A DNA stretch of 64,000 bases from Bacteroides caecigallinarum (GTDB lineage: Bacteria; Bacteroidota; Bacteroidia; Bacteroidales; Bacteroidaceae), in contig NZ_JACJLE010000016.1 of NCBI RefSeq assembly GCF_016901995.1, positions 1 through 64,000 of the forward strand, written 5' to 3'. The position numbers and the translations under genes were made by a program. The notes under the pieces were generated by a model. It made no database searches. It had not been told where the DNA came from and saw only the letters and a list, made by a program, of their open reading frames with translations. How positions within the stretch are numbered: position 1 is the first letter of the stretch; every line of letters begins with the position of its first letter. Shown piece after piece: positions 1 to 64,000 of the stretch.

Positions 1-22
1 ATATAAATTTAATCAAAGTAAC

Positions 23-685
23 ATGAAAACAAAACATTTATTAGGAATACTGATGTTATTCTCTTTTATTGTATCGTGTACAGAACAGCAATGTATAATT
101 CATGGTACAACAACTGATGTAGAAGATGGTGATTATATGTATATAACTGAATATCTTGACAATACATATCTTGATTCAGCTGTAGTTATGAATGGCAAAT
201 TTACATTCAAGTTACCGAAGGCTTCAGAAGAAGATTTTTTGCCTAAAGTTATAGTTCCTGCTGTGGGCAATGTACCAAGTGTAGCTATGGTTTTTACACA
301 AGATTCTGAAGTTTTATATATAAGAGATAGCCAAAACGGCATATTCGATATGTATGGTTCTCCATATAATGATTTGTTCCGTATAGAAAATTTTAAAACA
401 GATTCAATAAGTCATGTGTTGGGACATCTTGACAATCTCCGTTTGAAGAATTCTACTTTGACACAAGAACAGAAGGATTCAATAACATTAAAAATGAATG
501 AACTCATAAAAGAAGATTCTATTCTCAATATTCAAAGAATAGAACGTAATATTGATAATATTGTGGGGGCTTATTGCTTATACATAAGCAGACATTCAAT
601 AAACAAAGAAACATTTCAGAAACTTTTTGAAAGACTTCCCAAGAAGTTTTCATCATCAAAGCATTTTGATGACGTTAGGAAATAA
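23..685 (+). CDS. DUF4369-type lipoprotein without a thioredoxin domain
   Basis: A 220-residue predicted lipoprotein. The N-terminal hydrophobic stretch ends at a Cys around residue 19 (IVSC), which fits signal peptidase II cleavage and membrane anchoring. The rest resembles the N-terminal DUF4369 half of TlpA-like proteins: compare DGDYMYITEYLDN here with DGDYVYMRYYDGR in the full-length paralogue at 22829-23929. Here the protein stops just after the helical linker (RLPKKFSSSKHF), exactly where the paralogue continues into its WCGPC thioredoxin domain. It is either a natural domain-only protein or a truncated copy. No redox motif is present, so thiol-disulfide activity is not expected. The S41-type protease gene follows 19 bases downstream and may be co-transcribed. 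Confidence 0.8.
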   Translation: MKTKHLLGILMLFSFIVSCTEQQCIIHGTTTDVEDGDYMYITEYLDNTYLDSAVVMNGKFTFKLPKASEEDFLPKVIVPAVGNVPSVAMVFTQDSEVLYIRDSQNGIFDMYGSPYNDLFRIENFKTDSISHVLGHLDNLRLKNSTLTQEQKDSITLKMNELIKEDSILNIQRIERNIDNIVGAYCLYISRHSINKETFQKLFERLPKKFSSSKHFDDVRK

Positions 686-704
686 CTTGTCTTAATAGTT
701 GATT

Positions 705-1970
705 ATGAGAATACTTTTAATTATTCCTATACTTATAACTTTTATCTGCAAATCTTCTTTCGGACAACAATTAAGTCCTGCTCAGCAAATGGCCGATTTT
801 GACACTTTATGCGCAAAATTGGAATGTGTGCATCCGGATCTTTATCTCTATCAATCAAGGGAAGAGTATGAAAGAAATAAAGCTAAGATGAAGGCATCCC
901 TGACTGATTCTATCAGTATATCCGACTTTTATCTGAAAATAGCTCCTTTTATGGCTAATATCAAAGATGGCCATAGCATGCTGCTGCCGCCTATTACAGA
1001 CGACCTTATTTCTCATGCAAAGAAGGATGGCAGAACAATTCCATTGAGAATTAAAGCAGCTGGAGATATATTTATTGTAGATTATCCGGTGATTGATAAT
1101 TCCGGAATTAGCGAAGGTGATACGATTCTCAGTATAAATGGTATCAAGTCAAAAGATATACTTGAACTGATGTATGGCTTGTGGGGCTCGGAGAAGGATA
1201 ATGGTATTAAGGAAGGCAGTGTAAACGCCTATTTTTCTCCGTTGTTATGGTACATGTACAGGTGGAGCGAGTTGTATGTGTTTACTATAAAACATGGTGA
1301 TAAAATAGAAAAGATAAGTTTGGAAGGAGTACCTCAAAGTGTTGCTTTGAAGGCCATCAAGGAAAGACAATCTAAAAATAAGCATGAAAGTTTCAGTTGT
1401 AATTTTTCTTCTGATAATACAAAGGCAATCCTTACCATTCGCAATGTGTTCCAAGAAACGGAACTAAAGACTTTTTGTGATTCTGTTTTTAAAGAAATAA
1501 ATCACAGGAAAATACAGGAAATAGTAATAGATATGCGAAATAATACAGGCGGTTCTAGTCAGTGTGTGGAAAGGCTGATTTCATATTTCCCACATCCGGA
1601 CTATTCACTATATTCTAAGAGCCAATTGAAGGTCAGTGCATATTCCAAAGCCTATAATAAAGAAAGGCATCCGGAAATATATAATCAAATCTGCAATTTG
1701 TCGGACGGAGAACTTTTTGTAATAGAATATACACCTGTTAAAGATAATTTGGAAGAAGCAAATCTATATCATGGAAAGATAACTGTTCTTGTAAACAACA
1801 AAACATATTCTGGTGCTTCAACTTTTGCTCATACAGTGAAAAATTTAGGCATTGCGAGTGTGGAAGGAGAAACGGGCTGTCCTGATGTATATTTTGGTAA
1901 TTTTCTACATTTTACATTGCCCAATTCCAAGATAGATTATTATATCACATTTTCGAAGTTTTATGAATAA
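705..1970 (+). CDS. S41-family (C-terminal processing type) peptidase, secreted
   Basis: A 421-residue exported protein. Residues 1-20 form a signal peptide ending near SSFGQQ. The middle has a PDZ-like stretch (GISEGDTILSINGI), and the C-terminal half has the S41 core: DMRNNTGGSS, then KTYSGASTFAH, whose Ser-Gly-Ala-Ser holds the probable nucleophile. I chose ATG at 705; an in-frame TTG at 699 is less likely. The tail ends at ITFSKFYE, which is short for this family, so the extreme C-terminus may be trimmed. The neighbour upstream is a lipoprotein on the same strand. The substrate is unknown; similar Bacteroides proteins are annotated only as S41 peptidases. Confidence 0.8.
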   Translation: MRILLIIPILITFICKSSFGQQLSPAQQMADFDTLCAKLECVHPDLYLYQSREEYERNKAKMKASLTDSISISDFYLKIAPFMANIKDGHSMLLPPITDDLISHAKKDGRTIPLRIKAAGDIFIVDYPVIDNSGISEGDTILSINGIKSKDILELMYGLWGSEKDNGIKEGSVNAYFSPLLWYMYRWSELYVFTIKHGDKIEKISLEGVPQSVALKAIKERQSKNKHESFSCNFSSDNTKAILTIRNVFQETELKTFCDSVFKEINHRKIQEIVIDMRNNTGGSSQCVERLISYFPHPDYSLYSKSQLKVSAYSKAYNKERHPEIYNQICNLSDGELFVIEYTPVKDNLEEANLYHGKITVLVNNKTYSGASTFAHTVKNLGIASVEGETGCPDVYFGNFLHFTLPNSKIDYYITFSKFYE

Positions 1971-2152
1971 CAAATAGTTTGCGATTAGTAAAATAATAAA
2001 ATCGGAATATAATTATGTGCTAAAGTTTTTTTTTACTGTGTAATAGGAATTAATTAAGTAGATTAATCGGAGTTAATAGATGTATAGTAACTGTTATTAT
2101 TTCGTATGGCATTGCTCATTAAATAACATGTAAAAATCTGTTTTTTCATTTA

Positions 2153-2183
2153 TTGTCGTTTCGGCGGAAAAATATTATCTTTG
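2153..2183 (+). promoter_or_regulatory. Bacteroidetes-type promoter for the radical SAM gene
   Basis: TTG at 2153-2155 and TATCTTTG at 2176-2183 are 20 bases apart, matching the TTG/TAnnTTTG consensus. Transcription would begin near 2190. This rules out the in-frame TTG at 2181 as a start codon and supports ATG at 2202. Confidence 0.7.
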
Positions 2184-2201
2184 CATTGTATTTTTAGTCA
2201 G

Positions 2202-3131
2202 ATGGATAATAAGATAAGATATAATGATTTCGGGTGTTTTCTGGCAAAACACTTCCCGTATAAGGTTCAGAAAATCTCAGTCAATGCAGGCTTTACATGT
2301 CCTAACCGTGACGGTAGCAAGGGATTTGGAGGGTGTACTTACTGCAATAACCAGACTTTCAACCCAGACTATTGCCGGACTGAGAAGTCTGTGAGACAGC
2401 AACTTGAAGAGGGAAAGGAGTTTTTCTCAAGAAAGTATCCCGAAATGAAATATCTTGCTTATTTCCAGGCTTATACCAATACATACGCTGAGTTGGAAAA
2501 ACTAAAGGCGATGTATGAGGAAGCACTTTCTGTAGATGGAGTAGTGGGACTGGTTATTGGTACACGTCCGGACTGTATGCCGGATTCTCTATTGGATTAT
2601 CTGGAAGAGATAAACGGCAGGACTTTCCTTTTGGTTGAGTATGGCATAGAAAGCACTAATGATGTCACGCTGAAACGCATAAATCGCGGACATGATTTTG
2701 CATGTACTGCTGATGCTGTTAGGCGTACCGTTTCAAGAGGTATAATGACAGGAGGACATGTTATATTGGGACTCCCCGGTGAGGACAAAGACATGATTAT
2801 ATGTCAGGCTGAAGATATATCATTGTTGCCGCTCACTACGCTGAAGATGCATCAGCTGCAGCTGATAAAGGGAACAAGAATGGCGCACGAGTATGATGAA
2901 TGCCCTGAAGACTTTCATCTATATACTGCCGACGAGTATATCGATCTTGTTTTGGATTATATTGAGCATTTGCGTCCCGACCTTGTATTGGAAAGGTTTA
3001 TATCACAGTCGCCGCGCGATTTGCTTATTGCTCCTGACTGGGGACTGAAGAATCATGAATTCACAGCGAAGCTGAAGAAGAGGATGATTGAAAGAGATTC
3101 GTATCAAGGGAAAAAATTAGTCAACATATAA
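2202..3131 (+). CDS. Radical SAM protein, TIGR01212/YhcC family
   Basis: A 309-residue radical SAM enzyme of the YhcC/TIGR01212 family. The cluster-binding cysteines lie in TCPNRDGSKGFGGCTYCNN (about residues 32-50). This long C-x-x-x-..-C-x-x-C spacing is typical of the family, rather than the CxxxCxxC of classic radical SAM proteins. VEYGIESTND and GGHVILGLPGED are conserved core strands. The family's reaction is not firmly established, so no specific substrate is claimed. The start is ATG at 2202, set by the promoter just upstream. The flavodiiron gene follows after 20 bases on the same strand and may share the transcript. Confidence 0.85.
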   Translation: MDNKIRYNDFGCFLAKHFPYKVQKISVNAGFTCPNRDGSKGFGGCTYCNNQTFNPDYCRTEKSVRQQLEEGKEFFSRKYPEMKYLAYFQAYTNTYAELEKLKAMYEEALSVDGVVGLVIGTRPDCMPDSLLDYLEEINGRTFLLVEYGIESTNDVTLKRINRGHDFACTADAVRRTVSRGIMTGGHVILGLPGEDKDMIICQAEDISLLPLTTLKMHQLQLIKGTRMAHEYDECPEDFHLYTADEYIDLVLDYIEHLRPDLVLERFISQSPRDLLIAPDWGLKNHEFTAKLKKRMIERDSYQGKKLVNI

Positions 3132-3151
3132 ATAACAAATTCATAATAAAA

Positions 3152-4342
3152 ATGGAAATTAAAGGTAAAGTACATTACGTAGGTGTGAACGACCGCACCA
3201 AAGCATTGTTCGAAAATCTTTGGCCGTTGCCATACGGCGTGTCATACAACTCTTATCTGATAGCAGATGATGAGATGGTGGCATTGGTGGATACAGTTGA
3301 TGTTGCATTCTTCGAAGTATATCTGAAGAAAATCCGCAGCATTATCGGCGACCGTAAAATCAATTATCTTATTATAAACCACATGGAACCTGACCACTCA
3401 GGCTCTATCGCTCTTATCAAACAGTATTATCCTGAAATCGTTCTTGTAGGAAACAAGAAGACTTTCGAAATGGTGGAAGGATATTATGGTGTGACTGGCG
3501 ACCGCTATGTAGTAAATGACGGCGATTTCCTGAAACTTGGTTATCACAACCTCCGTTTCTATCTGGTTCCTATGGTTCACTGGCCTGAAACAATGGTTAC
3601 ATACGATGAAACAGACGGAATCCTGTTTGCGGGTGATGCTTTCGGATGTTTCGGAGCTTTGAACGGTGGATGCATCGACAAGAATATCAATACAGATATT
3701 TATTGGAATGAAATGCGCCGTTACTATGCTAATATCGTTGGTAAGTTCGGAAATCCTGTACAGAAGGCTTTGCAGAAACTTGGCGGACTGAAAATCAACA
3801 CTATCTGTTCTACTCACGGACCTGTTTGGGAAGAAAAGATTCCTCAGGTTATCGATATGTACGACAAGATGAGCCGTTACGAAGCTGAAGAAGGTGTTGT
3901 GATAGCATACGGAACTATGTACGGCAATACAGAGGAACTGGCTGAGGCAATTGCTGAAGAACTGAGCCGTCAGGGTATCAAGAATATCATCATGCACAAT
4001 GTTTCTCACACTCATCATTCATATATCTTGGCTGATGTGTTCAAGTACAAAGGTCTTATTGTGGGATGTACTACATACAACATGAACCTTTATCCTGAAA
4101 TGGAATCACTGTTGAGCAAGATTGCTGCCCGCGAAGTGAAGAACCGTGTGATGGGTTACTTCGGCTCATATACTTGGGCTAGTGCAGCAGTGAAGAAGAT
4201 TGGCGAATACACTGAAAAGCTGAAGTTCGAGGTTGTAGGCAACCCTGTAGAAATGAAGCAGGCTATGAAGCAAGACAACTATGCTCAGGCAAAAGAACTT
4301 GCTAAGGCTATGGCTGACCGTCTGAAAGCTGACAGAAAGTAA
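3152..4342 (+). CDS. Flavodiiron protein (A-type), O2/NO reductase
   Basis: A 396-residue flavodiiron protein. The N-terminal metallo-beta-lactamase-like domain carries HMEPDHS (about residues 77-83), and further His/Asp ligands lie in VHWPETM, FAGDAFGCFG and CSTHGPVW. These are the usual diiron ligands. The C-terminal flavodoxin-like domain starts with the FMN loop GTMYGNTEEL (about residue 255). The family reduces O2 to water or NO to N2O in anaerobes, taking electrons from rubredoxin or a flavoprotein. Length matches A-type members, with no fused rubredoxin. In this host it probably protects against oxygen exposure. It is followed by a strong terminator. Confidence 0.93.
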   Translation: MEIKGKVHYVGVNDRTKALFENLWPLPYGVSYNSYLIADDEMVALVDTVDVAFFEVYLKKIRSIIGDRKINYLIINHMEPDHSGSIALIKQYYPEIVLVGNKKTFEMVEGYYGVTGDRYVVNDGDFLKLGYHNLRFYLVPMVHWPETMVTYDETDGILFAGDAFGCFGALNGGCIDKNINTDIYWNEMRRYYANIVGKFGNPVQKALQKLGGLKINTICSTHGPVWEEKIPQVIDMYDKMSRYEAEEGVVIAYGTMYGNTEELAEAIAEELSRQGIKNIIMHNVSHTHHSYILADVFKYKGLIVGCTTYNMNLYPEMESLLSKIAAREVKNRVMGYFGSYTWASAAVKKIGEYTEKLKFEVVGNPVEMKQAMKQDNYAQAKELAKAMADRLKADRK

Positions 4343-4368
4343 TCTTTATTTAAAACATATATATGAGT

Positions 4369-4408
4369 CCGCTTAAAAGCCTTTCATCAGGTTTTTAAGC
4401 GGGTTTTT
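4369..4408 (+). terminator. Rho-independent terminator after the flavodiiron gene
   Basis: A 10-bp perfect stem, CCGCTTAAAA (4369-4378) with TTTTAAGCGG (4393-4402), followed by GTTTTTATTTT. Confidence 0.85.
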
Positions 4409-4440
4409 ATTTTTAACGAATGTAATCTGATAACAGATTT

Positions 4441-5253
4441 ATGCAAGGAAATTCAAAAATTACAATGCTTGGTACAGGTAATGCTGCCGTAACTAAGTGT
4501 TATAACACCTGCTTCGCAATTCACAATGGAAATGACCTGTTGCTGGTTGACGGAGGTGGAGGAAACGGTATCCTCGTACAGCTTGAGAAGGCAGGTATCG
4601 AGATTAACGATATACATGATATTTTTATAACTCATGCTCATACAGACCATATCTTGGGCATAATATGGATAGTCAGAACCATTGCACAGAGAATGCAGCA
4701 GGGAAAATATAACGGTGAGCTTAATGTATATTCTCATGACAAGGCGATACTTGTTCTTGACTGGATATGCAGAAACACTCTGCCAAAGAAGATTGTTGCC
4801 AGAATAGGGAATGGCATAAACTTCAATGTACTGTCGGAAAATGATAAGTTCAGTGCTGCCGGAATGGAAATTCAGTGTTTTGATATATATTCCACAAAAG
4901 AGAAGCAGTTCGGCTTTAAGGCTGTAACTTCTGACAATAAAACTATTGTCTGTCTGGGCGACGAGCCTTACAATGAGAATAATAAAGAGTATGTGAAGAA
5001 TGCCGACTGGCTCATGTGTGAGGCCTTTTGTCTTTATGAGGACAGAGATGTATTCAAACCATATGAGAAACATCACAGTACAGCTCTTGATGCAGGAGTA
5101 CAGGCTGAGGAACTTGGTGTGAAAAACCTGTTGTTGTACCACACAGAGGATAAGACTCTTCCGAGCCGTAAAGAAAAATATACTGCTGAGGCTAAAAAGA
5201 ATTTCAATGGTAATGTGTATGTTCCGGACGATCTGGAAGTGCTGGATTTATAA
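4441..5253 (+). CDS. MBL-fold metallo-hydrolase, RNase Z-like
   Basis: A 270-residue cytoplasmic MBL-fold protein. Metal ligands are visible in THAHTDH (about residues 64-70), in VCLGDEPYN and in KHHSTA near the C-terminal third; LLLYHTEDKT gives a further His. The N-terminal MLGTGNAAVTKCYNT resembles RNase Z/PhnP-type members, but the length and missing flexible arm make true tRNase Z doubtful. The substrate is unassigned. It is flanked by a terminator on each side, so it is probably monocistronic. Confidence 0.8.
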   Translation: MQGNSKITMLGTGNAAVTKCYNTCFAIHNGNDLLLVDGGGGNGILVQLEKAGIEINDIHDIFITHAHTDHILGIIWIVRTIAQRMQQGKYNGELNVYSHDKAILVLDWICRNTLPKKIVARIGNGINFNVLSENDKFSAAGMEIQCFDIYSTKEKQFGFKAVTSDNKTIVCLGDEPYNENNKEYVKNADWLMCEAFCLYEDRDVFKPYEKHHSTALDAGVQAEELGVKNLLLYHTEDKTLPSRKEKYTAEAKKNFNGNVYVPDDLEVLDL

Positions 5254-5274
5254 TACGACTATTGTATAACAATA

Positions 5275-5312
5275 CAGGCTGTTACGTGATCTTGAATACA
5301 TGTAACAGCCTG
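5275..5312. terminator. Hairpin between convergent genes
   Basis: An 11-bp perfect inverted repeat, CAGGCTGTTAC (5275-5285) and GTAACAGCCTG (5302-5312), lies between the convergent MBL gene and tyrA. T-tracts are weak on both sides, so it may end transcription in either direction. Confidence 0.6.
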
Positions 5313-5320
5313 TGAATTTA

Positions 5321-6094
5321 TTATTTTATATTGTTTCGAATCTTGCTAAGATAGGCATGCATGCCGTCGGCATCCTTACGGCTTATTATGTCAAGAAGCT
5401 CGTTCAGTTCGGTACGTATTCCTTCCACCTGTTTCGGAGTACGTGGGTTGAACAGTATTTCCTGAAGCAGATAATCGTCTTCGTTAAGTACTCCCTTTGC
5501 TATTGCCATGTGGCGTTTGAATGTTGTACCGGGCGCGTCCTGATGTTTCATCACTGCGGCAAACACGAATGTAGAAACGAACGGTATTGACAATGAATAT
5601 GCTACAGTATCGTCATGCTCATCGAATGTATATTCGAAAATGTTGAGTCCAAGTCTTTGGTAAAGATCCTTGAAGAACACTTTGCCCAGACAGTCGCCTT
5701 CCTTTATTATTATGGCATTCTCTGTACTCAGCTGGTCAAGGTTGGCAAATGTAGGACCGAACATAGGGTGGGTTGATACATATCTGAAACCGCTGTTGTC
5801 GTAGAATTTCTGAAGACCGGTCTTTACTGATGCAATGTCGCTTATGATACAGTCCTTCGGAATTACCGGCAGTACCTGGCGGAATGCGTCGAGCGTGTAT
5901 TTCACTGTAGCTGCATTTATTACAAGTTCAGGACGGAACTCCTTAATCTCATCCAGTGAAGTAAAACGCAGACAGTTGTACATGAAGCGCAGGTTCTGAG
6001 GTTTTATGTCGTAAACTGCCACTTCGTGGTCGAAACTTAATACATCGGTAAAGAAGGAGCCCATTTTTCCGGCTCCCAATATTAATATACGCAT
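5321..6094 (-). CDS. tyrA: Prephenate dehydrogenase
   Basis: A 257-residue protein with an N-terminal NAD(P)-binding loop (ILGAGKMGSFF) and the conserved THPMFGPTFA segment (about residues 106-115), where His is the expected catalytic residue. The C-terminal all-helical dimerisation domain follows. It converts prephenate to 4-hydroxyphenylpyruvate in tyrosine synthesis. There is no fused chorismate mutase; that activity sits on the adjacent gene instead. It is the last gene of the pheA-aminotransferase-DAHPS/CM-tyrA operon, 25 bases after its neighbour. It therefore falls under the Phe/Tyr attenuator found upstream of pheA. Confidence 0.9.
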   Translation of the reverse strand: MRILILGAGKMGSFFTDVLSFDHEVAVYDIKPQNLRFMYNCLRFTSLDEIKEFRPELVINAATVKYTLDAFRQVLPVIPKDCIISDIASVKTGLQKFYDNSGFRYVSTHPMFGPTFANLDQLSTENAIIIKEGDCLGKVFFKDLYQRLGLNIFEYTFDEHDDTVAYSLSIPFVSTFVFAAVMKHQDAPGTTFKRHMAIAKGVLNEDDYLLQEILFNPRTPKQVEGIRTELNELLDIISRKDADGMHAYLSKIRNNIK

Positions 6095-6119
6095 CGTCTT
6101 GATAATTTTCTTGTTCTTT

Positions 6120-7187
6120 TTACTTGTTTATTATTTCCATCTGCTGACGTACGCTTTCTTCGTGTATGGCTTCGAATACATGTTTCACAAATTCAGAATC
6201 CATACCGCACAGTGTTCCTTGTGCTCCGCGCTTGTCAAGAATTTCATTGTAACGTCCTGTCTGGAGAATAGTCATATTGTGCTCTTTCTTGAATGTTCCG
6301 ATTTCGCGGCACACACGCATACGTTTTGCCATAATCTCCATCAGCTCGTTGTCGCATTCGTCAATCTGACGTCTCAGCTCGCTGAGGCTTTCTGTTGACT
6401 GGTGTTCCTTACGGATAACCAACAGGTTGAGAATATAGTTAAGAATATCCGGTGTCACCTGCTGAGAAGCGTCGCTCCATGCACAGTCAGGGTTACAGTG
6501 TGATTCCACTATCAGTCCGTCGAAACCGAGGTCCATGGCCTGCTGGCAGAGTGATGCGATGAGCTCACGTTTGCCGCCGATATGGCTTGGGTCGCACAGG
6601 ATAGGTAGGTTAGGAATACGTCTTCTCAGTTCGATAGGAATATGCCATTGCGGAAGATTACGGTAGATTTTTTTGTCGTATGATGAGAAACCGCGGTGGA
6701 TTGCTCCAAGGCGTTTAATTCCTGCATTGTTTATTCTTTCCATTGCTCCGATCCATAACTCCAGATCTGGGTTTACAGGGTTCTTTACATATACAGGTAT
6801 GTCAACTCCCTTCAAGGCATCTGCTATTTCCTGCACTGCAAACGGATTGGCTGTAGTGCGTGCACCTATCCACAATATATCTATACCGGCTTTAAGACAT
6901 TCGTAAACGTGTTTTGCTGTTGCAACTTCTGTGGAAACGTACATTCCGGTTTCTTTCTTAACTTCTTTCAGCCATGCCAGACCGTCAACTCCTACACCTT
7001 CGAAGCCTCCCGGTTTTGTACGTGGTTTCCATATACCTGCGCGGAAGATTTTTGTTCCGTTGTCGGCCAACTGTTTTGCTGTTGTCATTACTTGTTCTTC
7101 TGTTTCTGCGCTGCAAGGTCCTGCTATGATCAATGGACGTTCTTCTGATACGCCTTCCAGTCTGATAGGTTCTAATTCGAGTGCCAT
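6120..7187 (-). CDS. DAHP synthase fused to type II chorismate mutase
   Basis: A 355-residue fusion. Residues 1 to about 262 are a 3-deoxy-7-phosphoheptulonate synthase (AGPCSAE, GIWKPRTKPG, GARTTANPF, CDPSHIGGKR, VESHCNPD). Residues about 270-355 are an AroQ-type chorismate mutase (LRRQIDECDNELMEIMAKRM, then IGTFKKEHN). It catalyses the first shikimate-pathway step and conversion of chorismate to prephenate. The mutase domain at the C-terminus is the known arrangement in Bacteroidetes, where it commonly also gives prephenate feedback on DAHPS. It is third in the operon, so one transcript carries the pathway entry and both prephenate branches. Confidence 0.93.
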   Translation of the reverse strand: MALELEPIRLEGVSEERPLIIAGPCSAETEEQVMTTAKQLADNGTKIFRAGIWKPRTKPGGFEGVGVDGLAWLKEVKKETGMYVSTEVATAKHVYECLKAGIDILWIGARTTANPFAVQEIADALKGVDIPVYVKNPVNPDLELWIGAMERINNAGIKRLGAIHRGFSSYDKKIYRNLPQWHIPIELRRRIPNLPILCDPSHIGGKRELIASLCQQAMDLGFDGLIVESHCNPDCAWSDASQQVTPDILNYILNLLVIRKEHQSTESLSELRRQIDECDNELMEIMAKRMRVCREIGTFKKEHNMTILQTGRYNEILDKRGAQGTLCGMDSEFVKHVFEAIHEESVRQQMEIINK

Positions 7188-7223
7188 AGTTGTAATCTTT
7201 TAGTAGTTATTTGTATTTTCTTT

Positions 7224-8408
7224 TTATTTCATATTCTTTATTCTCTCAAGTGCTTCTGCCAGTTTTTCTTCTTTGGCACAAAGCGAAATACGTATATATC
7301 TCTTTCCGTTGCTTCCGAAGATAAATCCCGGAGTGATGAAAACTCTTGCCTGGTGTAGGACTTTTTCTGTCAGTTCCTCTACATCATTGTATGATTCAGG
7401 TATCTTGCCCCAGAGGAACATTCCCACCTGATTCTTGTCGAATGTGCATCCCAATACGTTCATTATTTCTTCGGCAAGCTTTCGGCGACGGCTGTAAACA
7501 TTGAAGTTGGCTTCTTCGTGCCATTCTGCGCTGTTGTTGTATGCCTGTGCAGCTGCCAGCTGTAATGGACGGAATGTGCCGGAATCGATGTTACTCTTTA
7601 TTTTCAGTATCCACTGTACGAAAGTGGCGTTTGTTGCCAGCATTCCCACACGCCAGCCCGGCATGTTGTGGCTCTTACTCATGGAGTTGAATTCTATACA
7701 GCATTCTTTTGCTCCGGGAACATTGAGTATGCTTATCGGCTTTTTGTTCAGGATGAAGCTGTATGGATTGTCGTTCACTACTACGATGTTGTGACGGCGT
7801 GCGAAATCAACAATTTTTTCGTACAGTTCCATTGTGGCATTGGCTCCTGTCGGCATATTGGGGTAGTTGGTCCACATGATTTTCACTCCTGTGAGATCCA
7901 TCTTTTCCAATTCGTCGAAATCAGGCTGCCAGTTGTTGTCCTCACGAAGGTTATAGTTGATTATTTCACTTCCAAGAATCTTGTTCAGCGATGTATAGGT
8001 AGGGTAGCCAGGGTTTGGAACAAGAACCTTATCGCCAGGATTTACCAAAGCCAGTGTCACGTGCAGGATACCTTCTTTTGAGCCGATAAGAGGCTGTATC
8101 TCTGTGGCTGGGTCAAGATCTACATTGTACCATCTTTTATACCAGTCGGCCATGGCTTTCCTCAGTTCAGGTATTCCCACTGTAGGCTGGTAGCCGTGAG
8201 CGTCAGGTCTCTTGGCATTTTCGCAAAGAACATTGATTGTTTCTTCTGAAGGTGGCATGTCAGGACTACCTATTCCGAGGCTTATCACGTTTTTACCTTC
8301 GGCATTCATCTTTGCCACTTCCTTCAGCTTTCTGCTGAAATAGTATTCGCTGACATTTGCCAGTCTGTCGGCCGGCTGTATGTTATATTGTTGATTCTCC
8401 TTCTGCAT
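7224..8408 (-). CDS. PLP-dependent aminotransferase, probably aromatic
   Basis: A 394-residue fold-type I aminotransferase (class I/II). The PLP lysine is in NSMSKSHNMPGWRVG (about residue 237); GIGSPDMPP, NYPNMPTGA and the C-terminal RISLC arginine region are also visible. Its place between pheA and DAHPS/chorismate mutase suggests it transaminates phenylpyruvate and 4-hydroxyphenylpyruvate, or the matching 2-oxoglutarate/glutamate step. The start overlaps the end of pheA by 26 bases, which points to translational coupling. Substrate specificity is inferred from context only. Confidence 0.85.
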   Translation of the reverse strand: MQKENQQYNIQPADRLANVSEYYFSRKLKEVAKMNAEGKNVISLGIGSPDMPPSEETINVLCENAKRPDAHGYQPTVGIPELRKAMADWYKRWYNVDLDPATEIQPLIGSKEGILHVTLALVNPGDKVLVPNPGYPTYTSLNKILGSEIINYNLREDNNWQPDFDELEKMDLTGVKIMWTNYPNMPTGANATMELYEKIVDFARRHNIVVVNDNPYSFILNKKPISILNVPGAKECCIEFNSMSKSHNMPGWRVGMLATNATFVQWILKIKSNIDSGTFRPLQLAAAQAYNNSAEWHEEANFNVYSRRRKLAEEIMNVLGCTFDKNQVGMFLWGKIPESYNDVEELTEKVLHQARVFITPGFIFGSNGKRYIRISLCAKEEKLAEALERIKNMK

Positions 8409-9225
8409 ATTCTCCTAAAATTTTAAGTGCTTTTGTAAGCGGTGTAACTGCATCTATAGACTGTTTGTATCTTAAATAATCATTGAACATTACGTCAACG
8501 TAGAACATGTATTCCCATTCGCGTCCGATAATCGGCAGTGACTGTATCTTTGTCAGGTTTATCTTATAGAATGAGAAGATTGACAAAACTTGCGAAAGGC
8601 TTCCTTCGCTGTGAGGAAGAGAGAATACTATGTTTGCCTTGTTTACCTTAGAGCGGTCTTTCAACTCATCTGCCAGCCATGGATTGCTGATGACCAGAAA
8701 TCTGGTGAAGTTATGTTTATTTGTTTCTATTCCTTCTTCCAGGATTTTCATGTCGTAAAGTCCGGCAGCATATTTGGAGCAGATGGCTGCATGTCCTCTC
8801 AGGTTGTTTTTTCTGATATTCTCGGCACTACCTGCTGTATCTTCCGTTTCTACTACCTTCAGTTCCGGATGATTGTGCAGGAAGTCGCGGCACTGTGCCA
8901 GGGCTACAGGGTGGGAGTTTACTTCTGTGAGGTCTTCCCAATTATCTTCCGGCAGACACATGATGCTGTGGCTTATTCTGAGTTTGTGTTCTCCTATGAT
9001 AGTGGCGCCGCTTTCACGAAGTAATTCGTAGTTGTGCAGCAGGCTTCCGGCTATTGTATTCTCTATTGCAATCACACCTATCACGTCGCTGTCCTTTTTC
9101 ATCTGTGCAAAAACTTCTTCGAATGTATTACAACAAATAAGTTCTATCTCTTCATCCTTAAAATATTTATGGGCAGCTATATCGTGATACGAGCCCTTTA
9201 CTCCTTGAATTGCTATCTTTCTCAT
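8383..9225 (-). CDS. pheA: Prephenate dehydratase with ACT domain
   Basis: A 280-residue monofunctional prephenate dehydratase. The N-terminus starts GVKGSYHDIAA, and the catalytic Thr-Arg-Phe lies in NFTRFLVI (about residues 168-175). The ACT regulatory domain covers about residues 195-275. The usual ESRP phenylalanine-binding motif reads QSLPIIGREWEY here, so feedback by Phe may be altered. The reaction makes phenylpyruvate from prephenate. It is the first gene of the aromatic operon and lies just downstream of a leader peptide and attenuator-terminator, so both enzyme activity and transcription are probably amino-acid controlled. Confidence 0.92.
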   Translation of the reverse strand: MRKIAIQGVKGSYHDIAAHKYFKDEEIELICCNTFEEVFAQMKKDSDVIGVIAIENTIAGSLLHNYELLRESGATIIGEHKLRISHSIMCLPEDNWEDLTEVNSHPVALAQCRDFLHNHPELKVVETEDTAGSAENIRKNNLRGHAAICSKYAAGLYDMKILEEGIETNKHNFTRFLVISNPWLADELKDRSKVNKANIVFSLPHSEGSLSQVLSIFSFYKINLTKIQSLPIIGREWEYMFYVDVMFNDYLRYKQSIDAVTPLTKALKILGEYAEGESTI

Positions 9226-9242
9226 TTTCTTATTATACCATT

Positions 9243-9334
9243 AAAAAAAATCCCGCCTCATACAGAAGCGGGATTTCGTTATTTTATTTTGTATTGATTA
9301 TCTTACGTATCTTACACATACGACTTCCCGCTTC
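9243..9334 (-). promoter_or_regulatory. Transcription attenuator of the Phe/Tyr operon
   Basis: On the minus strand, AAATCCCGC (9268-9276) pairs with GCGGGATTT (9248-9256), followed by a T-tract down to 9243. This is a strong terminator 17 bases before pheA. Upstream, inside the leader-peptide gene, GAAGCGGGA (9326-9334) is perfectly complementary to TCCCGCTTC in the 5' arm of that terminator. That creates an alternative antiterminator fold. Ribosome stalling in the Phe/Tyr run (9346-9387) would leave the antiterminator segment free. This is the layout of classical amino-acid attenuation. Confidence 0.88.
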
Positions 9335-9396
9335 ACTTTATTGCTAAAGTAAAAGTAATAAAAGAAAAAGAAGAAGTATGTTGCAAATGTTTTCAT
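9298..9396 (-). CDS. Phe/Tyr leader peptide of the pheA operon
   Basis: A 32-codon reading frame in the pheA leader: ATG at 9394-9396, TAA at 9298-9300. The peptide begins MKTFATYFFFFFYYFYF, so 12 of its first 17 residues are Phe or Tyr, and it ends KREVVCVRYVR. It has no role as a protein; it senses charged tRNA-Phe and tRNA-Tyr through ribosome stalling. It sits between a promoter (9425-9453) and a terminator (9243-9276) and contains the antiterminator strand at codons 21-24. That strand lies inside the frame, 26 bases before the stop codon, rather than at the stop as in enteric leaders. The exact masking mechanism may therefore differ. Confidence 0.9.
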   Translation of the reverse strand: MKTFATYFFFFFYYFYFSNKVKREVVCVRYVR

Positions 9397-9424
9397 ATTA
9401 TACTTTTTGTTATCGTTTCTGATG

Positions 9425-9453
9425 CAAATGTAATACTTTTCTTGAAAAAACAA
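9425..9453 (-). promoter_or_regulatory. Promoter of the Phe/Tyr operon leader
   Basis: Minus-strand TACATTTG (9425-9432) fits TAnnTTTG. A TTG at 9451-9453 lies 18 bases upstream of it, one base short of the usual spacing. Transcription would start near 9418, about 22 bases before the leader peptide ATG. Confidence 0.6.
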
Positions 9454-9552
9454 GAATATGATGAAAATTTTCTTCAAAATTTTTAATTTTCGAGCATTAT
9501 TACCTTATTTTGTAATGCAGGTTTAATATTTATAATACATAGAATAATCATT

Positions 9553-10737
9553 ATGAAGTATAATTTTGATGAATTGATTGACAGAAGAAATACAAATTCT
9601 GTCAAGGTTGACGAAATGAAAGATATATGGGGTAGAGACGATCTTATCCCGATGTGGGTGGCAGATATGGATTTCGCTACACCGGATTTTGTGGTCGATG
9701 CGGTGAAGAAACGTTGTGAACATCCTGTATTCGGATATACGGTAAAACACGATGGCTATTACAATTCAATAATAAACTGGGTTAAGGCCCGTTACGGAAT
9801 GGAGGTAGAGAAAAAACATATCAATTACGTTCCGGGGATAGTTGCCGGTTTGGGAATGGCGTTGAATTGTTTTACCGCTCCGGGCGATAAGGTTGTCATC
9901 ATGCCGCCAGTTTATCATCCATTTGCATGGCTGACAACGAGAAACAACAGACAGTTGGTGGAGTGTCCTATGATATTCGAGAATGGTGAGTACAGAATGA
10001 ATCTTGAACTTCTGAGAAGCATAAAGAAAGGTGTACGCGTGCTTATTCTTTGTAATCCTCATAACCCGGGTGGGGTAGTATGGAAAAGAGAAGAGCTTGA
10101 GGAACTTGCCGAAATATGTGCAGAAGATAACATCTTGGTATTCTCTGACGAGATACATGCCGACTTGACACTTCCTCCTCATAAGCATCTGCCTTTTGCG
10201 ATGGTGTCTGAGAAGGCGAAAAAGAATTCGGTAACCTTTATGGCTCCAAGTAAGACATTCAATATGCCCGGTGTTGCAGCATCGCATACAATAATATATA
10301 ATGATGCCTTGCGTGGAAAATTTGAGACTTATCTTGAAGCCGGTGAGTTGAATGCGGGACATGTGTTTGCCTTTCCGGCTGTTGAGGCTGCCTATTCTAA
10401 TGGAACTGAGTGGCTGGATCAGTGTTTGGATTATATTCAGGGGAATATAGATTATGTCGATTCTTTCCTGAAAGAGAATACTCCGAAAATAAAGGCTATC
10501 CGTCCTATGGCTTCATATCTGATATGGCTTGACTGTCGTGAACTCGGGTTGAACCATGATGAACTTAATTCATTCTTTGCCGACAAAGCCGGTCTTGCAT
10601 TGAATGACGGTGAGATGTTTGGTCGTGAAGGTGCAGGATTTATGAGGATGAATATCGGTACGCAGCGTTCTGTCCTTGAACGTGCCATGAAACAGCTTGC
10701 TGAAGTATATAATACTGTAATCTGTTTTTCAGAGTAA
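9553..10737 (+). CDS. MalY/PatB-family PLP C-S lyase or aminotransferase
   Basis: A 394-residue fold-type I PLP enzyme of the MalY/PatB family. Landmarks are PMWVADMDFATPDFV near residues 34-48, CNPHNPGG, SDEIHADL and the PLP lysine in APSKTFNMPG (about residue 234). Characterised members cleave cystathionine or cysteine to pyruvate, ammonia and a thiol, and some act as aminotransferases. It probably serves methionine/cysteine metabolism, but which reaction dominates cannot be read from the sequence. It is transcribed divergently from the aromatic operon leader and ends at a strong bidirectional terminator. Confidence 0.85.
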   Translation: MKYNFDELIDRRNTNSVKVDEMKDIWGRDDLIPMWVADMDFATPDFVVDAVKKRCEHPVFGYTVKHDGYYNSIINWVKARYGMEVEKKHINYVPGIVAGLGMALNCFTAPGDKVVIMPPVYHPFAWLTTRNNRQLVECPMIFENGEYRMNLELLRSIKKGVRVLILCNPHNPGGVVWKREELEELAEICAEDNILVFSDEIHADLTLPPHKHLPFAMVSEKAKKNSVTFMAPSKTFNMPGVAASHTIIYNDALRGKFETYLEAGELNAGHVFAFPAVEAAYSNGTEWLDQCLDYIQGNIDYVDSFLKENTPKIKAIRPMASYLIWLDCRELGLNHDELNSFFADKAGLALNDGEMFGREGAGFMRMNIGTQRSVLERAMKQLAEVYNTVICFSE

Positions 10738-10740
10738 TAA

Positions 10741-10786
10741 AAAACCGGAAATGTAATGCTGGTATCGCTTTCATTTCCGGTTTTTT
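10741..10786. terminator. Bidirectional terminator between patB-like and TPR genes
   Basis: CCGGAAATG (10745-10753) pairs with CATTTCCGG (10772-10780). It is flanked by an A-run on the left and TTTTTT on the right, so it can serve both convergent genes. Confidence 0.85.
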
Positions 10787-10797
10787 GCTGTTTTCTA

Positions 10798-11751
10798 TTA
10801 ATAAATTCCTACTTTATTTTCCTGAGAAAAATTGTTGTAATTTCCGTTTATCAGGTTTTCGCTTTCCGGATTCAGTTCTATTGCTTTTTTCAGATCTTCA
10901 ACAGAACCGTCCTTGTCGCCTTTAAGCAATTTTGCCCTGCCTCTTTCCTGATATAGCTTCGCGTTTTCAGGAGATAATTCAATTGCCTCGTCGTAAACGG
11001 CTATAGCCTGATCGAATTCCTTATTGCCAAGTAATGCTGTTCCCTTCATTATATAAGCTTTTTCGTTGAAAGGATTCATTGAGAGAACCTTGTCTAAATA
11101 TGAAATCCCTTCTTCGATATTGCCTGTAGCGGCACAGATTTCACCTTTCAGAACCAAAGCATCTTCGTCGTCGTTTTCTTTTGAAAGAATGGAATCGAGA
11201 TCCTCTATAGCTTCTTTGGCTTGTCTCATTTCCCATAAAACTTCTGCTCTCAGCTGATATGCATCCTTAAAATCCTCATCAATGGCTATTGCCTTTGTCA
11301 GCATTACTATTGCCTGAATGTAGTTTTTCTCTCCCTTTTCAGCCTTTGCTGCCAGATAGAACGCAGCTTTGTTCTTATCGTCAATGGATATTGCTTTTTC
11401 GCACGCTTCTTTCATAGCCGGATAATCTTCTTGTATGAAACATACTCCTGCAAGTGAAAGAAGTACTTTGGTGTTTTCTGGAGCAATTTCTGCCAGTCGG
11501 TTATATACTGTTCTCGCATCGTCGGTTTTTCCTGTCTGAAGATATGATGCGGCCAGAAGTTCCATTGTCTCTACGTCTTCTTTTATTGCAGTAGCTTCTT
11601 CAAAGCATTTGATGGCATATGGCAACTGTCGGATGTTGCGTGCCCTGATACCATCATATTTTAGAATTTCAAAGTTTTTCTTTTCCTGTTTCTCCTGTTC
11701 GCTGCTTTCATCTTTCTTGTTTCCTCCGAACAGGGATGATAATAGACCCAT
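10798..11751 (-). CDS. Tetratricopeptide-repeat protein
   Basis: A 317-residue protein made almost entirely of TPR units from about residue 30 to 300; repeats such as AYIMKGTALLGNKEFDQAI and LYQERGRAKLLKGDKDGSV are clear. It begins MGLLSSLFGGNKKDE with no signal peptide, so it is probably cytoplasmic or peripheral. TPR arrays bind other proteins, but no partner is evident. A -7 box lies about 28-35 bases upstream, and the bidirectional terminator follows it. Function is unknown. Confidence 0.8.
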   Translation of the reverse strand: MGLLSSLFGGNKKDESSEQEKQEKKNFEILKYDGIRARNIRQLPYAIKCFEEATAIKEDVETMELLAASYLQTGKTDDARTVYNRLAEIAPENTKVLLSLAGVCFIQEDYPAMKEACEKAISIDDKNKAAFYLAAKAEKGEKNYIQAIVMLTKAIAIDEDFKDAYQLRAEVLWEMRQAKEAIEDLDSILSKENDDEDALVLKGEICAATGNIEEGISYLDKVLSMNPFNEKAYIMKGTALLGNKEFDQAIAVYDEAIELSPENAKLYQERGRAKLLKGDKDGSVEDLKKAIELNPESENLINGNYNNFSQENKVGIY

Positions 11752-11778
11752 AATTAATACATTTATTTGTTAGTGCCG

Positions 11779-11786
11779 CAAAATTA
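11779..11786 (-). promoter_or_regulatory. -7 box for the TPR gene
   Basis: Minus-strand TAATTTTG matches TAnnTTTG and sits 28-35 bases before the ATG. No convincing -33 element was seen. Confidence 0.45.
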
Positions 11787-11810
11787 CAAAATTCAATGAT
11801 ATATAAAAAC

Positions 11811-11846
11811 AAAAAAAGAGAATGTCTTGATTGACATCCTCTCTTT
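11811..11846 (-). terminator. Terminator of the tRNA operon
   Basis: On the minus strand, AGAGAGGATGTC pairs with GACATTCTCT (one bulge), then runs into TTTTTTT. It lies immediately after tRNA-Lys. Confidence 0.75.
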
Positions 11847-11848
11847 TG

Positions 11849-11921
11849 TACACCCTCAGGGATTCGAACCCTGGACCCACTGATTAAGAGTCAGTTGCTC
11901 TACCAACTGAGCTAAGAGTGC
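11849..11921 (-). tRNA. tRNA-Lys (CTT)
   Basis: A 73-nt cloverleaf on the minus strand: acceptor GCACTCT/AGGGTGT (first pair G-U), D arm GCTCAGTTGGTAGAGC, anticodon loop CTCTTAA (anticodon CTT) and T arm CAGGGTTCGAATCCCTG. CCA is not encoded. It is last in a Cys-Cys-Lys operon. Confidence 0.95.
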
Positions 11922-11936
11922 ATTGCCTGTTGTTTG

Positions 11937-12008
11937 AGGTTCCTGGCGGATTCGAACCGCCGTACACGGTTTTGCAGACCGCTGACTAAGCCACTCATCC
12001 AAGGAACC
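11937..12008 (-). tRNA. tRNA-Cys (GCA), copy 2
   Basis: A minus-strand cloverleaf with acceptor GGTTCCT/AGGAACC, anticodon loop CTGCAAA (anticodon GCA) and T arm GGCGGTTCGAATCCGCC. The discriminator is T, as expected for tRNA-Cys. It is identical by eye to the copy at 12035-12106. Confidence 0.95.
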
Positions 12009-12034
12009 GTAGCAATTAATTTTTCAGTAAGAAG

Positions 12035-12106
12035 AGGTTCCTGGCGGATTCGAACCGCCGTACACGGTTTTGCAGACCGCTGACTAAGCCACTCATCCAA
12101 GGAACC
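12035..12106 (-). tRNA. tRNA-Cys (GCA), copy 1
   Basis: The first tRNA of the operon on the minus strand, with the same sequence as the copy at 11937-12008 and anticodon GCA. The two are separated by a 26-base spacer. Confidence 0.95.
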
Positions 12107-12142
12107 GGAAGTCATTTGATGTCATTTTTCTCAAATGCGATG

Positions 12143-12172
12143 CAAAGGTACTGCTTTTTTTTAAATATGCAA
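12143..12172 (-). promoter_or_regulatory. Promoter of the tRNA-Cys-Cys-Lys operon
   Basis: Minus-strand TTG (12170-12172), a 19-base spacer and TACCTTTG (12143-12150): a full match to the Bacteroidetes sigma-A consensus. Confidence 0.75.
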
Positions 12173-12196
12173 TACTTTGGTGAAAAAAAGTTCTTT

Positions 12197-12349
12197 TTAT
12201 TTCTTTTGGCATGTGTTTTTTAGCGCACAACCTGTGCATGAGTCGCATGCCGACTTACCTTTACCGGACAATAACCTGTAAATGCGTAGTCCTACAAAGA
12301 CTACGCACAGGATTATTATTATACTTATTATTACAGTTTGAATATCCAT
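12197..12349 (-). CDS. FeoB-associated Cys-rich membrane protein
   Basis: A 50-residue protein with one N-terminal membrane segment (about residues 5-21, rich in Ile/Val) and a Cys-rich tail: ACDSCTGCALKNTC, four cysteines. The ATG (12347-12349) comes immediately after the feoB stop codon with no gap, so the genes are co-transcribed and probably translationally coupled. Small proteins of this shape downstream of feoB are a recognised family in Bacteroidetes. They may assist FeoB assembly or sense iron or redox state, but the mechanism is unproven. A longer frame across 12261-12485 in another register is a shadow. Confidence 0.85.
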   Translation of the reverse strand: MDIQTVIISIIIILCVVFVGLRIYRLLSGKGKSACDSCTGCALKNTCQKK

Positions 12350-14830
12350 TTACATAAACAATTTTCCGATTTGATACACAAGGAATGATACTATCCATGC
12401 GAGGGCTGTGGTATATGTGGCTGCAAATATTGCCCATTTCCAACTGCCCGATTCTTGTTTTATTGCAACAATTGTGGCAACACACGGAAAGTAAATCAAT
12501 GTAAACAGCATATATCCGAAGGCTACAAGGGGCGTGATATTGAGACGTTCGGCAAGGCTTACACTATCTACTTCTTCATCATCTGCATATAAAACTCCAA
12601 GTGTACTTACAACAAGTTCCTTTGCGCCTACTCCGGACAGGATACCGATTCCCATTTTCCAGTCAAATCCCAAAGGCTCTATTGCAGGTTCTATGGCTTT
12701 TCCTATCTGGCCGATGTATGAATTTTCCTGCTGTTCTGCCTGTGATGAATATTGGTCATGGTTAGGGTAATATCCCAGGAACCATATTATGATGGAAGCA
12801 ACCATTATTATGCCACCCATTTTCCTCAGATATTGAACACCTTTCTCCCACGTATGTCTTAATACTGATTTTGCGGTAGGCATTCTGTAAGGAGGAAGTT
12901 CCATAACAAATGGAGTGTCATCGTCTTTCACTATGAACTTGCTGAAAACCCTTGCCATAATGATTGCAAGAATGATACCTATACTGTAAATGCCAAGTAA
13001 AACAAGACTGGCATGGCTTGGGAAAAATGCCCCAATCAGAATTAGGTAAATAGGCAGACGGGCACTGCACGACATCAAAGGCGTTATAAGCATTGTCACA
13101 AGTCTGGACTTGCGGCTTTCGATTATACGTGAACCCATGATTGCAGGTACATTACAGCCGAATCCCATTATAAGAGGTATAAATGATTTACCGTGAAGCC
13201 CCATCTTGTGCATTATCTTGTCCATTATGAATGCTGCACGTGCCATATATCCTGAGTCTTCCATAATTGAAATGAAGGTATATAGTATAAGTATGTTGGG
13301 CAGGAACACAATAACTCCTCCCACACCTCCTATAATACCGTCTATTATCAGATCTTTTAAAGGACCTTCGGGCATGAATGATTCTGTAGTCTGCGCTATT
13401 ACGCCTACCAGCCATTCTATGGCTTGCATAGGATAGTCGCCGATTACGAAAGTGCCCTCGAACATTATGTATAGGAATATGAAAAATATAGGAAATCCCC
13501 AGATTCTGTGGGTTACTATGCTGTCCACTATACGTGTGAACATTTCCGTGTTCTGATTATTGTCTGTATATGTCTCTTTCAGGGCTCCTGAAATGAAACC
13601 ATATTTGGCGTCGGTTATAGCCTGTTCGCTGTCTTCGTTAAGCACGGCTTTAAGCCTTTCGGCTTCTTTATTCCTGATTTCTATTATTGTGTCGGCATTA
13701 GGCATGTCGGAAATAATACGACGTTCTATATCCTTGTCGTTTTCCAGCATTTTTATAGCCAGGAAACGTGTGGAATATTTATGTCTGATATTTTCAATCT
13801 TTCCTATTTCCTTCTTTATAGCCTCAATGCTTCTTTCCAGTTCCGGACCGTGGTTAATGTGGATATGACGTATGAAGTTTTTGGGAGTAAAGTCGTTTTC
13901 CTCTTCCTTATGACTTCCGTATTTATGGTCGGGCACGTATGCATCATGCCATTTACGGTATTCCTGAAGAGCCTCATTCTGTATTTCTTCCTTTTGTCCC
14001 ATAAAGTCGGCACCTTCGTACAGTCCTATTATTACGTGAAACAGCTCGTCTATACCTTCTCCTGTACGGCTTATGGTCGGAACGGCAGGAACTCCCAATA
14101 ATTGGCTTAGTTTCTTAATGTCAAGTTTGTTTCCGCTGTTCTGCAGGGCATCGTACATGTTAAGAGCGATAACCATTCTCACATTCATGTCGATAAGCTG
14201 TGTGGTGAGGTACAGGTTCCGTTCTATATTTCCGGCGTCAACCACATTGATTATTACGTCAGGCGTTTCTTCTATGATATGTTTCCTGACGTACAGTTCT
14301 TCAGGACTATAAGCTGATAATGAGTAAGTACCAGGCAAATCGATAAGCCTGAAATGATATCCCTGAAAATCGAAAAAGCCTTCTTTGGCGTCAACTGTCA
14401 CACCACTATAGTTGCCTACATGCTCGTGCGAACCTGATGCTATGTTAAATAGGGAAGTCTTTCCGCAGTTGGGATTGCCTACTAAGGCAACGTTTATAGT
14501 ACGTCTTTTCCCTTGTGCAAGGATTTTCATTTGTTCTTCCGTAACCGGGATGTTTTCCGAAATGGGATCGTACAAAGATGTGTCTCTGCCTGTTTTTCTT
14601 GCTTCTTCCTCACTGATTATTTCTATCATTTCCGCTTCCTGTCTGCGTAATGATATTTCATATCCCATAATCTTGTATTTGATAGGGTCTTTGAGTGGAG
14701 CGTTAAGTATCACTTCAACGGTTTTTCCTTTGATGAATCCCATTTCGATGATTCTTCTTCTGAAACCCCCGTGGCCTAATACCTTTACTATTACTCCTTT
14801 TTCTCCTGTTTTGAGTTCAGATAACTTCAT
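12350..14830 (-). CDS. feoB: FeoA-FeoB fusion ferrous iron transporter
   Basis: An 826-residue fusion. Residues 1-75 are a FeoA SH3-like domain (LKTGEKGVIVKVLG...MGFIKG). The GTPase domain follows from about residue 115, with G1 GNPNCGKTS, DLPGTY and ALNMYD. A long helical region leads to the FeoB permease from about residue 440, which has two gate cores (GYMARAAFIMD, CNVPAIMGSR, SCSARLPIY). It imports Fe2+ across the inner membrane with GTP-dependent control. The fusion is usual in Bacteroidetes and removes the need for a separate feoA. A good promoter lies upstream (14850-14880), and the small Cys-rich partner gene follows directly. Confidence 0.96.
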   Translation of the reverse strand: MKLSELKTGEKGVIVKVLGHGGFRRRIIEMGFIKGKTVEVILNAPLKDPIKYKIMGYEISLRRQEAEMIEIISEEEARKTGRDTSLYDPISENIPVTEEQMKILAQGKRRTINVALVGNPNCGKTSLFNIASGSHEHVGNYSGVTVDAKEGFFDFQGYHFRLIDLPGTYSLSAYSPEELYVRKHIIEETPDVIINVVDAGNIERNLYLTTQLIDMNVRMVIALNMYDALQNSGNKLDIKKLSQLLGVPAVPTISRTGEGIDELFHVIIGLYEGADFMGQKEEIQNEALQEYRKWHDAYVPDHKYGSHKEEENDFTPKNFIRHIHINHGPELERSIEAIKKEIGKIENIRHKYSTRFLAIKMLENDKDIERRIISDMPNADTIIEIRNKEAERLKAVLNEDSEQAITDAKYGFISGALKETYTDNNQNTEMFTRIVDSIVTHRIWGFPIFFIFLYIMFEGTFVIGDYPMQAIEWLVGVIAQTTESFMPEGPLKDLIIDGIIGGVGGVIVFLPNILILYTFISIMEDSGYMARAAFIMDKIMHKMGLHGKSFIPLIMGFGCNVPAIMGSRIIESRKSRLVTMLITPLMSCSARLPIYLILIGAFFPSHASLVLLGIYSIGIILAIIMARVFSKFIVKDDDTPFVMELPPYRMPTAKSVLRHTWEKGVQYLRKMGGIIMVASIIIWFLGYYPNHDQYSSQAEQQENSYIGQIGKAIEPAIEPLGFDWKMGIGILSGVGAKELVVSTLGVLYADDEEVDSVSLAERLNITPLVAFGYMLFTLIYFPCVATIVAIKQESGSWKWAIFAATYTTALAWIVSFLVYQIGKLFM

Positions 14831-14849
14831 TTTTATTGCTAATTTTTGG

Positions 14850-14880
14850 CAAAGATAGATGATAGTAATTTTTTATGCAA
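14850..14880 (-). promoter_or_regulatory. Promoter of feoAB
   Basis: Minus-strand TTG (14878-14880), 20 bases, TATCTTTG (14850-14857), located 20 bases before the ATG: a consensus match. No obvious Fur-type palindrome was seen over it. Confidence 0.7.
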
Positions 14881-14999
14881 GTTATTTAGATTGTTTTTAA
14901 ATAATAAAATTGATGCTTTCGTTTCCGGCCGGATGTGTCATGTTGTTTTGTATTGTCATAAAATTGTCTCTATCATTATTATTGTATATATAAAAACGT

Positions 15000-15007
15000 T
15001 ATTTTTG
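15000..15007 (+). promoter_or_regulatory. -7 box immediately before tilS
   Basis: TATTTTTG fits TAnnTTTG and ends only 4 bases before the tilS ATG. If used, the mRNA would be leaderless or nearly so. Confidence 0.45.
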
Positions 15008-15011
15008 CAAT

Positions 15012-16295
15012 ATGTTAGAAAGTAAGATAGAAAAATATATAAGTGAAAAAGTGCTGTTTGGCAAAACAGACAAACTTGTGGTTGCCTTGAGTGGGGGAGC
15101 CGATTCTGTAGCATTATTGCGTATATTGCTGTCGTTGGGATATGACTGTGTGGCGGCACATTGTAATTTCCATTTGCGTGCAGCCGAATCGGACAGAGAC
15201 GAAGATTTTGTAAGAAAACTTTGTGCTGGACTTTCTGTTCCTCTCGAGGTTGTTCATTTTCAGACATCGGATTATGCCCGTGAAAACTCCTTATCTATAG
15301 AAATGGCAGCGCGTGAACTCCGTTACGGATGGTTTGATGAAATACGCAAGAAGTACGGAGCTTCGTGTATAGCTGTTGCTCATCATAGGGATGACAGTGT
15401 TGAAACTTTCTTGTTGAATCTTTCACGTGGTACAGGGATAAACGGTTTGAAAGGAATAATGCCTAAGAACGGATTTATAGTACGGCCGTTACTTGAAGCC
15501 GGAAGAGATGATATTCTTGAATATCTGAGACAAATCGGACAGGATTATGTTACAGACAGCACAAATCTGGAAGATATATACACACGTAATAAAATAAGAC
15601 TTGACATTATACCTCTTTTCAAACAGATAAATCCTTCGTTTTGCGAGTCGGTATGCGAGACTGCACAACGGTTGGCGGATGTAGCAGCCATATACAGACA
15701 GGCCATTAATTCTTCAATCGAGCGTGTAATGGTTTCGCCTGATGGCATGTCAATAGAAAAACTTTTGTGTGAAGTATCTCCACAGGCAGTATTGTATGAA
15801 TGGTTGTCTCCGTTGGGATTTAATTCGTCGCAGATAAAGGATGTAATGAGAAGCCTTAAATCGACTTCCGGCAAAATGTTCTTTTCCAATGATTGGGTTT
15901 TGCTTAGAGATAGGGAACAGCTTTTATTGAGAGAGAGGAATGCCGGTGAAGAAGATTACAGACTTAATGTACGAATGTTTTCAGTGGGGGCAGGTTTTGA
16001 AGTTCCCAAATGCAATAACATAGCATATATTGATGCCGATAAACTTTGTGGTGAGTTGAAATTACGTAAATGGAAATCAGGCGATAAGTTTGTTCCTTTC
16101 GGCATGAAAGGCTTTAAGAAAGTACGTGATTATTTACGTGACAGGAAGCTGTCATTGTTTGAGAAAGAGAATGTTATGGTCGTTACTTCAGGTGAGGAAA
16201 TAGTATGGTTGGTCAATGAAAGGACAGACAACCGTTTCCGTATTGACAGTAAGACAGTAAATGTCGTTGAGATAGAGGTATTGTCATCCAAATGA
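15012..16295 (+). CDS. tilS: tRNA(Ile)-lysidine synthetase
   Basis: A 427-residue N-type ATP pyrophosphatase with the signature SGGADS at residues 27-32. The second conserved block AVAHHRDDSVETFL follows at about residue 120. A C-terminal substrate-binding domain ends with the RKWKSGDKFVPFGMKG segment. It modifies C34 of the AUA-reading tRNA-Ile to lysidine, an essential function. The N-terminus aligns well with the family from Met1, so ATG 15012 is kept although a -7 box lies only 4 bases upstream. It is divergent from feoAB. Confidence 0.95.
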   Translation: MLESKIEKYISEKVLFGKTDKLVVALSGGADSVALLRILLSLGYDCVAAHCNFHLRAAESDRDEDFVRKLCAGLSVPLEVVHFQTSDYARENSLSIEMAARELRYGWFDEIRKKYGASCIAVAHHRDDSVETFLLNLSRGTGINGLKGIMPKNGFIVRPLLEAGRDDILEYLRQIGQDYVTDSTNLEDIYTRNKIRLDIIPLFKQINPSFCESVCETAQRLADVAAIYRQAINSSIERVMVSPDGMSIEKLLCEVSPQAVLYEWLSPLGFNSSQIKDVMRSLKSTSGKMFFSNDWVLLRDREQLLLRERNAGEEDYRLNVRMFSVGAGFEVPKCNNIAYIDADKLCGELKLRKWKSGDKFVPFGMKGFKKVRDYLRDRKLSLFEKENVMVVTSGEEIVWLVNERTDNRFRIDSKTVNVVEIEVLSSK

Positions 16296-16500
16296 TGATG
16301 GTAACATATAATTTTTCCGTTTTGTAAAAAGAAATCAGACAAATAGATAATAAGATATAAGATTGCGTATTCTTTGGTTAAATGATGTAAAATATCACAT
16401 CTGCTATGATGTAAATCCAAGTTTTTATATTTACTTTGAAGATACTAAGCGGTTTATAATAAACGGTTTTGGTATTTAAAAATTTAATAAATTATAATTT

Positions 16501-16677
16501 ATGAACGAATTAATTGAAAAGATTCAGGAATTGAGCGCTGCTCTTGTTGCTGATGCTACTCAGCAAGCTGAAAAAGGTAACAAAGCTGCCGGTACACGTG
16601 CACGTAAGGCTTCTTTGGATTTGGAAAAAGTGTTGAAAGAATTTAGAAAAGCTTCTTTGGAAGAATCTAAGAAATAA
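16501..16677 (+). CDS. Histone H1-like Hc1-type DNA-binding protein
   Basis: A 58-residue basic helical protein (begins MNELIEKIQELSAAL and ends KASLEESKK) with Lys/Arg/Ala-rich central residues AAGTRARKASLDL. This fits the short Hc1/histone-H1-like nucleoid proteins common in Bacteroidetes. Codon use (gct, ggt, cgt) suggests high expression. It would bind DNA non-specifically and shape the nucleoid; this is inferred from the family. It is monocistronic, with a terminator 27 bases after the stop. Confidence 0.85.
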   Translation: MNELIEKIQELSAALVADATQQAEKGNKAAGTRARKASLDLEKVLKEFRKASLEESKK

Positions 16678-16703
16678 TGTTTGGGACAACGCTTTATTTA
16701 GGG

Positions 16704-16745
16704 GGTTGTATTACTTCGGTTAAGTGGGAGTGATACAACCTTTTT
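16704..16745 (+). terminator. Terminator after the Hc1-like gene
   Basis: GGTTGTAT (16704-16711) pairs with ATACAACC (16733-16740), then TTTTTG. Confidence 0.85.
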
Positions 16746-16851
16746 GTTTGAATGTATTGTCAATAAACTGTTGTTCCCTTTGGAAGTATGGTACTGCGGA
16801 GGTGAGTACTTCCGTGAAATTCCGATAATTCGGTTGTTATGGTTTAATATT

Positions 16852-16858
16852 AGGAGGT
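16852..16858 (+). promoter_or_regulatory. Strong Shine-Dalgarno before the tandem kinase
   Basis: AGGAGGT lies 4 bases before the ATG at 16863. Such a canonical site is rare in this window, where most genes have A/T-rich leaders. Confidence 0.7.
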
Positions 16859-16862
16859 CAGG

Positions 16863-19800
16863 ATGAGAAAAATCTTCGATTTGTTTATTGTATTGTCATT
16901 ATTTGTAGCTTGTATTTCATGTAATAAATATGAAATACCTGACGAAGTCGTATCGGAGATTGACTCATTGAATAGCCTTTCTTACAGATTACGCTATAAA
17001 GATTTGTCCAGGGCTACAGAGGTTGCCAATCAGGCATATCTTTTGGCATCACCTGATTATTCTGAATTCCCTCAGGTGCTTAACAATATGGGTTTCTGTG
17101 CGTACATGGCGATGGACTTCGAGAAATCCATGTCTTTGTTCTCAGAAGTTATAGAGCTTTCCGACAATGAGGTTGAGTGTCTTGTGGCCGATGTCGGAAT
17201 GATGAAGATTTGTCAGCGTACATCATCCAATAAAGAGTTTTATGATTACAGAAATCGTGCCCAAAGACGTATCAAGAGAATAAAACAGGATAGGGTGGTT
17301 GAGACAGACTCTATCCTTTCGGCTAGATTTAACTATGCACTGTCCGAATTTCATATAGCATCTGGAGTATATTTTTATTATTTGCAGCAGGAAAAAGAAT
17401 CAATGGCTGAGATTGATGCCATTGATATCAATAAGATAGAGTCAGATACCGCTCAGTTTCTCAATTATATGTATATGAGAGGGTCGGGAGGAATGTATTC
17501 TGCTCCAACTGCGGACGATGTTGTGATAGGAGAGTTTGGATATCTGATGGACTGCTTTAGGATATCTAGTGAAAGAGGTTATGTGTATTTCGAGGCGAAT
17601 GCTTTACAGGCTATGGCCGAGATTCTGAATTTCAGATCGAACAGGGATTTGATTTCGTCTAAAAGAAAAGGATGGCTGGAGGCGGTAAACGAGTATGATT
17701 GCCCATTGGACAGTCTGCCTTTGAATTTGGCACAAAGGGCGCTCGGTTTGTTTCGCGATTACGGCGACTGGTATCAGATTTCAGGTTCGTACAGGACAAT
17801 GGCCACATATTATAATTATATAGGTATGCCAGAGAAGGCCTTGCCGTTGCTTGATATGGCTTTGCAGTATGTGAATATGCATCATGAAAAGTTCTATGCA
17901 TGTAGTGATACTACAGACCGCCTGATGACATACAATCCTGAATATCCCTATTCATTAGAGTTGAAGTGGATAAATAAAGATGGTATAAATACTGTTCCTG
18001 AATGGATAGCCCGTCTTAGGGAGCAGTTGAGCCGTACCTATTCAGCTATGGGGATGAAAATCCAGTCGGATTATAACAGAAATATCTATCTTGATATTCT
18101 TGATTACACTCGTCAGGACAAGGAGCTGGAAAGCAGGTATGCATCTCTTGACAGAGAATCATATTTGTTGAACATACTTTTGATGATGGTGATGCTTGGC
18201 TTTTTCGTTCTTGCTGTAGCATTGGTTGTCCTTAATAGGTTCTGGAGAATCAGGAATAACCTTTATATGGACAAGCTGGGCAAAGTGCTTGAAGTCTGCC
18301 GGAACATAACCGCTTCCGTTCCAGAGGATGCCTCCGGAGTAAACGAAGTGGTTGATATGGTAGAGCATGCAGTCAGAATAGATGTGTTAAGTATAACTGT
18401 GTCAGATGATTTATGGATTGAATTGAGTTCCGGAGAGAATAATGATGACAGACCTGAATGGGTCGGTCAGGCTGGAATACCGGTACTCGATCTTGTTGCT
18501 CCTGGAAAAGAAGAACCGGTAGGGCGTTTGTGGCTCAAGAAAAAAGGAAAGTTGAAGCATGATGAGATTTCTATAATGAAACTCGTTACCCCATATATGG
18601 CATGGACGCTTGAGAACGGATTGAATTTGATGATGCTTACCGATGAAAGGTTGAGGCTGGAACAGGAAGAGTATATACACAGAAAACATATTGCCGAGAA
18701 CAAACGCCAGAATGAGGTGAAGAAGGCATGTGTGGCAATAGTTACAGGCATTATCCCGTATATTGACAGAGTGATAAACGAAGTCGATAAGCTAAGAAAG
18801 GCGTCTTACGCAAAGGTTGCCGACATTCGAAATTCCAAGTTGGATTATATCAACGAACTCTTGTCCAAAATCAATGATTATAATGAGATACTGGCTGTTT
18901 GGATAAAGATGAAACGTGGTGACATAAGCCTGAATATAGAAAACTTTGAACTTGACGAACTTTTCTCAGTCATAGCCAAGGGCAGACATACGTTTGAGAT
19001 GAAGAAACAGCATCTTGATGTAGAGGAGTGTCATAGTGTGGTGAAAGCTGATAAGGCTTTGACAATGTTTATGATAAATACATTGACAGATAATGCCCGT
19101 AAGTACACGTCTTCGGGAGGAAGGATAGTTCTGTCCGCCCGCGAGAGTGATGATTATGTGGAGGTATCCGTTTCGGACAATGGTCCCGGCCTTTCATCCT
19201 CAGATGTAGAGCGTATCTTGAACGAGAAGGTATATGATTCCTTGAAGATAGGTGTGGATACGGCTTTGGATACAGATGAGCTTGTCCGTCAGAAAGGACA
19301 TGGTTTTGGATTGATGAACTGTAAGGGTATAATTGACAAGTATCGCAAGACAAGTCCGTTGTTCAGTGTATGTATGTTTGGTATCGACAGTGAGCCGGGA
19401 AAGGGAAGTCGTTTTTATTTCCGCCTGCCTAAAGGGGTAAGAAAGGTTATTGCTGTATTAATTCTATTGATAACTTTTGGATATTCCCCATGCCATGCTT
19501 GGGGTGGCTCGGATTCAATCCCGTTTACAGAAAACGGCTACGTAGTTTCCGGTTACGACAGCCTTCTTTCTATCGCAAATACGTATGCCAATATGGTGTA
19601 TGAAAGTAATGTGAAAGCCCAATATAATAGAGCCTTGAATTTTGCAGACAGTGCTTTTCATTATCTGAATATGCACTATATTAAATATTCAGGAAAGAAG
19701 TCTCCTCTTCTTGATACCGGAAATAAAGATGATATTCCGGAACTGGTGTGGCTGAGAGAAAAATTCGATACGGACTACTATATCATACTTGATGTGCGCA

Positions 19801-21308
19801 ATGAAGTGGCTGTGGCATGTCTTGCCATTAAGGAATTTTCAAAATATTATTACAATAATAAGGCTTACACTACTTTGTACAAGCAGATTAGTGAGGATAA
19901 ATCACTGGAGCAATATTGTCAGAAAATGCAAAGATCGGCCAATAACAAGATTGTGGCTATAATGCTTTTTGTTGTGCTGATAATAGCGGGAGTTGTTGCA
20001 TATTATGTGATTTATTTACGGCGCATGCTTCATTACAGATGTAACATGGAACAGGTGCTTACGATTAACAGCTCTGTCTTTTCGTCACTTGCGTCCGACA
20101 ATCATTCGCAGTCGCCTTCAGAAATATGTTCCAATGCTGTCAGTGTTATATTCCGCGATATAAATGAGCTTGTTACAATAGATAATCTTGTAATAGGTGT
20201 ATATGATGATTCGGAAAAGAAATTGAACTGCTCGTGGTATAAAGATTGCGATGATGAGATTATACTTGAAAAGCTGAATAAATCGTATTCTGGCAGATGT
20301 ATAATTGATTATGACGGGAATAACTGGATTTTTATGCCTCTTCGGGTTGATGTTTCCGGAGGTATCAAGTGTATAGGTGTCATGGGGCTTATGAGTAGTG
20401 ACAGGTCTGTCAGGGCCGAAGACCGTTTGCTGCTTGAGCTTGTGAGCGAATATCTGGGAGTCGCTTTATATCATACCATAGTGCAGGTAGAGAAACATTT
20501 CCAGGATATCGAACTTGCTAAAGATGAAACTTTAAGGGCGCAACACGAAGAAAACATGTTGCATGTACAGAATCTTGTACTTGATAATTGTCTTTCTACA
20601 ATCAAGCACGAAACCATTTACTATCCGGGAAGACTAAAGAAAATAGTCGAAAAGATCAGATATGCGGAAGATGGCTGTGCGTCAGACGACACAGTATTGA
20701 AAGATCTGGAAGACATGGACGAACTGGTGAATTATTATAAAGATATATTCGTCCTGTTGTCCTCATGCGCTTCAAGAATGCTTGATGGCGTAACTTTCAG
20801 GCGCGCTGCAATAGATGTTCCGGCAGTTATGGAAGATATTCGCAAGTATTATCTCAAATCGGTAAAACGTCTGAAAACTTATCCTGTGTTTAACATAGAA
20901 TTGCGTCATAAATGCTTTGTGACCGGAGATGAAATACTGTTTCGTTTCCTTTTGGAAAATCTGATAGACGAAGCTTTAAGGTATAACGCAGAAGGAAATC
21001 TTACGCTTACCGTTAGTGTTGATGAAGGATTTGCAAGGTTCGATTTTGTTGACTACAGGCGTAACTTCACGCAGGAAGAACTGAACATGCTGTTTTATCC
21101 TGATAATGCAAAAGTTGGTCTGTCCGATAATGGAGACGTATTGTACGGAACGGAATATCTGATATGCAAGCAGATTATAAGAGATCATGACGAGTTCGGT
21201 GGAAGAAGAGGATGCCGGATTAATGCAAAGGTAGCTGACGGAGGAAAAGGTTTCTGCGTTTGGTTCACTTTGCCTTTGAAAAGTGTAAATAGAAATATTA
21301 AAAACTAA
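16863..21308 (+). CDS. Tandem two-sensor histidine-kinase-like protein (1481 aa)
   Basis: A very large membrane sensor built from two similar halves. Half 1: signal/lipid anchor with Cys near residues 17-20, a TPR-like periplasmic region to about 430, a membrane helix about 434-455, a GAF-like region, and an ATPase domain with NTLTDNARKYT (about 738), DNGPGLS (about 772) and GHGFGL (about 812). Half 2: membrane entry about 860-878, a short periplasmic part, a membrane helix about 1028-1050, a GAF-like region, an H-box STIKHETIYYP (His about 1247), and a degenerate ATPase-like end (ENLIDEALRYN). Half 1 has good ATP motifs but no visible phospho-acceptor His. Half 2 has the His but lacks recognisable G boxes. 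Related Bacteroides proteins carry DUF5112/DUF5113. The response-regulator gene follows 13 bases later and is the likely partner. Confidence 0.85.
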   Translation: MRKIFDLFIVLSLFVACISCNKYEIPDEVVSEIDSLNSLSYRLRYKDLSRATEVANQAYLLASPDYSEFPQVLNNMGFCAYMAMDFEKSMSLFSEVIELSDNEVECLVADVGMMKICQRTSSNKEFYDYRNRAQRRIKRIKQDRVVETDSILSARFNYALSEFHIASGVYFYYLQQEKESMAEIDAIDINKIESDTAQFLNYMYMRGSGGMYSAPTADDVVIGEFGYLMDCFRISSERGYVYFEANALQAMAEILNFRSNRDLISSKRKGWLEAVNEYDCPLDSLPLNLAQRALGLFRDYGDWYQISGSYRTMATYYNYIGMPEKALPLLDMALQYVNMHHEKFYACSDTTDRLMTYNPEYPYSLELKWINKDGINTVPEWIARLREQLSRTYSAMGMKIQSDYNRNIYLDILDYTRQDKELESRYASLDRESYLLNILLMMVMLGFFVLAVALVVLNRFWRIRNNLYMDKLGKVLEVCRNITASVPEDASGVNEVVDMVEHAVRIDVLSITVSDDLWIELSSGENNDDRPEWVGQAGIPVLDLVAPGKEEPVGRLWLKKKGKLKHDEISIMKLVTPYMAWTLENGLNLMMLTDERLRLEQEEYIHRKHIAENKRQNEVKKACVAIVTGIIPYIDRVINEVDKLRKASYAKVADIRNSKLDYINELLSKINDYNEILAVWIKMKRGDISLNIENFELDELFSVIAKGRHTFEMKKQHLDVEECHSVVKADKALTMFMINTLTDNARKYTSSGGRIVLSARESDDYVEVSVSDNGPGLSSSDVERILNEKVYDSLKIGVDTALDTDELVRQKGHGFGLMNCKGIIDKYRKTSPLFSVCMFGIDSEPGKGSRFYFRLPKGVRKVIAVLILLITFGYSPCHAWGGSDSIPFTENGYVVSGYDSLLSIANTYANMVYESNVKAQYNRALNFADSAFHYLNMHYIKYSGKKSPLLDTGNKDDIPELVWLREKFDTDYYIILDVRNEVAVACLAIKEFSKYYYNNKAYTTLYKQISEDKSLEQYCQKMQRSANNKIVAIMLFVVLIIAGVVAYYVIYLRRMLHYRCNMEQVLTINSSVFSSLASDNHSQSPSEICSNAVSVIFRDINELVTIDNLVIGVYDDSEKKLNCSWYKDCDDEIILEKLNKSYSGRCIIDYDGNNWIFMPLRVDVSGGIKCIGVMGLMSSDRSVRAEDRLLLELVSEYLGVALYHTIVQVEKHFQDIELAKDETLRAQHEENMLHVQNLVLDNCLSTIKHETIYYPGRLKKIVEKIRYAEDGCASDDTVLKDLEDMDELVNYYKDIFVLLSSCASRMLDGVTFRRAAIDVPAVMEDIRKYYLKSVKRLKTYPVFNIELRHKCFVTGDEILFRFLLENLIDEALRYNAEGNLTLTVSVDEGFARFDFVDYRRNFTQEELNMLFYPDNAKVGLSDNGDVLYGTEYLICKQIIRDHDEFGGRRGCRINAKVADGGKGFCVWFTLPLKSVNRNIKN

Positions 21309-21321
21309 GATACATATAAAG

Positions 21322-22044
21322 ATGGAAAAATTTAAAGTAATAATAGTAGAGGATGTAAAGTTGGAACTTAAAGGTACGGAAGAGATTTTCCGTCATGAGA
21401 TACCTAATGCGGAAGTGATAGGAACAGCAATGACAGAAGCCGAATTCTGGACCTTGCTTGAAACCAAAACGCCCGACCTTGTGTTGCTTGATTTGGGACT
21501 GGGAGGTTCTACCACTATCGGCGTAGAAATATGTTCACGCCTGCATAAGCAGAAACCTGAAATAAAAGTATTGATATTTACAGGTGAGGTATTGAATGAA
21601 AAGCTTTGGGTAGATGCGCTTAATGCAGGAGCCGATGGCATAATATTAAAGACAGGAGAATTGTTGACAGCTGTAGATGTGCAGGCGGTTATGGAAGGCA
21701 AGAAACTTGTGTTCAACTATCCTATTCTTGAGAAAATAGTTTCACGGTTCAAACAAAGTGTTGCTGTTGAGCAGAAACGTCAGGAAGCAATAATCGATTA
21801 TGATATTGATGAATACGATGAAAGACTGCTCCGTCACCTTGCCCTTGGCTATACAAAAGAAATGATAACAAACCTGAAAGCTATGCCATTTGGAGTCAAG
21901 TCTATTGAAAAGCGACAGAACGATCTGATAAACAGACTATTCCGTTCGGACGAACGTGTAGGTGTGAATGCATGCAGGCTGGTAACCCGTGCATTCGAAC
22001 TGAGAATTCTTGATATTGACAATCTTGAACCAGATGAAGAATAA
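21322..22044 (+). CDS. Atypical response regulator, partner of the tandem kinase
   Basis: A 240-residue protein with an N-terminal receiver domain: acidic pair ED at 10-11, phosphorylatable Asp57 in LVLLDLGLGG, Thr87 in LIFTGE and Lys110 in GIILKTGE. All the signalling residues are present. The C-terminal region (about 165-235) has LLRHLALGYTKEMITNL and SIEKRQNDLINRLF, which resembles a divergent LuxR-type helix-turn-helix; the family is annotated as DUF5932 in Bacteroides. It directly follows the tandem kinase and overlaps the next gene by 11 bases, so the three form an operon. Confidence 0.85.
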   Translation: MEKFKVIIVEDVKLELKGTEEIFRHEIPNAEVIGTAMTEAEFWTLLETKTPDLVLLDLGLGGSTTIGVEICSRLHKQKPEIKVLIFTGEVLNEKLWVDALNAGADGIILKTGELLTAVDVQAVMEGKKLVFNYPILEKIVSRFKQSVAVEQKRQEAIIDYDIDEYDERLLRHLALGYTKEMITNLKAMPFGVKSIEKRQNDLINRLFRSDERVGVNACRLVTRAFELRILDIDNLEPDEE

Positions 22045-22738
22045 AAACATAATACATCCGGCTACAGTATTTTTTCTGCTTTGGTGGTTTGTTGCCGTAC
22101 TTTCATGGATAGGCAGTGTCTATGCCTGGGATGGCATAAGGAATATCATAAGTACTGAAGCGTTGAGATGGTTCCTCAGATACACAGAAGAAAAACTGAT
22201 GTCATCGCCTGCGCTATATCTAGTATTACTCTTTTTCATGTCTGTGGGGTTGTTCCTGCATTCGGGATTGGGCGGCTTGATATGGCGTATGGTACGTCGT
22301 GAACGTAAAATGTCCGGTAAAGAGAAAAAATCCCTGGTTGCTGCTGTTATGATAGCGGTTGCCTATTTCATGGTTTATGCCTTATTGGCATGGGGACCAT
22401 GGAATATTGTACGTGGCGTCACCGGAAGGTATGTTGATTCGCCGTTACACGATGGCGCTCTGTGTATATTGGCTATAGGTATAGGAGTAACATCTATGGT
22501 ATATGGCTATTCTGCCGATCATTACCGTAGCGATACAGATGTAGTGAAAGGTATGTCGTATATGTTTTCTCGTTTCCCGTCATATTTGGTCTCACTGTTT
22601 TTTGTCATACAGTTTATGGTGGCTTTCGAATACAGCGGCTTTCCTGTATGTTTTGGTATGACAGAATGTTTGGTTGATATTACATATTGGATATGTTGTC
22701 TTATACCCTTGTTTTGGGAGTTTTATTATAAAAGTTGA
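22034..22738 (+). CDS. Multi-pass inner-membrane protein in the kinase operon
   Basis: A 234-residue protein with about six membrane helices. I take ATG at 22034, overlapping the response-regulator gene by 11 bases, because the upstream TTG start adds a non-conserved extension. The N-terminus (IIHPATVFFLLWWFVAVLSW) recalls the first helix of AbgT-type transporters. The length is only about half of AbgT (roughly 500 residues), and no transport motif is recognised. It may be a reduced transporter-like protein or a signalling partner of the kinase. The tight operon linkage suggests a joint role. Function unknown. Confidence 0.75.
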   Translation: MKNKNIIHPATVFFLLWWFVAVLSWIGSVYAWDGIRNIISTEALRWFLRYTEEKLMSSPALYLVLLFFMSVGLFLHSGLGGLIWRMVRRERKMSGKEKKSLVAAVMIAVAYFMVYALLAWGPWNIVRGVTGRYVDSPLHDGALCILAIGIGVTSMVYGYSADHYRSDTDVVKGMSYMFSRFPSYLVSLFFVIQFMVAFEYSGFPVCFGMTECLVDITYWICCLIPLFWEFYYKS

Positions 22739-22791
22739 ATTAAATATAATTAAAACGTCACGATAATTCTCTTTATTAAATTATAATGATA

Positions 22792-22799
22792 TAAATTTG
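22792..22799 (+). promoter_or_regulatory. -7 box for the TlpA-like gene
   Basis: TAAATTTG matches TAnnTTTG 29 bases before the ATG. The -33 region is A/T-rich with no clear TTG. Confidence 0.45.
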
Positions 22800-22828
22800 C
22801 AGGCAATAATTTTATATTAAAAATAAAA

Positions 22829-23929
22829 ATGAAAAAAGGATTACTATTTGCTGCAGTTGGTGTAATGGCATTGGCTGCTTGCCAGGAGAAAGGTGGTTAT
22901 ACTATCAATGGTACCATAGACGGTGCAAAGGATGGTGACTATGTTTACATGCGTTATTATGATGGAAGAGAAGCCTTCACTTTGGATTCTGCCATAGTCA
23001 AGAACGGTAAGTTTGAATTCAAGGGAATGCCTGATTCAGTATTTGCACCTAAGTTTATAATATATGGTGATGAAACTCAGGACATCAATGCAACAGTATT
23101 TATTGAAGATGGAGCAATCAAGGTAGATATGGCTAAAGGCAATTCAAAAGTTTCCGGAACTCCGTCCAATGATGCTTTTGCAGCCTTTATAGAAAAGTAT
23201 TCAGGTTTTGAAAACCAGATGAATACTATTGCTACTACTTTCCGTACAGATACTACTCTTACAGATGTACAGAGAGATTCTTTGATTAAGGTATATGATA
23301 AGGTATCCGAAGAATGCATGGATTATGTTTATGCACAGACAGAAGCAAATATCAATAATGCTGTAGGTGCTTATATGTTGCAGTCTAACGGTTTCTCTTT
23401 CGAAGTGGAAAAGACAAAAGCTTTGTTGGATAAACTGCCTCAGAAATTCATGTCATCTTCTTCTATGTCTCGTTTGAAAGAATATGTTGACAATGCAATG
23501 AATACAGTAGTAGGAAAGAAATACATTGATTTCTCTATGAATACTCCTGAAGGAGAGACTGTAAAACTTTCTGACTTTGTGAGCAAGAACAAATATACAC
23601 TTATAGACTTCTGGGCTAGCTGGTGCGGACCTTGCCGTCAGGAAATGCCTAACGTTGTTGCTGCTTATAAAGAGTTCAAGTCTAAAGGTTTCGGTATCGT
23701 AGGTGTATCTCTTGATAAGGATGCCGACAAATGGAAACAGGCTATCAAGGATCTGAATATCACATGGCCACAGATGTCAGACCTTAAGGCTTGGCAGTGT
23801 GAAGGTGCTGCATTATATGGTGTACGTGCTATCCCGGCAACAGTTCTTGTTGATCAGGAAGGAAACATCATAGCAAGAGATTTACGTGGCGAAGACATTG
23901 CTGCAAAACTCGGTGAACTTTTGAAATAA
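22829..23929 (+). CDS. TlpA-like thiol-disulfide lipoprotein with DUF4369 domain
   Basis: A 366-residue lipoprotein with signal peptide and lipobox LAACQ (Cys about 18). The N-terminal DUF4369 domain runs to about residue 125, followed by a helical linker. The C-terminal thioredoxin domain has the active site WCGPCR (about residues 265-270) and the cis-proline segment RAIPATV. It is expected at the periplasmic face or outer surface, handling reduction of protein thiols, including those of cytochromes or other lipoproteins. Codon use suggests good expression. A truncated relative without the thioredoxin domain lies at 23-685. It ends in a bidirectional terminator. Confidence 0.9.
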   Translation: MKKGLLFAAVGVMALAACQEKGGYTINGTIDGAKDGDYVYMRYYDGREAFTLDSAIVKNGKFEFKGMPDSVFAPKFIIYGDETQDINATVFIEDGAIKVDMAKGNSKVSGTPSNDAFAAFIEKYSGFENQMNTIATTFRTDTTLTDVQRDSLIKVYDKVSEECMDYVYAQTEANINNAVGAYMLQSNGFSFEVEKTKALLDKLPQKFMSSSSMSRLKEYVDNAMNTVVGKKYIDFSMNTPEGETVKLSDFVSKNKYTLIDFWASWCGPCRQEMPNVVAAYKEFKSKGFGIVGVSLDKDADKWKQAIKDLNITWPQMSDLKAWQCEGAALYGVRAIPATVLVDQEGNIIARDLRGEDIAAKLGELLK

Positions 23930-23942
23930 TTCATTCTTATAT

Positions 23943-23982
23943 AAAAAAACGAAGAGGCTGTTGTCAGTCTCTTCGTTTTTTT
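23943..23982. terminator. Bidirectional terminator between tlpA-like and DUF1573 genes
   Basis: AACGAAGAG (23948-23956) pairs with CTCTTCGTT (23969-23977), with A7 on the left and T7 on the right. Confidence 0.9.
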
Positions 23983-23985
23983 ATG

Positions 23986-24387
23986 CTATTTTGTGTCAGC
24001 TGCTGCAGGCATCATATCACCTTTTATAATCAGACGTGTGATTTCAGATTTTCCGTTTGTGCGTAGTGTAATGGTTTTCTGAAATCTGCCGGGAAATTTT
24101 CCCGCGCCGTTGTAAGTCACTGTAATTTCACCGCTTTCACCCGGTTTGATAGGTTCCTTTGGATACTGTGGTACCGTGCATCCGCATGTCGCTATAGCCT
24201 GATGAATGACCAGAGGACCGTCGCCTACATTAGTGAATTTGAAAGTACATGTCACTTTAGGACTGTTTTCCGAGAAACTGCCAAAATCGTGTGTCGTTGT
24301 CTCAAACTTTATTTCTGCTGTACCGGCAGCCATTACCATGATTATGCCCATGAAGAACATAACTGTGGTAAGAATAAACTTCTTCAT
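23986..24387 (-). CDS. DUF1573 periplasmic protein
   Basis: A 133-residue protein with an N-terminal signal peptide (about residues 1-21) followed by one immunoglobulin-like DUF1573 domain. The hallmarks are THDFGSFSENSPKVTCTFKF and the CGCTVPQYP motif (about residues 69-77). The family is common in Bacteroidetes and probably acts in the envelope; its biochemical role is not established. It is convergent with the TlpA-like gene and shares its terminator. Confidence 0.88.
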   Translation of the reverse strand: MKKFILTTVMFFMGIIMVMAAGTAEIKFETTTHDFGSFSENSPKVTCTFKFTNVGDGPLVIHQAIATCGCTVPQYPKEPIKPGESGEITVTYNGAGKFPGRFQKTITLRTNGKSEITRLIIKGDMMPAAADTK

Positions 24388-24492
24388 ACTTGTTCTACTT
24401 TTATAATTCTTCTTGCGAATTTAGTTTATAATCTAATTTATAAATGCTTTTAATCACCAAAATTAACAGAATATTGCTGTAACAGATTGATT

Positions 24493-26709
24493 TTAACCTC
24501 GGTTCACCTGTTTTACACCTTTTACTGTCCTTAGTTTTTTTATCAGTGCTTCCAGTTTTGATGTATCGTCCACCATTACCGTAAGCATTCCCGAGAACAA
24601 TCCGTCGTGCGAATCTACACTGATTGATCTTAAAAGTATATCGTTCTCCTTGTTGATGATAGACGTGATGTTTGTAACAATACCTATGTCGTCATGTCCT
24701 ACTATACGCAGCGTAATAGGATATTGTTTGCCCTGACTCTTGCCTGCCCATCTGGCGCGTACTATACGGTACGGAAATCTGGCCTTCATCTCTGGAGCAT
24801 TAGGACAGTCGCAGCGGTGTATCTTTATACCTCCTGAGATAGTGACAAATCCGAACACATCGTCTCCATAGATAGGATTACAGCATTTTGCCAGATTAAA
24901 ATCAATACCTTTCAGGTTCTGGTCTATCACCAGCACGTCGTCTTTGAAGTAGTCTTTGGCTTCTGCGTTCTGTTGCAGATTATATGCCTCGGCACTTCTG
25001 TATATCACTTCTTCGCGTTGTTCCGTCTCGCGCTTTTGCATCTCCACGTATTTGTCGATAATCGTATTTATATCGCTGCTCTCGTCGGATATGCTCTTGT
25101 AGAAATCGGTTACGCTCTTGAAGCCCATTTTTTTGATAAGTCGCATCAGTATGGACTCGTCATATTCAATTTTCTTGTTTTTGAATTTGCGTTCAAGCGT
25201 TTCCTTGGCAAACTGTGTTTGTCGTGCCGCTATTTCTTTTAGTGCCTGTCGTATTTTTGTCCTGGCTTTTGATGTAGTTACAAAGTTCAGCCAGTCTTGC
25301 TTCGGCACCTGAGTGTTGGAGGTCATGATTTCCACCTGATCTCCACTATTCAGAATCTGTTTCAGCTGGACATTCTTTCCGTTCACCCTTGCACCTATAC
25401 ACTTGCTTCCCAGGTTCGTGTGAATGGTAAAGGCAAAGTCCAGGACTGTTGCTCCTTGAGGAAGTTTGTAGAGGTCACCTTTCGGTGTAAAAACAAACAC
25501 TTCATCCTTATAAAGGTCGAGCTTGAACTGATCCATGGCCTCGATATCGCTGTCGGCATTTTCCAGTGTCTCGCGTATGGAGTTAAGCCATTCGTCAAGC
25601 CCTGTCTCACCTTTAATGCCTTTGTATCTCCAGTGTGCAGCCAGACCTTTCTCGGCTATTTCATCCATCCTTTCAGTACGTATCTGTACTTCCACCCATT
25701 TGCCTTCAGGGCCCATCACTGTGATGTGAAGCGATTCGTATCCGTTGCTTTTAGGCACCGACAGCCAGTCGCGCAGACGTTTCGGGTTAGGCAGATACAT
25801 GTCGGTAACAATCGAATATGCCTGCCAGCATTCCTGTTTTTCTTTTTCCAGTTCAGAGTCCAGGATTATTCTTATTGCAAACAGGTCGTAAACACCTTCG
25901 AAAGGGCAACCCTGTTTTTTCATCTTCTGATATATCGAGTGTATTGACTTTGTTCTTCCTTTCATGTGGAATTTCAGTCCTGCATCCTCCAGCTTCTTCT
26001 TGATAGGCTCGATAAAGGCGTCAATATATCTGTCGCGCGCTTGTTTTGTGGCGTTCAGCTTTTCTTTTATATGATAATAAATGTCATGCTGCGTATATTT
26101 CAGTGACAAGTCCTCCAGCTCGGATTTTAACTTGTACAATCCTAGCTTGTGTGCTAAAGGAGCATACAGATATGCCGCTTCATTCGAAACCATGATTCTG
26201 GCTTCATCGTTTTCTGAGTCCTTAATCTGTCGCATCAGGTTTACCCTGTCTGCAATGATTATAAGAATAACCCTCATGTCTTCTGCGAATGAGAGCAGAA
26301 GATTTCTGAAGTTTTCCGATTCTATAGTCGGACTTTTGGCATAAAGTTCATTTATTTTTACAAGACCTTTGATTATGCCTGCTACGTCTTCTCCGTATTC
26401 GTTTTTTACTTCATCAAGAGTGCAAAGATTGTATTTCACAGATTCGTGAAGCATTATACCCAGTATGGAGGCACGGCGCATACCTATCTCTTCAGCTACG
26501 ATGACGGCTGTCTGCATGTCTTTTATTATCGGATTCATTCCAAATGCATTTCTTGGAATACCTCCGTTCTTCATCACCTTGATAAGATGCGATTTTATCT
26601 TTCTGCAATCATCCTTTTGTAGAGTATCTTTTGATAGCCTTAGTAGTTTTTTATATAATGTAAAGAGTAATTCCTTTTCATTACTGTTAAAAAAAGCTGT
26701 TTCTTCCAT
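24493..26709 (-). CDS. Rel (p)ppGpp synthetase with degenerate hydrolase domain
   Basis: A 738-residue long RelA/SpoT homologue. The N-terminal HD region lacks the usual hydrolase residues: the HDxxED motif reads HESVKY, and the first metal His is replaced (IIKDMQTAVIVAEE). The synthetase domain looks intact: GRTKSIHSIY, YDLFAIRIIL, RLRDWLSVPKSNGYESLH and VEVQIRT. TGS (FVFTPKGDLYKLP) and ACT (ITLRIVGHDDIG) domains follow. The enzyme probably makes (p)ppGpp but cannot degrade it, so a second Rel elsewhere would supply hydrolysis. I favour ATG 26709 over 26754: a promoter-like TACCTTTA (26725-26732) lies between them. Confidence 0.9.
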   Translation of the reverse strand: MEETAFFNSNEKELLFTLYKKLLRLSKDTLQKDDCRKIKSHLIKVMKNGGIPRNAFGMNPIIKDMQTAVIVAEEIGMRRASILGIMLHESVKYNLCTLDEVKNEYGEDVAGIIKGLVKINELYAKSPTIESENFRNLLLSFAEDMRVILIIIADRVNLMRQIKDSENDEARIMVSNEAAYLYAPLAHKLGLYKLKSELEDLSLKYTQHDIYYHIKEKLNATKQARDRYIDAFIEPIKKKLEDAGLKFHMKGRTKSIHSIYQKMKKQGCPFEGVYDLFAIRIILDSELEKEKQECWQAYSIVTDMYLPNPKRLRDWLSVPKSNGYESLHITVMGPEGKWVEVQIRTERMDEIAEKGLAAHWRYKGIKGETGLDEWLNSIRETLENADSDIEAMDQFKLDLYKDEVFVFTPKGDLYKLPQGATVLDFAFTIHTNLGSKCIGARVNGKNVQLKQILNSGDQVEIMTSNTQVPKQDWLNFVTTSKARTKIRQALKEIAARQTQFAKETLERKFKNKKIEYDESILMRLIKKMGFKSVTDFYKSISDESSDINTIIDKYVEMQKRETEQREEVIYRSAEAYNLQQNAEAKDYFKDDVLVIDQNLKGIDFNLAKCCNPIYGDDVFGFVTISGGIKIHRCDCPNAPEMKARFPYRIVRARWAGKSQGKQYPITLRIVGHDDIGIVTNITSIINKENDILLRSISVDSHDGLFSGMLTVMVDDTSKLEALIKKLRTVKGVKQVNRG

Positions 26710-26838
26710 GACTTTATCCTTTTTCTTGTGTGTAAAGGTAGTTTTTTTCTTCATTATATTAGTTATATTTCGCCCTTTTTTATAATTTTGAGCAGATTTC
26801 TATACTATTGAACGAATTCATTACTTAATTTATACAAT

Positions 26839-28359
26839 ATGTTAACACAAGAAGACAAAGATTTATTGGCTAAGAAAGGCATCTCCGAACAACAGATTGC
26901 CGAACAGTTAGCTTGTTTCGAAAAAGGTTTCCCTTTTCTAAAATTATTTGCAGCTGCATCAGTAGAAAACCGTGGTATAATGCTTGCGGGTGAAGAAGCA
27001 CAGAAAACATATCTTGCAGCTTGGGACGCATATAAGGAAGGCGATAAGAAAATAGTCAAGTTTGTACCTGCGTCTGGTGCTGCCAGCCGTATGTTCAAGA
27101 ATATGTTCGAATTCCTTGGCGCAGACTATGATGTTCCTACAACCGATTTCGAAAAGAAATTCTTTAACAATATCAAGAATTTTGCTTTTTATGCCGACCT
27201 TGATGCTGCTTGCGTAAAGAACAACGGTAAAGGTATTGAAGCTTTGATTTCAGAAGGCAATTATAAAGCTGTTGTTGCAAATCTTCTGGAATCTGCCGGC
27301 TTGAACTACGGAGCATTGCCAAAAGGTCTGCTTAAATTCCATAAATATGAAGACGGCGTTCGTACTCCGCTCGAAGAGCATCTTGTAGAAGGAGCTTTGT
27401 ATGCTGCCGGAAAGAGTGGGGAAGTGAATGTACATTTCACTGTATCTACAGAACATCGTGAACTGTTTGCAAAACTTGTAGATGAAAAGGTCGCTCAGTA
27501 CGCTGCTAAATATGGTGTAAAATACAACATCAGTTTCTCTGAACAGAAACCAAGCACAGATACAGTTGCTGTAGATATGGAGAACAAGCCATTCCGCGAC
27601 AACGGCAAACTTTTGTTCCGTCCGGGCGGTCACGGCGCATTGATAGAAAACCTGAATGACCTTGATGCAGATATAGTATTTATCAAGAATATAGATAATG
27701 TTGTTCCTGACAGACTGAAGGGTGATACAGTAACTTATAAGAAGTTGCTTGCCGGAGTTCTTGTAACACTTCAGAAACAGGCTTTCGAATATCTTCAGCT
27801 ACTTGACAGCGGTCATTATCGTCATGATGAATTGGAAAATATCATCCGTTTCGTTCAGCAGCAGCTCCATTGCCGCAAGGATGATATAAAGGATATGGAA
27901 GATGCCGACCTGGTAATTTACCTGCGTAAGAAACTTAACCGTCCTATGCGTGTTTGCGGTATGGTTAAGAATGTGGGCGAACCTGGTGGTGGTCCGTTCT
28001 TGGCTTATAATCCTGACGGAACAGTTTCATTGCAGATTTTGGAAAGTTCACAGATTGACATGAACGATCCTGAAAAGAAAGCAATGTTCGAAAAGGGTAC
28101 ACACTTCAATCCGGTTGACCTGGTTTGTGCCGTTCGCGACTATAAGGGCAACAAGTTCAATCTTGTGAATTATGTTGACAAGGCTACAGGATTTATTTCA
28201 TATAAATCAAAAGGCGGCAAGGAACTTAAGGCACTTGAACTTCCGGGATTGTGGAATGGCTCAATGAGTGACTGGAACACTATCTTCGTTGAAGTTCCTT
28301 TGAGCACATTCAATCCGGTTAAGACTGTAAATGACTTGCTGAGAGAACAGCACCAGTAA
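26839..28359 (+). CDS. DUF4301 family protein
   Basis: A 506-residue cytoplasmic protein of the DUF4301 family, conserved in Bacteroidetes. Visible blocks include PASGAASRMFKNMFEFL (about residues 76-92), LLFRPGGHGALIENLNDLD (about 258-276), FIKNIDNVVPD and PGGGPFLAYN. The glycine-rich block and the INDN-like NIDNVVPD stretch recall nucleotidyltransferase-type sugar-nucleotide enzymes, but this is only an impression. Codon use points to solid expression. It stands alone between Rel and a strong terminator. Function unknown. Confidence 0.85.
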   Translation: MLTQEDKDLLAKKGISEQQIAEQLACFEKGFPFLKLFAAASVENRGIMLAGEEAQKTYLAAWDAYKEGDKKIVKFVPASGAASRMFKNMFEFLGADYDVPTTDFEKKFFNNIKNFAFYADLDAACVKNNGKGIEALISEGNYKAVVANLLESAGLNYGALPKGLLKFHKYEDGVRTPLEEHLVEGALYAAGKSGEVNVHFTVSTEHRELFAKLVDEKVAQYAAKYGVKYNISFSEQKPSTDTVAVDMENKPFRDNGKLLFRPGGHGALIENLNDLDADIVFIKNIDNVVPDRLKGDTVTYKKLLAGVLVTLQKQAFEYLQLLDSGHYRHDELENIIRFVQQQLHCRKDDIKDMEDADLVIYLRKKLNRPMRVCGMVKNVGEPGGGPFLAYNPDGTVSLQILESSQIDMNDPEKKAMFEKGTHFNPVDLVCAVRDYKGNKFNLVNYVDKATGFISYKSKGGKELKALELPGLWNGSMSDWNTIFVEVPLSTFNPVKTVNDLLREQHQ

Positions 28360-28383
28360 TTTTGAGGAATTATAATAAATAAA

Positions 28384-28432
28384 ATATGCATGCAGAGTGG
28401 CATTTCCCACTGTCTGCATGCATATTTTTTTT
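28384..28432 (+). terminator. Strong terminator after DUF4301
   Basis: A 13-bp perfect stem, ATATGCATGCAGA (28384-28396) with TCTGCATGCATAT (28413-28425), plus inner GTG/CAC, followed by a run of T. Confidence 0.9.
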
Positions 28433-28931
28433 ATTCCACATCAATCGCCATTATATAATCATTCATATAGTAACCTCCTCCAATGTCGAAATCACCTTCC
28501 GAAACTTTTTTCATTCCCATATGAAGATAAAATCCCAGAGCCGGATTGTGGCGGTTCACGTTCAGCTCCATTCTGCATGGTTTCCTGTTTATTTCTTTTA
28601 CTGCTTCCTTGGCTTTGCAGAACAGTTGTTTTCCTATATGCTCTTTTTGAAATTCAGGCAAGACATAGATTTTCTGCAGATGAAACAGGTCTTCGCCTTC
28701 CTTCTGTATTGACACATATCCGGCAGGCCTGTTGTCCGAGTATGCCAGATAGTAGATATGTCCTTCTTCCGTCATCTGTTTTAAAAGATTTTCAGGCGAA
28801 TACATCCAGTCCATCATGTAGTCAATCTGTTCTTTTGTCAGGATATCCTTGTAAGTTGCGGGAAATGCTATCCATGCCAACTCGTTTATCAGCTTGATAT
28901 CCTCTGTAGTAGCTTTTCTAATGTCAGTCAT
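28431..28931 (-). CDS. GNAT-family N-acetyltransferase
   Basis: A 166-residue GNAT protein. The acetyl-CoA-binding core is FQKEHIGKQLFCKAKEA (about residues 103-119), preceded by LQKIYVLPEF and followed by the NRHNPALGFYLHMGMKK segment typical of motif B. The substrate is unknown. It is convergent with DUF4301 and uses the shared hairpin as its 3' end. Confidence 0.88.
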   Translation of the reverse strand: MTDIRKATTEDIKLINELAWIAFPATYKDILTKEQIDYMMDWMYSPENLLKQMTEEGHIYYLAYSDNRPAGYVSIQKEGEDLFHLQKIYVLPEFQKEHIGKQLFCKAKEAVKEINRKPCRMELNVNRHNPALGFYLHMGMKKVSEGDFDIGGGYYMNDYIMAIDVE

Positions 28932-29063
28932 ATATTCTTGTTTTTAGTTGTACTCTCGCAAAAATACGTTTTTATCGGGCTGATTGTAACCGGACTTTAG
29001 TTAATTGTATTAAAAATAGTAAAATATCAGGTACTTTGTAATGCAAGGTAATCTAATTATACA

Positions 29064-29071
29064 TATATTTG
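29064..29071 (+). promoter_or_regulatory. -7 box for the PadR-PspC operon
   Basis: TATATTTG matches TAnnTTTG and lies 29 bases before ATG 29101. It therefore argues against the upstream in-frame ATG at 29041. A TTTG at 29035-29038 is 25 bases upstream, longer than usual. Confidence 0.5.
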
Positions 29072-29100
29072 TGCCATACAAACAAAGTAATAATAAAATC

Positions 29101-29448
29101 ATGAATGTAGATAATGTAAAATCCCAGATGCGAAAGGGTATGCTTGAGTACTGCATTCTCCTGTTGTTGCACAGAGAACCGTCTTATGCATCGGATATAA
29201 TCCAAAAACTGAAAGATGCAAAGCTTATAGTAGTTGAGGGTACGCTTTATCCCTTACTTACCAGACTGAAGAATGATGGTCTCCTTTCGTATGAGTGGGT
29301 TGAATCAACTCAGGGACCACCACGCAAATACTACAAACTTACCTCTGATGGAGAGGGGGTATTATCTGAGTTGGAAACGGCGTGGGATGAACTCTCCAAT
29401 ACGGTAAATCATTTAAGGAACGAACTTTTAACAATTGAATCAAAATGA
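29101..29448 (+). CDS. PadR-family transcriptional regulator
   Basis: A 115-residue winged-helix repressor. GMLEYCILLLLHREPSYAS starts the recognition region, and LIVVEGTLYPLLTRLKNDG is the PadR signature. The C-terminal helix used for dimerisation is short. ATG 29101 is preferred because the promoter lies just before it. It overlaps the PspC gene by 4 bases (ATGA), so the two are translationally coupled, and the regulator probably controls its own operon. Confidence 0.9.
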   Translation: MNVDNVKSQMRKGMLEYCILLLLHREPSYASDIIQKLKDAKLIVVEGTLYPLLTRLKNDGLLSYEWVESTQGPPRKYYKLTSDGEGVLSELETAWDELSNTVNHLRNELLTIESK

Positions 29449-30518
29449 AAAAGACATTGACAGTTAATTTAGGTGGCACGGTTTATCATATAGATGAAGA
29501 TGCATATGTATTATTGGACAATTATCTGAATAATCTGAAATATCATTTCCGTAGTGAGACCGATGCTGATGAAATAGTAAGGGACATGGAAAACCGTATA
29601 GCTGAACTGTTTTCCGAATATATCTCTCATGGTCAGCAAGTCATCACTATAGAGAATGTGGAGGAAGTGATAGCCCGCATGGGACGACCGGAGGAAATCA
29701 ATACAGATGATGAGTCTAATGAAAATACTCAGGATTATCGTAACAATACAAACGGTGATGACACAGTGAAACGTCGTCTTTTCAGAAATCCCGATGATAA
29801 AGTCCTTGGTGGTGTAGTTTCAGGACTTGCCGCATATTTTGGATGGGATGTGGCATGGACGCGAATCTTGTTTTTAGTCTGTGCTATATTGTTGCATGGG
29901 TTCATTTTGGTATATATCATAGCATGGATTATAATACCAGTGGCACATACCGCTACAGAGAAACTTCAGATGAAAGGCGAGCCGGTGAATATGGAGAATA
30001 TAGGGAAAACTGTGACAGACGGTTTTGAAAAGATGAATGATTATGTCCATTCCGAGAAGCCACGTACATTTATTGAAAAATTGGGAAATATATTTTTCTC
30101 GGTATTAGGCTTCATCGTAAAGTTGGTATTTGTCATATTGGCTATATGCTGTGCTCCTGTAGTGATAGTAGTCTTAATAGTGCTTTTTGCATTGCTTATG
30201 GCTGCTACCGGAGTGTTGGTCAGTGTTCCGGCATTTTTCTATGAGGCATTACCTTACATCAACTGGGATATGGTTGGAACATCTGCCGGTGTGGCTGTCA
30301 CTATGGTTGTTTGCGGATTGTTGCTGATAGGAATACCGGTAGTTGGTCTTATCCATCTTATACTTCACATTACAGGTAAGAAAGAGCCTATGTCCACTTC
30401 CATGAAAGTTGTTATGATCTTGTTGTGGATAGTTGCAGCTTCTGTAAGTATAGTGTTGGTTTCACAGGCGCCGTTCATAATTCACCCGACTCATTTTCTG
30501 TTCCACAGAATATTGTAA
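29445..30518 (+). CDS. PspC-domain membrane protein
   Basis: A 357-residue membrane protein. The N-terminal region (about 1-90, LTVNLGGTVYHIDEDAY) is a conserved soluble module. The PspC domain follows at about 106-168 (RRLFRNPDDKVLGGVVSGLAAYFG...YIIAWIIIP). Four further hydrophobic stretches lie between about 210 and 350. PspC proteins are linked to envelope-stress sensing. Pairing with PadR is common in Bacteroidetes and suggests a stress-responsive membrane module whose inducer is unknown. Confidence 0.88.
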   Translation: MKKTLTVNLGGTVYHIDEDAYVLLDNYLNNLKYHFRSETDADEIVRDMENRIAELFSEYISHGQQVITIENVEEVIARMGRPEEINTDDESNENTQDYRNNTNGDDTVKRRLFRNPDDKVLGGVVSGLAAYFGWDVAWTRILFLVCAILLHGFILVYIIAWIIIPVAHTATEKLQMKGEPVNMENIGKTVTDGFEKMNDYVHSEKPRTFIEKLGNIFFSVLGFIVKLVFVILAICCAPVVIVVLIVLFALLMAATGVLVSVPAFFYEALPYINWDMVGTSAGVAVTMVVCGLLLIGIPVVGLIHLILHITGKKEPMSTSMKVVMILLWIVAASVSIVLVSQAPFIIHPTHFLFHRIL

Positions 30519-30548
30519 TTCATAAGTATAATATTTTCGGAAAAATGT

Positions 30549-30576
30549 TATCTTTGCAGACATAATGTTATCTTTG
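30549..30576 (+). promoter_or_regulatory. Two tandem -7 boxes before purT
   Basis: TATCTTTG occurs at 30549-30556 and again at 30569-30576, inside a 20-base direct repeat (AATGTTATCTTTG each time). Two start sites 20 bases apart are possible. Confidence 0.55.
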
Positions 30577-30605
30577 TAGATATATAGACAAAAACTCTTA
30601 TAATT

Positions 30606-31775
30606 ATGACTAAAAAAATACTTTTGCTTGGCTCCGGAGAATTGGGAAAGGAGTTTGTAATTGCCGCCAAGAGATTGGGACAGTATGTGATTGCATGTGA
30701 TTCTTATGCCGGTGCACCCGCAATGCAGGTTGCCGACGCGTGTGAGGTGTTCAGTATGCTTGATGGCGATGCGCTTGACAAGGTTGTAGCAAAATATCGC
30801 CCTGACATTATTGTACCTGAAATTGAGGCTATTCGTACAGAACGTCTTTTCCATCTGGAGAAAGAAGGTATTCAGGTTGTTCCAAGTGCAAGAGCCGTGA
30901 ACTTTACTATGAATCGTAAGGAGATACGTGACCTTGCTGCAAAAGAACTGGGACTGAAAACAGCCAAATATTTCTATGCAAAATCATACGAAGAACTTAA
31001 AGAGGCTGCCGAGAAGATAGGTTATCCTTGTGTTATCAAACCATTGATGTCTTCTTCAGGAAAAGGACAGTCTGTAGCCAAAGGTCCTGAGGATCTTCAG
31101 TATTCATGGGATTATGGATGCAGCGGAAGCCGTGGCGACATCAAGGAACTCATTGTAGAAGAGTTCATCAAGTTCGACAGCGAGATTACGCTTCTTACAG
31201 TTACTCAGAAGAACGGTCCTACATTGTTCTGCCCTCCTATAGGCCATGTACAGAAGGGAGGCGACTATCGCGAAAGCTTCCAGCCGGCACGTATCGCTCC
31301 AGGACATTTGGCTGAGGCACAGCAGATGGCTGCAAAAGTAACTGAAGCCCTTACCGGTTACGGACTTTGGGGAGTGGAATTTTTCTTGAGCCATGACAAT
31401 GGTGTTTATTTCTCAGAACTTTCACCACGTCCTCATGACACAGGTATGGTGACATTGGCAAATACACAGAACCTCAACGAATTCGAACTTCATCTGTATG
31501 CTATTCTTGGATTGCCTATACCGGGAATTACTCAGGAACACATAGGTGCAAGTGCGGTAATTCTTTCACCGATAGCAAGCAAGGACGCTCCTCGCTATAA
31601 GGGTATAGAGAATGTATGTTCCCAGCCTGACACATACTTGCGTATATTCGGCAAGCCATATACAAAACTTAACCGTCGTATGGGCGTAGTAGTTTGCTAT
31701 GACAAGGTAGGAGGTGACCTTGATGCACTGCGTGACAAATGTAAGTCGCTTGCAGCAAAAGTGGAAGTATATTGA
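30606..31775 (+). CDS. purT: Formate-dependent GAR transformylase
   Basis: A 389-residue ATP-grasp enzyme. The N-terminus [12 protein letters not shown] is typical of PurT/PurK. The ATP-grasp region includes [28 protein letters not shown] and [13 protein letters not shown]. It forms formyl-GAR from GAR, formate and ATP in purine synthesis, without tetrahydrofolate. It is monocistronic, with tandem -7 boxes before it and a strong terminator after it. Confidence 0.95.
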
Positions 31776-31837
31776 TACGTCTAAACTGAAAATAATCGGA
31801 ATTTAAATGCGCGCTTAACGCAGAATGAATGTTAGAT

Positions 31838-31892
31838 AAACGCCCGCTGAACACTGGATGAACTCGGTGTACGGCGGGCGTTTCTGTTTTTT
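31838..31892 (+). terminator. Terminator after purT
   Basis: AAACGCCCGC (31838-31847) pairs with GCGGGCGTTT (31874-31883), followed by a T-rich tail. Confidence 0.85.
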
Positions 31893-32600
31893 ATTAAAGT
31901 CTTGATATAAGTCCTAAGGTATGGTCAATATGATTGGTTAGTATAATCATATTTAATAGGTATATAATTTGTCCGGTTCTTGGTTGGATAATTTCTATGT
32001 GCATAATGATATTATATCCCTATATTATTTATCAAAATGATAATTAATTTATACTTTCCCTGTCTTGTGTATTTCCCTGTTTGGCTTAAATAAAATGAAA
32101 TGTTAAATTAATTATGGTGTTTACTTGAAAATATAATAAGTAAAAACTGTATGATAGTTAAATATGGCGATACGTTATGAGTCAAATGACATAAAACGGA
32201 CTGTTATTTCATCAAAAATGGGCGTGTGTTTTCATTAAAATGGTGGCACATCCTATCCAAGACATCAGTACATTTTTTTTTGAAGTGGAATTTGGGCGGA
32301 ATTTAAGTTGAAATTCACTGTTTTTTCGTTCTATATTCTATCTTTATTTAAACAAAATTTTTTTGTGATTATGATATGTTGGATGCGAATATGCTGATAA
32401 TTTGATATTTTTATCCTATAAATTAGATTATAAATTCTTTATTAATATGAATGTATCTATCATTATGTATTTGCTTGTACCCGTGAAAATTCGATTTTAG
32501 GAAACAGAATAGACATTCCACTGAATTTCCTGATTTAAGAGAGGTTGAAATATCATTTTGACAAAAAGTAATTTTCAGTTATCGTTCATCACCCGTTCAC
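31893..32600. other. Long A/T-rich intergenic stretch without a recognised gene
   Basis: About 700 bases between the purT terminator and the convergent ccsBA stop. No frame longer than about 25 codons looks coding. A weak stem-loop ending in TTTTTT (about 32283-32330, GTGGAATTT with AAATTCAC) is the only structured signal. It could be remnant DNA or hold an unrecognised small RNA. Confidence 0.5.
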
Positions 32601-34805
32601 TCACGCATAACTGTGCATACCTCCAAGTATAAAGTTTACCCCGAAATAAGTAATCAGCACCGATATGAAAGCCATTATGCAGAAACGGTGGAAGAACATC
32701 GGGCTTTTGAAAGAACGGATAGATTCAGTATGCAGTGCTGCCGAGTAAATCAGCATGGTGATGAGTGCCCATACCTCTTTTGGGTCCCATCCCCAATATC
32801 TTCCCCACGACACGTTTGCCCATATCGCTCCGATAAATATTCCGAACACCAGCAGGAATACGGCTGGATAAAGGATTATACGGCTGCTGTTTTCCAGACT
32901 GCAAATCTCATTGTCTCTTTTCCCGCTCCTGTGAAGAATTTCGGCAGATATTCCGTTCAGCATCATGATGGCAAACAGGGAGTAAGAAATCATGATGGAC
33001 ATAACATGTATGCTCAGAAGCGGAGATGACAGAACCGGCATAAGCGGTGTTATGGCAGGATTGCTGTCGCCCATCATTGCCACCAGCAGAGCGAGTCCGG
33101 AAATCATATATCCTACCGATACGGAATTATTCATATGCCTGTAGAAAATAATGCTGAACAGTATTGATACGACAGACATAATCAGCATAGTCTCAAAACC
33201 GTTCGAAACAGGTATGTGGCCGCTTATAATCCATCTCAGCGCAATAATCCCAGACACGTAGCCCAGGGTAGGGAACAGCAGTATAAACAGACAGAGGTTC
33301 GTTCCGTTCTTTCTCTTTCCCTTTACCACATTATAAATCTGGAATATGTAGCCGAATATGCCTATTGTAAGGCAGAACATGGCGAGCAGTTTCAGATTGG
33401 CAAATGAATTGTATATCCTCTCTGCCTTGAATTCAGTATCCGATGGCAGTGAGTTCCCGGCTTCCTTTTTCTGAAATCCTATGATTTTGTCTGTCAGTTT
33501 TTCTGCTCCGCCAAAATCTTTCATTGCCACTTTCTCTGCAATATAGTTCATGCTGTATCTTATGAAAAGCCATTTGTCGCGTTCAATGTCCGATGGCAGA
33601 TTGTCAGGAATGGAGTACCATGTATATGTACCTTTCTCATTGTCGAATACCGGGTATATCTTCAGAAGATTTCCCGTACATAAAGAGCTTATCAGACTGA
33701 ATTTCTCCGCTGCCTCTTCCAGTTCGCGGATGCGCTTTATGTCTTTTTCTGTTTTCAGCTGATTGTCTATCTTAAATCCGTTTCTTCCTATAAAGTCGGT
33801 CAGTCTGGCATACCTTCCTTCTATGCCCAGTACTTTCTGAACATATTTGCTTTTTATGCGGATAAACGGCTCTTCTTTCCAGTAGTCGTAATAGAAGAAA
33901 CATCCTGTCAGTACCTGTTCAGCCGACAGCCCTTTATAACTTTTTCCTCCGTATATCTTTTTTGTGAAATCAATGGCAAGGGTTTGCAGTGGAGCAATTC
34001 GTCCGTTATGGTTTACGCGTATGTTTCCGAAGACTTCAGCTGTACCTGCAGGGAGAGTAGGTGGAAGTTTGTTTTCGGCAAACGATGATGCAAATGGTAT
34101 GGACAGTAATATGCATGCTGCAGATATTCTCTTCTTAAAAGCGGATTTCTTTTCAAAGAAGAACAGTATCATTGAAAGAAAGAGTAGTATATATCCCGTG
34201 TAAGTGACGGCAATGCCAATCGGGTCGTGGCTTACGTATAGTGTGCTTCCCTTTCCGTCGGCATCATATCCCGACTGGTAGAAACGGTAACCTCTGTGTT
34301 TGAATATACGGTTCATCGAGACTGTTCCTTCCGTATCCGAACCGTCGTGTATTGATATTGTGCTAATATAATCCATGGGTGTGGTTGTACCGGAGTAATA
34401 TTCTGTTCGGAATTCCTTTAGCGAAATGCTGAAGGGAAGTTTGTGTTCCTTTTCGTCTGTCGTCTTGAAACTCTGCTTGGGATTTTCGTCCATTCTGAGA
34501 TGTATGCTACCTTGCAGTCCTGAGGTATGGGTTATGAATGCACCTGCCAGTATAACGATGAAGGAGGCATGCATACAGAAAGTGATTATCCGTTTATACA
34601 GTTTCCGTTTTATAATATAGACTATGCCGGAAATTGCGGCTGCGAACCATAATGCCATGAACAGTGGATTGGAATAGAAATGTCGGCTGGCAAATGATGT
34701 GCCGTTTGTTTTTTCTGCTATTGTGGTTGATACCATGATTATTATCAGCAGCGATATTGTGATGACGGTAGTGCGTTTGGAGATTTTCAGCAGTTTGTTG
34801 ATCAT
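32601..34805 (-). CDS. ccsBA: CcsB-CcsA fusion, cytochrome c heme ligation
   Basis: A 734-residue fused System II cytochrome c synthetase. The N-terminal ResB/CcsB-like part has membrane helices at about 12-30, 47-65, 78-95 and 203-222, around a large periplasmic region. The C-terminal CcsA part (from about 475) contains the heme-handling signature WGRYWGWDPKEVWAL (about residues 667-681) and several membrane helices. It moves heme outward and attaches it to CxxCH motifs. It is the last gene of the porin-imelysin-DHOR operon, where the DHOR protein with two CxxCH sites is an obvious client. Confidence 0.93.
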   Translation of the reverse strand: MINKLLKISKRTTVITISLLIIIMVSTTIAEKTNGTSFASRHFYSNPLFMALWFAAAISGIVYIIKRKLYKRIITFCMHASFIVILAGAFITHTSGLQGSIHLRMDENPKQSFKTTDEKEHKLPFSISLKEFRTEYYSGTTTPMDYISTISIHDGSDTEGTVSMNRIFKHRGYRFYQSGYDADGKGSTLYVSHDPIGIAVTYTGYILLFLSMILFFFEKKSAFKKRISAACILLSIPFASSFAENKLPPTLPAGTAEVFGNIRVNHNGRIAPLQTLAIDFTKKIYGGKSYKGLSAEQVLTGCFFYYDYWKEEPFIRIKSKYVQKVLGIEGRYARLTDFIGRNGFKIDNQLKTEKDIKRIRELEEAAEKFSLISSLCTGNLLKIYPVFDNEKGTYTWYSIPDNLPSDIERDKWLFIRYSMNYIAEKVAMKDFGGAEKLTDKIIGFQKKEAGNSLPSDTEFKAERIYNSFANLKLLAMFCLTIGIFGYIFQIYNVVKGKRKNGTNLCLFILLFPTLGYVSGIIALRWIISGHIPVSNGFETMLIMSVVSILFSIIFYRHMNNSVSVGYMISGLALLVAMMGDSNPAITPLMPVLSSPLLSIHVMSIMISYSLFAIMMLNGISAEILHRSGKRDNEICSLENSSRIILYPAVFLLVFGIFIGAIWANVSWGRYWGWDPKEVWALITMLIYSAALHTESIRSFKSPMFFHRFCIMAFISVLITYFGVNFILGGMHSYA

Positions 34806-34826
34806 ATATAGCGAATGTCTGTTTGA

Positions 34827-34864
34827 AAGACCGTCCTCCGATGCGTCGATGGGAGGACAGTCTT
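34827..34864 (-). other. Intercistronic hairpin, DHOR to ccsBA
   Basis: A 13-bp stem (34827-34839 with 34852-34864, one G-U pair) lies in the 72-base gap. There is no T-tract after it on the minus strand, so an RNA-stability or processing role is more likely than termination. Confidence 0.55.
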
Positions 34865-34877
34865 GTATATTTATATC

Positions 34878-36554
34878 TTATATCGAATCGATAAACTTTA
34901 CTATTGCATCTCTGTCTTCTTTTGACAATTCCCTGAATTTCTGTACGGTATAGTATGCGTCACTCTTTTTGTTTCCGTGCCACATAATCGCCTCTATTAC
35001 GTTTCGTGCGCGGTTGTCATGAAGCCTGTCGGCTGTAGCCGAGCCTGTACATTTCTGGTGAAGTCCTCTTCCCCAAAGCGGAGTTGTCCTGCACCATCCC
35101 GTACGGATATCGTTCTCCATGTAAAGCTTGTGCTGAATCATGTCCGAGTAGGGCCATATCTTCTGGTTAGGATATTTAGGAAGGCGGTTGTCGCCTTTGC
35201 TGAAAACGCCGTTAGGGTCGTAGAAATTGTCGTCGCCAGTAGTCCATGACGGTTTGTGGCAGTATGTGCAGCCTATCTGTTCGAAGAGTTCTTTACCCTT
35301 CAGTACATCCGGGTCGTCAACATTTCTTGCTGCCGGCACTGCAAGACCTCTGTGCCATACCATGAAGTCCACATAGTCATCATCGCTCATTTCCACGTCA
35401 AGTTCTTTCGAGGTGAGATAAGCAAGTATTGCAGCCTCGATATCAGCCGGATTTTCGCTTGCCGGATGCCATGTAGGATGATTCTTTTCGGGATCTGCCT
35501 GCTCGATATAATCCTTGTATCCGGCCTGTACCTCAGGATCCTTTGCAGAATATTGTGCATATGTTCCTGCTGCGTCAAGGTAGTGGTATCTTCTGTTTGT
35601 TCTTGTCACGTTTGTGATATTCCACAGGGCGTTTGTTCCTGCTGCGTCCTGCAGAGGTCCGCGGCTAAGTGCATATGTGAACTTGAACGGATGCTCTTCT
35701 TTTACTGTTCCGGGTATAACATCTGTTGGCTTTGAGTTGCTGTACTGTTTCACCCATTCTCCGTTCTTGAAGAATGCCGGGTTTATACCGTTAGGCAATA
35801 GTCCGTCGGCTTCCTGTTTGGTATATTCGGCTTTCAGATCTTCGTCCGAAATGGCATCAAGAAGTCCAGTACCGTAGATACCGATAGTTGATTCTATCCT
35901 CACATCATAGTCTTCCGGCAGTGTATATCCCTTATTGACTACATAAATTGCTTCTTTAGGTATTTTTACTTCGGGATATTGCAGTTCGTATTTCTCACCA
36001 TCGGGGAATGTGTTGTTCCATTCGTCTGTATGGTTTTTCCATTCCACAGTTATCTTGCTTTCGTCCAGCGGAGCCTTGAACGGTTCTACGGCATGTGTCT
36101 GCGGCATACCGGCAAGCCAGCTTACGTAAGCGTCTGTCTGAGGGTTATAAACTACCAGCAGACATCCGTTTCCTATGCTGTTTGTTTCGAATGTTCCGGT
36201 AGGAAGTCTCTTCCCGTGTCCGTATCCTGGGTGGCAGTGTATACACGATGTTCGTATGTACACAGGACCTAGTCCGTTTCTCACTCCGTCATGATTACTC
36301 ATGAAAGGTTTTTCAAATAGTGCTTCTCCGTTCTTGAACTGGCTGTCCATGCCGGCCTGTTCTACTGCCGGAGTTGGTTGTTCTAAGGCATTAGAGGTTG
36401 CCAGAAAAGCTGTGCCTAATTCACCGCCTGTGTAGTACCATTCAGGAAGCTCACCTGGCTGGTTGCCGTTATCCGGTGTGTCGCCGGTATTGTCCTGGCA
36501 TGCAGTCAGTCCGGCAAATAACGCTGTACTTGCAAGTAAATAAAATTTCTTCAT
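34878..36554 (-). CDS. Di-heme c-type oxidoreductase (DHOR) lipoprotein
   Basis: A 558-residue exported protein of the di-heme thiol-oxidoreductase-like (DHOR) family. The lipobox is LTACQ (Cys about 19). Heme attachment sites are CIHCH (about residues 109-113) and CTYCH (about 428-432), fused to the distal GYGHGKR and C-terminal RNVIEAIMWHG segments. It is probably a periplasmic electron-transfer enzyme anchored by lipid. In other bacteria the DHOR gene accompanies imelysin-type iron-uptake lipoproteins, as here. A role in oxidising or reducing iron during uptake is inferred. Confidence 0.9.
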   Translation of the reverse strand: MKKFYLLASTALFAGLTACQDNTGDTPDNGNQPGELPEWYYTGGELGTAFLATSNALEQPTPAVEQAGMDSQFKNGEALFEKPFMSNHDGVRNGLGPVYIRTSCIHCHPGYGHGKRLPTGTFETNSIGNGCLLVVYNPQTDAYVSWLAGMPQTHAVEPFKAPLDESKITVEWKNHTDEWNNTFPDGEKYELQYPEVKIPKEAIYVVNKGYTLPEDYDVRIESTIGIYGTGLLDAISDEDLKAEYTKQEADGLLPNGINPAFFKNGEWVKQYSNSKPTDVIPGTVKEEHPFKFTYALSRGPLQDAAGTNALWNITNVTRTNRRYHYLDAAGTYAQYSAKDPEVQAGYKDYIEQADPEKNHPTWHPASENPADIEAAILAYLTSKELDVEMSDDDYVDFMVWHRGLAVPAARNVDDPDVLKGKELFEQIGCTYCHKPSWTTGDDNFYDPNGVFSKGDNRLPKYPNQKIWPYSDMIQHKLYMENDIRTGWCRTTPLWGRGLHQKCTGSATADRLHDNRARNVIEAIMWHGNKKSDAYYTVQKFRELSKEDRDAIVKFIDSI

Positions 36555-36609
36555 AAGTTAGTTATTTTACATTTAAAGGATGTTTAATACATGTCTATGT
36601 TTTGTTAAA

Positions 36610-36651
36610 CAGTGAAAGGTGTATAACACTATGGTTACACACTTTACACTG
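36610..36651 (-). other. Intercistronic hairpin, imelysin to DHOR
   Basis: A long imperfect inverted repeat: CAGTGAAAGG...TAAC against GTTAC...CTTTACACTG, with single-base bulges. It lies in the 116-base gap and has no T-tract, so it is a possible mRNA processing or stability element. Confidence 0.45.
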
Positions 36652-36670
36652 TAACTGTAAATATTTATTA

Positions 36671-37861
36671 TTAATTTTCATTCAATACGTTTGCTGCTTC
36701 ACTAAGTGTATTTGATACTTTAGCCACTGCTGCTATGGCATCTTTGGTAGTCTGGCTTGTAGCATTCTTTGCGAATGGTTCAGGAATTTTCTCTATAGAT
36801 GTTATTGCGGCTGCTATAGCGTCTTTTACAGCTTTATCTTTTTCGGCATTTACCGATGCGATGAAGTCGCTCACGGACTTGTCTCCGTCGTTGCTGCCTT
36901 CGTATGCATTTTTGATGCTTCGGATATTATCCGCAAAGTCAACAATAGAGTTGAGACTGTATGGCGATTCGATATAGTTCTTATCCTCTTCGCTACTTCC
37001 GTTGGCAGGACGTCCCATTTTCTGTTCAGCCACTTCGTCGGCAATGTCGATGCAGCCTTGAAGGATTTCCTGAGCGGCATCAGTGTAATTGACGTATTTG
37101 CTACCGCCTTGACCTGCATTTAGCATGCTTTCTCCGTAATTGAATGTTGGCTCAAGCTCGTTGTCGGTAAGTATAGTCTGTTTTTCTGATGACACATTAT
37201 CCATGCCTGCCCATGAAGCTTCGAGGCGTACACACTGGAAGCACAGGTCTTCAGCCACAGCCGCCATGTAAATCATCTGGTTTTTGTTTAGTGAATTTAC
37301 GTCTCTTGCCGATGATTTGTCGCCTGACGCGTTGAGCTGGAAGAGCATATACTCAATGGCATGGAAACCAAGCAGACCGTATCCCAGGTTTGCGCTTACG
37401 TATGCACCGCCGCCTTCACCGATGGCATTCATCATGCCCTGGTTGTTAAGCAGCTGTTCCAGTGCCACCTTGTCAAGAGGCCATGAGTCGATATGCGGGT
37501 CGATGTTATAATCGGCTGCTGCGCCGAAAAGAAATGCTTCGCTCAGTTCCCAGTATTTTCTTGATTCCTTCCAGTAGTTGCCTGCTTCTGTGATTTTCGC
37601 CTGAGCTCCGTCCTTGTCGCTGTCGAACTTGTCTTTCGCTTCATTACATGCATTCATCAGTTTGATTGCCGCATCAGCCATACTCTTGTAGGTGGTGATT
37701 ACGGTGTTGTTCACGTAGGGAGTAACAGCATCTTTCAGTGTCTGCTCCTTTGCAGACAATTCGCCTGGGTTTTCACCATTGTTTTCATCGCACGATGTCA
37801 TTGATGTTGCCATGATAGCACTCATTGCTATAAAGGCAGAAGTCTTTAAAATACTTTTCAT
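36671..37861 (-). CDS. Imelysin-family lipoprotein
   Basis: A 396-residue lipoprotein. I take ATG 37861; the upstream start at 37888 adds nine residues before a normal signal peptide. The lipobox is MTSCD. The imelysin signature GxHxxE is present as GFHAIEY (about residues 151-157). The fold is an all-helical peptidase-like scaffold, and members such as IrpA/EfeO bind iron rather than cut proteins. It contains two imelysin-type helical halves. The operon context (porin before, DHOR after) supports a periplasmic iron-binding role. Confidence 0.9.
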   Translation of the reverse strand: MKSILKTSAFIAMSAIMATSMTSCDENNGENPGELSAKEQTLKDAVTPYVNNTVITTYKSMADAAIKLMNACNEAKDKFDSDKDGAQAKITEAGNYWKESRKYWELSEAFLFGAAADYNIDPHIDSWPLDKVALEQLLNNQGMMNAIGEGGGAYVSANLGYGLLGFHAIEYMLFQLNASGDKSSARDVNSLNKNQMIYMAAVAEDLCFQCVRLEASWAGMDNVSSEKQTILTDNELEPTFNYGESMLNAGQGGSKYVNYTDAAQEILQGCIDIADEVAEQKMGRPANGSSEEDKNYIESPYSLNSIVDFADNIRSIKNAYEGSNDGDKSVSDFIASVNAEKDKAVKDAIAAAITSIEKIPEPFAKNATSQTTKDAIAAVAKVSNTLSEAANVLNEN

Positions 37862-37900
37862 TTTAGTTGTTGAATTAAAGTTATACATGTTTGTTATTGA

Positions 37901-39193
37901 TTATCTTGTGAAGAATCCTGCGTAGGCTATGCCGAGCGATATGGCAGGTTCGTTATTGTAAATATCTTTCAGAAGTCCTATGGAATATTCCCCCTTGATT
38001 ACAATCTCTTTCATTGGAAAATAGTTGATACCTGCCGCTATGCGGTTTCTTCCGCAATATTCGTATTTCAGTCCGTTGGTTTTGTGCATTGAGTCATAGT
38101 AATCGTATCTTCCGAAGATGTAGAATTTCTGGTTCTTTGCCCTTGTCTTTTCGAACTGAGAGAAAAGGTCGTATCCGGCTTCTATTCCGGCGGCAATGGC
38201 ATCAGATGCTACTGCCTGTTTGGGAGAAGGGGAGTTGCTGCTCATTCCCATATTGTATTCGCTTATCAGCTGAGCGTCGGACAGGTGGCCATAGTCGAAA
38301 TTTCCTCTGACTATCCAGTTGTGGTCATTATATCCGAAATCGAATGCCCCTATAGCCACTGTACCTTTCACATTCTTGAACTTCTCTTTCTTGCTTCTGC
38401 TCAGAGTGTTGCTGAACGAGTTGCCTACATATCCGCTCACTGAAAGTCGCAGTCCTTTTATCGAGTAATTATCCACTCTGAAAGCTCCTGCCATTGCATT
38501 TGCAATCTTGAATTCGTATGGACTTCCGGCTCCCCCCTGAATCCAGTTCATACGGTTGAAACGGTCGGAATCAAGTCCGGGCAGTAACATGGCCTCGTAT
38601 CTCCATTTTCCTGCCTGTCCCCAAAGACTGATTCCTGTTTCGTGCCATGTACAAGGCATGATGGTGTTTTCACCTTCCGGACGATAAACTCCGAAGAATT
38701 CTGTTGGCATATGATGCTGGTTTGTCCCTCCCACAGGTACTATGATATGTCCCATCTTGATATTGAACTCCTTGCAGAAAGATTTCTGAATCCAGAACTG
38801 TTCGAGTGCCACCTCGCCTCCGCGTTCTATTTCGCTCTCGTATTCGCCGGCTTCTTCCTCTTCTATTTCTACGGCGCTTTCAGTTCCTCCGTGCTCGAAC
38901 TCGATTTCACTACCCAACGACCATCCTTTGCCAAAGTCATATCCCACATAGAAAACAACATGTGGAAGGTCAAATCTGCCGTGACTTTCTCCGGTATAGT
39001 TTTTCGCATCGGTGTATCTGAGATAGTTGTCACTGAAGAAGTTTCTGCTGTAGGCAGCCTCGCCATATCCTCCGAAGGTAAGTCTGCTTTCTTTCTTTTC
39101 TTCTTTCTTGTTTTCTGCACTGTTGTCGGCAAATGCGGCATTGAGTGTAAGGGCCGAGAAAACGGCCGTAAATAAGATTTTTCCAGTTGCCAT
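37901..39193 (-). CDS. Outer-membrane porin of the imelysin operon
   Basis: A 430-residue exported protein with a signal peptide to about residue 22 (NAAFADN), then a beta-barrel-like alternation (LTFGGYGEAAYSRNF, LRLSVSGYVGNSF, NWIVRGNFDYGHL), ending in a C-terminal aromatic/Arg (GIAYAGFFTR). An unusual acidic loop lies near residues 108-122 (EIEEEEAGEYESEIE). It resembles phosphate-selective-porin-like proteins found upstream of imelysin genes. The acidic loop could attract cations such as Fe2+; that is an inference. It is the first gene of the four-gene operon. Confidence 0.82.
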   Translation of the reverse strand: MATGKILFTAVFSALTLNAAFADNSAENKKEEKKESRLTFGGYGEAAYSRNFFSDNYLRYTDAKNYTGESHGRFDLPHVVFYVGYDFGKGWSLGSEIEFEHGGTESAVEIEEEEAGEYESEIERGGEVALEQFWIQKSFCKEFNIKMGHIIVPVGGTNQHHMPTEFFGVYRPEGENTIMPCTWHETGISLWGQAGKWRYEAMLLPGLDSDRFNRMNWIQGGAGSPYEFKIANAMAGAFRVDNYSIKGLRLSVSGYVGNSFSNTLSRSKKEKFKNVKGTVAIGAFDFGYNDHNWIVRGNFDYGHLSDAQLISEYNMGMSSNSPSPKQAVASDAIAAGIEAGYDLFSQFEKTRAKNQKFYIFGRYDYYDSMHKTNGLKYEYCGRNRIAAGINYFPMKEIVIKGEYSIGLLKDIYNNEPAISLGIAYAGFFTR

Positions 39194-39228
39194 GATTTTA
39201 TGTCCGTTTTATAGTTTTTAAGTCATGG

Positions 39229-39259
39229 CAAAGGTATCCGCTTTTTAAAGTGGCGTCAA
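39229..39259 (-). promoter_or_regulatory. Promoter of the porin-imelysin-DHOR-ccsBA operon
   Basis: Minus-strand TTG (39257-39259), 20 bases, TACCTTTG (39229-39236): a full consensus match, about 36 bases before the ATG. Confidence 0.8.
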
Positions 39260-39263
39260 TACC

Positions 39264-39308
39264 TATAATTTGGTAAAATTATACTTAAAAATACCTATAA
39301 GTAGGTAT
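39264..39308. promoter_or_regulatory. Two palindromes, likely operators
   Basis: TATAATTT-GGTA-AAATTATA (39264-39283) and ATACCTA-TAAG-TAGGTAT (39291-39308) are perfect inverted repeats sited just upstream of the -33 box of the iron-type operon. The same positions are upstream of the divergent HdeD-like gene. The second resembles metal-regulator sites of DtxR type in layout only. Confidence 0.6.
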
Positions 39309-39393
39309 ATGAGGCAATCAAATTGGAGATATTTTTGTTATTTATGCAATAAATACTTAAATTCGTATTGATAATAAAAACAAAAATTTTGTT

Positions 39394-39978
39394 ATGAGAA
39401 ACTTTAATTACTATGCATTGAGCAGTATATGTGCTCTTATAATAGGCATTCTGTTGGTGGTATGGCCAGGCGAAGCTGTACGCTATCTTGTGATAACAAT
39501 TGGAGTTCTGTTCCTGCTACCAGGACTTATAGGTGTGTTTGGATATTTTGCAACTGCAAAGCGTAGGGAAGAGGCAGGAATAAAATCGGTATTTCCTGTT
39601 GCTGCAGTGGGTAGTGCTTTGCTGGGATTCTGGCTTATGATTATGCCTGACTTTTTCATTACCACACTGATGTATGTACTTGGAGTGTTGTTGGTTTTGG
39701 CAGGACTTTCGCAGTTGTTTAATTTCATCTCGGTGCGCAGTATCACCAGAGTGCCGTTCCTGATGTATGTTATTCCTGTGTTGGTGTTATTGGCAGGTAT
39801 AGTGGTCTTGGCAAATCCGTTCCAGGCAGCGACACTTCCTTTTACGATACTTGGTGTTTCCGCCATAGTCTATTCATTGACTGACCTGATAAGGCTGATC
39901 CGCTTCAAGAAAAAAGTAATGAAAGAAGAGGAAAACATAGTCGATATAACTCCGATAGAAGAGATTAAGGATAAATGA
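39394..39978 (+). CDS. HdeD/DUF308 membrane protein
   Basis: A 194-residue protein with six short membrane helices arranged as repeated pairs (for example SICALIIGILLVVWPGEAV and GSALLGFWLMIMPDFFITT). This is the HdeD/DUF308 pattern. The tail is charged (KKKVMKEEENIVDITP). E. coli HdeD is linked to acid resistance, but the function here is not shown. It is divergent from the iron-type operon across a 200-base control region and ends in a bidirectional terminator. Confidence 0.85.
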   Translation: MRNFNYYALSSICALIIGILLVVWPGEAVRYLVITIGVLFLLPGLIGVFGYFATAKRREEAGIKSVFPVAAVGSALLGFWLMIMPDFFITTLMYVLGVLLVLAGLSQLFNFISVRSITRVPFLMYVIPVLVLLAGIVVLANPFQAATLPFTILGVSAIVYSLTDLIRLIRFKKKVMKEEENIVDITPIEEIKDK

Positions 39979-40025
39979 AAAAAAGGAAATGCAATGTTGA
40001 TGAGACATAGCATTTCCTTTTTTTT
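39978..40025. terminator. Bidirectional terminator between HdeD-like and AraC genes
   Basis: AAAAGGAAATGC (39981-39992) pairs with GCATTTCCTTTT (40010-40021), with A- and T-runs on both sides. Confidence 0.85.
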
Positions 40026-40875
40026 ATAATTCAGTGTTTCTGTATTGCTTAGGCGACATGCCTGTATATCTTTTGAAATATTTTCCGAAGAAAGAGATGT
40101 CAGGGAAGTTCAGTGAGTAGGCTATTTCCTGAATCGTCATTTCCGTTGATTTCAGTTTTGCTTTCGCATCATTTATAATGAATGAAGATATGATGTCTGT
40201 CAGGGTCTTTCCCGTAATCTTCTTTATTGTAGTACTGAGGTGCTGAGGCGACAGATGCATCTTGTCAGCATAAAAACTTACGTTTCTTTCCGTATGATAG
40301 TTCATTACCACAGTTCTGACAAGTTCTTTCACTATTTCCTGGTTTCTGTTATATTGCTGGTTTACACTCTTTCCGTTCTTTATAAGATTTCCAAGTCCCA
40401 AAATCAGCTGTGTGAAAGTCAGTGCTGCCTGCTCCTGTGTGACAATGTTGTTCGAAATGTTTTTTGCCTTGATAATTATCCTTAAGTAGCTATACATAAG
40501 GTCAAACGCCTTTTTGTCAAGTTGCAAAACAGGCTTTTCGAATATAAAAGGAGTGTATTCTATCGATTTTGAGAATAATGACGAACTCCTTACAAGTTCG
40601 GTAGCAAATCCGGCAAAAATGAATTTACAGTCATCACTTTGCTCCAATATCTGAAAATAAAGGTCCGGCAGCAAAATAAGCAATGTCCCTTTTTTCATTG
40701 TATATTGTGTGAGATGCACTGTTATTGAACATGTTCCTTGGAAACATAACAGAAACATATATCCCGGAACCTTTGATGGAGTCTTGAACAGATGTTTGAT
40801 ATTTCCCGTAATATCCATTCCTGCCATCAGGTCTATGTTTTGAGGTATATAATCCAGTTTTTCTAAATGTGTCAT
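40024..40875 (-). CDS. AraC-family transcriptional regulator
   Basis: A 283-residue regulator. The N-terminal cupin-like sensing part covers about 1-180. The C-terminal AraC DNA-binding domain has the first helix-turn-helix YADKMHLSPQHLSTTIKKI and the second IQEIAYSLNFPDISFFGKYF, ending KRYTGMSPKQYR. The N-terminal pattern fits other Bacteroides AraC proteins that bind small ligands. The target is unknown; the aquaporin gene downstream on the other side of an intergenic terminator is only a neighbour. Confidence 0.9.
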   Translation of the reverse strand: MTHLEKLDYIPQNIDLMAGMDITGNIKHLFKTPSKVPGYMFLLCFQGTCSITVHLTQYTMKKGTLLILLPDLYFQILEQSDDCKFIFAGFATELVRSSSLFSKSIEYTPFIFEKPVLQLDKKAFDLMYSYLRIIIKAKNISNNIVTQEQAALTFTQLILGLGNLIKNGKSVNQQYNRNQEIVKELVRTVVMNYHTERNVSFYADKMHLSPQHLSTTIKKITGKTLTDIISSFIINDAKAKLKSTEMTIQEIAYSLNFPDISFFGKYFKRYTGMSPKQYRNTEL

Positions 40876-40900
40876 ATTTTATGCTCGTTTCTATATAGAG

Positions 40901-40908
40901 CAAAATTA
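40901..40908 (-). promoter_or_regulatory. -7 box for the AraC gene
   Basis: Minus-strand TAATTTTG matches TAnnTTTG, 26-33 bases before the ATG. Confidence 0.45.
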
Positions 40909-40993
40909 CTTTATTATATAATAAATCCCAAAAAAAGACCCATTTTTCTTTATTTCTGCCCTTTTATTTTATTGTAAATGTATTTGATAAAGC

Positions 40994-41036
40994 AAAAAAC
41001 CCTGTATTATAACAATATTTTTGTTGCAATACAGGG
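40994..41036 (-). terminator. Terminator after the aquaporin gene
   Basis: Minus-strand CCCTGTATT (41028-41036) pairs with AATACAGGG (41000-41008), followed by TTTTTT. Confidence 0.85.
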
Positions 41037-41065
41037 GTGGATTTGATATTAAATGACGGGACTTT

Positions 41066-41749
41066 TTAACGTTTGCCTCCGCCTATGAATTTCCATACCA
41101 GTGAGCTGAATGCCGCACCAACCAACGGTGCTACGATGAACAGCCAGAGCTGGCTAAGTGCCTGTCCGCCTTCCATGATAGCCGGACCTATACTTCTTGC
41201 CGGATTGACAGATGTTCCCGTAATAGGAATACATACAATGTGTATCAATGCCAGGGTGAGTCCGATTGCCAGGCCTGCCATGTTTCCGGCGCCTTTTTTC
41301 TCGTCAGTAGTGCCCAATACCACTAGGACGAATATAAAAGTGAATACCGCTTCGGCGATGAATGCCTGTGCTGTTTCTCCGTTGTCGAAAGTGTTGGCTC
41401 CTGTCATTGTAGGTCCTGCGTGTCCGCCGGTTCCAACCAGTATCGACAGTATCATTGCTCCTATGATGGCTCCGATAATCTGGAACACTATGTACATAAA
41501 GGCGTCTTTGGTATCAATCCTGCCACTTATCCATGCTCCGAAAGTGATGGCAGGGTTTATGTGGCATCCGGAAATGTTTCCGATACAATATGCCATAGCT
41601 ACTACTGATAAGCCGAAAGCTAACGCAACTCCGATAGTTCCTGTTCCTGCACCTACTATGTCGGCTGTACCGCCGGCAAATACTGCACTACCGCATCCAA
41701 GCAATACAAGGACCATAGTGCCTAATAGTTCTGCAATGTACTTTCTCAT
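41066..41749 (-). CDS. aqpZ: Aquaporin (MIP family), AqpZ-like
   Basis: A 227-residue aquaporin with six membrane helices and both half-helix motifs, HINPAITFG (about residue 66) and VNPARSIGP (about residue 182). The His in helix 5 (LIHIVCIP) and the Arg after the second NPA form a narrow water-selective filter, so water rather than glycerol is expected. Two starts lie six bases apart; I use 41749 (MRKYIAELLG). It is monocistronic, with a strong terminator. Confidence 0.93.
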   Translation of the reverse strand: MRKYIAELLGTMVLVLLGCGSAVFAGGTADIVGAGTGTIGVALAFGLSVVAMAYCIGNISGCHINPAITFGAWISGRIDTKDAFMYIVFQIIGAIIGAMILSILVGTGGHAGPTMTGANTFDNGETAQAFIAEAVFTFIFVLVVLGTTDEKKGAGNMAGLAIGLTLALIHIVCIPITGTSVNPARSIGPAIMEGGQALSQLWLFIVAPLVGAAFSSLVWKFIGGGKR

Positions 41750-41856
41750 AAACATAAGGTTTTATAGGTTTATGTCTATAAATGTACATATTTTTCTTTG
41801 AAAATAGAAATTAAAAGCCTGTTTTAACACAAAATCAGGTATTTGCTTTCTTTATA

Positions 41857-42645
41857 TTATATCAGCAACAGACTTACCGCCATTATTGCCATACCGGAGA
41901 TTACACCGGTAATTCCCCAATGGTGATGTCCGTACTTTTCTGTGCTTGGCAGCAGCTCATCGAATGATATATATACCATGATTCCTGAAACCAGGGCAAG
42001 GAGCAGCGCATTGATTGAAGGGGTCCAGAAGGGGATGAGGAAAAGTATTCCTATCAGTGCACCGATAGGTTCGGCCATTCCCGACAGGAATGAATACCAG
42101 AATGCCTTCCTGCGGCTTCCTGTGGAGTGATAGATAGGAACAGATACAGCCACTCCCTCAGGTATGTTATGTATGGCTATTGCAAACACAATAGGTATGG
42201 CTATTTCAAGGTCGGTAAGCGCCGATGTAAATGTTGCAAGTCCTTCCGGGAAATTATGTATTCCTATGGCAAGTGCCATCATCACTCCCGTCCGCTTCAG
42301 TTTTTTGTCATTGCCTTGCGACGAATGTATCTCATGCGGATTCTCATCTTCAGGAACCAGAAAGTCTATAAGTGCTATAAGCCCTATACCTATGAAAAAG
42401 GCCAGGAGCATATATACCGAAGCTTCGCGTTCGCTGTATATTCCGCTGAGCAGATGCACGGATTCCGGCATAAGCTCCATGAATGATACATAAATCATTA
42501 CTCCTGCCGACAGTCCTAGTGACGCCGACAGAAACCGTGTGTCTGTCTTTTTCGACAGCAATGCTATAAGGCTGCCTATGCCGGTTGACAGTCCGGCTAT
42601 CAGTGTAAGCCCGAAGGCCAACAGCATGTCGTTGTTGGTTATCAT
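41857..42645 (-). CDS. zupT: ZIP-family divalent metal transporter, ZupT-like
   Basis: A 262-residue ZIP protein with eight membrane helices. Metal-site motifs are HNFPEGLATF (about residue 142) and HNIPEGVAVS (about residue 171). It imports Zn2+ and other divalent metals. A longer frame starts at 42675, but a -7 box (minus-strand TATATTTG, 42673-42680) overlaps that start, so I prefer ATG 42645, which gives the usual short N-terminus LLAFGLTLIAGLSTGIGS. It is monocistronic. Confidence 0.9.
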   Translation of the reverse strand: MITNNDMLLAFGLTLIAGLSTGIGSLIALLSKKTDTRFLSASLGLSAGVMIYVSFMELMPESVHLLSGIYSEREASVYMLLAFFIGIGLIALIDFLVPEDENPHEIHSSQGNDKKLKRTGVMMALAIGIHNFPEGLATFTSALTDLEIAIPIVFAIAIHNIPEGVAVSVPIYHSTGSRRKAFWYSFLSGMAEPIGALIGILFLIPFWTPSINALLLALVSGIMVYISFDELLPSTEKYGHHHWGITGVISGMAIMAVSLLLI

Positions 42646-42672
42646 CTTTATTTGGTGTTTAATTATATCCTG

Positions 42673-42680
42673 CAAATATA
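42673..42680 (-). promoter_or_regulatory. -7 box for zupT
   Basis: Minus-strand TATATTTG matches TAnnTTTG. It overlaps the more upstream possible start codon and therefore supports ATG 42645. Confidence 0.5.
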
Positions 42681-42731
42681 ATAACCATATATCCCGGAAA
42701 AAAGTTTGATGAAATAATAATTTTTTTCACA

Positions 42732-44336
42732 TCACACCATATCTTCACCCGTATGTATTACAGGCACGCGTACAGTCTTATGAAAAGGAATGAAGCGGGA
42801 TATGACGGCGATAACAAGAGTAACCGCAAACAACCATCCCAGGATGTGTTTCAGAGCCAATAGTGTAGATTGTTGCTGCAGAATATTGTTCATCGTATTT
42901 GTCGCCAGTTGTGTGGCCTCGTTTATTCCATATCCTTGTTGCAGATTGCCTGTCAGTGCCGATGAATAGCGTGATGCGGCAAGAGGGTCGGTCAGTGTGA
43001 TATTCTCGGCCAGCTGCACCATGTATTTTTGCTGTAGCCGGTATAATGTATTGCTGTAGAAAGCCGATGCTATGACAGGTGTAAGTACCGACCGGAAAGT
43101 AATCAGGAAAAACGCGTTCGACAGCAGGTATTTGGGTGGAAGATCCTCTACCGCAAAAAGTGCAAATGCTATTATAAGAGTGAGCATTCCCAGACCACGC
43201 ATGATGAGAGGGAAAAACAGCATCTCGTATGTACTGTCGGGTGAGATGGTGAAATACAGTGACCCGAAGAAAAACGCAAAGCATGCCATGCCTCCGGCTA
43301 TTAGAAACCTGAAGCGCCATCTTTGCCAGCGGAACCACCAGAAACATATTATGGCACCTGTTATATATCCGGGCAACAGCCATATATAGAGTGTATAGCT
43401 GTGCGTATTGTCAACTTTCAGTATGGTGGTGAGATAGCTTGTCATCAGATTAGTCGAAGTACTGAAAAACATTATCAGTATCATATAGAAATATCCCAGT
43501 ATGGCTTTCCACTGCAATAACGGTTTCAGGCTTACGTATGGCTTGGGCGAATGGAACTGTTCCCATATGAACAGGGCAAGCAGGAACGGCCCGATGGCTA
43601 TATACAGGCAAATCCTCGACGATGCCATCCAGTCGAGTGTCTTGCCGTATGTTATTACATATATCAGCATCAGTATGCTGGTGGATATTATAAGCATTTC
43701 GCGAAGATGCAGTTCGCTCAGCGCTACAGGTTTCGAAGGACGGTCGTGGCGTAGAAATACTATGATGGCAACAATGGCCACCAGCAACAGTATCATCATG
43801 AAATAATACATGTATTTCCAGTCGTAATGATATGCCAGGAGTGCTGTTACTACCATTGACAATTGTCCAGCTCCGAAAACCAGAGGATAGAAGTACGCAT
43901 AGAATTCGCTGCGCACATCATTGGGGCTGAATATGAATTTTATTCTGCGTATGACCCACAGCATGATGAATCCTTTCAGGAACCCGATGACGAAACTTGA
44001 GGCTATAAGCAGTTCGATGTTGTTCTGTCGTGCGCAAAACCAGCTCAAAAAGAATTGTAAAGTCAGGTCTGCCAGAAGCAGGGATTTCGATGAGAAGGCG
44101 TTCAGAATTTTTGGTACGATGGGGTAGGATATGGCCATTCCTGCCGAAGCGGCATAATATCCTATGGTTATATCCTCGGTATATACGCCCAGGGTGTTCG
44201 ATACTTCTACTATGCTTCCCGTGTAAGTCCCGTTAAGCATTGCTACAGGCAGTATAATCAGGAATACTGTTATTACTCCTATATAGTCGGGCACCCAGCG
44301 GCGTATCGGAATGTCTAATTCGCGTGCAGTCTTCAT
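42732..44336 (-). CDS. MFS drug efflux permease, EmrB/DHA2-like
   Basis: A 534-residue inner-membrane transporter with about 14 membrane helices, the size and shape of the DHA2 (EmrB) family. It is the last gene of marR-tolC-hlyD-MFS and overlaps the HlyD gene by 4 bases. The classical motif-A loop is poorly conserved (FVIGFLKGFIMLWVIRRIKF), as in many Bacteroidetes members. With the adaptor and outer-membrane channel it should form a tripartite pump exporting toxic compounds. Substrates are unknown. Confidence 0.88.
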   Translation of the reverse strand: MKTARELDIPIRRWVPDYIGVITVFLIILPVAMLNGTYTGSIVEVSNTLGVYTEDITIGYYAASAGMAISYPIVPKILNAFSSKSLLLADLTLQFFLSWFCARQNNIELLIASSFVIGFLKGFIMLWVIRRIKFIFSPNDVRSEFYAYFYPLVFGAGQLSMVVTALLAYHYDWKYMYYFMMILLLVAIVAIIVFLRHDRPSKPVALSELHLREMLIISTSILMLIYVITYGKTLDWMASSRICLYIAIGPFLLALFIWEQFHSPKPYVSLKPLLQWKAILGYFYMILIMFFSTSTNLMTSYLTTILKVDNTHSYTLYIWLLPGYITGAIICFWWFRWQRWRFRFLIAGGMACFAFFFGSLYFTISPDSTYEMLFFPLIMRGLGMLTLIIAFALFAVEDLPPKYLLSNAFFLITFRSVLTPVIASAFYSNTLYRLQQKYMVQLAENITLTDPLAASRYSSALTGNLQQGYGINEATQLATNTMNNILQQQSTLLALKHILGWLFAVTLVIAVISRFIPFHKTVRVPVIHTGEDMV

Positions 44337-45400
44337 CGTTTCTTCAATGCTTCGGTTTCAACCATCATACCGGCGCGTAACTGACTCATGCATTCGTCGC
44401 TTACGTCGTCAAGATCAATCCTGACAGGTATTCTCTGCTGTACCTTAACGAAATTTCCGGCGGAATTGTCGGTAGGTACAAGTGAATATTTTGAACCTGT
44501 GGCTTCGGATATTGCCGTAACATGTCCGTGAAGTATTTTCCCCGGCAGTCCGTCAACCTTTATCCTTACCGGCTGCCCTATGTATATGTTTTCTATCTGA
44601 GTCTCACGATAATTGGCAGTAATCCATTTGCCTGACTGTCTGACAATGTATGACAGAACTTGTCCTGCACTTACGTATTGTCCGGGCTCAAGTGTGCGCC
44701 GTCCCATGTAACCGGAGTATGGAGCAGTGACTACAGTATATGAAAGGTTCAGGTTTGCCAGATCAAGGGCAGCTTCCGCACGAAGGATACTTGCCTCAGC
44801 ATTTACCTGTTTTTTGTTTGCCTCGTCATATTGTGATCTTGCCGCTTCTTTTTGGCTTAACAGTGCTGTGTATCTGGCCTGCGCAGCTTCGTAATTGGCT
44901 TTAGCCACGTCGTATTGCTGTCGTGGCACGGACTCTTCCTTCAAAAGCCGTTCGTATCTTCTGAAATCCTGTTCAGACTGCCATAACTTAGCTTTGGCTT
45001 CCGCTATGTTGGCTTCCTGTTCCGCTATGCGGGTGTGCGATGTCTGTATGCCCGATGTAAGTACATCCTTCGAGCCTTGGGCGTCAAGAAGTGCCGCACG
45101 TGCCTCTTTCTGGCGTATCAGATATTCGTTGTTGTCGAGCACTACCAGTGTGTCACCTTCGTTTACGTATTGGTGTTCTTTAAAACGTATCTCGCTTATG
45201 TATCCCGACACGCGTATATTTACCGGTGCGATGTATTGATCTACAAATGCGTCATTTGTTATTTCATAACTGAAATATCTCCTGAAATAGTTTACTGTCC
45301 ATATAAGTCCGGAGACAGCTATTATCAGACATACCGTATTGAGTACGATGTTACGCAGTTTTTGTTTTCTCAAACGTTTGTATTTGTTATAGACAGACAT
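44333..45400 (-). CDS. HlyD/EmrA-type periplasmic adaptor
   Basis: A 355-residue membrane-fusion protein with an N-terminal membrane helix (about 18-36). A lipoyl-like half follows (APVNIRVSGYISEI, DTLVVLDNNEY), then a long coiled coil about 90-210, and the second lipoyl/beta-barrel half (VTAPYSGYMGRRTLEPGQYV). It links the MFS pump to the TolC-like channel. It lies between these two genes, 4 bases after the TolC gene and overlapping the MFS gene. Confidence 0.92.
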   Translation of the reverse strand: MSVYNKYKRLRKQKLRNIVLNTVCLIIAVSGLIWTVNYFRRYFSYEITNDAFVDQYIAPVNIRVSGYISEIRFKEHQYVNEGDTLVVLDNNEYLIRQKEARAALLDAQGSKDVLTSGIQTSHTRIAEQEANIAEAKAKLWQSEQDFRRYERLLKEESVPRQQYDVAKANYEAAQARYTALLSQKEAARSQYDEANKKQVNAEASILRAEAALDLANLNLSYTVVTAPYSGYMGRRTLEPGQYVSAGQVLSYIVRQSGKWITANYRETQIENIYIGQPVRIKVDGLPGKILHGHVTAISEATGSKYSLVPTDNSAGNFVKVQQRIPVRIDLDDVSDECMSQLRAGMMVETEALKKR

Positions 45401-45404
45401 GGCT

Positions 45405-46721
45405 TTATATATTTCCTATTGCTCGTTGTAGTTCATAATAAGTATAAATCACTCTTGTGCGTGCCGTAGTGAGTTCCAGTTCGGCATTAAGCCGTAGATT
45501 GTCGGCATCCAGCAGGTCTGTGAGGATTGCAAGCTGGTTAAGATACCTGTTGTTCATAATCCTGTAATTCTCTTCAGCCTGTTTCACTGACAGCCTCAAT
45601 GCTTCCACTTGGTTTATCGCCTCGTGGTGTTTCAGCAATGCGGCATTTATGTTAGTGCGGATATGCTGTTTTTGCTGTTCCTCGGCATTCCGGCTCAGCA
45701 TTACTCCACGGCGCGCTTCGTTCATGCGATGTTTGTATTTGTACAGCGACGACAATGAATAACTGACCGATAATCCTATGTTCCAGTTGTTGTTATACAT
45801 ATCTGCCAAGGTTCTTGAAACCGGTCTTGCCAGAGTGTTTGAAGCCGTGAGTGAAAGTTGAGGCATTTTTTCAGCCTGTACTATTCTGACGTTGTTCTGT
45901 GCCAGTTCAGTCTGCTTTTGCAGCACTTGTATGTACGGGTCGGAAAAGAAAGCCTTGTTTACGTAGTCCGTATATGATTCTGTCACGAAATCCTGTCCCA
46001 GTAAAGCTGTATCAGGTATCAGCAGCAATGTCTCGTCCAGACCTAGCAGGATGTCCAGCTGCTGTGAAACCAGACGTATGTTGTTTTCTGTTTCCGTAAG
46101 CGACAGCCTGTTTTCTGTCAGTTGCATTTCGCTTCTCAGCACATCGTTATTCGTTATCAGACCTTCTTTCTCCATGCGTCGGATGTCTTTCAGTCTTCTT
46201 TTTGATTCGTCTATGTTTCTGTTCAGCACCATGCATTGTTTGTACAGACTGAACAGGCTGAGATATTGTTCCAGAAGTGATAATTTAATGTCGGCACAGT
46301 TTGTGGCTGTTTGCAGTATTGCCACTTCATGTTCAATGTTTGCCTTGCGGACATTGTATTTTATTCGTCCTCCCTGATATAAAGGTTGTGTGAAGTCGAT
46401 GGCATAATTCTGTTGCCAGTCCGGTGTCTGCGGACGGCTAGGATTGCTCAGTCCGTTTTGCCACACAATGGGTTGTCCCAGGAAACCTCCCTTTAATCCT
46501 ATCCCTATGTCGGGGAGTTTTGCCATGTGTGCAGTCTGTGTACGTTCGTATGCCATTTGTTCTTTCAGTCTGTCGGCAGAGAGTTGCAGGCTGTTTTCCG
46601 TTCCCAAATCGAATAGTTGTTGCAGCGATATATGCATAGAGTCGGTTTGTGCATGTCCTGTTATTGCATACGCTGTGGTCATCAATAACGGTAAGATATG
46701 TCTAGTAAGTTTCAATGGCAT
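45405..46721 (-). CDS. TolC-family outer-membrane efflux protein
   Basis: A 438-residue outer-membrane factor with a signal peptide to about residue 24 (ITGHAQ). Two repeats of long helices with the OEP pattern follow; the barrel-forming segments include DFTQPLYQGGRI and NWNIGLSVSYSLSSL. It provides the exit duct of the efflux pump. The start lies inside the 3' end of the marR gene (20-base overlap), which suggests coupled translation. Confidence 0.92.
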   Translation of the reverse strand: MPLKLTRHILPLLMTTAYAITGHAQTDSMHISLQQLFDLGTENSLQLSADRLKEQMAYERTQTAHMAKLPDIGIGLKGGFLGQPIVWQNGLSNPSRPQTPDWQQNYAIDFTQPLYQGGRIKYNVRKANIEHEVAILQTATNCADIKLSLLEQYLSLFSLYKQCMVLNRNIDESKRRLKDIRRMEKEGLITNNDVLRSEMQLTENRLSLTETENNIRLVSQQLDILLGLDETLLLIPDTALLGQDFVTESYTDYVNKAFFSDPYIQVLQKQTELAQNNVRIVQAEKMPQLSLTASNTLARPVSRTLADMYNNNWNIGLSVSYSLSSLYKYKHRMNEARRGVMLSRNAEEQQKQHIRTNINAALLKHHEAINQVEALRLSVKQAEENYRIMNNRYLNQLAILTDLLDADNLRLNAELELTTARTRVIYTYYELQRAIGNI

Positions 46722-47148
46722 GTTGGAGTTCTTTTAGCAGTATTTCTGTCTGACGTATTTTTTCTTTTCCAATTATATCTTCAAGCCTTTTGTAGTAATC
46801 GTCCAGTTTCGGTGCTATCCATTGATGGAATTTTTCACCTTCTTCCGTAAGAAAGACCAGTTTGTTACGCCTGTCGTTAGGATTTTCCTGTCGGCATACA
46901 TAACCTTTTTTTTCCAGATTGGTCATCAGATTTGTCAGGCATGCCTTGTCTTTAGCCGTTCTTTCCGCCAGTATCTGCTGGCTTATGCCTTGTTCGCTCC
47001 ACAGGCAGCTCATAATCTGCAGCATTTCGAATGTTATCCCCGCATTTGACTCTTTCAGCAGTTTCTGCATCGCCTGTCGTGATGCCATACGTGTACGGAT
47101 AAGTTGCAGGATACATGCCCTTGAAATAACTTTTTCGTTTTGATTCAT
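46702..47148 (-). CDS. MarR-family repressor of the efflux operon
   Basis: A 148-residue winged-helix regulator. The recognition helix and wing are in ILAERTAKDKACLTNLMTNL and NPNDRRNKLVFLTEEG (the DxR wing motif is present as NDRR). It is the first gene of the efflux operon. A perfect 24-bp palindrome overlapping the promoter (47196-47219) is almost certainly its operator, giving autoregulation that is relieved by a ligand. Confidence 0.92.
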   Translation of the reverse strand: MNQNEKVISRACILQLIRTRMASRQAMQKLLKESNAGITFEMLQIMSCLWSEQGISQQILAERTAKDKACLTNLMTNLEKKGYVCRQENPNDRRNKLVFLTEEGEKFHQWIAPKLDDYYKRLEDIIGKEKIRQTEILLKELQHAIETY

Positions 47149-47174
47149 CGAATTAAGTTTTTGTATTCGCGCTA

Positions 47175-47206
47175 CAAAAGTAATTCTTTTTATTCAATTA
47201 GTCAAA
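47175..47206 (-). promoter_or_regulatory. Promoter of the marR efflux operon
   Basis: Minus-strand TTTG (47203-47206), 20 bases, TACTTTTG (47175-47182): a full consensus. The -33 element is inside the MarR palindrome. Confidence 0.8.
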
Positions 47207-47219
47207 TATTTGACTAATT
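47196..47219. promoter_or_regulatory. MarR operator palindrome
   Basis: AATTAGTCAAAT followed directly by ATTTGACTAATT: a perfect 24-bp palindrome. It covers the -33 box of the operon, so a bound repressor would block RNA polymerase. Confidence 0.85.
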
Positions 47220-47335
47220 TTGCCGACTGATATGTTTTGAAGTGGAATATTTAGAATTAAATAAGCAATGAAATCTAATACGGTCAACAGATATTATTTT
47301 TATATTTGTAGTACCAAAGTATGATATGACTATGG

Positions 47336-47776
47336 TTGCAGCATAATGGCATTGACTATATCTGCATCACGGACATCGCTCGCCAGAAAAATCCTGCCGA
47401 GCCTAAAGACGTGGTGAAGAACTGGATGCGACTGAAGAACACGCTGGAATACCTCGGACTGTGGGAGCAACTAAACAACCCCGCGTTTAAAGGGGTCGAA
47501 TTCGACCCCCTTCTGGCAGAAGCGGGCAGCAATGCATTCACCATGAGTCCTTCAAGGTGGGTGGAACTGACCGGAGCGGTTGGCATCCTCTCGAAAAACG
47601 GTGCCGGAGGCGGAACGTATGCGCAGCGTGACATCGCTTTCAAGTTTGCCAGTTGGGTTTCCGTAGAATTCGAGCTGTATCTTGTCAAGGAGTTCCAGAG
47701 GCTGAAAGAACAGGAACAGGCTTTGCTGGGATGGTCGGCCAAGCGAGAACTCTCTAAAATAAACTACCATAAGTAG
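47336..47776 (+). pseudogene. KilA-N domain protein remnant
   Basis: A 146-residue frame with a KilA-N fold (IDYICITDIARQKNP at the start; GGGTYAQRDIAFKFASWVSVEF near the end). KilA-N proteins are phage- and element-borne DNA-binding proteins. The frame has no ATG: stop codons close it just upstream (TGA at 47327), and it ends at KINYHK, where relatives continue for roughly another hundred residues. It is therefore broken at both ends. It lies at the left edge of a stretch of mobile-element debris. A TATATTTG (47302-47309) upstream could be the original promoter. Confidence 0.75.
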
Positions 47777-47804
47777 TATTGGAAACATAAAACTTAGAAG
47801 CGAT

Positions 47805-48361
47805 ATGAACTTGTTGAAACATTTTACTTACCCGGCTGCAGCCGCACTGCTCCAAGATAGCGGCAGGATATGTGCTGATACTATTCGTCATTTTCGGCAT
47901 CGTCTATATTGGGCTCAATGAACAGAACAGACAACAGGAATTGGAAGCTACTACCTACAAAATAAAAAGTCTCCGCAAGGATGTACACGAGGTATATATA
48001 AGTCCAGAACCTGCCGCAGCGAGCGTATAGACAGCATATGCCAGCTGCTGGCTGAAAAGGAAAAATTGCTGAATAGAATCATGCTGGTACTATACGAACA
48101 AGAAGAGATAAAGGAAAAGATAGCAAGACAAGTGCCAGCCATTGCGTTGAAAAGTTCACAAGAAGAACCGAAAAAAAGGAAACGGACAGGCTTCTTAGGA
48201 CTGTTCGGGAAAAGGAAAAAGCGAAACCGACCGCAACGACCACCATGCTCAATACGCTGAACAGCGGTATGATAGCCCGCCAGAAAGAACAAAGCGAGAG
48301 GTTGAGCCAATATGCCGACAGCCTTTCGGTAAGAAACAGAAAACTGATGGCAGTTATATAA
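47805..48361 (+). pseudogene. Fragment of an RteA-type hybrid sensor kinase
   Basis: At least three reading frames must be joined to read one protein. It starts as MNLLKHFTY, then has a membrane segment KIAAGYVLILFVIFGIVYIGL (frame from about 47854). A charged coiled region follows, then ARQVPAIALKSS...RTGFLGLFGKRKK and finally QSERLSQYADSLSVRNRKL. This order matches the N-terminal sensing half of RteA-like regulators from Bacteroides conjugative transposons. The kinase part is missing. It marks a former integrated element. The family assignment rests on remembered sequence patterns. Confidence 0.6.
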
Positions 48362-48368
48362 AATACTT

Positions 48369-48410
48369 CCACTTATATAGTGGATTATTGCGGATAATCT
48401 ATTATCTTTG
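48369..48410 (+). promoter_or_regulatory. Operator-promoter region of HigBA module 1
   Basis: The palindrome CCACT-TATAT-AGTGG (48369-48383) is followed by a -7 box TATCTTTG (48403-48410). A related site precedes module 2, so this is probably the autoregulatory operator. Confidence 0.6.
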
Positions 48411-48430
48411 TGTGAACAATACAGAGTAGC

Positions 48431-48745
48431 ATGGAAATAATATTCAACGAAAAGTATTTGAAGGAAATGTACATTACGGGGCAGACGGACAAGAGGCACC
48501 GGTATCAGCCACAAGTGGTACGGAAATATATACGTGTTATCAACATAATGCTGGAAACTCCGAATGTACAAGGGCTTTTGAAATACAACTCGTTGAATTA
48601 TGAAAAGTTGAAAGGCGATAAGGAAGGTCTTTCTTCTGTTAGAGTTAACGACCAGTACCGCATTGAGTTTGAGGAACGGACAAGAGAAGGTGAAACTATC
48701 GCTACAATATGCAATATAATAGATTTATCGAACCATTATAAATAA
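48431..48745 (+). CDS. higB: RelE/HigB-family toxin, module 1
   Basis: A 104-residue RelE-fold toxin (KLKGDKEGLSSVRVNDQYRIEF is the conserved core, with RVNDQYR as the active face). HigB toxins cleave mRNA on the ribosome. The toxin gene precedes its antitoxin, the reverse of most type II systems and typical of higBA. About half of its residues match the second toxin at 50033-50350. The gene looks intact. Confidence 0.9.
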   Translation: MEIIFNEKYLKEMYITGQTDKRHRYQPQVVRKYIRVINIMLETPNVQGLLKYNSLNYEKLKGDKEGLSSVRVNDQYRIEFEERTREGETIATICNIIDLSNHYK

Positions 48746-48755
48746 CAGACGACTT

Positions 48756-49100
48756 ATGATTGAGATACAAGGAATAGATTCTACTATGATTGCCAACAAC
48801 CTCACTCCGGCATATCCTACTCACCCTGGTGAAGTCCTGAAAGAAGAGATTGAATACCGCAAGATTTCGCAGCGTAAGTTATCAGAGCAGATGGGAATCT
48901 CCTATAAAATGTTGAATGACATTCTTAACTGCCGTCGTCCTGTTACGGCACAGACAGCAATGCTCTTCGAGGCAGCTCTGAATGTACCTGCGGATTCACT
49001 AATGCGTCTGCAGTTGAAATATAACATGTGGCAGGTCGCTGCCAATCCCTCTTTTATGGAGCGTCTGAAGCAGGTGCGCAAGTATGCCGCCATGCTGTAA
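48756..49100 (+). CDS. higA: HigA-family antitoxin, module 1
   Basis: A 114-residue antitoxin with an XRE helix-turn-helix: PTHPGEVLKEEIEYRKISQ opens the family signature and LSEQMGISYKMLNDILNCRR is the DNA-binding part. It would neutralise the upstream toxin and repress the shared promoter. An alternative start is ATG 48786 (MIANNL). It lies 10 bases after the toxin gene. Confidence 0.9.
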   Translation: MIEIQGIDSTMIANNLTPAYPTHPGEVLKEEIEYRKISQRKLSEQMGISYKMLNDILNCRRPVTAQTAMLFEAALNVPADSLMRLQLKYNMWQVAANPSFMERLKQVRKYAAML

Positions 49101-49289
49101 CTAACGTTACATAGAAAGTTTCCTGTCCCGCTTCTCTTGATAAAAGGGGAAGGTGGAACAGGTCTTTTGAATTACCGTTCAGGTATCGTCAAAGCCTGCG
49201 GAACAGACAACAGGAATTGGACACTACTGGTTGTGGAACCGTTTATCATAAAAATGGGCGTCAGAGAAAGTGATTTGCCGAAAATTTCC

Positions 49290-49297
49290 TATCTTTG
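49290..49297 (+). promoter_or_regulatory. -7 box for the small antitoxin-like gene
   Basis: TATCTTTG matches TAnnTTTG, 27 bases before the ATG at 49325. Confidence 0.5.
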
Positions 49298-49324
49298 CAG
49301 CAGAAAACCAAATTATTACAAGTC

Positions 49325-49483
49325 ATGGCATTAGAAATCAAAGCAATTCCTACGCTGAGAGGGAAAGAAGCCGAACGTTTCGTAAAGGAAGCGGATAAGG
49401 CTTATCAGAAGAAGGAGAAAACAGATTTCAGCAAGCAGGTGAAAATAGCCCGTGCCATATTGAAAAAAGCCAATATGCTGTAA
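49325..49483 (+). CDS. Small antitoxin-like protein (52 aa)
   Basis: A 52-residue charged helical protein: MALEIKAIPTLRGKEAERF at the start and VKIARAILKKANML at the end. Small proteins starting MALEIKAIPTL are recurrent in Bacteroidetes and look like orphan antitoxins or their partners. No matching toxin gene is seen next to it here. It has its own -7 box. In the second repeat unit only the last 13 codons of this gene survive (50744-50782). Confidence 0.65.
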   Translation: MALEIKAIPTLRGKEAERFVKEADKAYQKKEKTDFSKQVKIARAILKKANML

Positions 49484-49578
49484 GTATGGGATTCCTGTTA
49501 GTTGCCGGTGAAGTGGAAGAATAAGAAGGGGCAATCACTAGACTAAAAAGATAAGAAATAAACAAAAGAATCAAAATA

Positions 49579-49845
49579 TTACACTGTCTTTCCCAGGAAC
49601 ACCCCGACAACGGACAATGCTCCCAGTTGTTCCATTTTTCGTTTCAGCTGCCTGAAACTTTCTCCGGTAGTGAGTACATCATCCAGCAGGACAACATTCT
49701 TGCCATTAATATACCGCCGGGTGAATTGCAGATTCTGCAGTATATCCTTATCCTTTCCCTTTCCTTTCAGCTGTTCGCGGTCTTCTTCTATCCAGATGGC
49801 TTTAAAGCCGTCTGCAATGCCCAGCCATTTGTCTTCCGGCTTCCG
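49579..49845 (-). pseudogene. Phosphoribosyltransferase 3' fragment, copy 1
   Basis: On the minus strand an open frame of about 88 codons without a start codon. It contains NVVLLDDVLTTGESFRQLK, a PRPP-binding loop of the ComF type, and ends SVVGVFLGKTV. A stop codon closes it upstream. It is the tail of a larger gene captured in the repeat unit. A nearly identical second copy lies at 50878-51144. Confidence 0.7.
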
Positions 49846-49882
49846 TCAGGCACATGCCGACTGTGAGAAAGGTTGTGTTGGA

Positions 49883-49950
49883 GGTTATTGAAAAGCGAGA
49901 TAAGAGAATAAAAAAACAGGAGCCTTCGGCTGTAGCCGGAGGCTTCGTGC
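49883..49950 (+). repeat. Dispersed hairpin repeat, copy R1
   Basis: A sequence from GTTATTGAAAAGCGAGATAA to GGAGGCTTCGTGC. Its core GCCTTCGGC-TGTA-GCCGGAGGC folds into a 9-bp stem with a four-base loop. Related copies occur at 51182-51254 and 52125-52197, and a partial copy at 52250-52310. Confidence 0.8.
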
Positions 49951-49967
49951 ATTTAGAAATAAATATT

Positions 49968-50009
49968 CCGCTTTTATAGTGGATTGTTGCAGATAATTAA
50001 TTATCTTTG
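49968..50009 (+). promoter_or_regulatory. Operator-promoter region of HigBA module 2
   Basis: CCGCT-TTTAT-AGTGG (49968-49982) is an imperfect form of the module 1 palindrome. TATCTTTG (50002-50009) is the -7 box. Confidence 0.55.
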
Positions 50010-50032
50010 CTTCGTGAACAAGATGTAAAGTA

Positions 50033-50350
50033 ATGGAGATAAACTTTGATAAGGACTACTTGCGCCAATTGTACGAGGAAGGGAAAACGACGGACAAGAA
50101 ACATCGTTTCCAGCCGCATATCGTGGCACGCTACCAGTTGCGCATCAAAGTGTTGGAACAAGCAAGAAGCGTGGAAGAACTTTACGTTATCCACTCGCTT
50201 CATTATGAAGTGTTGAAAGGTGACAAGTCTGGTATTTCCTCCATCCGTGTGAACGACCAGTACCGCATTGAGTTCACGGTAGAACAGGTCTCATCGGAAA
50301 CGGTGGTGACTATCTGCAATATACTTGAATTATCAAACCATTATAAATAG
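50033..50350 (+). CDS. higB: RelE/HigB-family toxin, module 2
   Basis: A 105-residue RelE-fold toxin with the same core as module 1 (KGDKSGISSIRVNDQYRIEF) but a clearly diverged N-terminus (INFDKDYLRQLYEEGK). It looks intact. The toxin gene again comes first. The divergence makes it likely that each toxin answers only to its own antitoxin, but this is not provable from sequence. Confidence 0.9.
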   Translation: MEINFDKDYLRQLYEEGKTTDKKHRFQPHIVARYQLRIKVLEQARSVEELYVIHSLHYEVLKGDKSGISSIRVNDQYRIEFTVEQVSSETVVTICNILELSNHYK

Positions 50351-50357
50351 AATAATT

Positions 50358-50666
50358 ATGGGAAAATACATCTGTCAACGCCCTATACATCCGGGCGAAC
50401 TGCTGAAAGAAGAGACCGAAGAACGCAAGCTCTCGCAGCGCAGGTTGGCCGAGCAGATGGGCATCTCCTACAAGGTATTGAATGACATTCTCAACTGCCG
50501 CAGGCCGATTACTACGCAGACAGCGATGCTTTTCGAGGCAGCTTTGGGTATCAGTGCTTCGCTACTGATGCGGATGCAGCTTGATTGCAATATGCAGCAG
50601 GCGGCTGCTGACCCCTCTTTTATGGAGCGTCTGAAGCTGGTGCGCAAGTATGCAGCCATGCTGTAG
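50358..50666 (+). CDS. higA: HigA-family antitoxin, module 2
   Basis: A 102-residue XRE antitoxin: CQRPIHPGELLKEETEERK, then LAEQMGISYKVLNDILNCRR. The start at 50358 leaves 7 bases after the toxin stop; a longer in-frame start at 50325 would lie inside the toxin gene. The DNA-binding helices are close to those of module 1, so cross-recognition of operators is possible. Confidence 0.9.
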   Translation: MGKYICQRPIHPGELLKEETEERKLSQRRLAEQMGISYKVLNDILNCRRPITTQTAMLFEAALGISASLLMRMQLDCNMQQAAADPSFMERLKLVRKYAAML

Positions 50667-50743
50667 CTCACGTTACATAGAAAGTTTCTTGTCCCGCTTC
50701 TCCTGATAAAAGGAGAAGGTGGAACAGGTCTTTTGGATTGATA

Positions 50744-50782
50744 ATAGCCCGTGCCATATTGAAAAAAGCCAATATGCTGTAA
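50744..50782 (+). pseudogene. Last codons of the small antitoxin-like gene
   Basis: Identical by eye to 49445-49483 (IARAILKKANML and stop). The upstream part, present in unit 1 between about 49170 and 49443, is deleted here. Confidence 0.8.
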
Positions 50783-50877
50783 GTATGGGATTCCTGTTAG
50801 TTGCCGGTGAAGTGGAAGAATAAGAAAGGGCAATCATTAGACTAAAAAGACAAGAAATAAACAAAAGAATCAAAATA

Positions 50878-51144
50878 TTACACTGTCTTTCTCAGGAACA
50901 CCCCGACAACGTACAATGCTCCCAGTTGTTCCATTTTTCGTTTCAGCTGCCTGAAACTTTCTCCGGTAGTGAGTACATCATCCAGCAGGACAACATTCTT
51001 GCCTTTAATATACCGCCGGGTGAATTGCAGGTTTCGCAGTATATCCTTATCCTTTCCCTTTCCTTTCAGTTGTTCGCGGTCTTCTTCTATCCATATAGCC
51101 TTAAAGCCGTCTGCAATGCCCAGCCATTTGTCTTCCGGCTTCCG
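50878..51144 (-). pseudogene. Phosphoribosyltransferase 3' fragment, copy 2
   Basis: The same fragment as 49579-49845, with only a few base differences by eye; it again encodes the DDVLTTGES loop and lacks a start. The two copies are far more alike than the neighbouring toxin genes. Confidence 0.7.
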
Positions 51145-51181
51145 TCAGGCACATGCCGATTGTGAGAAAGGTTGTGTTGGA

Positions 51182-51254
51182 GGTTATTGAAAAGCGAGAT
51201 AAGAGAATAAAAAACAGGAGCCTTCGGCAGATTTATTTTGCCGGGGGCTTCGTG
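51182..51254 (+). repeat. Dispersed hairpin repeat, copy R2
   Basis: GTTATTGAAAAGCGAGATAA through GGGGGCTTCGTG, with a longer loop (CAGATTTATTTTG) than R1. Confidence 0.8.
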
Positions 51255-51362
51255 TGTTTGCACATATAGCGTTAGGAAATAGAAAAAAGCAATTAACTCA
51301 AAAAATACTGAAGCTAAGAATTTGATTGGAAAAGAAATAATTGTATCTTCACGTACACGCAT

Positions 51363-51419
51363 AAAAAAACCCGGATTCATCACCAGTAACTGAAAGCTGG
51401 GAGAGGAACGCCCGGGACT
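51363..51419 (-). ncRNA. Predicted small RNA of about 57 nt
   Basis: A minus-strand unit with a consensus promoter (51426-51456) and its own terminator. CCCGG (51412-51416) pairs with CCGGG (51370-51374), followed by seven T. An inner hairpin CCAG/CTGG lies between. No reading frame of note fits inside. It runs divergently from the Abi pseudogene, whose start codon lies within the promoter region. Confidence 0.55.
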
Positions 51420-51425
51420 GCGATA

Positions 51426-51456
51426 CAAAAGTACAAAAGATATGGAACATAACAAA
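51426..51456 (-). promoter_or_regulatory. Promoter for the predicted small RNA
   Basis: Minus-strand TTTG (51453-51456), 19 bases, TACTTTTG (51426-51433): a full consensus match. Confidence 0.65.
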
Positions 51457-52088
51457 GCATTCTTTGAAAAAGTTTTCTCTACTAAGAGGATGGAAAGATA
51501 TTTCAGGCTTTATCCTGAGGACGAGAAGCGTGCTATCTTGCATTATAAGTGTAATCTGGAACTGGCCGAAGCGTTTTACACGAGTTTGTCAGTATTAGAG
51601 GTGCTCTAAGCCGTGAATTAGAGACAATGACAGGGAGAGATGACTGGTATGCTGTCTTCGCAAACACTCCAGGATTGTCGAGATTGAACCATTATATTAC
51701 TCAAGCTAATAAACAGATAGCAGGCAGACATGAATCGATTACTCCCTCGAAGGTAATTGCCGAACTGACGCTTGGATTCTGGGTTTCTCTGCTGAATAGC
51801 GAGTATGAACGTTTGCTGTGGAAAGATTTGAGAAGGGCGTTTCCTTTCATGCCCAAGAAAGACCGGCAGCGAAAGAATGTATCTGCTCCACTGAATACAT
51901 TCCGGACATTCCGTAACAGGGTTTTCCATAATGAATCCATCTGCTGGAATCTGAATCGGGTGGAGGATATTCACCGTGAAATGATAGTAGTAATGGGATG
52001 GATGAACAGGGATGTACCAGGATGGCTGCAGCTTATTGACAGATTTGATACGGTATGCGCTAATATCAGAAAAAACATGGGATGGTAA
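51442..52088 (+). pseudogene. Abi-family (abortive infection-like) gene, frameshifted
   Basis: The first frame begins MEHNKAFFEKVFSTKRMERYF and ends at a stop near 51609. A second frame continues with LSRELETMTGRDDWYAVF and reaches 52088, ending IRKNMGW. The joined protein has the layout of Abi-like proteins, including the RNRVFHNE motif near the C-terminus. The break is at LEV/LSRELE. Relatives read LEVALRNALSRE-like at this place, so a deletion of about 13 bases is the simplest cause. It is probably inactive as a defence gene unless translation slips. Confidence 0.75.
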
Positions 52089-52124
52089 TTTTTCAGGATG
52101 GACTTATGGAAGTTGGATCGGCGG

Positions 52125-52197
52125 ATATTAAAAAGTGAGATAAGAGAATAAAAAAACAGGAGCCTTCGGCAGATTTACTTTGCCGGGGGCTTCGTGC
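52125..52197 (+). repeat. Dispersed hairpin repeat, copy R3
   Basis: A/T-rich left part AAAAAGTGAGATAAGAGAAT, then CCTTCGGCAGATTTACTTTG and GCCGGGGGCTTCGTGC. It directly follows the Abi pseudogene. Confidence 0.8.
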
Positions 52198-52249
52198 TTT
52201 TTGGGGGGAAATGGTTAGGCTTGTAAATATATAACTTATGCTAAAATCG

Positions 52250-52310
52250 GACAATTTGCCGCTGAGAGAGGTTGTATCGGCAGTTATTGAAAAGTGAGAT
52301 AAGATAAGCG
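52250..52310 (+). repeat. Dispersed repeat, partial copy R4
   Basis: Contains GTTGTATCGGCAGTTATTGA and AAAGTGAGATAAGA like the other copies, but lacks the hairpin half. It lies upstream of the cbiA promoter. Confidence 0.65.
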
Positions 52311-52350
52311 TATTATTAAGAATGGTTTTATTGGCGTCCTGACAATTTAG

Positions 52351-52381
52351 TTGGTTATCTGTTGTTTTATTCGTACTTTTG
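52351..52381 (+). promoter_or_regulatory. Promoter of the cobalamin operon
   Basis: TTG (52351-52353), 20 bases, TACTTTTG (52374-52381): a full consensus match. I see no cobalamin riboswitch between it and the first ATG at 52412. Confidence 0.75.
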
Positions 52382-52411
52382 TGTCCGTTTTATAAAAGGA
52401 TAGGAGACTAT

Positions 52412-52939
52412 ATGTTGTCAGTTAAACCTCAGTTTTTGATTGGTGCTGCTGCGTCAGGAAGCGGAAAAACTACGTTTACGATGGGACTGTTGCGCGTTCT
52501 CAAAAGAAAGGGAATGTGTGTACAACCGTTTAAATGCGGTCCCGATTACATTGACGGAAAATTTCATACAATAGCCGCCGGTAGGGAAACTGTAAATCTG
52601 GATACTTGGATGGCTTCTGAATGTCACGTGGGTGAGGTTTATTATCATTACGCTAAAGACGCGTCGGTGTGTGTGGTTGAAGGTGTGATGGGCCTGTTCG
52701 ACGGTTATGACCGGCCGAAAATAGCTTTGGCGAAGGATGCCGCTTTCAATTTTATCTATAAGGAAAATATTGATGTTCTTTCAAAAAAAGCAGATATAGT
52801 GACTTTCAGTCCGCTGGCAGGTGATGAATTGCCTCAGGCTGATTATGTATATTTGCCGGGCGGATATCCGGAATTTTTTGTCGGAGAACTTAGCGATATG
52901 GTTGAAATTTTCTTACAAAAGAAAGAAAAAAGATTCTGA
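52412..52939 (+). pseudogene. cbiA: Internally deleted cobyrinate a,c-diamide synthase
   Basis: A 175-codon frame. Residues about 1-105 are the normal CbiA/CobB ATPase start: P-loop GAAASGSGKTT, KCGPDYIDGKF and EGVMGLFDGYD. It then jumps straight to PKIALAKDAAFNFIYKENID and FSPLAGDELPQADYVYLPGG, the opening of the glutaminase domain. Around 130 residues between are missing. The frame ends at LQKKEKRF, so the catalytic Cys and His of the glutaminase are also lost. Full-length relatives have about 430 residues. The frame stays open, but amidation of cobyrinate is not expected. The intact cobQ follows 26 bases later. Confidence 0.85.
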
Positions 52940-52965
52940 TCAATAATAATCAAATTTAGAAATCA

Positions 52966-54465
52966 ATGACTATACATATCAAACGATTACACCCTTTGAT
53001 GCTGGCCGGTACAGGCAGTGATGTTGGTAAGAGTGTTCTGGCAACGGCATTGTGCAGGATTTTCCTGCAGGACGGTTATCGTCCGGCTCCTTTCAAGGCA
53101 CAGAATATGGCTCTCAATTCGTATGCCACTCCTGAAGGTCTGGAGATAGGCAGGGCGCAGGCTGTACAGGCGGAGGCTGCAGGTGTGCCGTGTCATACGG
53201 ATATGAATCCTCTGCTGCTGAAACCGAGCTCGGATCATACATCGCAAGTGGTATTGAACGGAAAGCCTATAGGTAACCGCAGTGCGTACGAATATTTCCG
53301 CAAAGAGGGAAGGGACGAGTTGCGCCGTGAGGTATGTGCCGCTTTCGACAGACTGGCGGCGCGTTATAATCCTATAGTGATGGAAGGTGCGGGAAGTATC
53401 TCCGAAATTAATCTTAGGGATACGGATCTTGTCAATATGCCGATGGCAAGGTATGCCGGTGCGGATGTAATTCTGGTGGCTGATATCGACCGTGGCGGTG
53501 TGTTTGCCAGTGCTTACGGCTCTATTGCATTGCAGTTGCCGGAAGACCGTAAGCGCATAAAGGGAATAATAGTAAACAAGTTCCGTGGCGATTTGCGCCT
53601 GTTTGAATCAGGCGTGAAAATGATGGAGGAGACTTGCGGTGTGCCGGTGCTTGGCGTGATTCCTTATTATAAGGATATCTATATAGAAGAGGAGGACTCT
53701 CTGGAATTGCAGCAGAAACAGCGTGCGGCAGTAAGCGGAAAGGTTAACATTGCGGTCGTCCTGTTGCGTCATTTGTCAAACTTTACTGATTTCAACCGTC
53801 TGGAGCGGGACGAGCGTGTAAATCTGTATTATACAAATAATACCGAGGAGATAAGCAAGGCTGACATAGTGATATTGCCCGGAACAAAAAGTACTCTGGA
53901 TGATTTGCTGGAACTGCGCCGGAACGGAGTGGCTGAGGCTGTAGTCAGGGCGGCACGAAACGGAGCAACCGTTTTCGGTATCTGTGGAGGTTATCAGATG
54001 ATGGGACTGTCTGTAGAAGATCCGGACGGTGTGGAAGGAGGAATAAGCCGTTTGCCGGGACTTGGACTGTTGCCTGTTTCTACTGTCATGCAGTCGGAAA
54101 AGGTTACACGCCAGACTGAATTCAGATTTCTGGCCCCGGACGGAGATATCTGCAAAGGATATGAGATTCATATGGGACAAAGCAGTATATCGGCTGACAG
54201 CGATGCAGTTCCTTTGAATTATCTGCAGGATGGAACAGCCGAAGGATGGAGAGTGGGAGAGAAATGTTTTGGTACATATATGCATGGAATATTGGATAAT
54301 GAAGCTGTTGTCAATTATCTGTTGGCGCCTTATACAGACATTGAAAAAGGGAATATATCCGATTATCTATCATTTAAGGAAGAACAGTATGACAGGCTGG
54401 CTGCTCATGTTCGTTCGCACATAAATATGCCATTGTTGTATAAAATACTTTCAGATAATGATTAA
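52966..54465 (+). CDS. cobQ: Cobyric acid synthase
   Basis: A 499-residue glutamine-dependent amidotransferase (CobQ/CbiP). The N-terminal ATPase has GTGSDVGKSVLATALCRIF and QNMALNS. The C-terminal class I glutaminase has the nucleophile region FGICGGYQMMG and His in GTYMHGILDN. It amidates side chains b, d, e and g of adenosylcobyrinate a,c-diamide. Length and motifs look complete. It overlaps cobD by 8 bases. Confidence 0.95.
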   Translation: MTIHIKRLHPLMLAGTGSDVGKSVLATALCRIFLQDGYRPAPFKAQNMALNSYATPEGLEIGRAQAVQAEAAGVPCHTDMNPLLLKPSSDHTSQVVLNGKPIGNRSAYEYFRKEGRDELRREVCAAFDRLAARYNPIVMEGAGSISEINLRDTDLVNMPMARYAGADVILVADIDRGGVFASAYGSIALQLPEDRKRIKGIIVNKFRGDLRLFESGVKMMEETCGVPVLGVIPYYKDIYIEEEDSLELQQKQRAAVSGKVNIAVVLLRHLSNFTDFNRLERDERVNLYYTNNTEEISKADIVILPGTKSTLDDLLELRRNGVAEAVVRAARNGATVFGICGGYQMMGLSVEDPDGVEGGISRLPGLGLLPVSTVMQSEKVTRQTEFRFLAPDGDICKGYEIHMGQSSISADSDAVPLNYLQDGTAEGWRVGEKCFGTYMHGILDNEAVVNYLLAPYTDIEKGNISDYLSFKEEQYDRLAAHVRSHINMPLLYKILSDND

Positions 54466-55477
54466 AGGACACGGTGATGATATTTTTCAGTACAGGAATG
54501 GAATCCGTATGAATTTCAGCTCGAATGTTTATGGAAATGTTTCTCATGACGGGCTTAATGCCTATTTGTGCAGTGTGATATCATGCATACGTTCTTATCC
54601 TGAACCGGAGCCATATTCCCTGGAAAGATTGTGGGCGGAGCAACTGGATATTGTGGATGCTTCGATTTGTGTCACAAACGGAGCTACCGAGGCTATTTAT
54701 CTTATAGCACAGGCTTTCAGGGAAAACCGTTCGGTAATTCTGATGCCTACATTCAGCGAATATGCCGATGCTTGCAGGTTGCATTCGCATGAAATCATAA
54801 AGGCTTATTCTTTTGAGCGGATGGATATTTCCGGTTGCGATATCTGCTGGATATGTAATCCTAACAATCCTACGGGGAAAGCTGTGGATGTGGATGAGCT
54901 CCGTAAGATGATAGTCAATAATCCGGGATGTCTGTTTGTAATAGACCAGTCGTACGAGGCGTTTACCGCGGTCTCGTTATTGTCGGCCAAGGAAACAGTT
55001 ATGTTGCCTAATGTGCTGTTGCTCCATTCCATGACGAAGCATTTTGCCATTCCGGGGCTCAGATTGGGTGGAGTTACCGGAAATCCGGAACTGATAAACC
55101 GCTTGAAGAAGTGCAAGATGCCGTGGTCTGTCAATGCTCTTGCCATATCGGCAGGCCATTATCTGCTGACTCATCATGATGAGTTTGAAATCGATTTGCC
55201 TGCGTTGCTCTGTGAGAAAGACCGTGTGGCTTCTGCTTTGGAGATTACTGGAGAGATGGATGTCATGAAATCGGATACTCACTATATGCTTGTGCGCCTG
55301 AAAAAAGGTAAGGCTTCGGAACTGAAAACTTTTCTGGCAGAGGAAAAAGGAATATTGATTCGTGACGCTTCGAATTTTGATGGACTTGACGAACGTTTCT
55401 TCAGGATTGCCGTACAGATGCCTGAAGAAAATGATGAACTGATTAATTGTATTAAAGAATGGATTTGCATACGTTGA
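54458..55477 (+). CDS. cobD: L-threonine-O-3-phosphate decarboxylase
   Basis: A 339-residue PLP enzyme of fold type I. PLP lysine is in LLHSMTKHFAIPGLRLG (about residue 195), and CNPNNPTGKA is also conserved. It is related to histidinol-phosphate aminotransferase, but the neighbours cobQ and cbiB identify it as the CobD-type decarboxylase. This enzyme makes (R)-1-amino-2-propanol phosphate, the linker of the nucleotide loop. It overlaps both neighbours. Confidence 0.9.
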   Translation: MIKGHGDDIFQYRNGIRMNFSSNVYGNVSHDGLNAYLCSVISCIRSYPEPEPYSLERLWAEQLDIVDASICVTNGATEAIYLIAQAFRENRSVILMPTFSEYADACRLHSHEIIKAYSFERMDISGCDICWICNPNNPTGKAVDVDELRKMIVNNPGCLFVIDQSYEAFTAVSLLSAKETVMLPNVLLLHSMTKHFAIPGLRLGGVTGNPELINRLKKCKMPWSVNALAISAGHYLLTHHDEFEIDLPALLCEKDRVASALEITGEMDVMKSDTHYMLVRLKKGKASELKTFLAEEKGILIRDASNFDGLDERFFRIAVQMPEENDELINCIKEWICIR

Positions 55478-56412
55478 ATGTATTGTTACCGTTGCTGGCG
55501 GGAGTAGTGTTGGACAAGTTGTTGGGCGACCCTCTTTGGTTGCCTCATCCTGTGGTAGGTTTCGGAAATATGATTCGCTTTTTCGAACATAGATTGAATA
55601 GTGGACGTTTCCGTCGCATAAAGGGAGCGTTCACGGCCTTGCTGCTTATAGCGGTTGTTTTTATAGCCTCCTATTTCCTCTTGAAATATGTTTCTTCATG
55701 TAGTAACTGGGCTGGTGTGCTTCTTTCGTCAGTTGCAGTGTTCTATTGTCTGGCAGGAAAGACATTGATAGACGAGGTCAGGATGGTATTCGATGCCATG
55801 GAAGTGTCGCTTGAAAAAGGCAGGAAGCAGGTTGCACGTATTGTAGGCAGGGATACAAATGAGCTTGACGGTCAGGAAGTACGTGCCGCTGCACTGGAAA
55901 CCTTGGCTGAAAATCTGAGTGATGGGGTGATTGCTCCGTTATTCTGGTTTATGCTGCTGGGTGTACCTGGTATGCTGACGTACAAGATGATAAATACCCT
56001 TGATTCGATGATAGGGTACAAGAATGAACGCTATAGACTGTTTGGATATTGTGCGGCAAAGATTGATGATATCGCCAATTTTATACCGGCACGTATCACC
56101 GCTTTTCTGATGGTAATGGCTTCCGGACGTCCGTCGCTGTTGAGATTTGTGCTTCGTTACGGGCATGAACACGCAAGTCCTAATTCCGGTTATCCGGAAG
56201 CTGCGCTTGCCGGTATCTTGAATTGCCGTTTCGGAGGTCCTCACAATTATTTCGGGGAACTGGTGTATAAACCATTTATAGGCAGTAACAACCGTCTGTT
56301 TGTACGCAAGGATGCTGATGTGGCTATCCGTATAAACAGGATTTCGGAAGTTTTTATGATTATCATTGTTGCCGCCGTGATTTATATCTCGTCAGGGGTT
56401 CTTCCTGTATAG
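55459..56412 (+). CDS. cbiB: Adenosylcobinamide-phosphate synthase
   Basis: A 317-residue membrane protein of the CbiB/CobD(Pseudomonas) family. It opens LAGVVLDKLLGDPLWLPHPVVG, and other conserved blocks are AETLAENLSDGVIAPLFW and HEHASPNSGYPEAALAG. It joins the aminopropanol(-phosphate) linker to cobyrate. It overlaps cobD by 19 bases and ends 11 bases before the convergent cobC stop, with no terminator between. Confidence 0.95.
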   Translation: MDLHTLNVLLPLLAGVVLDKLLGDPLWLPHPVVGFGNMIRFFEHRLNSGRFRRIKGAFTALLLIAVVFIASYFLLKYVSSCSNWAGVLLSSVAVFYCLAGKTLIDEVRMVFDAMEVSLEKGRKQVARIVGRDTNELDGQEVRAAALETLAENLSDGVIAPLFWFMLLGVPGMLTYKMINTLDSMIGYKNERYRLFGYCAAKIDDIANFIPARITAFLMVMASGRPSLLRFVLRYGHEHASPNSGYPEAALAGILNCRFGGPHNYFGELVYKPFIGSNNRLFVRKDADVAIRINRISEVFMIIIVAAVIYISSGVLPV

Positions 56413-56423
56413 TAGTCTTGGTA

Positions 56424-56969
56424 TCAGAACTCCGTTTCTACGATTTCACCATAAGAGGGCTGTTTGCTGAATCCGTTCTCGAATGTTGCCATACCGGCAT
56501 AAATCATAGCGCATACTATGCTTCCGCCGTGGGAGAAAACTACGATTTCGTTTTCATCCTTTTTAAGAATGTTGTCAATAAAGGCTGATATTCTGGAATA
56601 TTGCATTTCCAGAGATTCGCCGTTAGGGGCTGGTAGATGGAAGTAGTCGTCGAACCACCGGGACAGATATGGATCATCTATTTCGTCATAACGCTTCATC
56701 TCCCAGTCGCCGAAATTCATCTCCATAAGCCGCGGGTCATGGACAGCCTCCTTGAAGCCGCAGAACCCGGCAAGCCGTGTGCAGCGTGAGAGTGGACTGG
56801 TGTATGCTTTCTGGAAAGAGTATTTCTTCAGCTGTGCGGCGCACTTTGATGCCTCTTCTTCAAATGACGCTTTTAACGGTACATCGGTCTGGCCGTAACA
56901 TGTTCCCGGGATTACATCCGGGGTGGTATGTCTCACCCATACTATTTTCTTCTTTTTTCCTGTACTCAT
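56424..56969 (-). CDS. cobC: Alpha-ribazole phosphatase, histidine phosphatase family
   Basis: A 181-residue phosphoglycerate-mutase-like phosphatase. The catalytic His is in WVRHTTPDV; most relatives have RHG, here RHT, a variant seen in the CobC group. A second His is in VVFSHGGSI. It removes phosphate from alpha-ribazole phosphate or cobalamin phosphate. It starts the minus-strand half of the cluster's 3' end and lies 13 bases after cobS. Confidence 0.88.
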   Translation of the reverse strand: MSTGKKKKIVWVRHTTPDVIPGTCYGQTDVPLKASFEEEASKCAAQLKKYSFQKAYTSPLSRCTRLAGFCGFKEAVHDPRLMEMNFGDWEMKRYDEIDDPYLSRWFDDYFHLPAPNGESLEMQYSRISAFIDNILKKDENEIVVFSHGGSIVCAMIYAGMATFENGFSKQPSYGEIVETEF

Positions 56970-56982
56970 CGTATTTAGGTTT

Positions 56983-57732
56983 TTATCGGATCAATCCTGA
57001 AACTGTTGCAATGGAGAACCACATTGACAGTTCACATATCAGAAATGACGCTCCGCAACAGTCGCCTGTATATCCTCCCAATCGTTTTCGCAACAGGTGT
57101 TGTATATAGATAAATACCAGTATCGGAACCGGCAGTGTTATGAAGAAACTGTGAGGCATGAATACAAGCGGAAGCAGTCCTCCGATGGCTGATGCTGTTT
57201 CTTCCTTATAGTTTTGTCTTGAGTATATAACCTTTGCTTTGCTTTCTTCTTCTTTACGGGCGTAGGGCAGTAGCCATAATATGTGACTGCACACGAATTT
57301 ACAGAAAGAATCGCAGCATAGCAGTATAAACGGAGTGTATGACGGATTTATAGAACTCAGAAGCTGATACCCCAGAAGATAGTATATGATTAATCCCAAG
57401 ACACCGTATGTACCGATATGGGAGTCTTTCATAATCCTGAGAGTGCTCTCCCTGTCTCTTCCGCCTCCAAAGCCGTCGAAGAAGTCGGCAAGTCCGTCTT
57501 CATGCAATGCTCCCGTTATGAGAAGACGGACTGTAAGCGCCGCTATTACCGCTATTGAGACCGGAAGTATCTGGCTTACACCCCAGAAACATATCGCCAT
57601 GATACCGCCCGTAAGCCATCCGCTGAAACTCCAATAGCTGACTACATGTTTGAAACATTCGTCCGGTACGCTTTTGATTTTCCAGAACGGCAGACGGGTG
57701 AAGAATATAAAAGCTGCAAGAATCTGATTCAT
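56983..57732 (-). CDS. cobS: Adenosylcobinamide-GDP ribazoletransferase
   Basis: A 249-residue inner-membrane protein with several hydrophobic helices and the CobS signature GALHEDGLADFFDGFGGG (about residues 94-111). It joins alpha-ribazole to adenosylcobinamide-GDP to give adenosylcobalamin. It is encoded between cobT and cobC. Confidence 0.95.
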   Translation of the reverse strand: MNQILAAFIFFTRLPFWKIKSVPDECFKHVVSYWSFSGWLTGGIMAICFWGVSQILPVSIAVIAALTVRLLITGALHEDGLADFFDGFGGGRDRESTLRIMKDSHIGTYGVLGLIIYYLLGYQLLSSINPSYTPFILLCCDSFCKFVCSHILWLLPYARKEEESKAKVIYSRQNYKEETASAIGGLLPLVFMPHSFFITLPVPILVFIYIQHLLRKRLGGYTGDCCGASFLICELSMWFSIATVSGLIR

Positions 57733-57760
57733 TCCGATAGTCTTTTTTAGTCTTTAGAGT

Positions 57761-58801
57761 TTAAAAGTATTTTGTTATAGATGCGTTTTTGAATGAGTCC
57801 ATTTCATTCAGCATTCTGACAGCAGAATCTACTATAGGATAGGCACAAACAGATCCGCTTCCTTCGCCCAGACGAAGATTGAGATGAAGCAGCGGCGATG
57901 CTTTGAGATGTTCCAGCAGAATACGGTGACCGGCTTCGTCACCCTGATGACCGAAAATGGCGTATTGCAAAACTTCAGGATAAAGTTGTGATGCTGCCAG
58001 TATGCAGTTGCTCATAATGAATCCGTCAACAAGAATAATCATCCTGAGTTCGGCAGCTTTAAGCATTCCTCCTACAGCCATTACCATTTCGTATCCTCCA
58101 AACCGGCAAATTATTTCTTCGGCAGTGTGCTCTCCCTTGAAATTGTCCTGTGCCTGTTTCAAGACCTGATATTTGTGCTCTATACCTTTAGCTTGTAGTC
58201 CTGCTCCGGCACCGATACATTGCTTCAATGGTATATTAGCGAAAGATGACATCCAAAGTGATGAGGCTGATGTGTTTGCTATACCCATTTCGCCGAAGCT
58301 TACTATGTTGCATCCTTTGTTATAGGCCATTTCCACGCATTCAGCTCCTCTCTCGATGCACAGTTCCATTTCTTCTTTGGTCATTGCCGCCTCACGAAGA
58401 TAATTGCGGGTACTCTTTCTTACCTTCATGTTGATTATTCCACGGTCATAAGGCAGGTCATAATCTACTCCGGCGTCTACCAGCATCAGTTCAAATCCAT
58501 GCTGTCGGCACAGAAAGTTTATTCCAGCACCACCATCCAGGAAATTATATAGTTGCTGCCATGTTATTTCTTTTGGAGAGACGCTAACTCCTTCTTCCAC
58601 TATACCGTGGTCGCTGGCAAACAGAATGTTGTATGGATTGCTTAAACGTGGAGAAAGTGTATGCTGGATCATGCAAATCTGTTTGGCAAGCTCTTCTAGT
58701 CGGCCCAAAGAACCTTTTGGTTTTGTAAGATTGTCTATTTTGTCGATTACTTCCAGTTCAAACTGCGGATCGTGTATTGGTTTGATATTAAACTCTTTCA
58801 T
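57761..58801 (-). CDS. cobT: Nicotinate-nucleotide:DMB phosphoribosyltransferase
   Basis: A 346-residue CobT. I use ATG 58801 ([12 protein letters not shown]), because the upstream start at 58843 would overlap cobU. Conserved blocks are [38 protein letters not shown] and the C-terminal [13 protein letters not shown], which carries the catalytic Glu. It activates the lower-ligand base as alpha-ribazole phosphate. Confidence 0.95.
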
Positions 58802-58815
58802 TTTCTGATTATTTT

Positions 58816-59322
58816 TTATTTTATCTTCATTGGAATACCACAAACCATGAAAATCACTTCATCGGCTTTCGAAGCTACATACTGGTTTGCAAATCCTTGG
58901 ACATCTGTGAATTTGCGCTGTATCTCATTCTCTGATACTCCTCCAAGACCTATCTCGTTTGTCACGAAAATGAATGTCGCGTCCTGAACGGTAAATTTGT
59001 CGAACTCTGCTTTTATTGAGTCCAGTGTTTTCTGGACATCATGATGCTTGAAGAAGAAATTAGTGCACCAAAGTGTGATACAGTCTATCACGATAACCCT
59101 TCCTTCCAGATTGTGCTTGCTTAATTCCATTTCTTCCTCTATATTAGTCCACTCCGGACCGCGGTTTTGCTGATGGCGCAATACGCGCTGGCGGAACTCC
59201 TCGTCCCATATCTTTGCTGTGGCAAGATAGACAGGCCTGTCCGTTAGCTGATGTGCAAGCTTTTCAGCGTATGTACTCTTGCCGGAGCGTTGTCCTCCGG
59301 TTATTAGAATAATTTTTTTCAT
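58816..59322 (-). CDS. cobU: Adenosylcobinamide kinase/guanylyltransferase
   Basis: A 168-residue CobU with P-loop [13 protein letters not shown] and the guanylylation-site region [12 protein letters not shown], where His carries [13 protein letters not shown] is the third conserved block. It phosphorylates cobinamide and attaches GMP, the entry point for salvage of cobinamide from outside. It heads the cobU-cobT-cobS-cobC group. Confidence 0.95.
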
Positions 59323-59341
59323 AGCTTTCTGTAAATAATAC

Positions 59342-60043
59342 TTACTGCCCTACAGTAAGCATAAGTCCAACACCTCTTACTGTCTTGATCTCTACCTGAG
59401 GGTCGTTTTCGAACAGCTTTCGCAATTTTGTGATGAACACATCAAGACTTCTCGAAGCGAAATAATCATCATTCTTGTCCCAGCAACGGTTCAGGATAAC
59501 CTCTCTTCTTACCACTTCGTCTTTGTTTTCGGCAAGCAGTTGCAGAACCTGTGCCTCTCTTGCAGTCAGTGTAGTGTTATTGCCCGATTCATTGTTGTGC
59601 AGCGTAGCGTGTCCTGCATCAAGAGTATATTTCCCGAACTTGCACATTCCGCTTTCATCGCGTGTTTTCGAGCCTTCCTTCATTTTCAGTATAGCGTGCA
59701 GATGGGCATCCAGTTCGTCAGGGATGAATGGTTTCTTCACGTAGTTATTCACGCCTATGTCATAACCTTTTCTGACGTCCTTTGGCGATGTAAGTGCAGA
59801 GGCAAAAAGAATAGGGGTGTCGCCATCAGTCTCCCTGATATGGCGTACCATTTCGAAACCATCCATTACCGGCATGTCTATATCCGATATGATGATGTCA
59901 GGATGATGCTCCTCCCATGCCTGCAAGCCTTCCTTGCCATTGAAAGCGGTGATTACCTCATATCCGCCAATTATATCCTGTAGTCCGCTTTGGACTATGT
60001 ATGAAAGATTCTTGTCGTCTTCTACTAATAACAGTTTTATCAT
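59342..60043 (-). CDS. OmpR/PhoB-type response regulator
   Basis: A 233-residue regulator. I use ATG 60043 (MIKLLLVEDD), because the promoter overlaps an upstream start at 60067. The receiver has ED near residues 8-9, Asp in IIISDIDMPVMDG and Lys in YVKKPF. The C-terminal winged helix has RREVILNRCW and SLDVFITKLRKLF, ending TVRGVGLML. It is probably paired with the kinase at 62156-63478, although two membrane-protein genes and its own promoter lie between. It does not match the RprY N-terminus I remember, so no gene name is given. Confidence 0.9.
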   Translation of the reverse strand: MIKLLLVEDDKNLSYIVQSGLQDIIGGYEVITAFNGKEGLQAWEEHHPDIIISDIDMPVMDGFEMVRHIRETDGDTPILFASALTSPKDVRKGYDIGVNNYVKKPFIPDELDAHLHAILKMKEGSKTRDESGMCKFGKYTLDAGHATLHNNESGNNTTLTAREAQVLQLLAENKDEVVRREVILNRCWDKNDDYFASRSLDVFITKLRKLFENDPQVEIKTVRGVGLMLTVGQ

Positions 60044-60064
60044 TGTTCTTCTGGTTTTTCTATA

Positions 60065-60072
60065 CAAAGATA
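60065..60072 (-). promoter_or_regulatory. -7 box for the response regulator
   Basis: Minus-strand TATCTTTG matches TAnnTTTG, 22-29 bases before ATG 60043. It shows that the regulator can be transcribed separately. Confidence 0.5.
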
Positions 60073-60135
60073 TTTAAAATATCGTATTGTCTGTTTATTT
60101 GTAAAATAAAAATTGAATAGAGCTGAAAATATGAT

Positions 60136-61635
60136 TTAGTTATTGTGGCAGTTAAGTAACAACAGTTCGTATATCTCCTTTGCCTCCTGTTCTTTCAGAC
60201 TTCTTATGGCGAATGATGTTCCATTGGTGGAAATCACCAGTTTCACCCTGTGATAATATGGTGTGAAAGGAGTGGAAACCATACGTACTACCTCTATGTT
60301 GTCATACTTCACATAATTATAAATCTCGGCAAACTTTCCGTTGCTTATTTCCATATAGTCCTCTTTGAGGGTGATATGGCTTCTGCGTACCGCAAGAAGT
60401 CCCTTGGCAAGCGAAACCAGCATATAAGCTATGGGAGCAAAAAGCCAGATGTATTGTCCGTAATGGCACAAGACTATGGCTACTGCCAGCGAAATCAGAA
60501 TGTCGAATCTTATGGTGTAGCCAAGCAGACCATAACCGGAACGGGCAGAAATGACAGTGGGCGAGGAGGTATAGTCTTTTCCAAGCCACCAGCTCAGGAA
60601 GTTTCCGTCATGCGATGAACCGTAAATCTTTACGTCGGCACCTTTCTTTTCGTCTGTAGCATTCAGTGCCTGCCTGACCATTATAGTGCAGCATCCCAAC
60701 CAGTTTTCAATGATATTCCTTTTCACGTAAAGCGTACATACCTTGTCGAACGAGAACCGGCTGCTGTTGCGTGTAATCAGTCCGCTTTCGAAGAAAAGCT
60801 GTTTTTCGCCCATACGTATATCCATATTGAAGTATTGCAGGAAAACCTTTCCCATCCACAAGATCAGTATTACTAAGTACAATATCACGATGACCGTTAA
60901 AACAGCTGTAACAGAGAACGCTGAAGAATCGGCATGTGTCTCTACATAGTCAATGAAATAATTTGCGGCTTTGTCGTTGACGGAAGTTATCTGATTGTAC
61001 AGCGTGGCAAGCACACCGAACAGCACAGCCATGCCTTTCAGGTGATTCTGGCAGAGAGCACCTTTAATCAGATTCAGGTTGCTTACCTCCAGTTTAATGG
61101 TTTTACTGTTTTCTGTAGCCGCCTGTTCCGTAGCTTCAGTCTCTTGTACTTCCTCCTGTGTATTTTCCTGAGTCTCCACACGGCTTAACAGAGCATCCCA
61201 GTCGTCATCGTCAAGGATGAGTTCTATCTCTTCAGTCCGTGATGCAAGCGTGTCGAACGAGACGCCTTTCATATCAAGCATACGATAGATGAGACCGCTC
61301 TTGGTACGTAAAGACTGAATCTTATTCAGAGGGATGCTTGTCCTTTCATGCTGTATTACACCATGGATAAAAATCAGATTACCGTCCTCGACGTAATATT
61401 TCTTGAAATAGAAACTTAGGAATGCGGTTATCAGCGATAAGGCAATGAATCCTGCCAGATAGGACAGAAGCATTATTATGTATTCCATGACAGAAGTTTC
61501 ATCGGACGAATCGAATATCCTGACAGTGAAAAGTATCAGGATAAGACTTGCATAGCTTCTCAGAGCCTTCACGAAGAAAATCACGAAAGCACTTTTACTC
61601 ATCCTGCGCGGTATTGAGAAATCATTTATTTTCAT
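60136..61635 (-). CDS. Membrane protein with bacterial PH domains (YdbT-like)
   Basis: A 499-residue membrane protein with three bPH2/DUF304-type modules. Each follows a pair of membrane helices: FYFKKYYVEDGNLIFIHGVI, then MDIRMGEKQLFFESGLIT, then SHITLKEDYMEISNGK. This is the YdbT layout. A Glu/Gln/Thr-rich linker lies near residues 150-170. The function of YdbS/YdbT pairs is not established; roles in envelope stress or antibiotic tolerance have been reported for some. It overlaps the YdbS-like gene by 14 bases. Confidence 0.85.
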   Translation of the reverse strand: MKINDFSIPRRMSKSAFVIFFVKALRSYASLILILFTVRIFDSSDETSVMEYIIMLLSYLAGFIALSLITAFLSFYFKKYYVEDGNLIFIHGVIQHERTSIPLNKIQSLRTKSGLIYRMLDMKGVSFDTLASRTEEIELILDDDDWDALLSRVETQENTQEEVQETEATEQAATENSKTIKLEVSNLNLIKGALCQNHLKGMAVLFGVLATLYNQITSVNDKAANYFIDYVETHADSSAFSVTAVLTVIVILYLVILILWMGKVFLQYFNMDIRMGEKQLFFESGLITRNSSRFSFDKVCTLYVKRNIIENWLGCCTIMVRQALNATDEKKGADVKIYGSSHDGNFLSWWLGKDYTSSPTVISARSGYGLLGYTIRFDILISLAVAIVLCHYGQYIWLFAPIAYMLVSLAKGLLAVRRSHITLKEDYMEISNGKFAEIYNYVKYDNIEVVRMVSTPFTPYYHRVKLVISTNGTSFAIRSLKEQEAKEIYELLLLNCHNN

Positions 61636-62137
61636 TTCTTATGCTTTCTGTTATAAGTGCCTTAATATCGTTTGCTTTTTCTTCAGTCAGTCCCGGAATG
61701 CTGGTAGCTTCAAGCATCTGCGCACCGTTTACGATGTCGATGGCATAAAGCCCGAAAATGCGTGTTATCGGGTTCTGGCGTACGCTGACCTGCTGTATCT
61801 TACAGAAAGGAATCGTAATTACGGAAGGGAATATGATTCCTGAACGGTATGTGATGTCATGCTCGCGGATGGCGAATCCTTTGTAGGCATAGGCCTTGGG
61901 AAGTAGAAAAAGATTTACAATCATAGCTGTCAGGAAAACACATTCTATGCCGATTGTCGTTGCCACACGACAGGTGAACTCCTCTGCCAGAAGGAGCAGA
62001 AGTGTGAGTCCTATAAAGATGATATAAACCAATACTGTTTTTACTATCTGTACTTTCAGGTATTTCTTTTCCAGCGGAGTATAAATGAGGTTCTCCACCT
62101 TGTCTATATTATCGAAGTTCAATTGTCTGTTTGTCAT
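61622..62137 (-). CDS. Small membrane bPH2 protein (YdbS-like)
   Basis: A 171-residue protein with two membrane helices (about 28-50 and 58-78) and one bPH2 domain (FAIREHDITYRSGIIFPS, then VSVRQNPITRIFGLYAIDI). It is the partner of the larger YdbT-like protein, whose start overlaps its 3' end. The histidine-kinase gene precedes it by 18 bases, so kinase and both PH proteins form one operon. Confidence 0.87.
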   Translation of the reverse strand: MTNRQLNFDNIDKVENLIYTPLEKKYLKVQIVKTVLVYIIFIGLTLLLLLAEEFTCRVATTIGIECVFLTAMIVNLFLLPKAYAYKGFAIREHDITYRSGIIFPSVITIPFCKIQQVSVRQNPITRIFGLYAIDIVNGAQMLEATSIPGLTEEKANDIKALITESIRNENK

Positions 62138-62155
62138 ATTATTATTGATTTTGGT

Positions 62156-63478
62156 TTATTCCTCACTGTCTGTCAGAGGCAAATATATTATAAATTCAGT
62201 AAACTCACCCTCAATGCTGGTAACAAATATCTTCCCGTGATGTGCCTTTACCACCTGATCGACAAAGCTCAGTCCGAGTCCGAAACCCGATGCGCCGTTT
62301 TTGCGGCTACGCTTTATTGCGGACGCGCGTTCAAACTTCTGGAATATAAGATGAATGTCTTTTTCTGAAATCCCGAATCCGTTGTCGCGTATCTTCAGCA
62401 TAGTGTATCTGTCGTCCTGAGCAGTGCTTATTTTTATCTCCACGCTCTCATCCGAATATTTTATAGAATTGTCTATGAGGTTGCTTATTACCTCTTCCAG
62501 ATATTCAGCATCGGCATAGGCAGTTTCGGCTTTTATATCTGTAATGAAATTTACCGTCTTTTGCGATTTCGCCTTGAACTTCTCGGTCAGTTTGTCTATT
62601 ATAGGAGTAAGCTCAACTTCTGTTCTGTTCATCTCCAGTTTATGGTTTTCCAGCTTGGATATTGTCAGCACTTTATTTGTAAGGGTAAGCAGATGGTCCG
62701 CCTCGTTCTCGGCAATGTCGAAGTATTTGTCCTTCATTTCCTGCCTGTTGTCAAGCTTACCGCTTCTGAGGAATTTCAGAGCCATGATGATGGATGTGAG
62801 CGGTGTTTTCATGTCGTGTATCATGGCGTATGAGAAGTCTTCGCGAATCTGGAAAATCTTCTCGAAGCGTGAAATGAATCTTACCTGATAACTGATGCAG
62901 ACGATTACGAGCAGCATGATGATGAATGTGCCGGCAAGCATCAGGCCCATACGCTCTAAAAAAGTCTTATTGGGATTGGTGATGATGAGCTGGACAACCT
63001 GGGTATAGTCTGATCGGATTGGAAAGTATTTGGGTTTGACAGCCATAAAGGACGGTTCTTTTTGAGTACCGATACCATTTATTTTTTCTCCAGTTCTTAA
63101 ATTTATAATGTCTATATAATATTTGTTTCCTAATCCGTTTTGGGTTAATAATTCGGCAGTAATGGAATCAAGATTGTGTAATGACATTGGATAGCCCATG
63201 TCTGAAAGCCGTTCATAAAAATATGTCATTGGAGGAATGGTGTCGTTTGTAGGTCCGCTCATGATTTTTGTTCCTTTGGGAGTTTGTCCGAATCTCATAT
63301 TTCCTTCTTCCTCCAAGGCTTTTTCAATGGTAGCATAACCTTCATTCAGAATGTCGTTTTTTATCAGTTCATACGAATTGTATATCCATATCATCTGCAG
63401 AGCCATAGCCCCGACAAGTCCTACGACAGACAGTATGGTGATGAATAATATGTTTTTCTTACGTTTTGAAGTCTCCAT
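62156..63478 (-). CDS. Sensor histidine kinase
   Basis: A 440-residue membrane kinase. Membrane helices are at about 9-31 and 178-198, around a periplasmic sensing region of about 145 residues. The phospho-acceptor is His221 in YAMIHDMKTPLTS. The ATPase domain has NLIDNSIKYS, DNGFGIS and GFGLGLSF. All motifs are intact. It probably phosphorylates the response regulator at 59342-60043. The first gene after its own promoter, it is followed by the two PH-domain genes. Confidence 0.93.
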   Translation of the reverse strand: METSKRKKNILFITILSVVGLVGAMALQMIWIYNSYELIKNDILNEGYATIEKALEEEGNMRFGQTPKGTKIMSGPTNDTIPPMTYFYERLSDMGYPMSLHNLDSITAELLTQNGLGNKYYIDIINLRTGEKINGIGTQKEPSFMAVKPKYFPIRSDYTQVVQLIITNPNKTFLERMGLMLAGTFIIMLLVIVCISYQVRFISRFEKIFQIREDFSYAMIHDMKTPLTSIIMALKFLRSGKLDNRQEMKDKYFDIAENEADHLLTLTNKVLTISKLENHKLEMNRTEVELTPIIDKLTEKFKAKSQKTVNFITDIKAETAYADAEYLEEVISNLIDNSIKYSDESVEIKISTAQDDRYTMLKIRDNGFGISEKDIHLIFQKFERASAIKRSRKNGASGFGLGLSFVDQVVKAHHGKIFVTSIEGEFTEFIIYLPLTDSEE

Positions 63479-63515
63479 ATATGATATTATATGACTTTTT
63501 AATGGTTTTTCAGTG

Positions 63516-63523
63516 CAAATATA
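63516..63523 (-). promoter_or_regulatory. -7 box for the kinase operon
   Basis: Minus-strand TATATTTG matches TAnnTTTG, 38-45 bases before the kinase ATG. Confidence 0.5.
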
Positions 63524-63570
63524 ATATTATGATTGCTAATATAAACCATAAATTGAAGTATTAACCTAAA

Positions 63571-63588
63571 GATAACATAAGGATAACA
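63571..63588. promoter_or_regulatory. Direct repeats in the divergent control region
   Basis: GATAACA at 63571-63577 and 63582-63588, spaced by 11 bases, one helical turn, as expected for OmpR/PhoB-type regulator sites. It lies between two divergent -7 boxes. Confidence 0.45.
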
Positions 63589-63609
63589 AATGATTTGATT
63601 GTATCACAT

Positions 63610-63617
63610 TATATTTG
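63610..63617 (+). promoter_or_regulatory. -7 box for the last gene
   Basis: TATATTTG matches TAnnTTTG, 39-46 bases before ATG 63656. Confidence 0.5.
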
Positions 63618-63655
63618 CAGTGTGATAAAGAATAAGATGAAAAAATGCAATAGAT

Positions 63656-64000
63656 ATGAAAGCGTTTAAGAAATATTTTAGCGGACAGTCATCCGGAAAA
63701 GGAACATTGATTTCATATGGAAGAGGCCCTGAAGGAGAGGAAGTGATGATAGACATCACAGAACCTAAGCATATAAATTTAAAAGTAATTGTAATCTTTA
63801 TTATTATCTTTCCTGTTATTCTGTTCTTGTTTTATGCCGTACATGGGATTGAAAGTATGGATGTAACTTCAGGGAAATTTTTCAGTAAAGGCGAATATTT
63901 AATACTTTCCAGTTTGCTTTGTGGTATTTTATTGAACTGGTTAATTCAGGCTGTCGTTTATATTATAATCAATCCTCGGTCATATAGTAAATTTGCGGTA
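63656..64000 (+). CDS. Membrane protein, cut by the window end
   Basis: At least 115 residues, open at the right edge. It begins MKAFKKYFSGQSSGKG and has a hydrophilic N-terminal tail. Two membrane helices follow at about 43-63 (VIVIFIIIFPVILFLFYAV) and 84-104 (ILSSLLCGILLNWLIQAVV). No family is recognised. It is divergent from the kinase operon and shares a control region with it, so it could be a target of that two-component system. Confidence 0.7.
   Translation, partial: MKAFKKYFSGQSSGKGTLISYGRGPEGEEVMIDITEPKHINLKVIVIFIIIFPVILFLFYAVHGIESMDVTSGKFFSKGEYLILSSLLCGILLNWLIQAVVYIIINPRSYSKFAV

Follow-up and report, generated by a model that had tools for sequence, protein, structure and literature searches.

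A very probable ribosome-mediated attenuator with Phe and Tyr control codons ahead of the pheA operon of Bacteroides caecigallinarum and its relatives

Introduction

Leader-peptide attenuation has been worked out in Proteobacteria, and among the closest described systems is the pheA attenuator of Escherichia coli, whose leader pheL reads Phe and controls pheA alone. As at the Bacteroides caecigallinarum locus analysed here, the control codons of pheL specify the operon product, a terminator lies before pheA and the antiterminator strand lies near the stop codon of the leader; the loop between the antiterminator strands is also long in both, 40 nt in E. coli pheL (by eye) and 43-65 nt in 75 close relatives of our locus. 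In contrast to pheL, the locus combines Phe and Tyr codons, precedes a four-gene operon and carries its antiterminator strand inside the leader frame, whereas the stop codon of E. coli phe stands two bases before that strand. With the trp leader of E. coli (trpL) the locus shares the four-strand logic of 1:2, 2:3 and 3:4 pairing, and the pause in the trpL leader described in an excerpt of PMC9291695 has a candidate counterpart here. The principle of attenuation is textbook knowledge, and the layout differs from the E. coli model.

Attenuators were reportedly also predicted in Bacteroidetes/Chlorobi by Vitreschak et al. in 2004. The available part of a 2010 survey gives leader-peptide attenuation from Proteobacteria and Actinobacteria alone (PMC2965389), and that of a 2013 survey suggests a gamma-proteobacterial origin of amino acid attenuators (PMC3766115). 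Excerpts of other papers describe a Phe uORF before aroF in Acholeplasma (PMC8632094, 2021), two candidate uORFs that contain Phe and Tyr and are associated with shikimate, from a five-genome study (PMC6429828, 2019) and, in general terms, leader-like short ORFs in B. thetaiotaomicron (PMC7366714, 2020). For the same phylum, the accessible part of a study of Flavobacteriaceae (PMC9723704, ISME Commun. 2021) reports strong indications of leader-peptide attenuation ahead of amino acid biosynthesis operons, with 5' elements upstream of pheA and hisG, and describes the one at pheA as conserved, structured and without an Rfam hit; that part contains no anatomy of the pheA element, no Phe/Tyr claim and no Bacteroidales data. 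Some of our class-level loci may come from Flavobacteriaceae. Among the titles and abstract openings listed from the open literature, subscription papers and supplements being outside the scope, none describes the Bacteroidales Phe/Tyr element. Here we describe a dual Phe/Tyr version found ahead of almost all pheA genes examined within a single class of Bacteroidota; its 1:2 hairpin, pause-like block and movable stop codons, and the tandem attenuators of some lineages, appear to be new.

Materials and Methods

The window is the whole stretch of 64,000 nt that was analysed (B. caecigallinarum assembly GCF_016901995.1, contig NZ_JACJLE010000016.1, positions 1 to 64,000), and an earlier note made from its letters had proposed a Phe/Tyr attenuator at 9243-9453. 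The close relatives are the best 80 of 245 PheA relatives found, 79 of them with sufficient upstream sequence. The order-level sample comprised 60 of 87 other genomes with a match, best by E-value, with G126 omitted (contig edge) and two genomes from the family of the window included; as L112 was too short, 59 were usable. Twenty of 66 same-class matches were picked for spread, and 20 of 189 matches from the rest of the phylum for spread and a free-standing pheA; in these two samples a leader was called at 6 Phe/Tyr in 12 codons.

The window is counted in for the promoter-box survey, the stem pair counts, the scan of ORFs (10-90 aa, distinct stops, n=1457) and its own folding model. Relatives alone enter the leader codon tables, the terminator and complementarity counts, codon permutation, the position of strand 2 relative to the frame, stop distances, folding across relatives, the frame control, the pause count and run composition. 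The folding model treats the RNA up to strand 3 with the ribosome as an unpaired footprint, at equilibrium, without kinetics or ribosome volume.

Results

The features of the locus are collected in Table 1. Direct reading and a script agreed on a minus-strand leader with its ATG at 9396 and its stop codon at 9300-9298, whose 32-residue product is MKTFATYFFFFFYYFYFSNKVKREVVCVRYVR. The count of 32 codons with 12 Phe/Tyr codons among the first 17 (8 Phe and 4 Tyr), given in the earlier note, was exact, and with 11 Phe/Tyr in 12 codons this leader was the only one of the 1457 window ORFs to reach at least 9. The terminator with T-tract, said to lie 17 bases ahead of pheA, was located at 9276-9243, leaving that gap to the pheA ATG (9225). 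It was the single terminator-like site across 8800-9900, and since shuffles average 1.0, the scan by itself provides no evidence. The claimed match between a 9-base leader segment, GAAGCGGGA (9334-9326), and the 5' arm of the terminator, TCCCGCTTC (9273-9265), was perfect. Scanning for a sigma-70 promoter gave none at the right place ahead of the leader; the promoter that had been claimed was located as a box TACATTTG (9432-9425) together with TTG at 9453-9451. The box follows TAnnTTTG, which we take to be the Bacteroides-type promoter consensus, and a TAnnTTTG box stands ahead of the leader start codon in 79 of 80 close sequences, the window being one of the 80, and in 47 of 56 order-level sequences, against shuffle means of 4.2 and 3.3, respectively, and a maximum of 9 for each. 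TTG stood 16-22 nt further upstream in 74/80 and 38/56 of these sequences. In all details checked, the observation of the earlier note was correct.

By domain content, the operon covers both the Phe and the Tyr branch as well as the entry enzyme. Among the close loci, the 71 that extend 3.6 kb or more past pheA all had the same gene order and strand, and the remaining 9 of 80, with shorter sequence there, showed nothing contrary to this order. The divergent neighbour at 9553-10737 (+) encodes a PatB-family C-S lyase (TIGR04350, over cut-off), and the promoter of the attenuated operon is situated between this gene and the pheA operon.

Table 1. Coordinates of the leader, its candidate signals and the downstream genes in the window
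Feature	Position	Strand	Basis
Upstream promoter element TTG	9451..9453	-	script; spacing kept in relatives
Promoter -7 box TAnnTTTG, Bacteroides type, TACATTTG	9425..9432	-	script; box kept upstream of relatives' leaders
Leader peptide ORF, 32 codons + TAA	9298..9396	-	direct reading, script location, similar leaders in relatives
Phe/Tyr control codons 4-17	9346..9387	-	Phe or Tyr in 12/14 codons
Strand 1, last three control codons, TTTTACTTT	9346..9354	-	can pair with 9339-9331; codons near-fixed in 79 close relatives
3' arm of 1:2 hairpin, AAAGTGAAG	9331..9339	-	91.6% of cells paired
Strand 2, antiterminator 5' strand, GAAGCGGGA	9326..9334	-	counted 2:3 helix
Candidate RNA polymerase pause, G-11 G-10 ... 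T-1 (9318) G+1 (9317)	9317..9328	-	Y-G at offset in relatives
Intrinsic terminator + T-tract	9243..9276	-	terminator scan and script
Strand 3, TCCCGCTTC	9265..9273	-	common to both alternative stems
Strand 4, GAGGCGGGA	9251..9259	-	counted 3:4 helix
pheA, prephenate dehydratase	8383..9225	-	PF00800
Aminotransferase class I/II	7224..8408	-	PF00155
DAHP synthase - chorismate mutase fusion	6120..7187	-	PF00793 + PF01817
tyrA, prephenate dehydrogenase	5321..6094	-	PF02153

A Phe/Tyr leader was present ahead of pheA in 79/79 close relatives with enough upstream sequence, in 56 of the 59 usable order-level regions and in 19 of 20 class-level loci, compared to 3 of 20 elsewhere in the phylum. As far as these samples go, the leader therefore appears to be characteristic of the class as a whole and rare beyond it. 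Order-level L097, L098 and L100 and class-level L166 had no such leader within 400 nt upstream of pheA, and these leader-less regions (3/59 and 1/20) count against the attenuator reading. PheA was 100% identical in, among others, Bacteroides caecigallinarum ET21 and Candidatus Phocaeicola faecipullorum, the latter with the same leader peptide as the window, and Phocaeicola vulgatus ATCC 8482 (L023) was among the leader carriers. According to the earlier note, its reading would fail if relatives kept neither the Phe/Tyr run nor the two alternative stems; when the relatives were searched, both were kept.

All 79 close and all 19 class-level leaders, and 53 of 56 at the order level, combined Phe and Tyr within the run; the order-level runs of L091, L104 and L137 had no Tyr and that of L127 had one. 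Each of the last six run positions was occupied by Phe or Tyr in 76-79 of 79 close and 51-56 of 56 order-level leaders, counts that bear the mark of leaders having been found through their Phe/Tyr content. In close relatives the earlier run codons mixed TTT with TTC and TAT with TAC; the last four control codons were near-fixed, with TTT at the third from the end in 79/79, and TAC and TTT alternated at the last positions. The proposal that one leader senses both Phe and Tyr and controls both branches plus the entry enzyme is supported by the composition of the run and of the operon. Alternatively, one of the two amino acids, Phe or Tyr, could be the main signal for the leader and the codons of the other be tolerated as single-base neighbours; the four order-level runs of 56 with one or no Tyr would fit this. 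We consider it unlikely, since both residues recur in the runs at every level up to the class and the operon serves both branches; the alternation of TAC and TTT also argues against it, though pairing of strand 1 could explain that alternation too. In class-level L152, L153, L154, L155, L158, L159, L163, L164 and L165, a Trp codon stood in or beside the run, as would be expected of a leader reading all three aromatic amino acids.

Of 135 relatives, all but four (L042, L045, L048 and L051) had a terminator that the script could locate. Strand 2 lay a median of 11 nt after the run, and its complementarity to strand 3 exceeded that of mononucleotide shuffles in 122 of the 131 relatives with a located terminator at p<=0.05 and in 101 at p<=0.01. 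Pairs of both stems were counted in 53 aligned sequences, the window plus 52 relatives chosen from a non-redundant set of 92 for their CGGGA-like strands, with more divergent ones falling outside the counts; strands outside the alignment differ more and keep the match (GGCAGGA, GACAGGA, AACGGGA, CCCGGGA, CTCGGGA and others). In the 2:3 helix, 87.8% of cells were paired against 28.9-50.1% when slid, and 36 cells, inherited changes included, had changed on both sides against 13.1 in shuffles, with 0/500 as high. Two-sided change affected 5 of the 2:3 pairs, compared to 4.2 in shuffles (209/500 shuffles reached it), and pair types numbered 9 compared to 10.1 (472/500), so that neither exceeded shuffles; these two of the five measures are the ones rated least prone to false signals, and this counts against the attenuator reading. 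In the 3:4 helix, 99.1% of cells were paired against 36-55% when slid, 27 cells had changed on both sides (again with inherited changes) against 5.4 in shuffles with 0/500 as high, and 5 pairs had changed on both sides, a number matched by 7/500 shuffles (types, 61/500). Covariation in the two stems, which the earlier note had proposed as a check, was therefore borne out in part: both stems are conserved with cell counts beyond all shuffles, but the pair and type counts of 2:3 stayed within them. As read from the sequence, antiterminator 2:3 and terminator 3:4 are mutually exclusive through their common strand 3.

The antiterminator strand had been described as lying inside the leader frame, well before the stop codon. 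This applies to the window and to 57/75 close and 31/52 order-level leaders, in which strand 2 is wholly in frame, but not to the remaining relatives, where strand 2 follows the stop (17 close, 17 order-level) or is cut by it (1 close, 4 order-level); the position of the stop is thus movable among relatives. The loop between strands 2 and 3 measured 16-61 nt in the order-level leaders, beside the range given above for the close ones. Wherever it lay, the stop codon stood 18 nt or more ahead of strand 3 in all of the 127 leaders except L085, and because of this distance a ribosome at the stop would leave the terminator free. Among non-redundant leaders reading through strand 2, L085 left out, none of 61 broke the 18-nt distance in the leader frame, compared to 32/61 and 38/61 in the other frames (Fisher p 2e-12 and 1e-15, on related rows). 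Phe/Tyr codons and stop placement are hence the frame-specific features of the leader.

These results bear on the possibility that the region is an ordinary 5' untranslated region, its F/Y-rich ORF a mere pyrimidine tract (e.g., a protein or ribosome landing site) and its terminator a fixed attenuation. The run is indeed T-rich, and pyrimidine content alone favours pairing with the purine-rich strand 2; however, the last six positions hold Phe and Tyr rather than other T-rich codons, the stop distance is kept in the leader frame alone and strand 2 changes along with strand 3, so we regard this explanation as very unlikely. An Rfam scan of 8900-9700 gave sub-threshold matches alone, among them RF01859 Phe_leader at 30.7 bits (E 0.005, permissive filters), short of the gathering score of 55. 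A T-box or riboswitch that senses tRNA or a metabolite and switches the same terminator without translation would suit an amino acid operon with alternative stems, but is highly improbable given that no Rfam family reached its gathering score in 8900-9700, that no T-box was among the 13 matches listed (E<=5) and that the conserved part upstream of strand 2 is a coding run.

A further hairpin, missed in the earlier note, involves the last control codons: strand 1, TTTTACTTT (9354-9346), has a potential pairing partner in AAAGTGAAG (9339-9331), four bases of which also belong to strand 2. The proportion of paired cells (Table 1) fell to 59-70% when slid. At least 6 pairs of 1:2 were available in 75/75 close and 40/52 order-level leaders; the 12/52 with fewer count against the attenuator reading, and by eye the register was shifted by one base in some short-stop leaders. 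Covariation of 1:2 was not above shuffles in the aligned sequences because strand 1 hardly varies. Summed over 127 leaders, which are related sequences, the energy of 1:2 was -812 kcal/mol, compared to 200 synonymous codon permutations that averaged -738 and reached -782 at best; order-level sequences account for most of the gain, and the energy was no better than the leader's own mean in 27 close and 15 order-level cases. Taken as a sequence-based prediction, the 1:2 helix likely exists. The idea that distant-stop leaders need 1:2 and near-stop leaders do not was unsupported, at least 6 pairs being found in 27/37 near-stop and 13/15 distant-stop order-level leaders (Fisher p 0.47).

Just 3' of strand 2 lies a conserved block, likewise missed before, which is kept also in 23 leaders that leave it untranslated. 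The GG of strand 2 and this block jointly match the consensus of RNA polymerase pauses, G-10 Y-1 G+1 (PMC9291695, in excerpt). Y-G at a fixed offset occurred in 53 of 80 anchored relatives (80 of 91 sequences having the anchor; L085 left out), against a shuffle mean of 6.5 and a maximum of 16, and its spacing to the last control codon ranged over 22-31 nt with a mode of 28. Since Y-G is frequent also at -4, -2 and +2 bases from this place (47, 26 and 35 of 80), the exact pause base is uncertain, and we propose the block as a candidate for a polymerase pause near 9318.

In the folding model of the window, 7.7-8.9 of the 9 pairs of 2:3 formed when the ribosome was stalled, and 2:3 did not form when the ribosome sat on strand 2. 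The same held across relatives: at least half of 2:3 was kept in 74/75 close and 48/52 order-level leaders with the ribosome stalled one codon before the run end, and in 0/75 and 0/52 with the ribosome over strand 2. The model reproduces the known states of E. coli trp and phe, and the ON state with a stalled ribosome is alike in E. coli phe, though a stall at codon 14 of pheL gave only 2.9 of 7 pairs. Against the attenuator reading, 2:3 reached 8.8 of 9 pairs in the window both without a ribosome and with one at the stop, and 64/75 close and 28/52 order-level leaders kept at least half of 2:3 without a ribosome. The E. coli systems behave differently in this model. Without a ribosome, 1:2 of trp fully excludes 2:3 and the phe strand stays off strand 3. 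With a ribosome at the stop, 2:3 of trp is blocked and the phe strand again stays off; no such block is seen here, where 1:2 and 2:3 have only four bases (GAAG) in common and coexist in part. In the window, the model excludes 2:3 neither without a ribosome nor with a ribosome at the stop.

The position of the stop made a difference among relatives. A ribosome at a stop before or within strand 2, or no more than 10 nt past it, blocked 2:3 in 55/55 leaders (18/18 close, 37/37 order-level), and in the model such near-stop leaders would therefore act like E. coli phe. At a distant stop it failed to block 2:3 in 56/57 close and 7/15 order-level leaders; distant-stop leaders, that of the window included, would therefore need tight timing or a ribosome wedged inside the 2:3 loop. 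Since the model forms 2:3 both untranslated and at the stop of the window, the OFF state should depend on timing or steric effects. With full-length RNA, the terminator formed in all modelled states of the window and of E. coli trp, and the ON state would hence rest on co-transcriptional order.

Discussion

We consider it very probable that the pheA-aminotransferase-DAHPS/CM-tyrA operon is controlled by a translated, ribosome-mediated transcription attenuator reading Phe-tRNA and Tyr-tRNA, because the leader, the stems and the frame-specific stop are conserved. An ORF rich in codons for the product, an intrinsic terminator before the first gene and an exclusive antiterminator are all present. 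We infer that ribosome stalling, polymerase pausing and termination regulate the operon in the cell as follows. A ribosome would begin the leader while RNA polymerase transcribes a short way downstream, where it probably pauses near 9318. Under a shortage of charged Phe- or Tyr-tRNA, the ribosome would stall in codons 4-17, leaving strand 2 (9334-9326) free to pair with strand 3 (9273-9265) before strand 4 exists; with 2:3 paired first, the terminator could not form and the operon would be transcribed. When both tRNAs are plentiful, the ribosome would keep pace, cross strand 2 and halt at 9300, so that strand 3 pairs with strand 4 and transcription stops at 9243.

How a ribosome halted at 9300 keeps strands 2 and 3 apart may be answered by a form of this attenuator that is ON by default, which we put forward as a tentative and rather unlikely option. 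Strand 2 would be translated with the stop lying inside the 2:3 loop of about 50 nt, and the terminating ribosome would act as a wedge that separates the strands without covering strand 2. The operon would then be read through without translation, as nothing blocks 2:3 in that case. If this is true, the operon can be shut off only under active translation, in contrast to E. coli trp and phe, where the reverse applies, and a shift of one stop codon takes relatives from masking to wedging or back. Natural variants in stop position and tandem copy number make the role of the ribosome release site in attenuation testable.

Tandem forms, which the earlier note missed, were found in order-level L085, L089, L092, L095, L109, L111 and L135 (7/59) and class-level L150 and L161 (2/20), each with two Phe/Tyr leaders in series; a script had flagged 11/59 order-level, 2/40 class- and phylum-level and 2/79 close loci, of which 7, 2 and 0 were accepted by eye. 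Each unit has its own terminator and complementary segment, the segments being long in L085, L089, L092, L095, L109 and L111 and short or doubtful in L135, L150 and L161. In L085, L089, L092, L095 and L109, the first unit carries CGGGA-type stems and the second GGTGG-type stems. According to an excerpt of PMC3641672, Salmonella mgtCBR has two leader-ORF attenuators in series, which sense ATP and proline; while those units sense different signals, both units of the tandem relatives carry Phe/Tyr runs.

Further copies of the leader in the genome of the window were sought by script and by eye, and the seven model matches (E 0.016-4) came without the leader-terminator-gene arrangement. A weak match to the leader model, L149 (G000:C179), has an F/Y-rich short ORF, MDCNYQVFLYSFYYFYLLIK, with no terminator seen. 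Short ORFs of other composition were observed in the same genome. Upstream of hisG (L190, G000:C193), a short ORF MIFTTALHHHHHFLTK is followed by a terminator (by eye) and represents a histidine leader. L199 (G000:C79) holds a short ORF MTNSMVNTFFWWRHLQLQKS (translated by eye) and then a terminator, a candidate tryptophan leader upstream of a gene starting at 827 that we take to be trpB-like. On the reverse strand of L200 (G000:C187), the short ORF MTINRIDIIIVII is an Ile/Val-rich candidate leader upstream of a leuA-like HMGL gene. Since His-, Trp- and Ile/Val-rich short ORFs precede hisG, trpB-like and leuA-like genes, attenuation may be a common control of amino acid synthesis in this genome.
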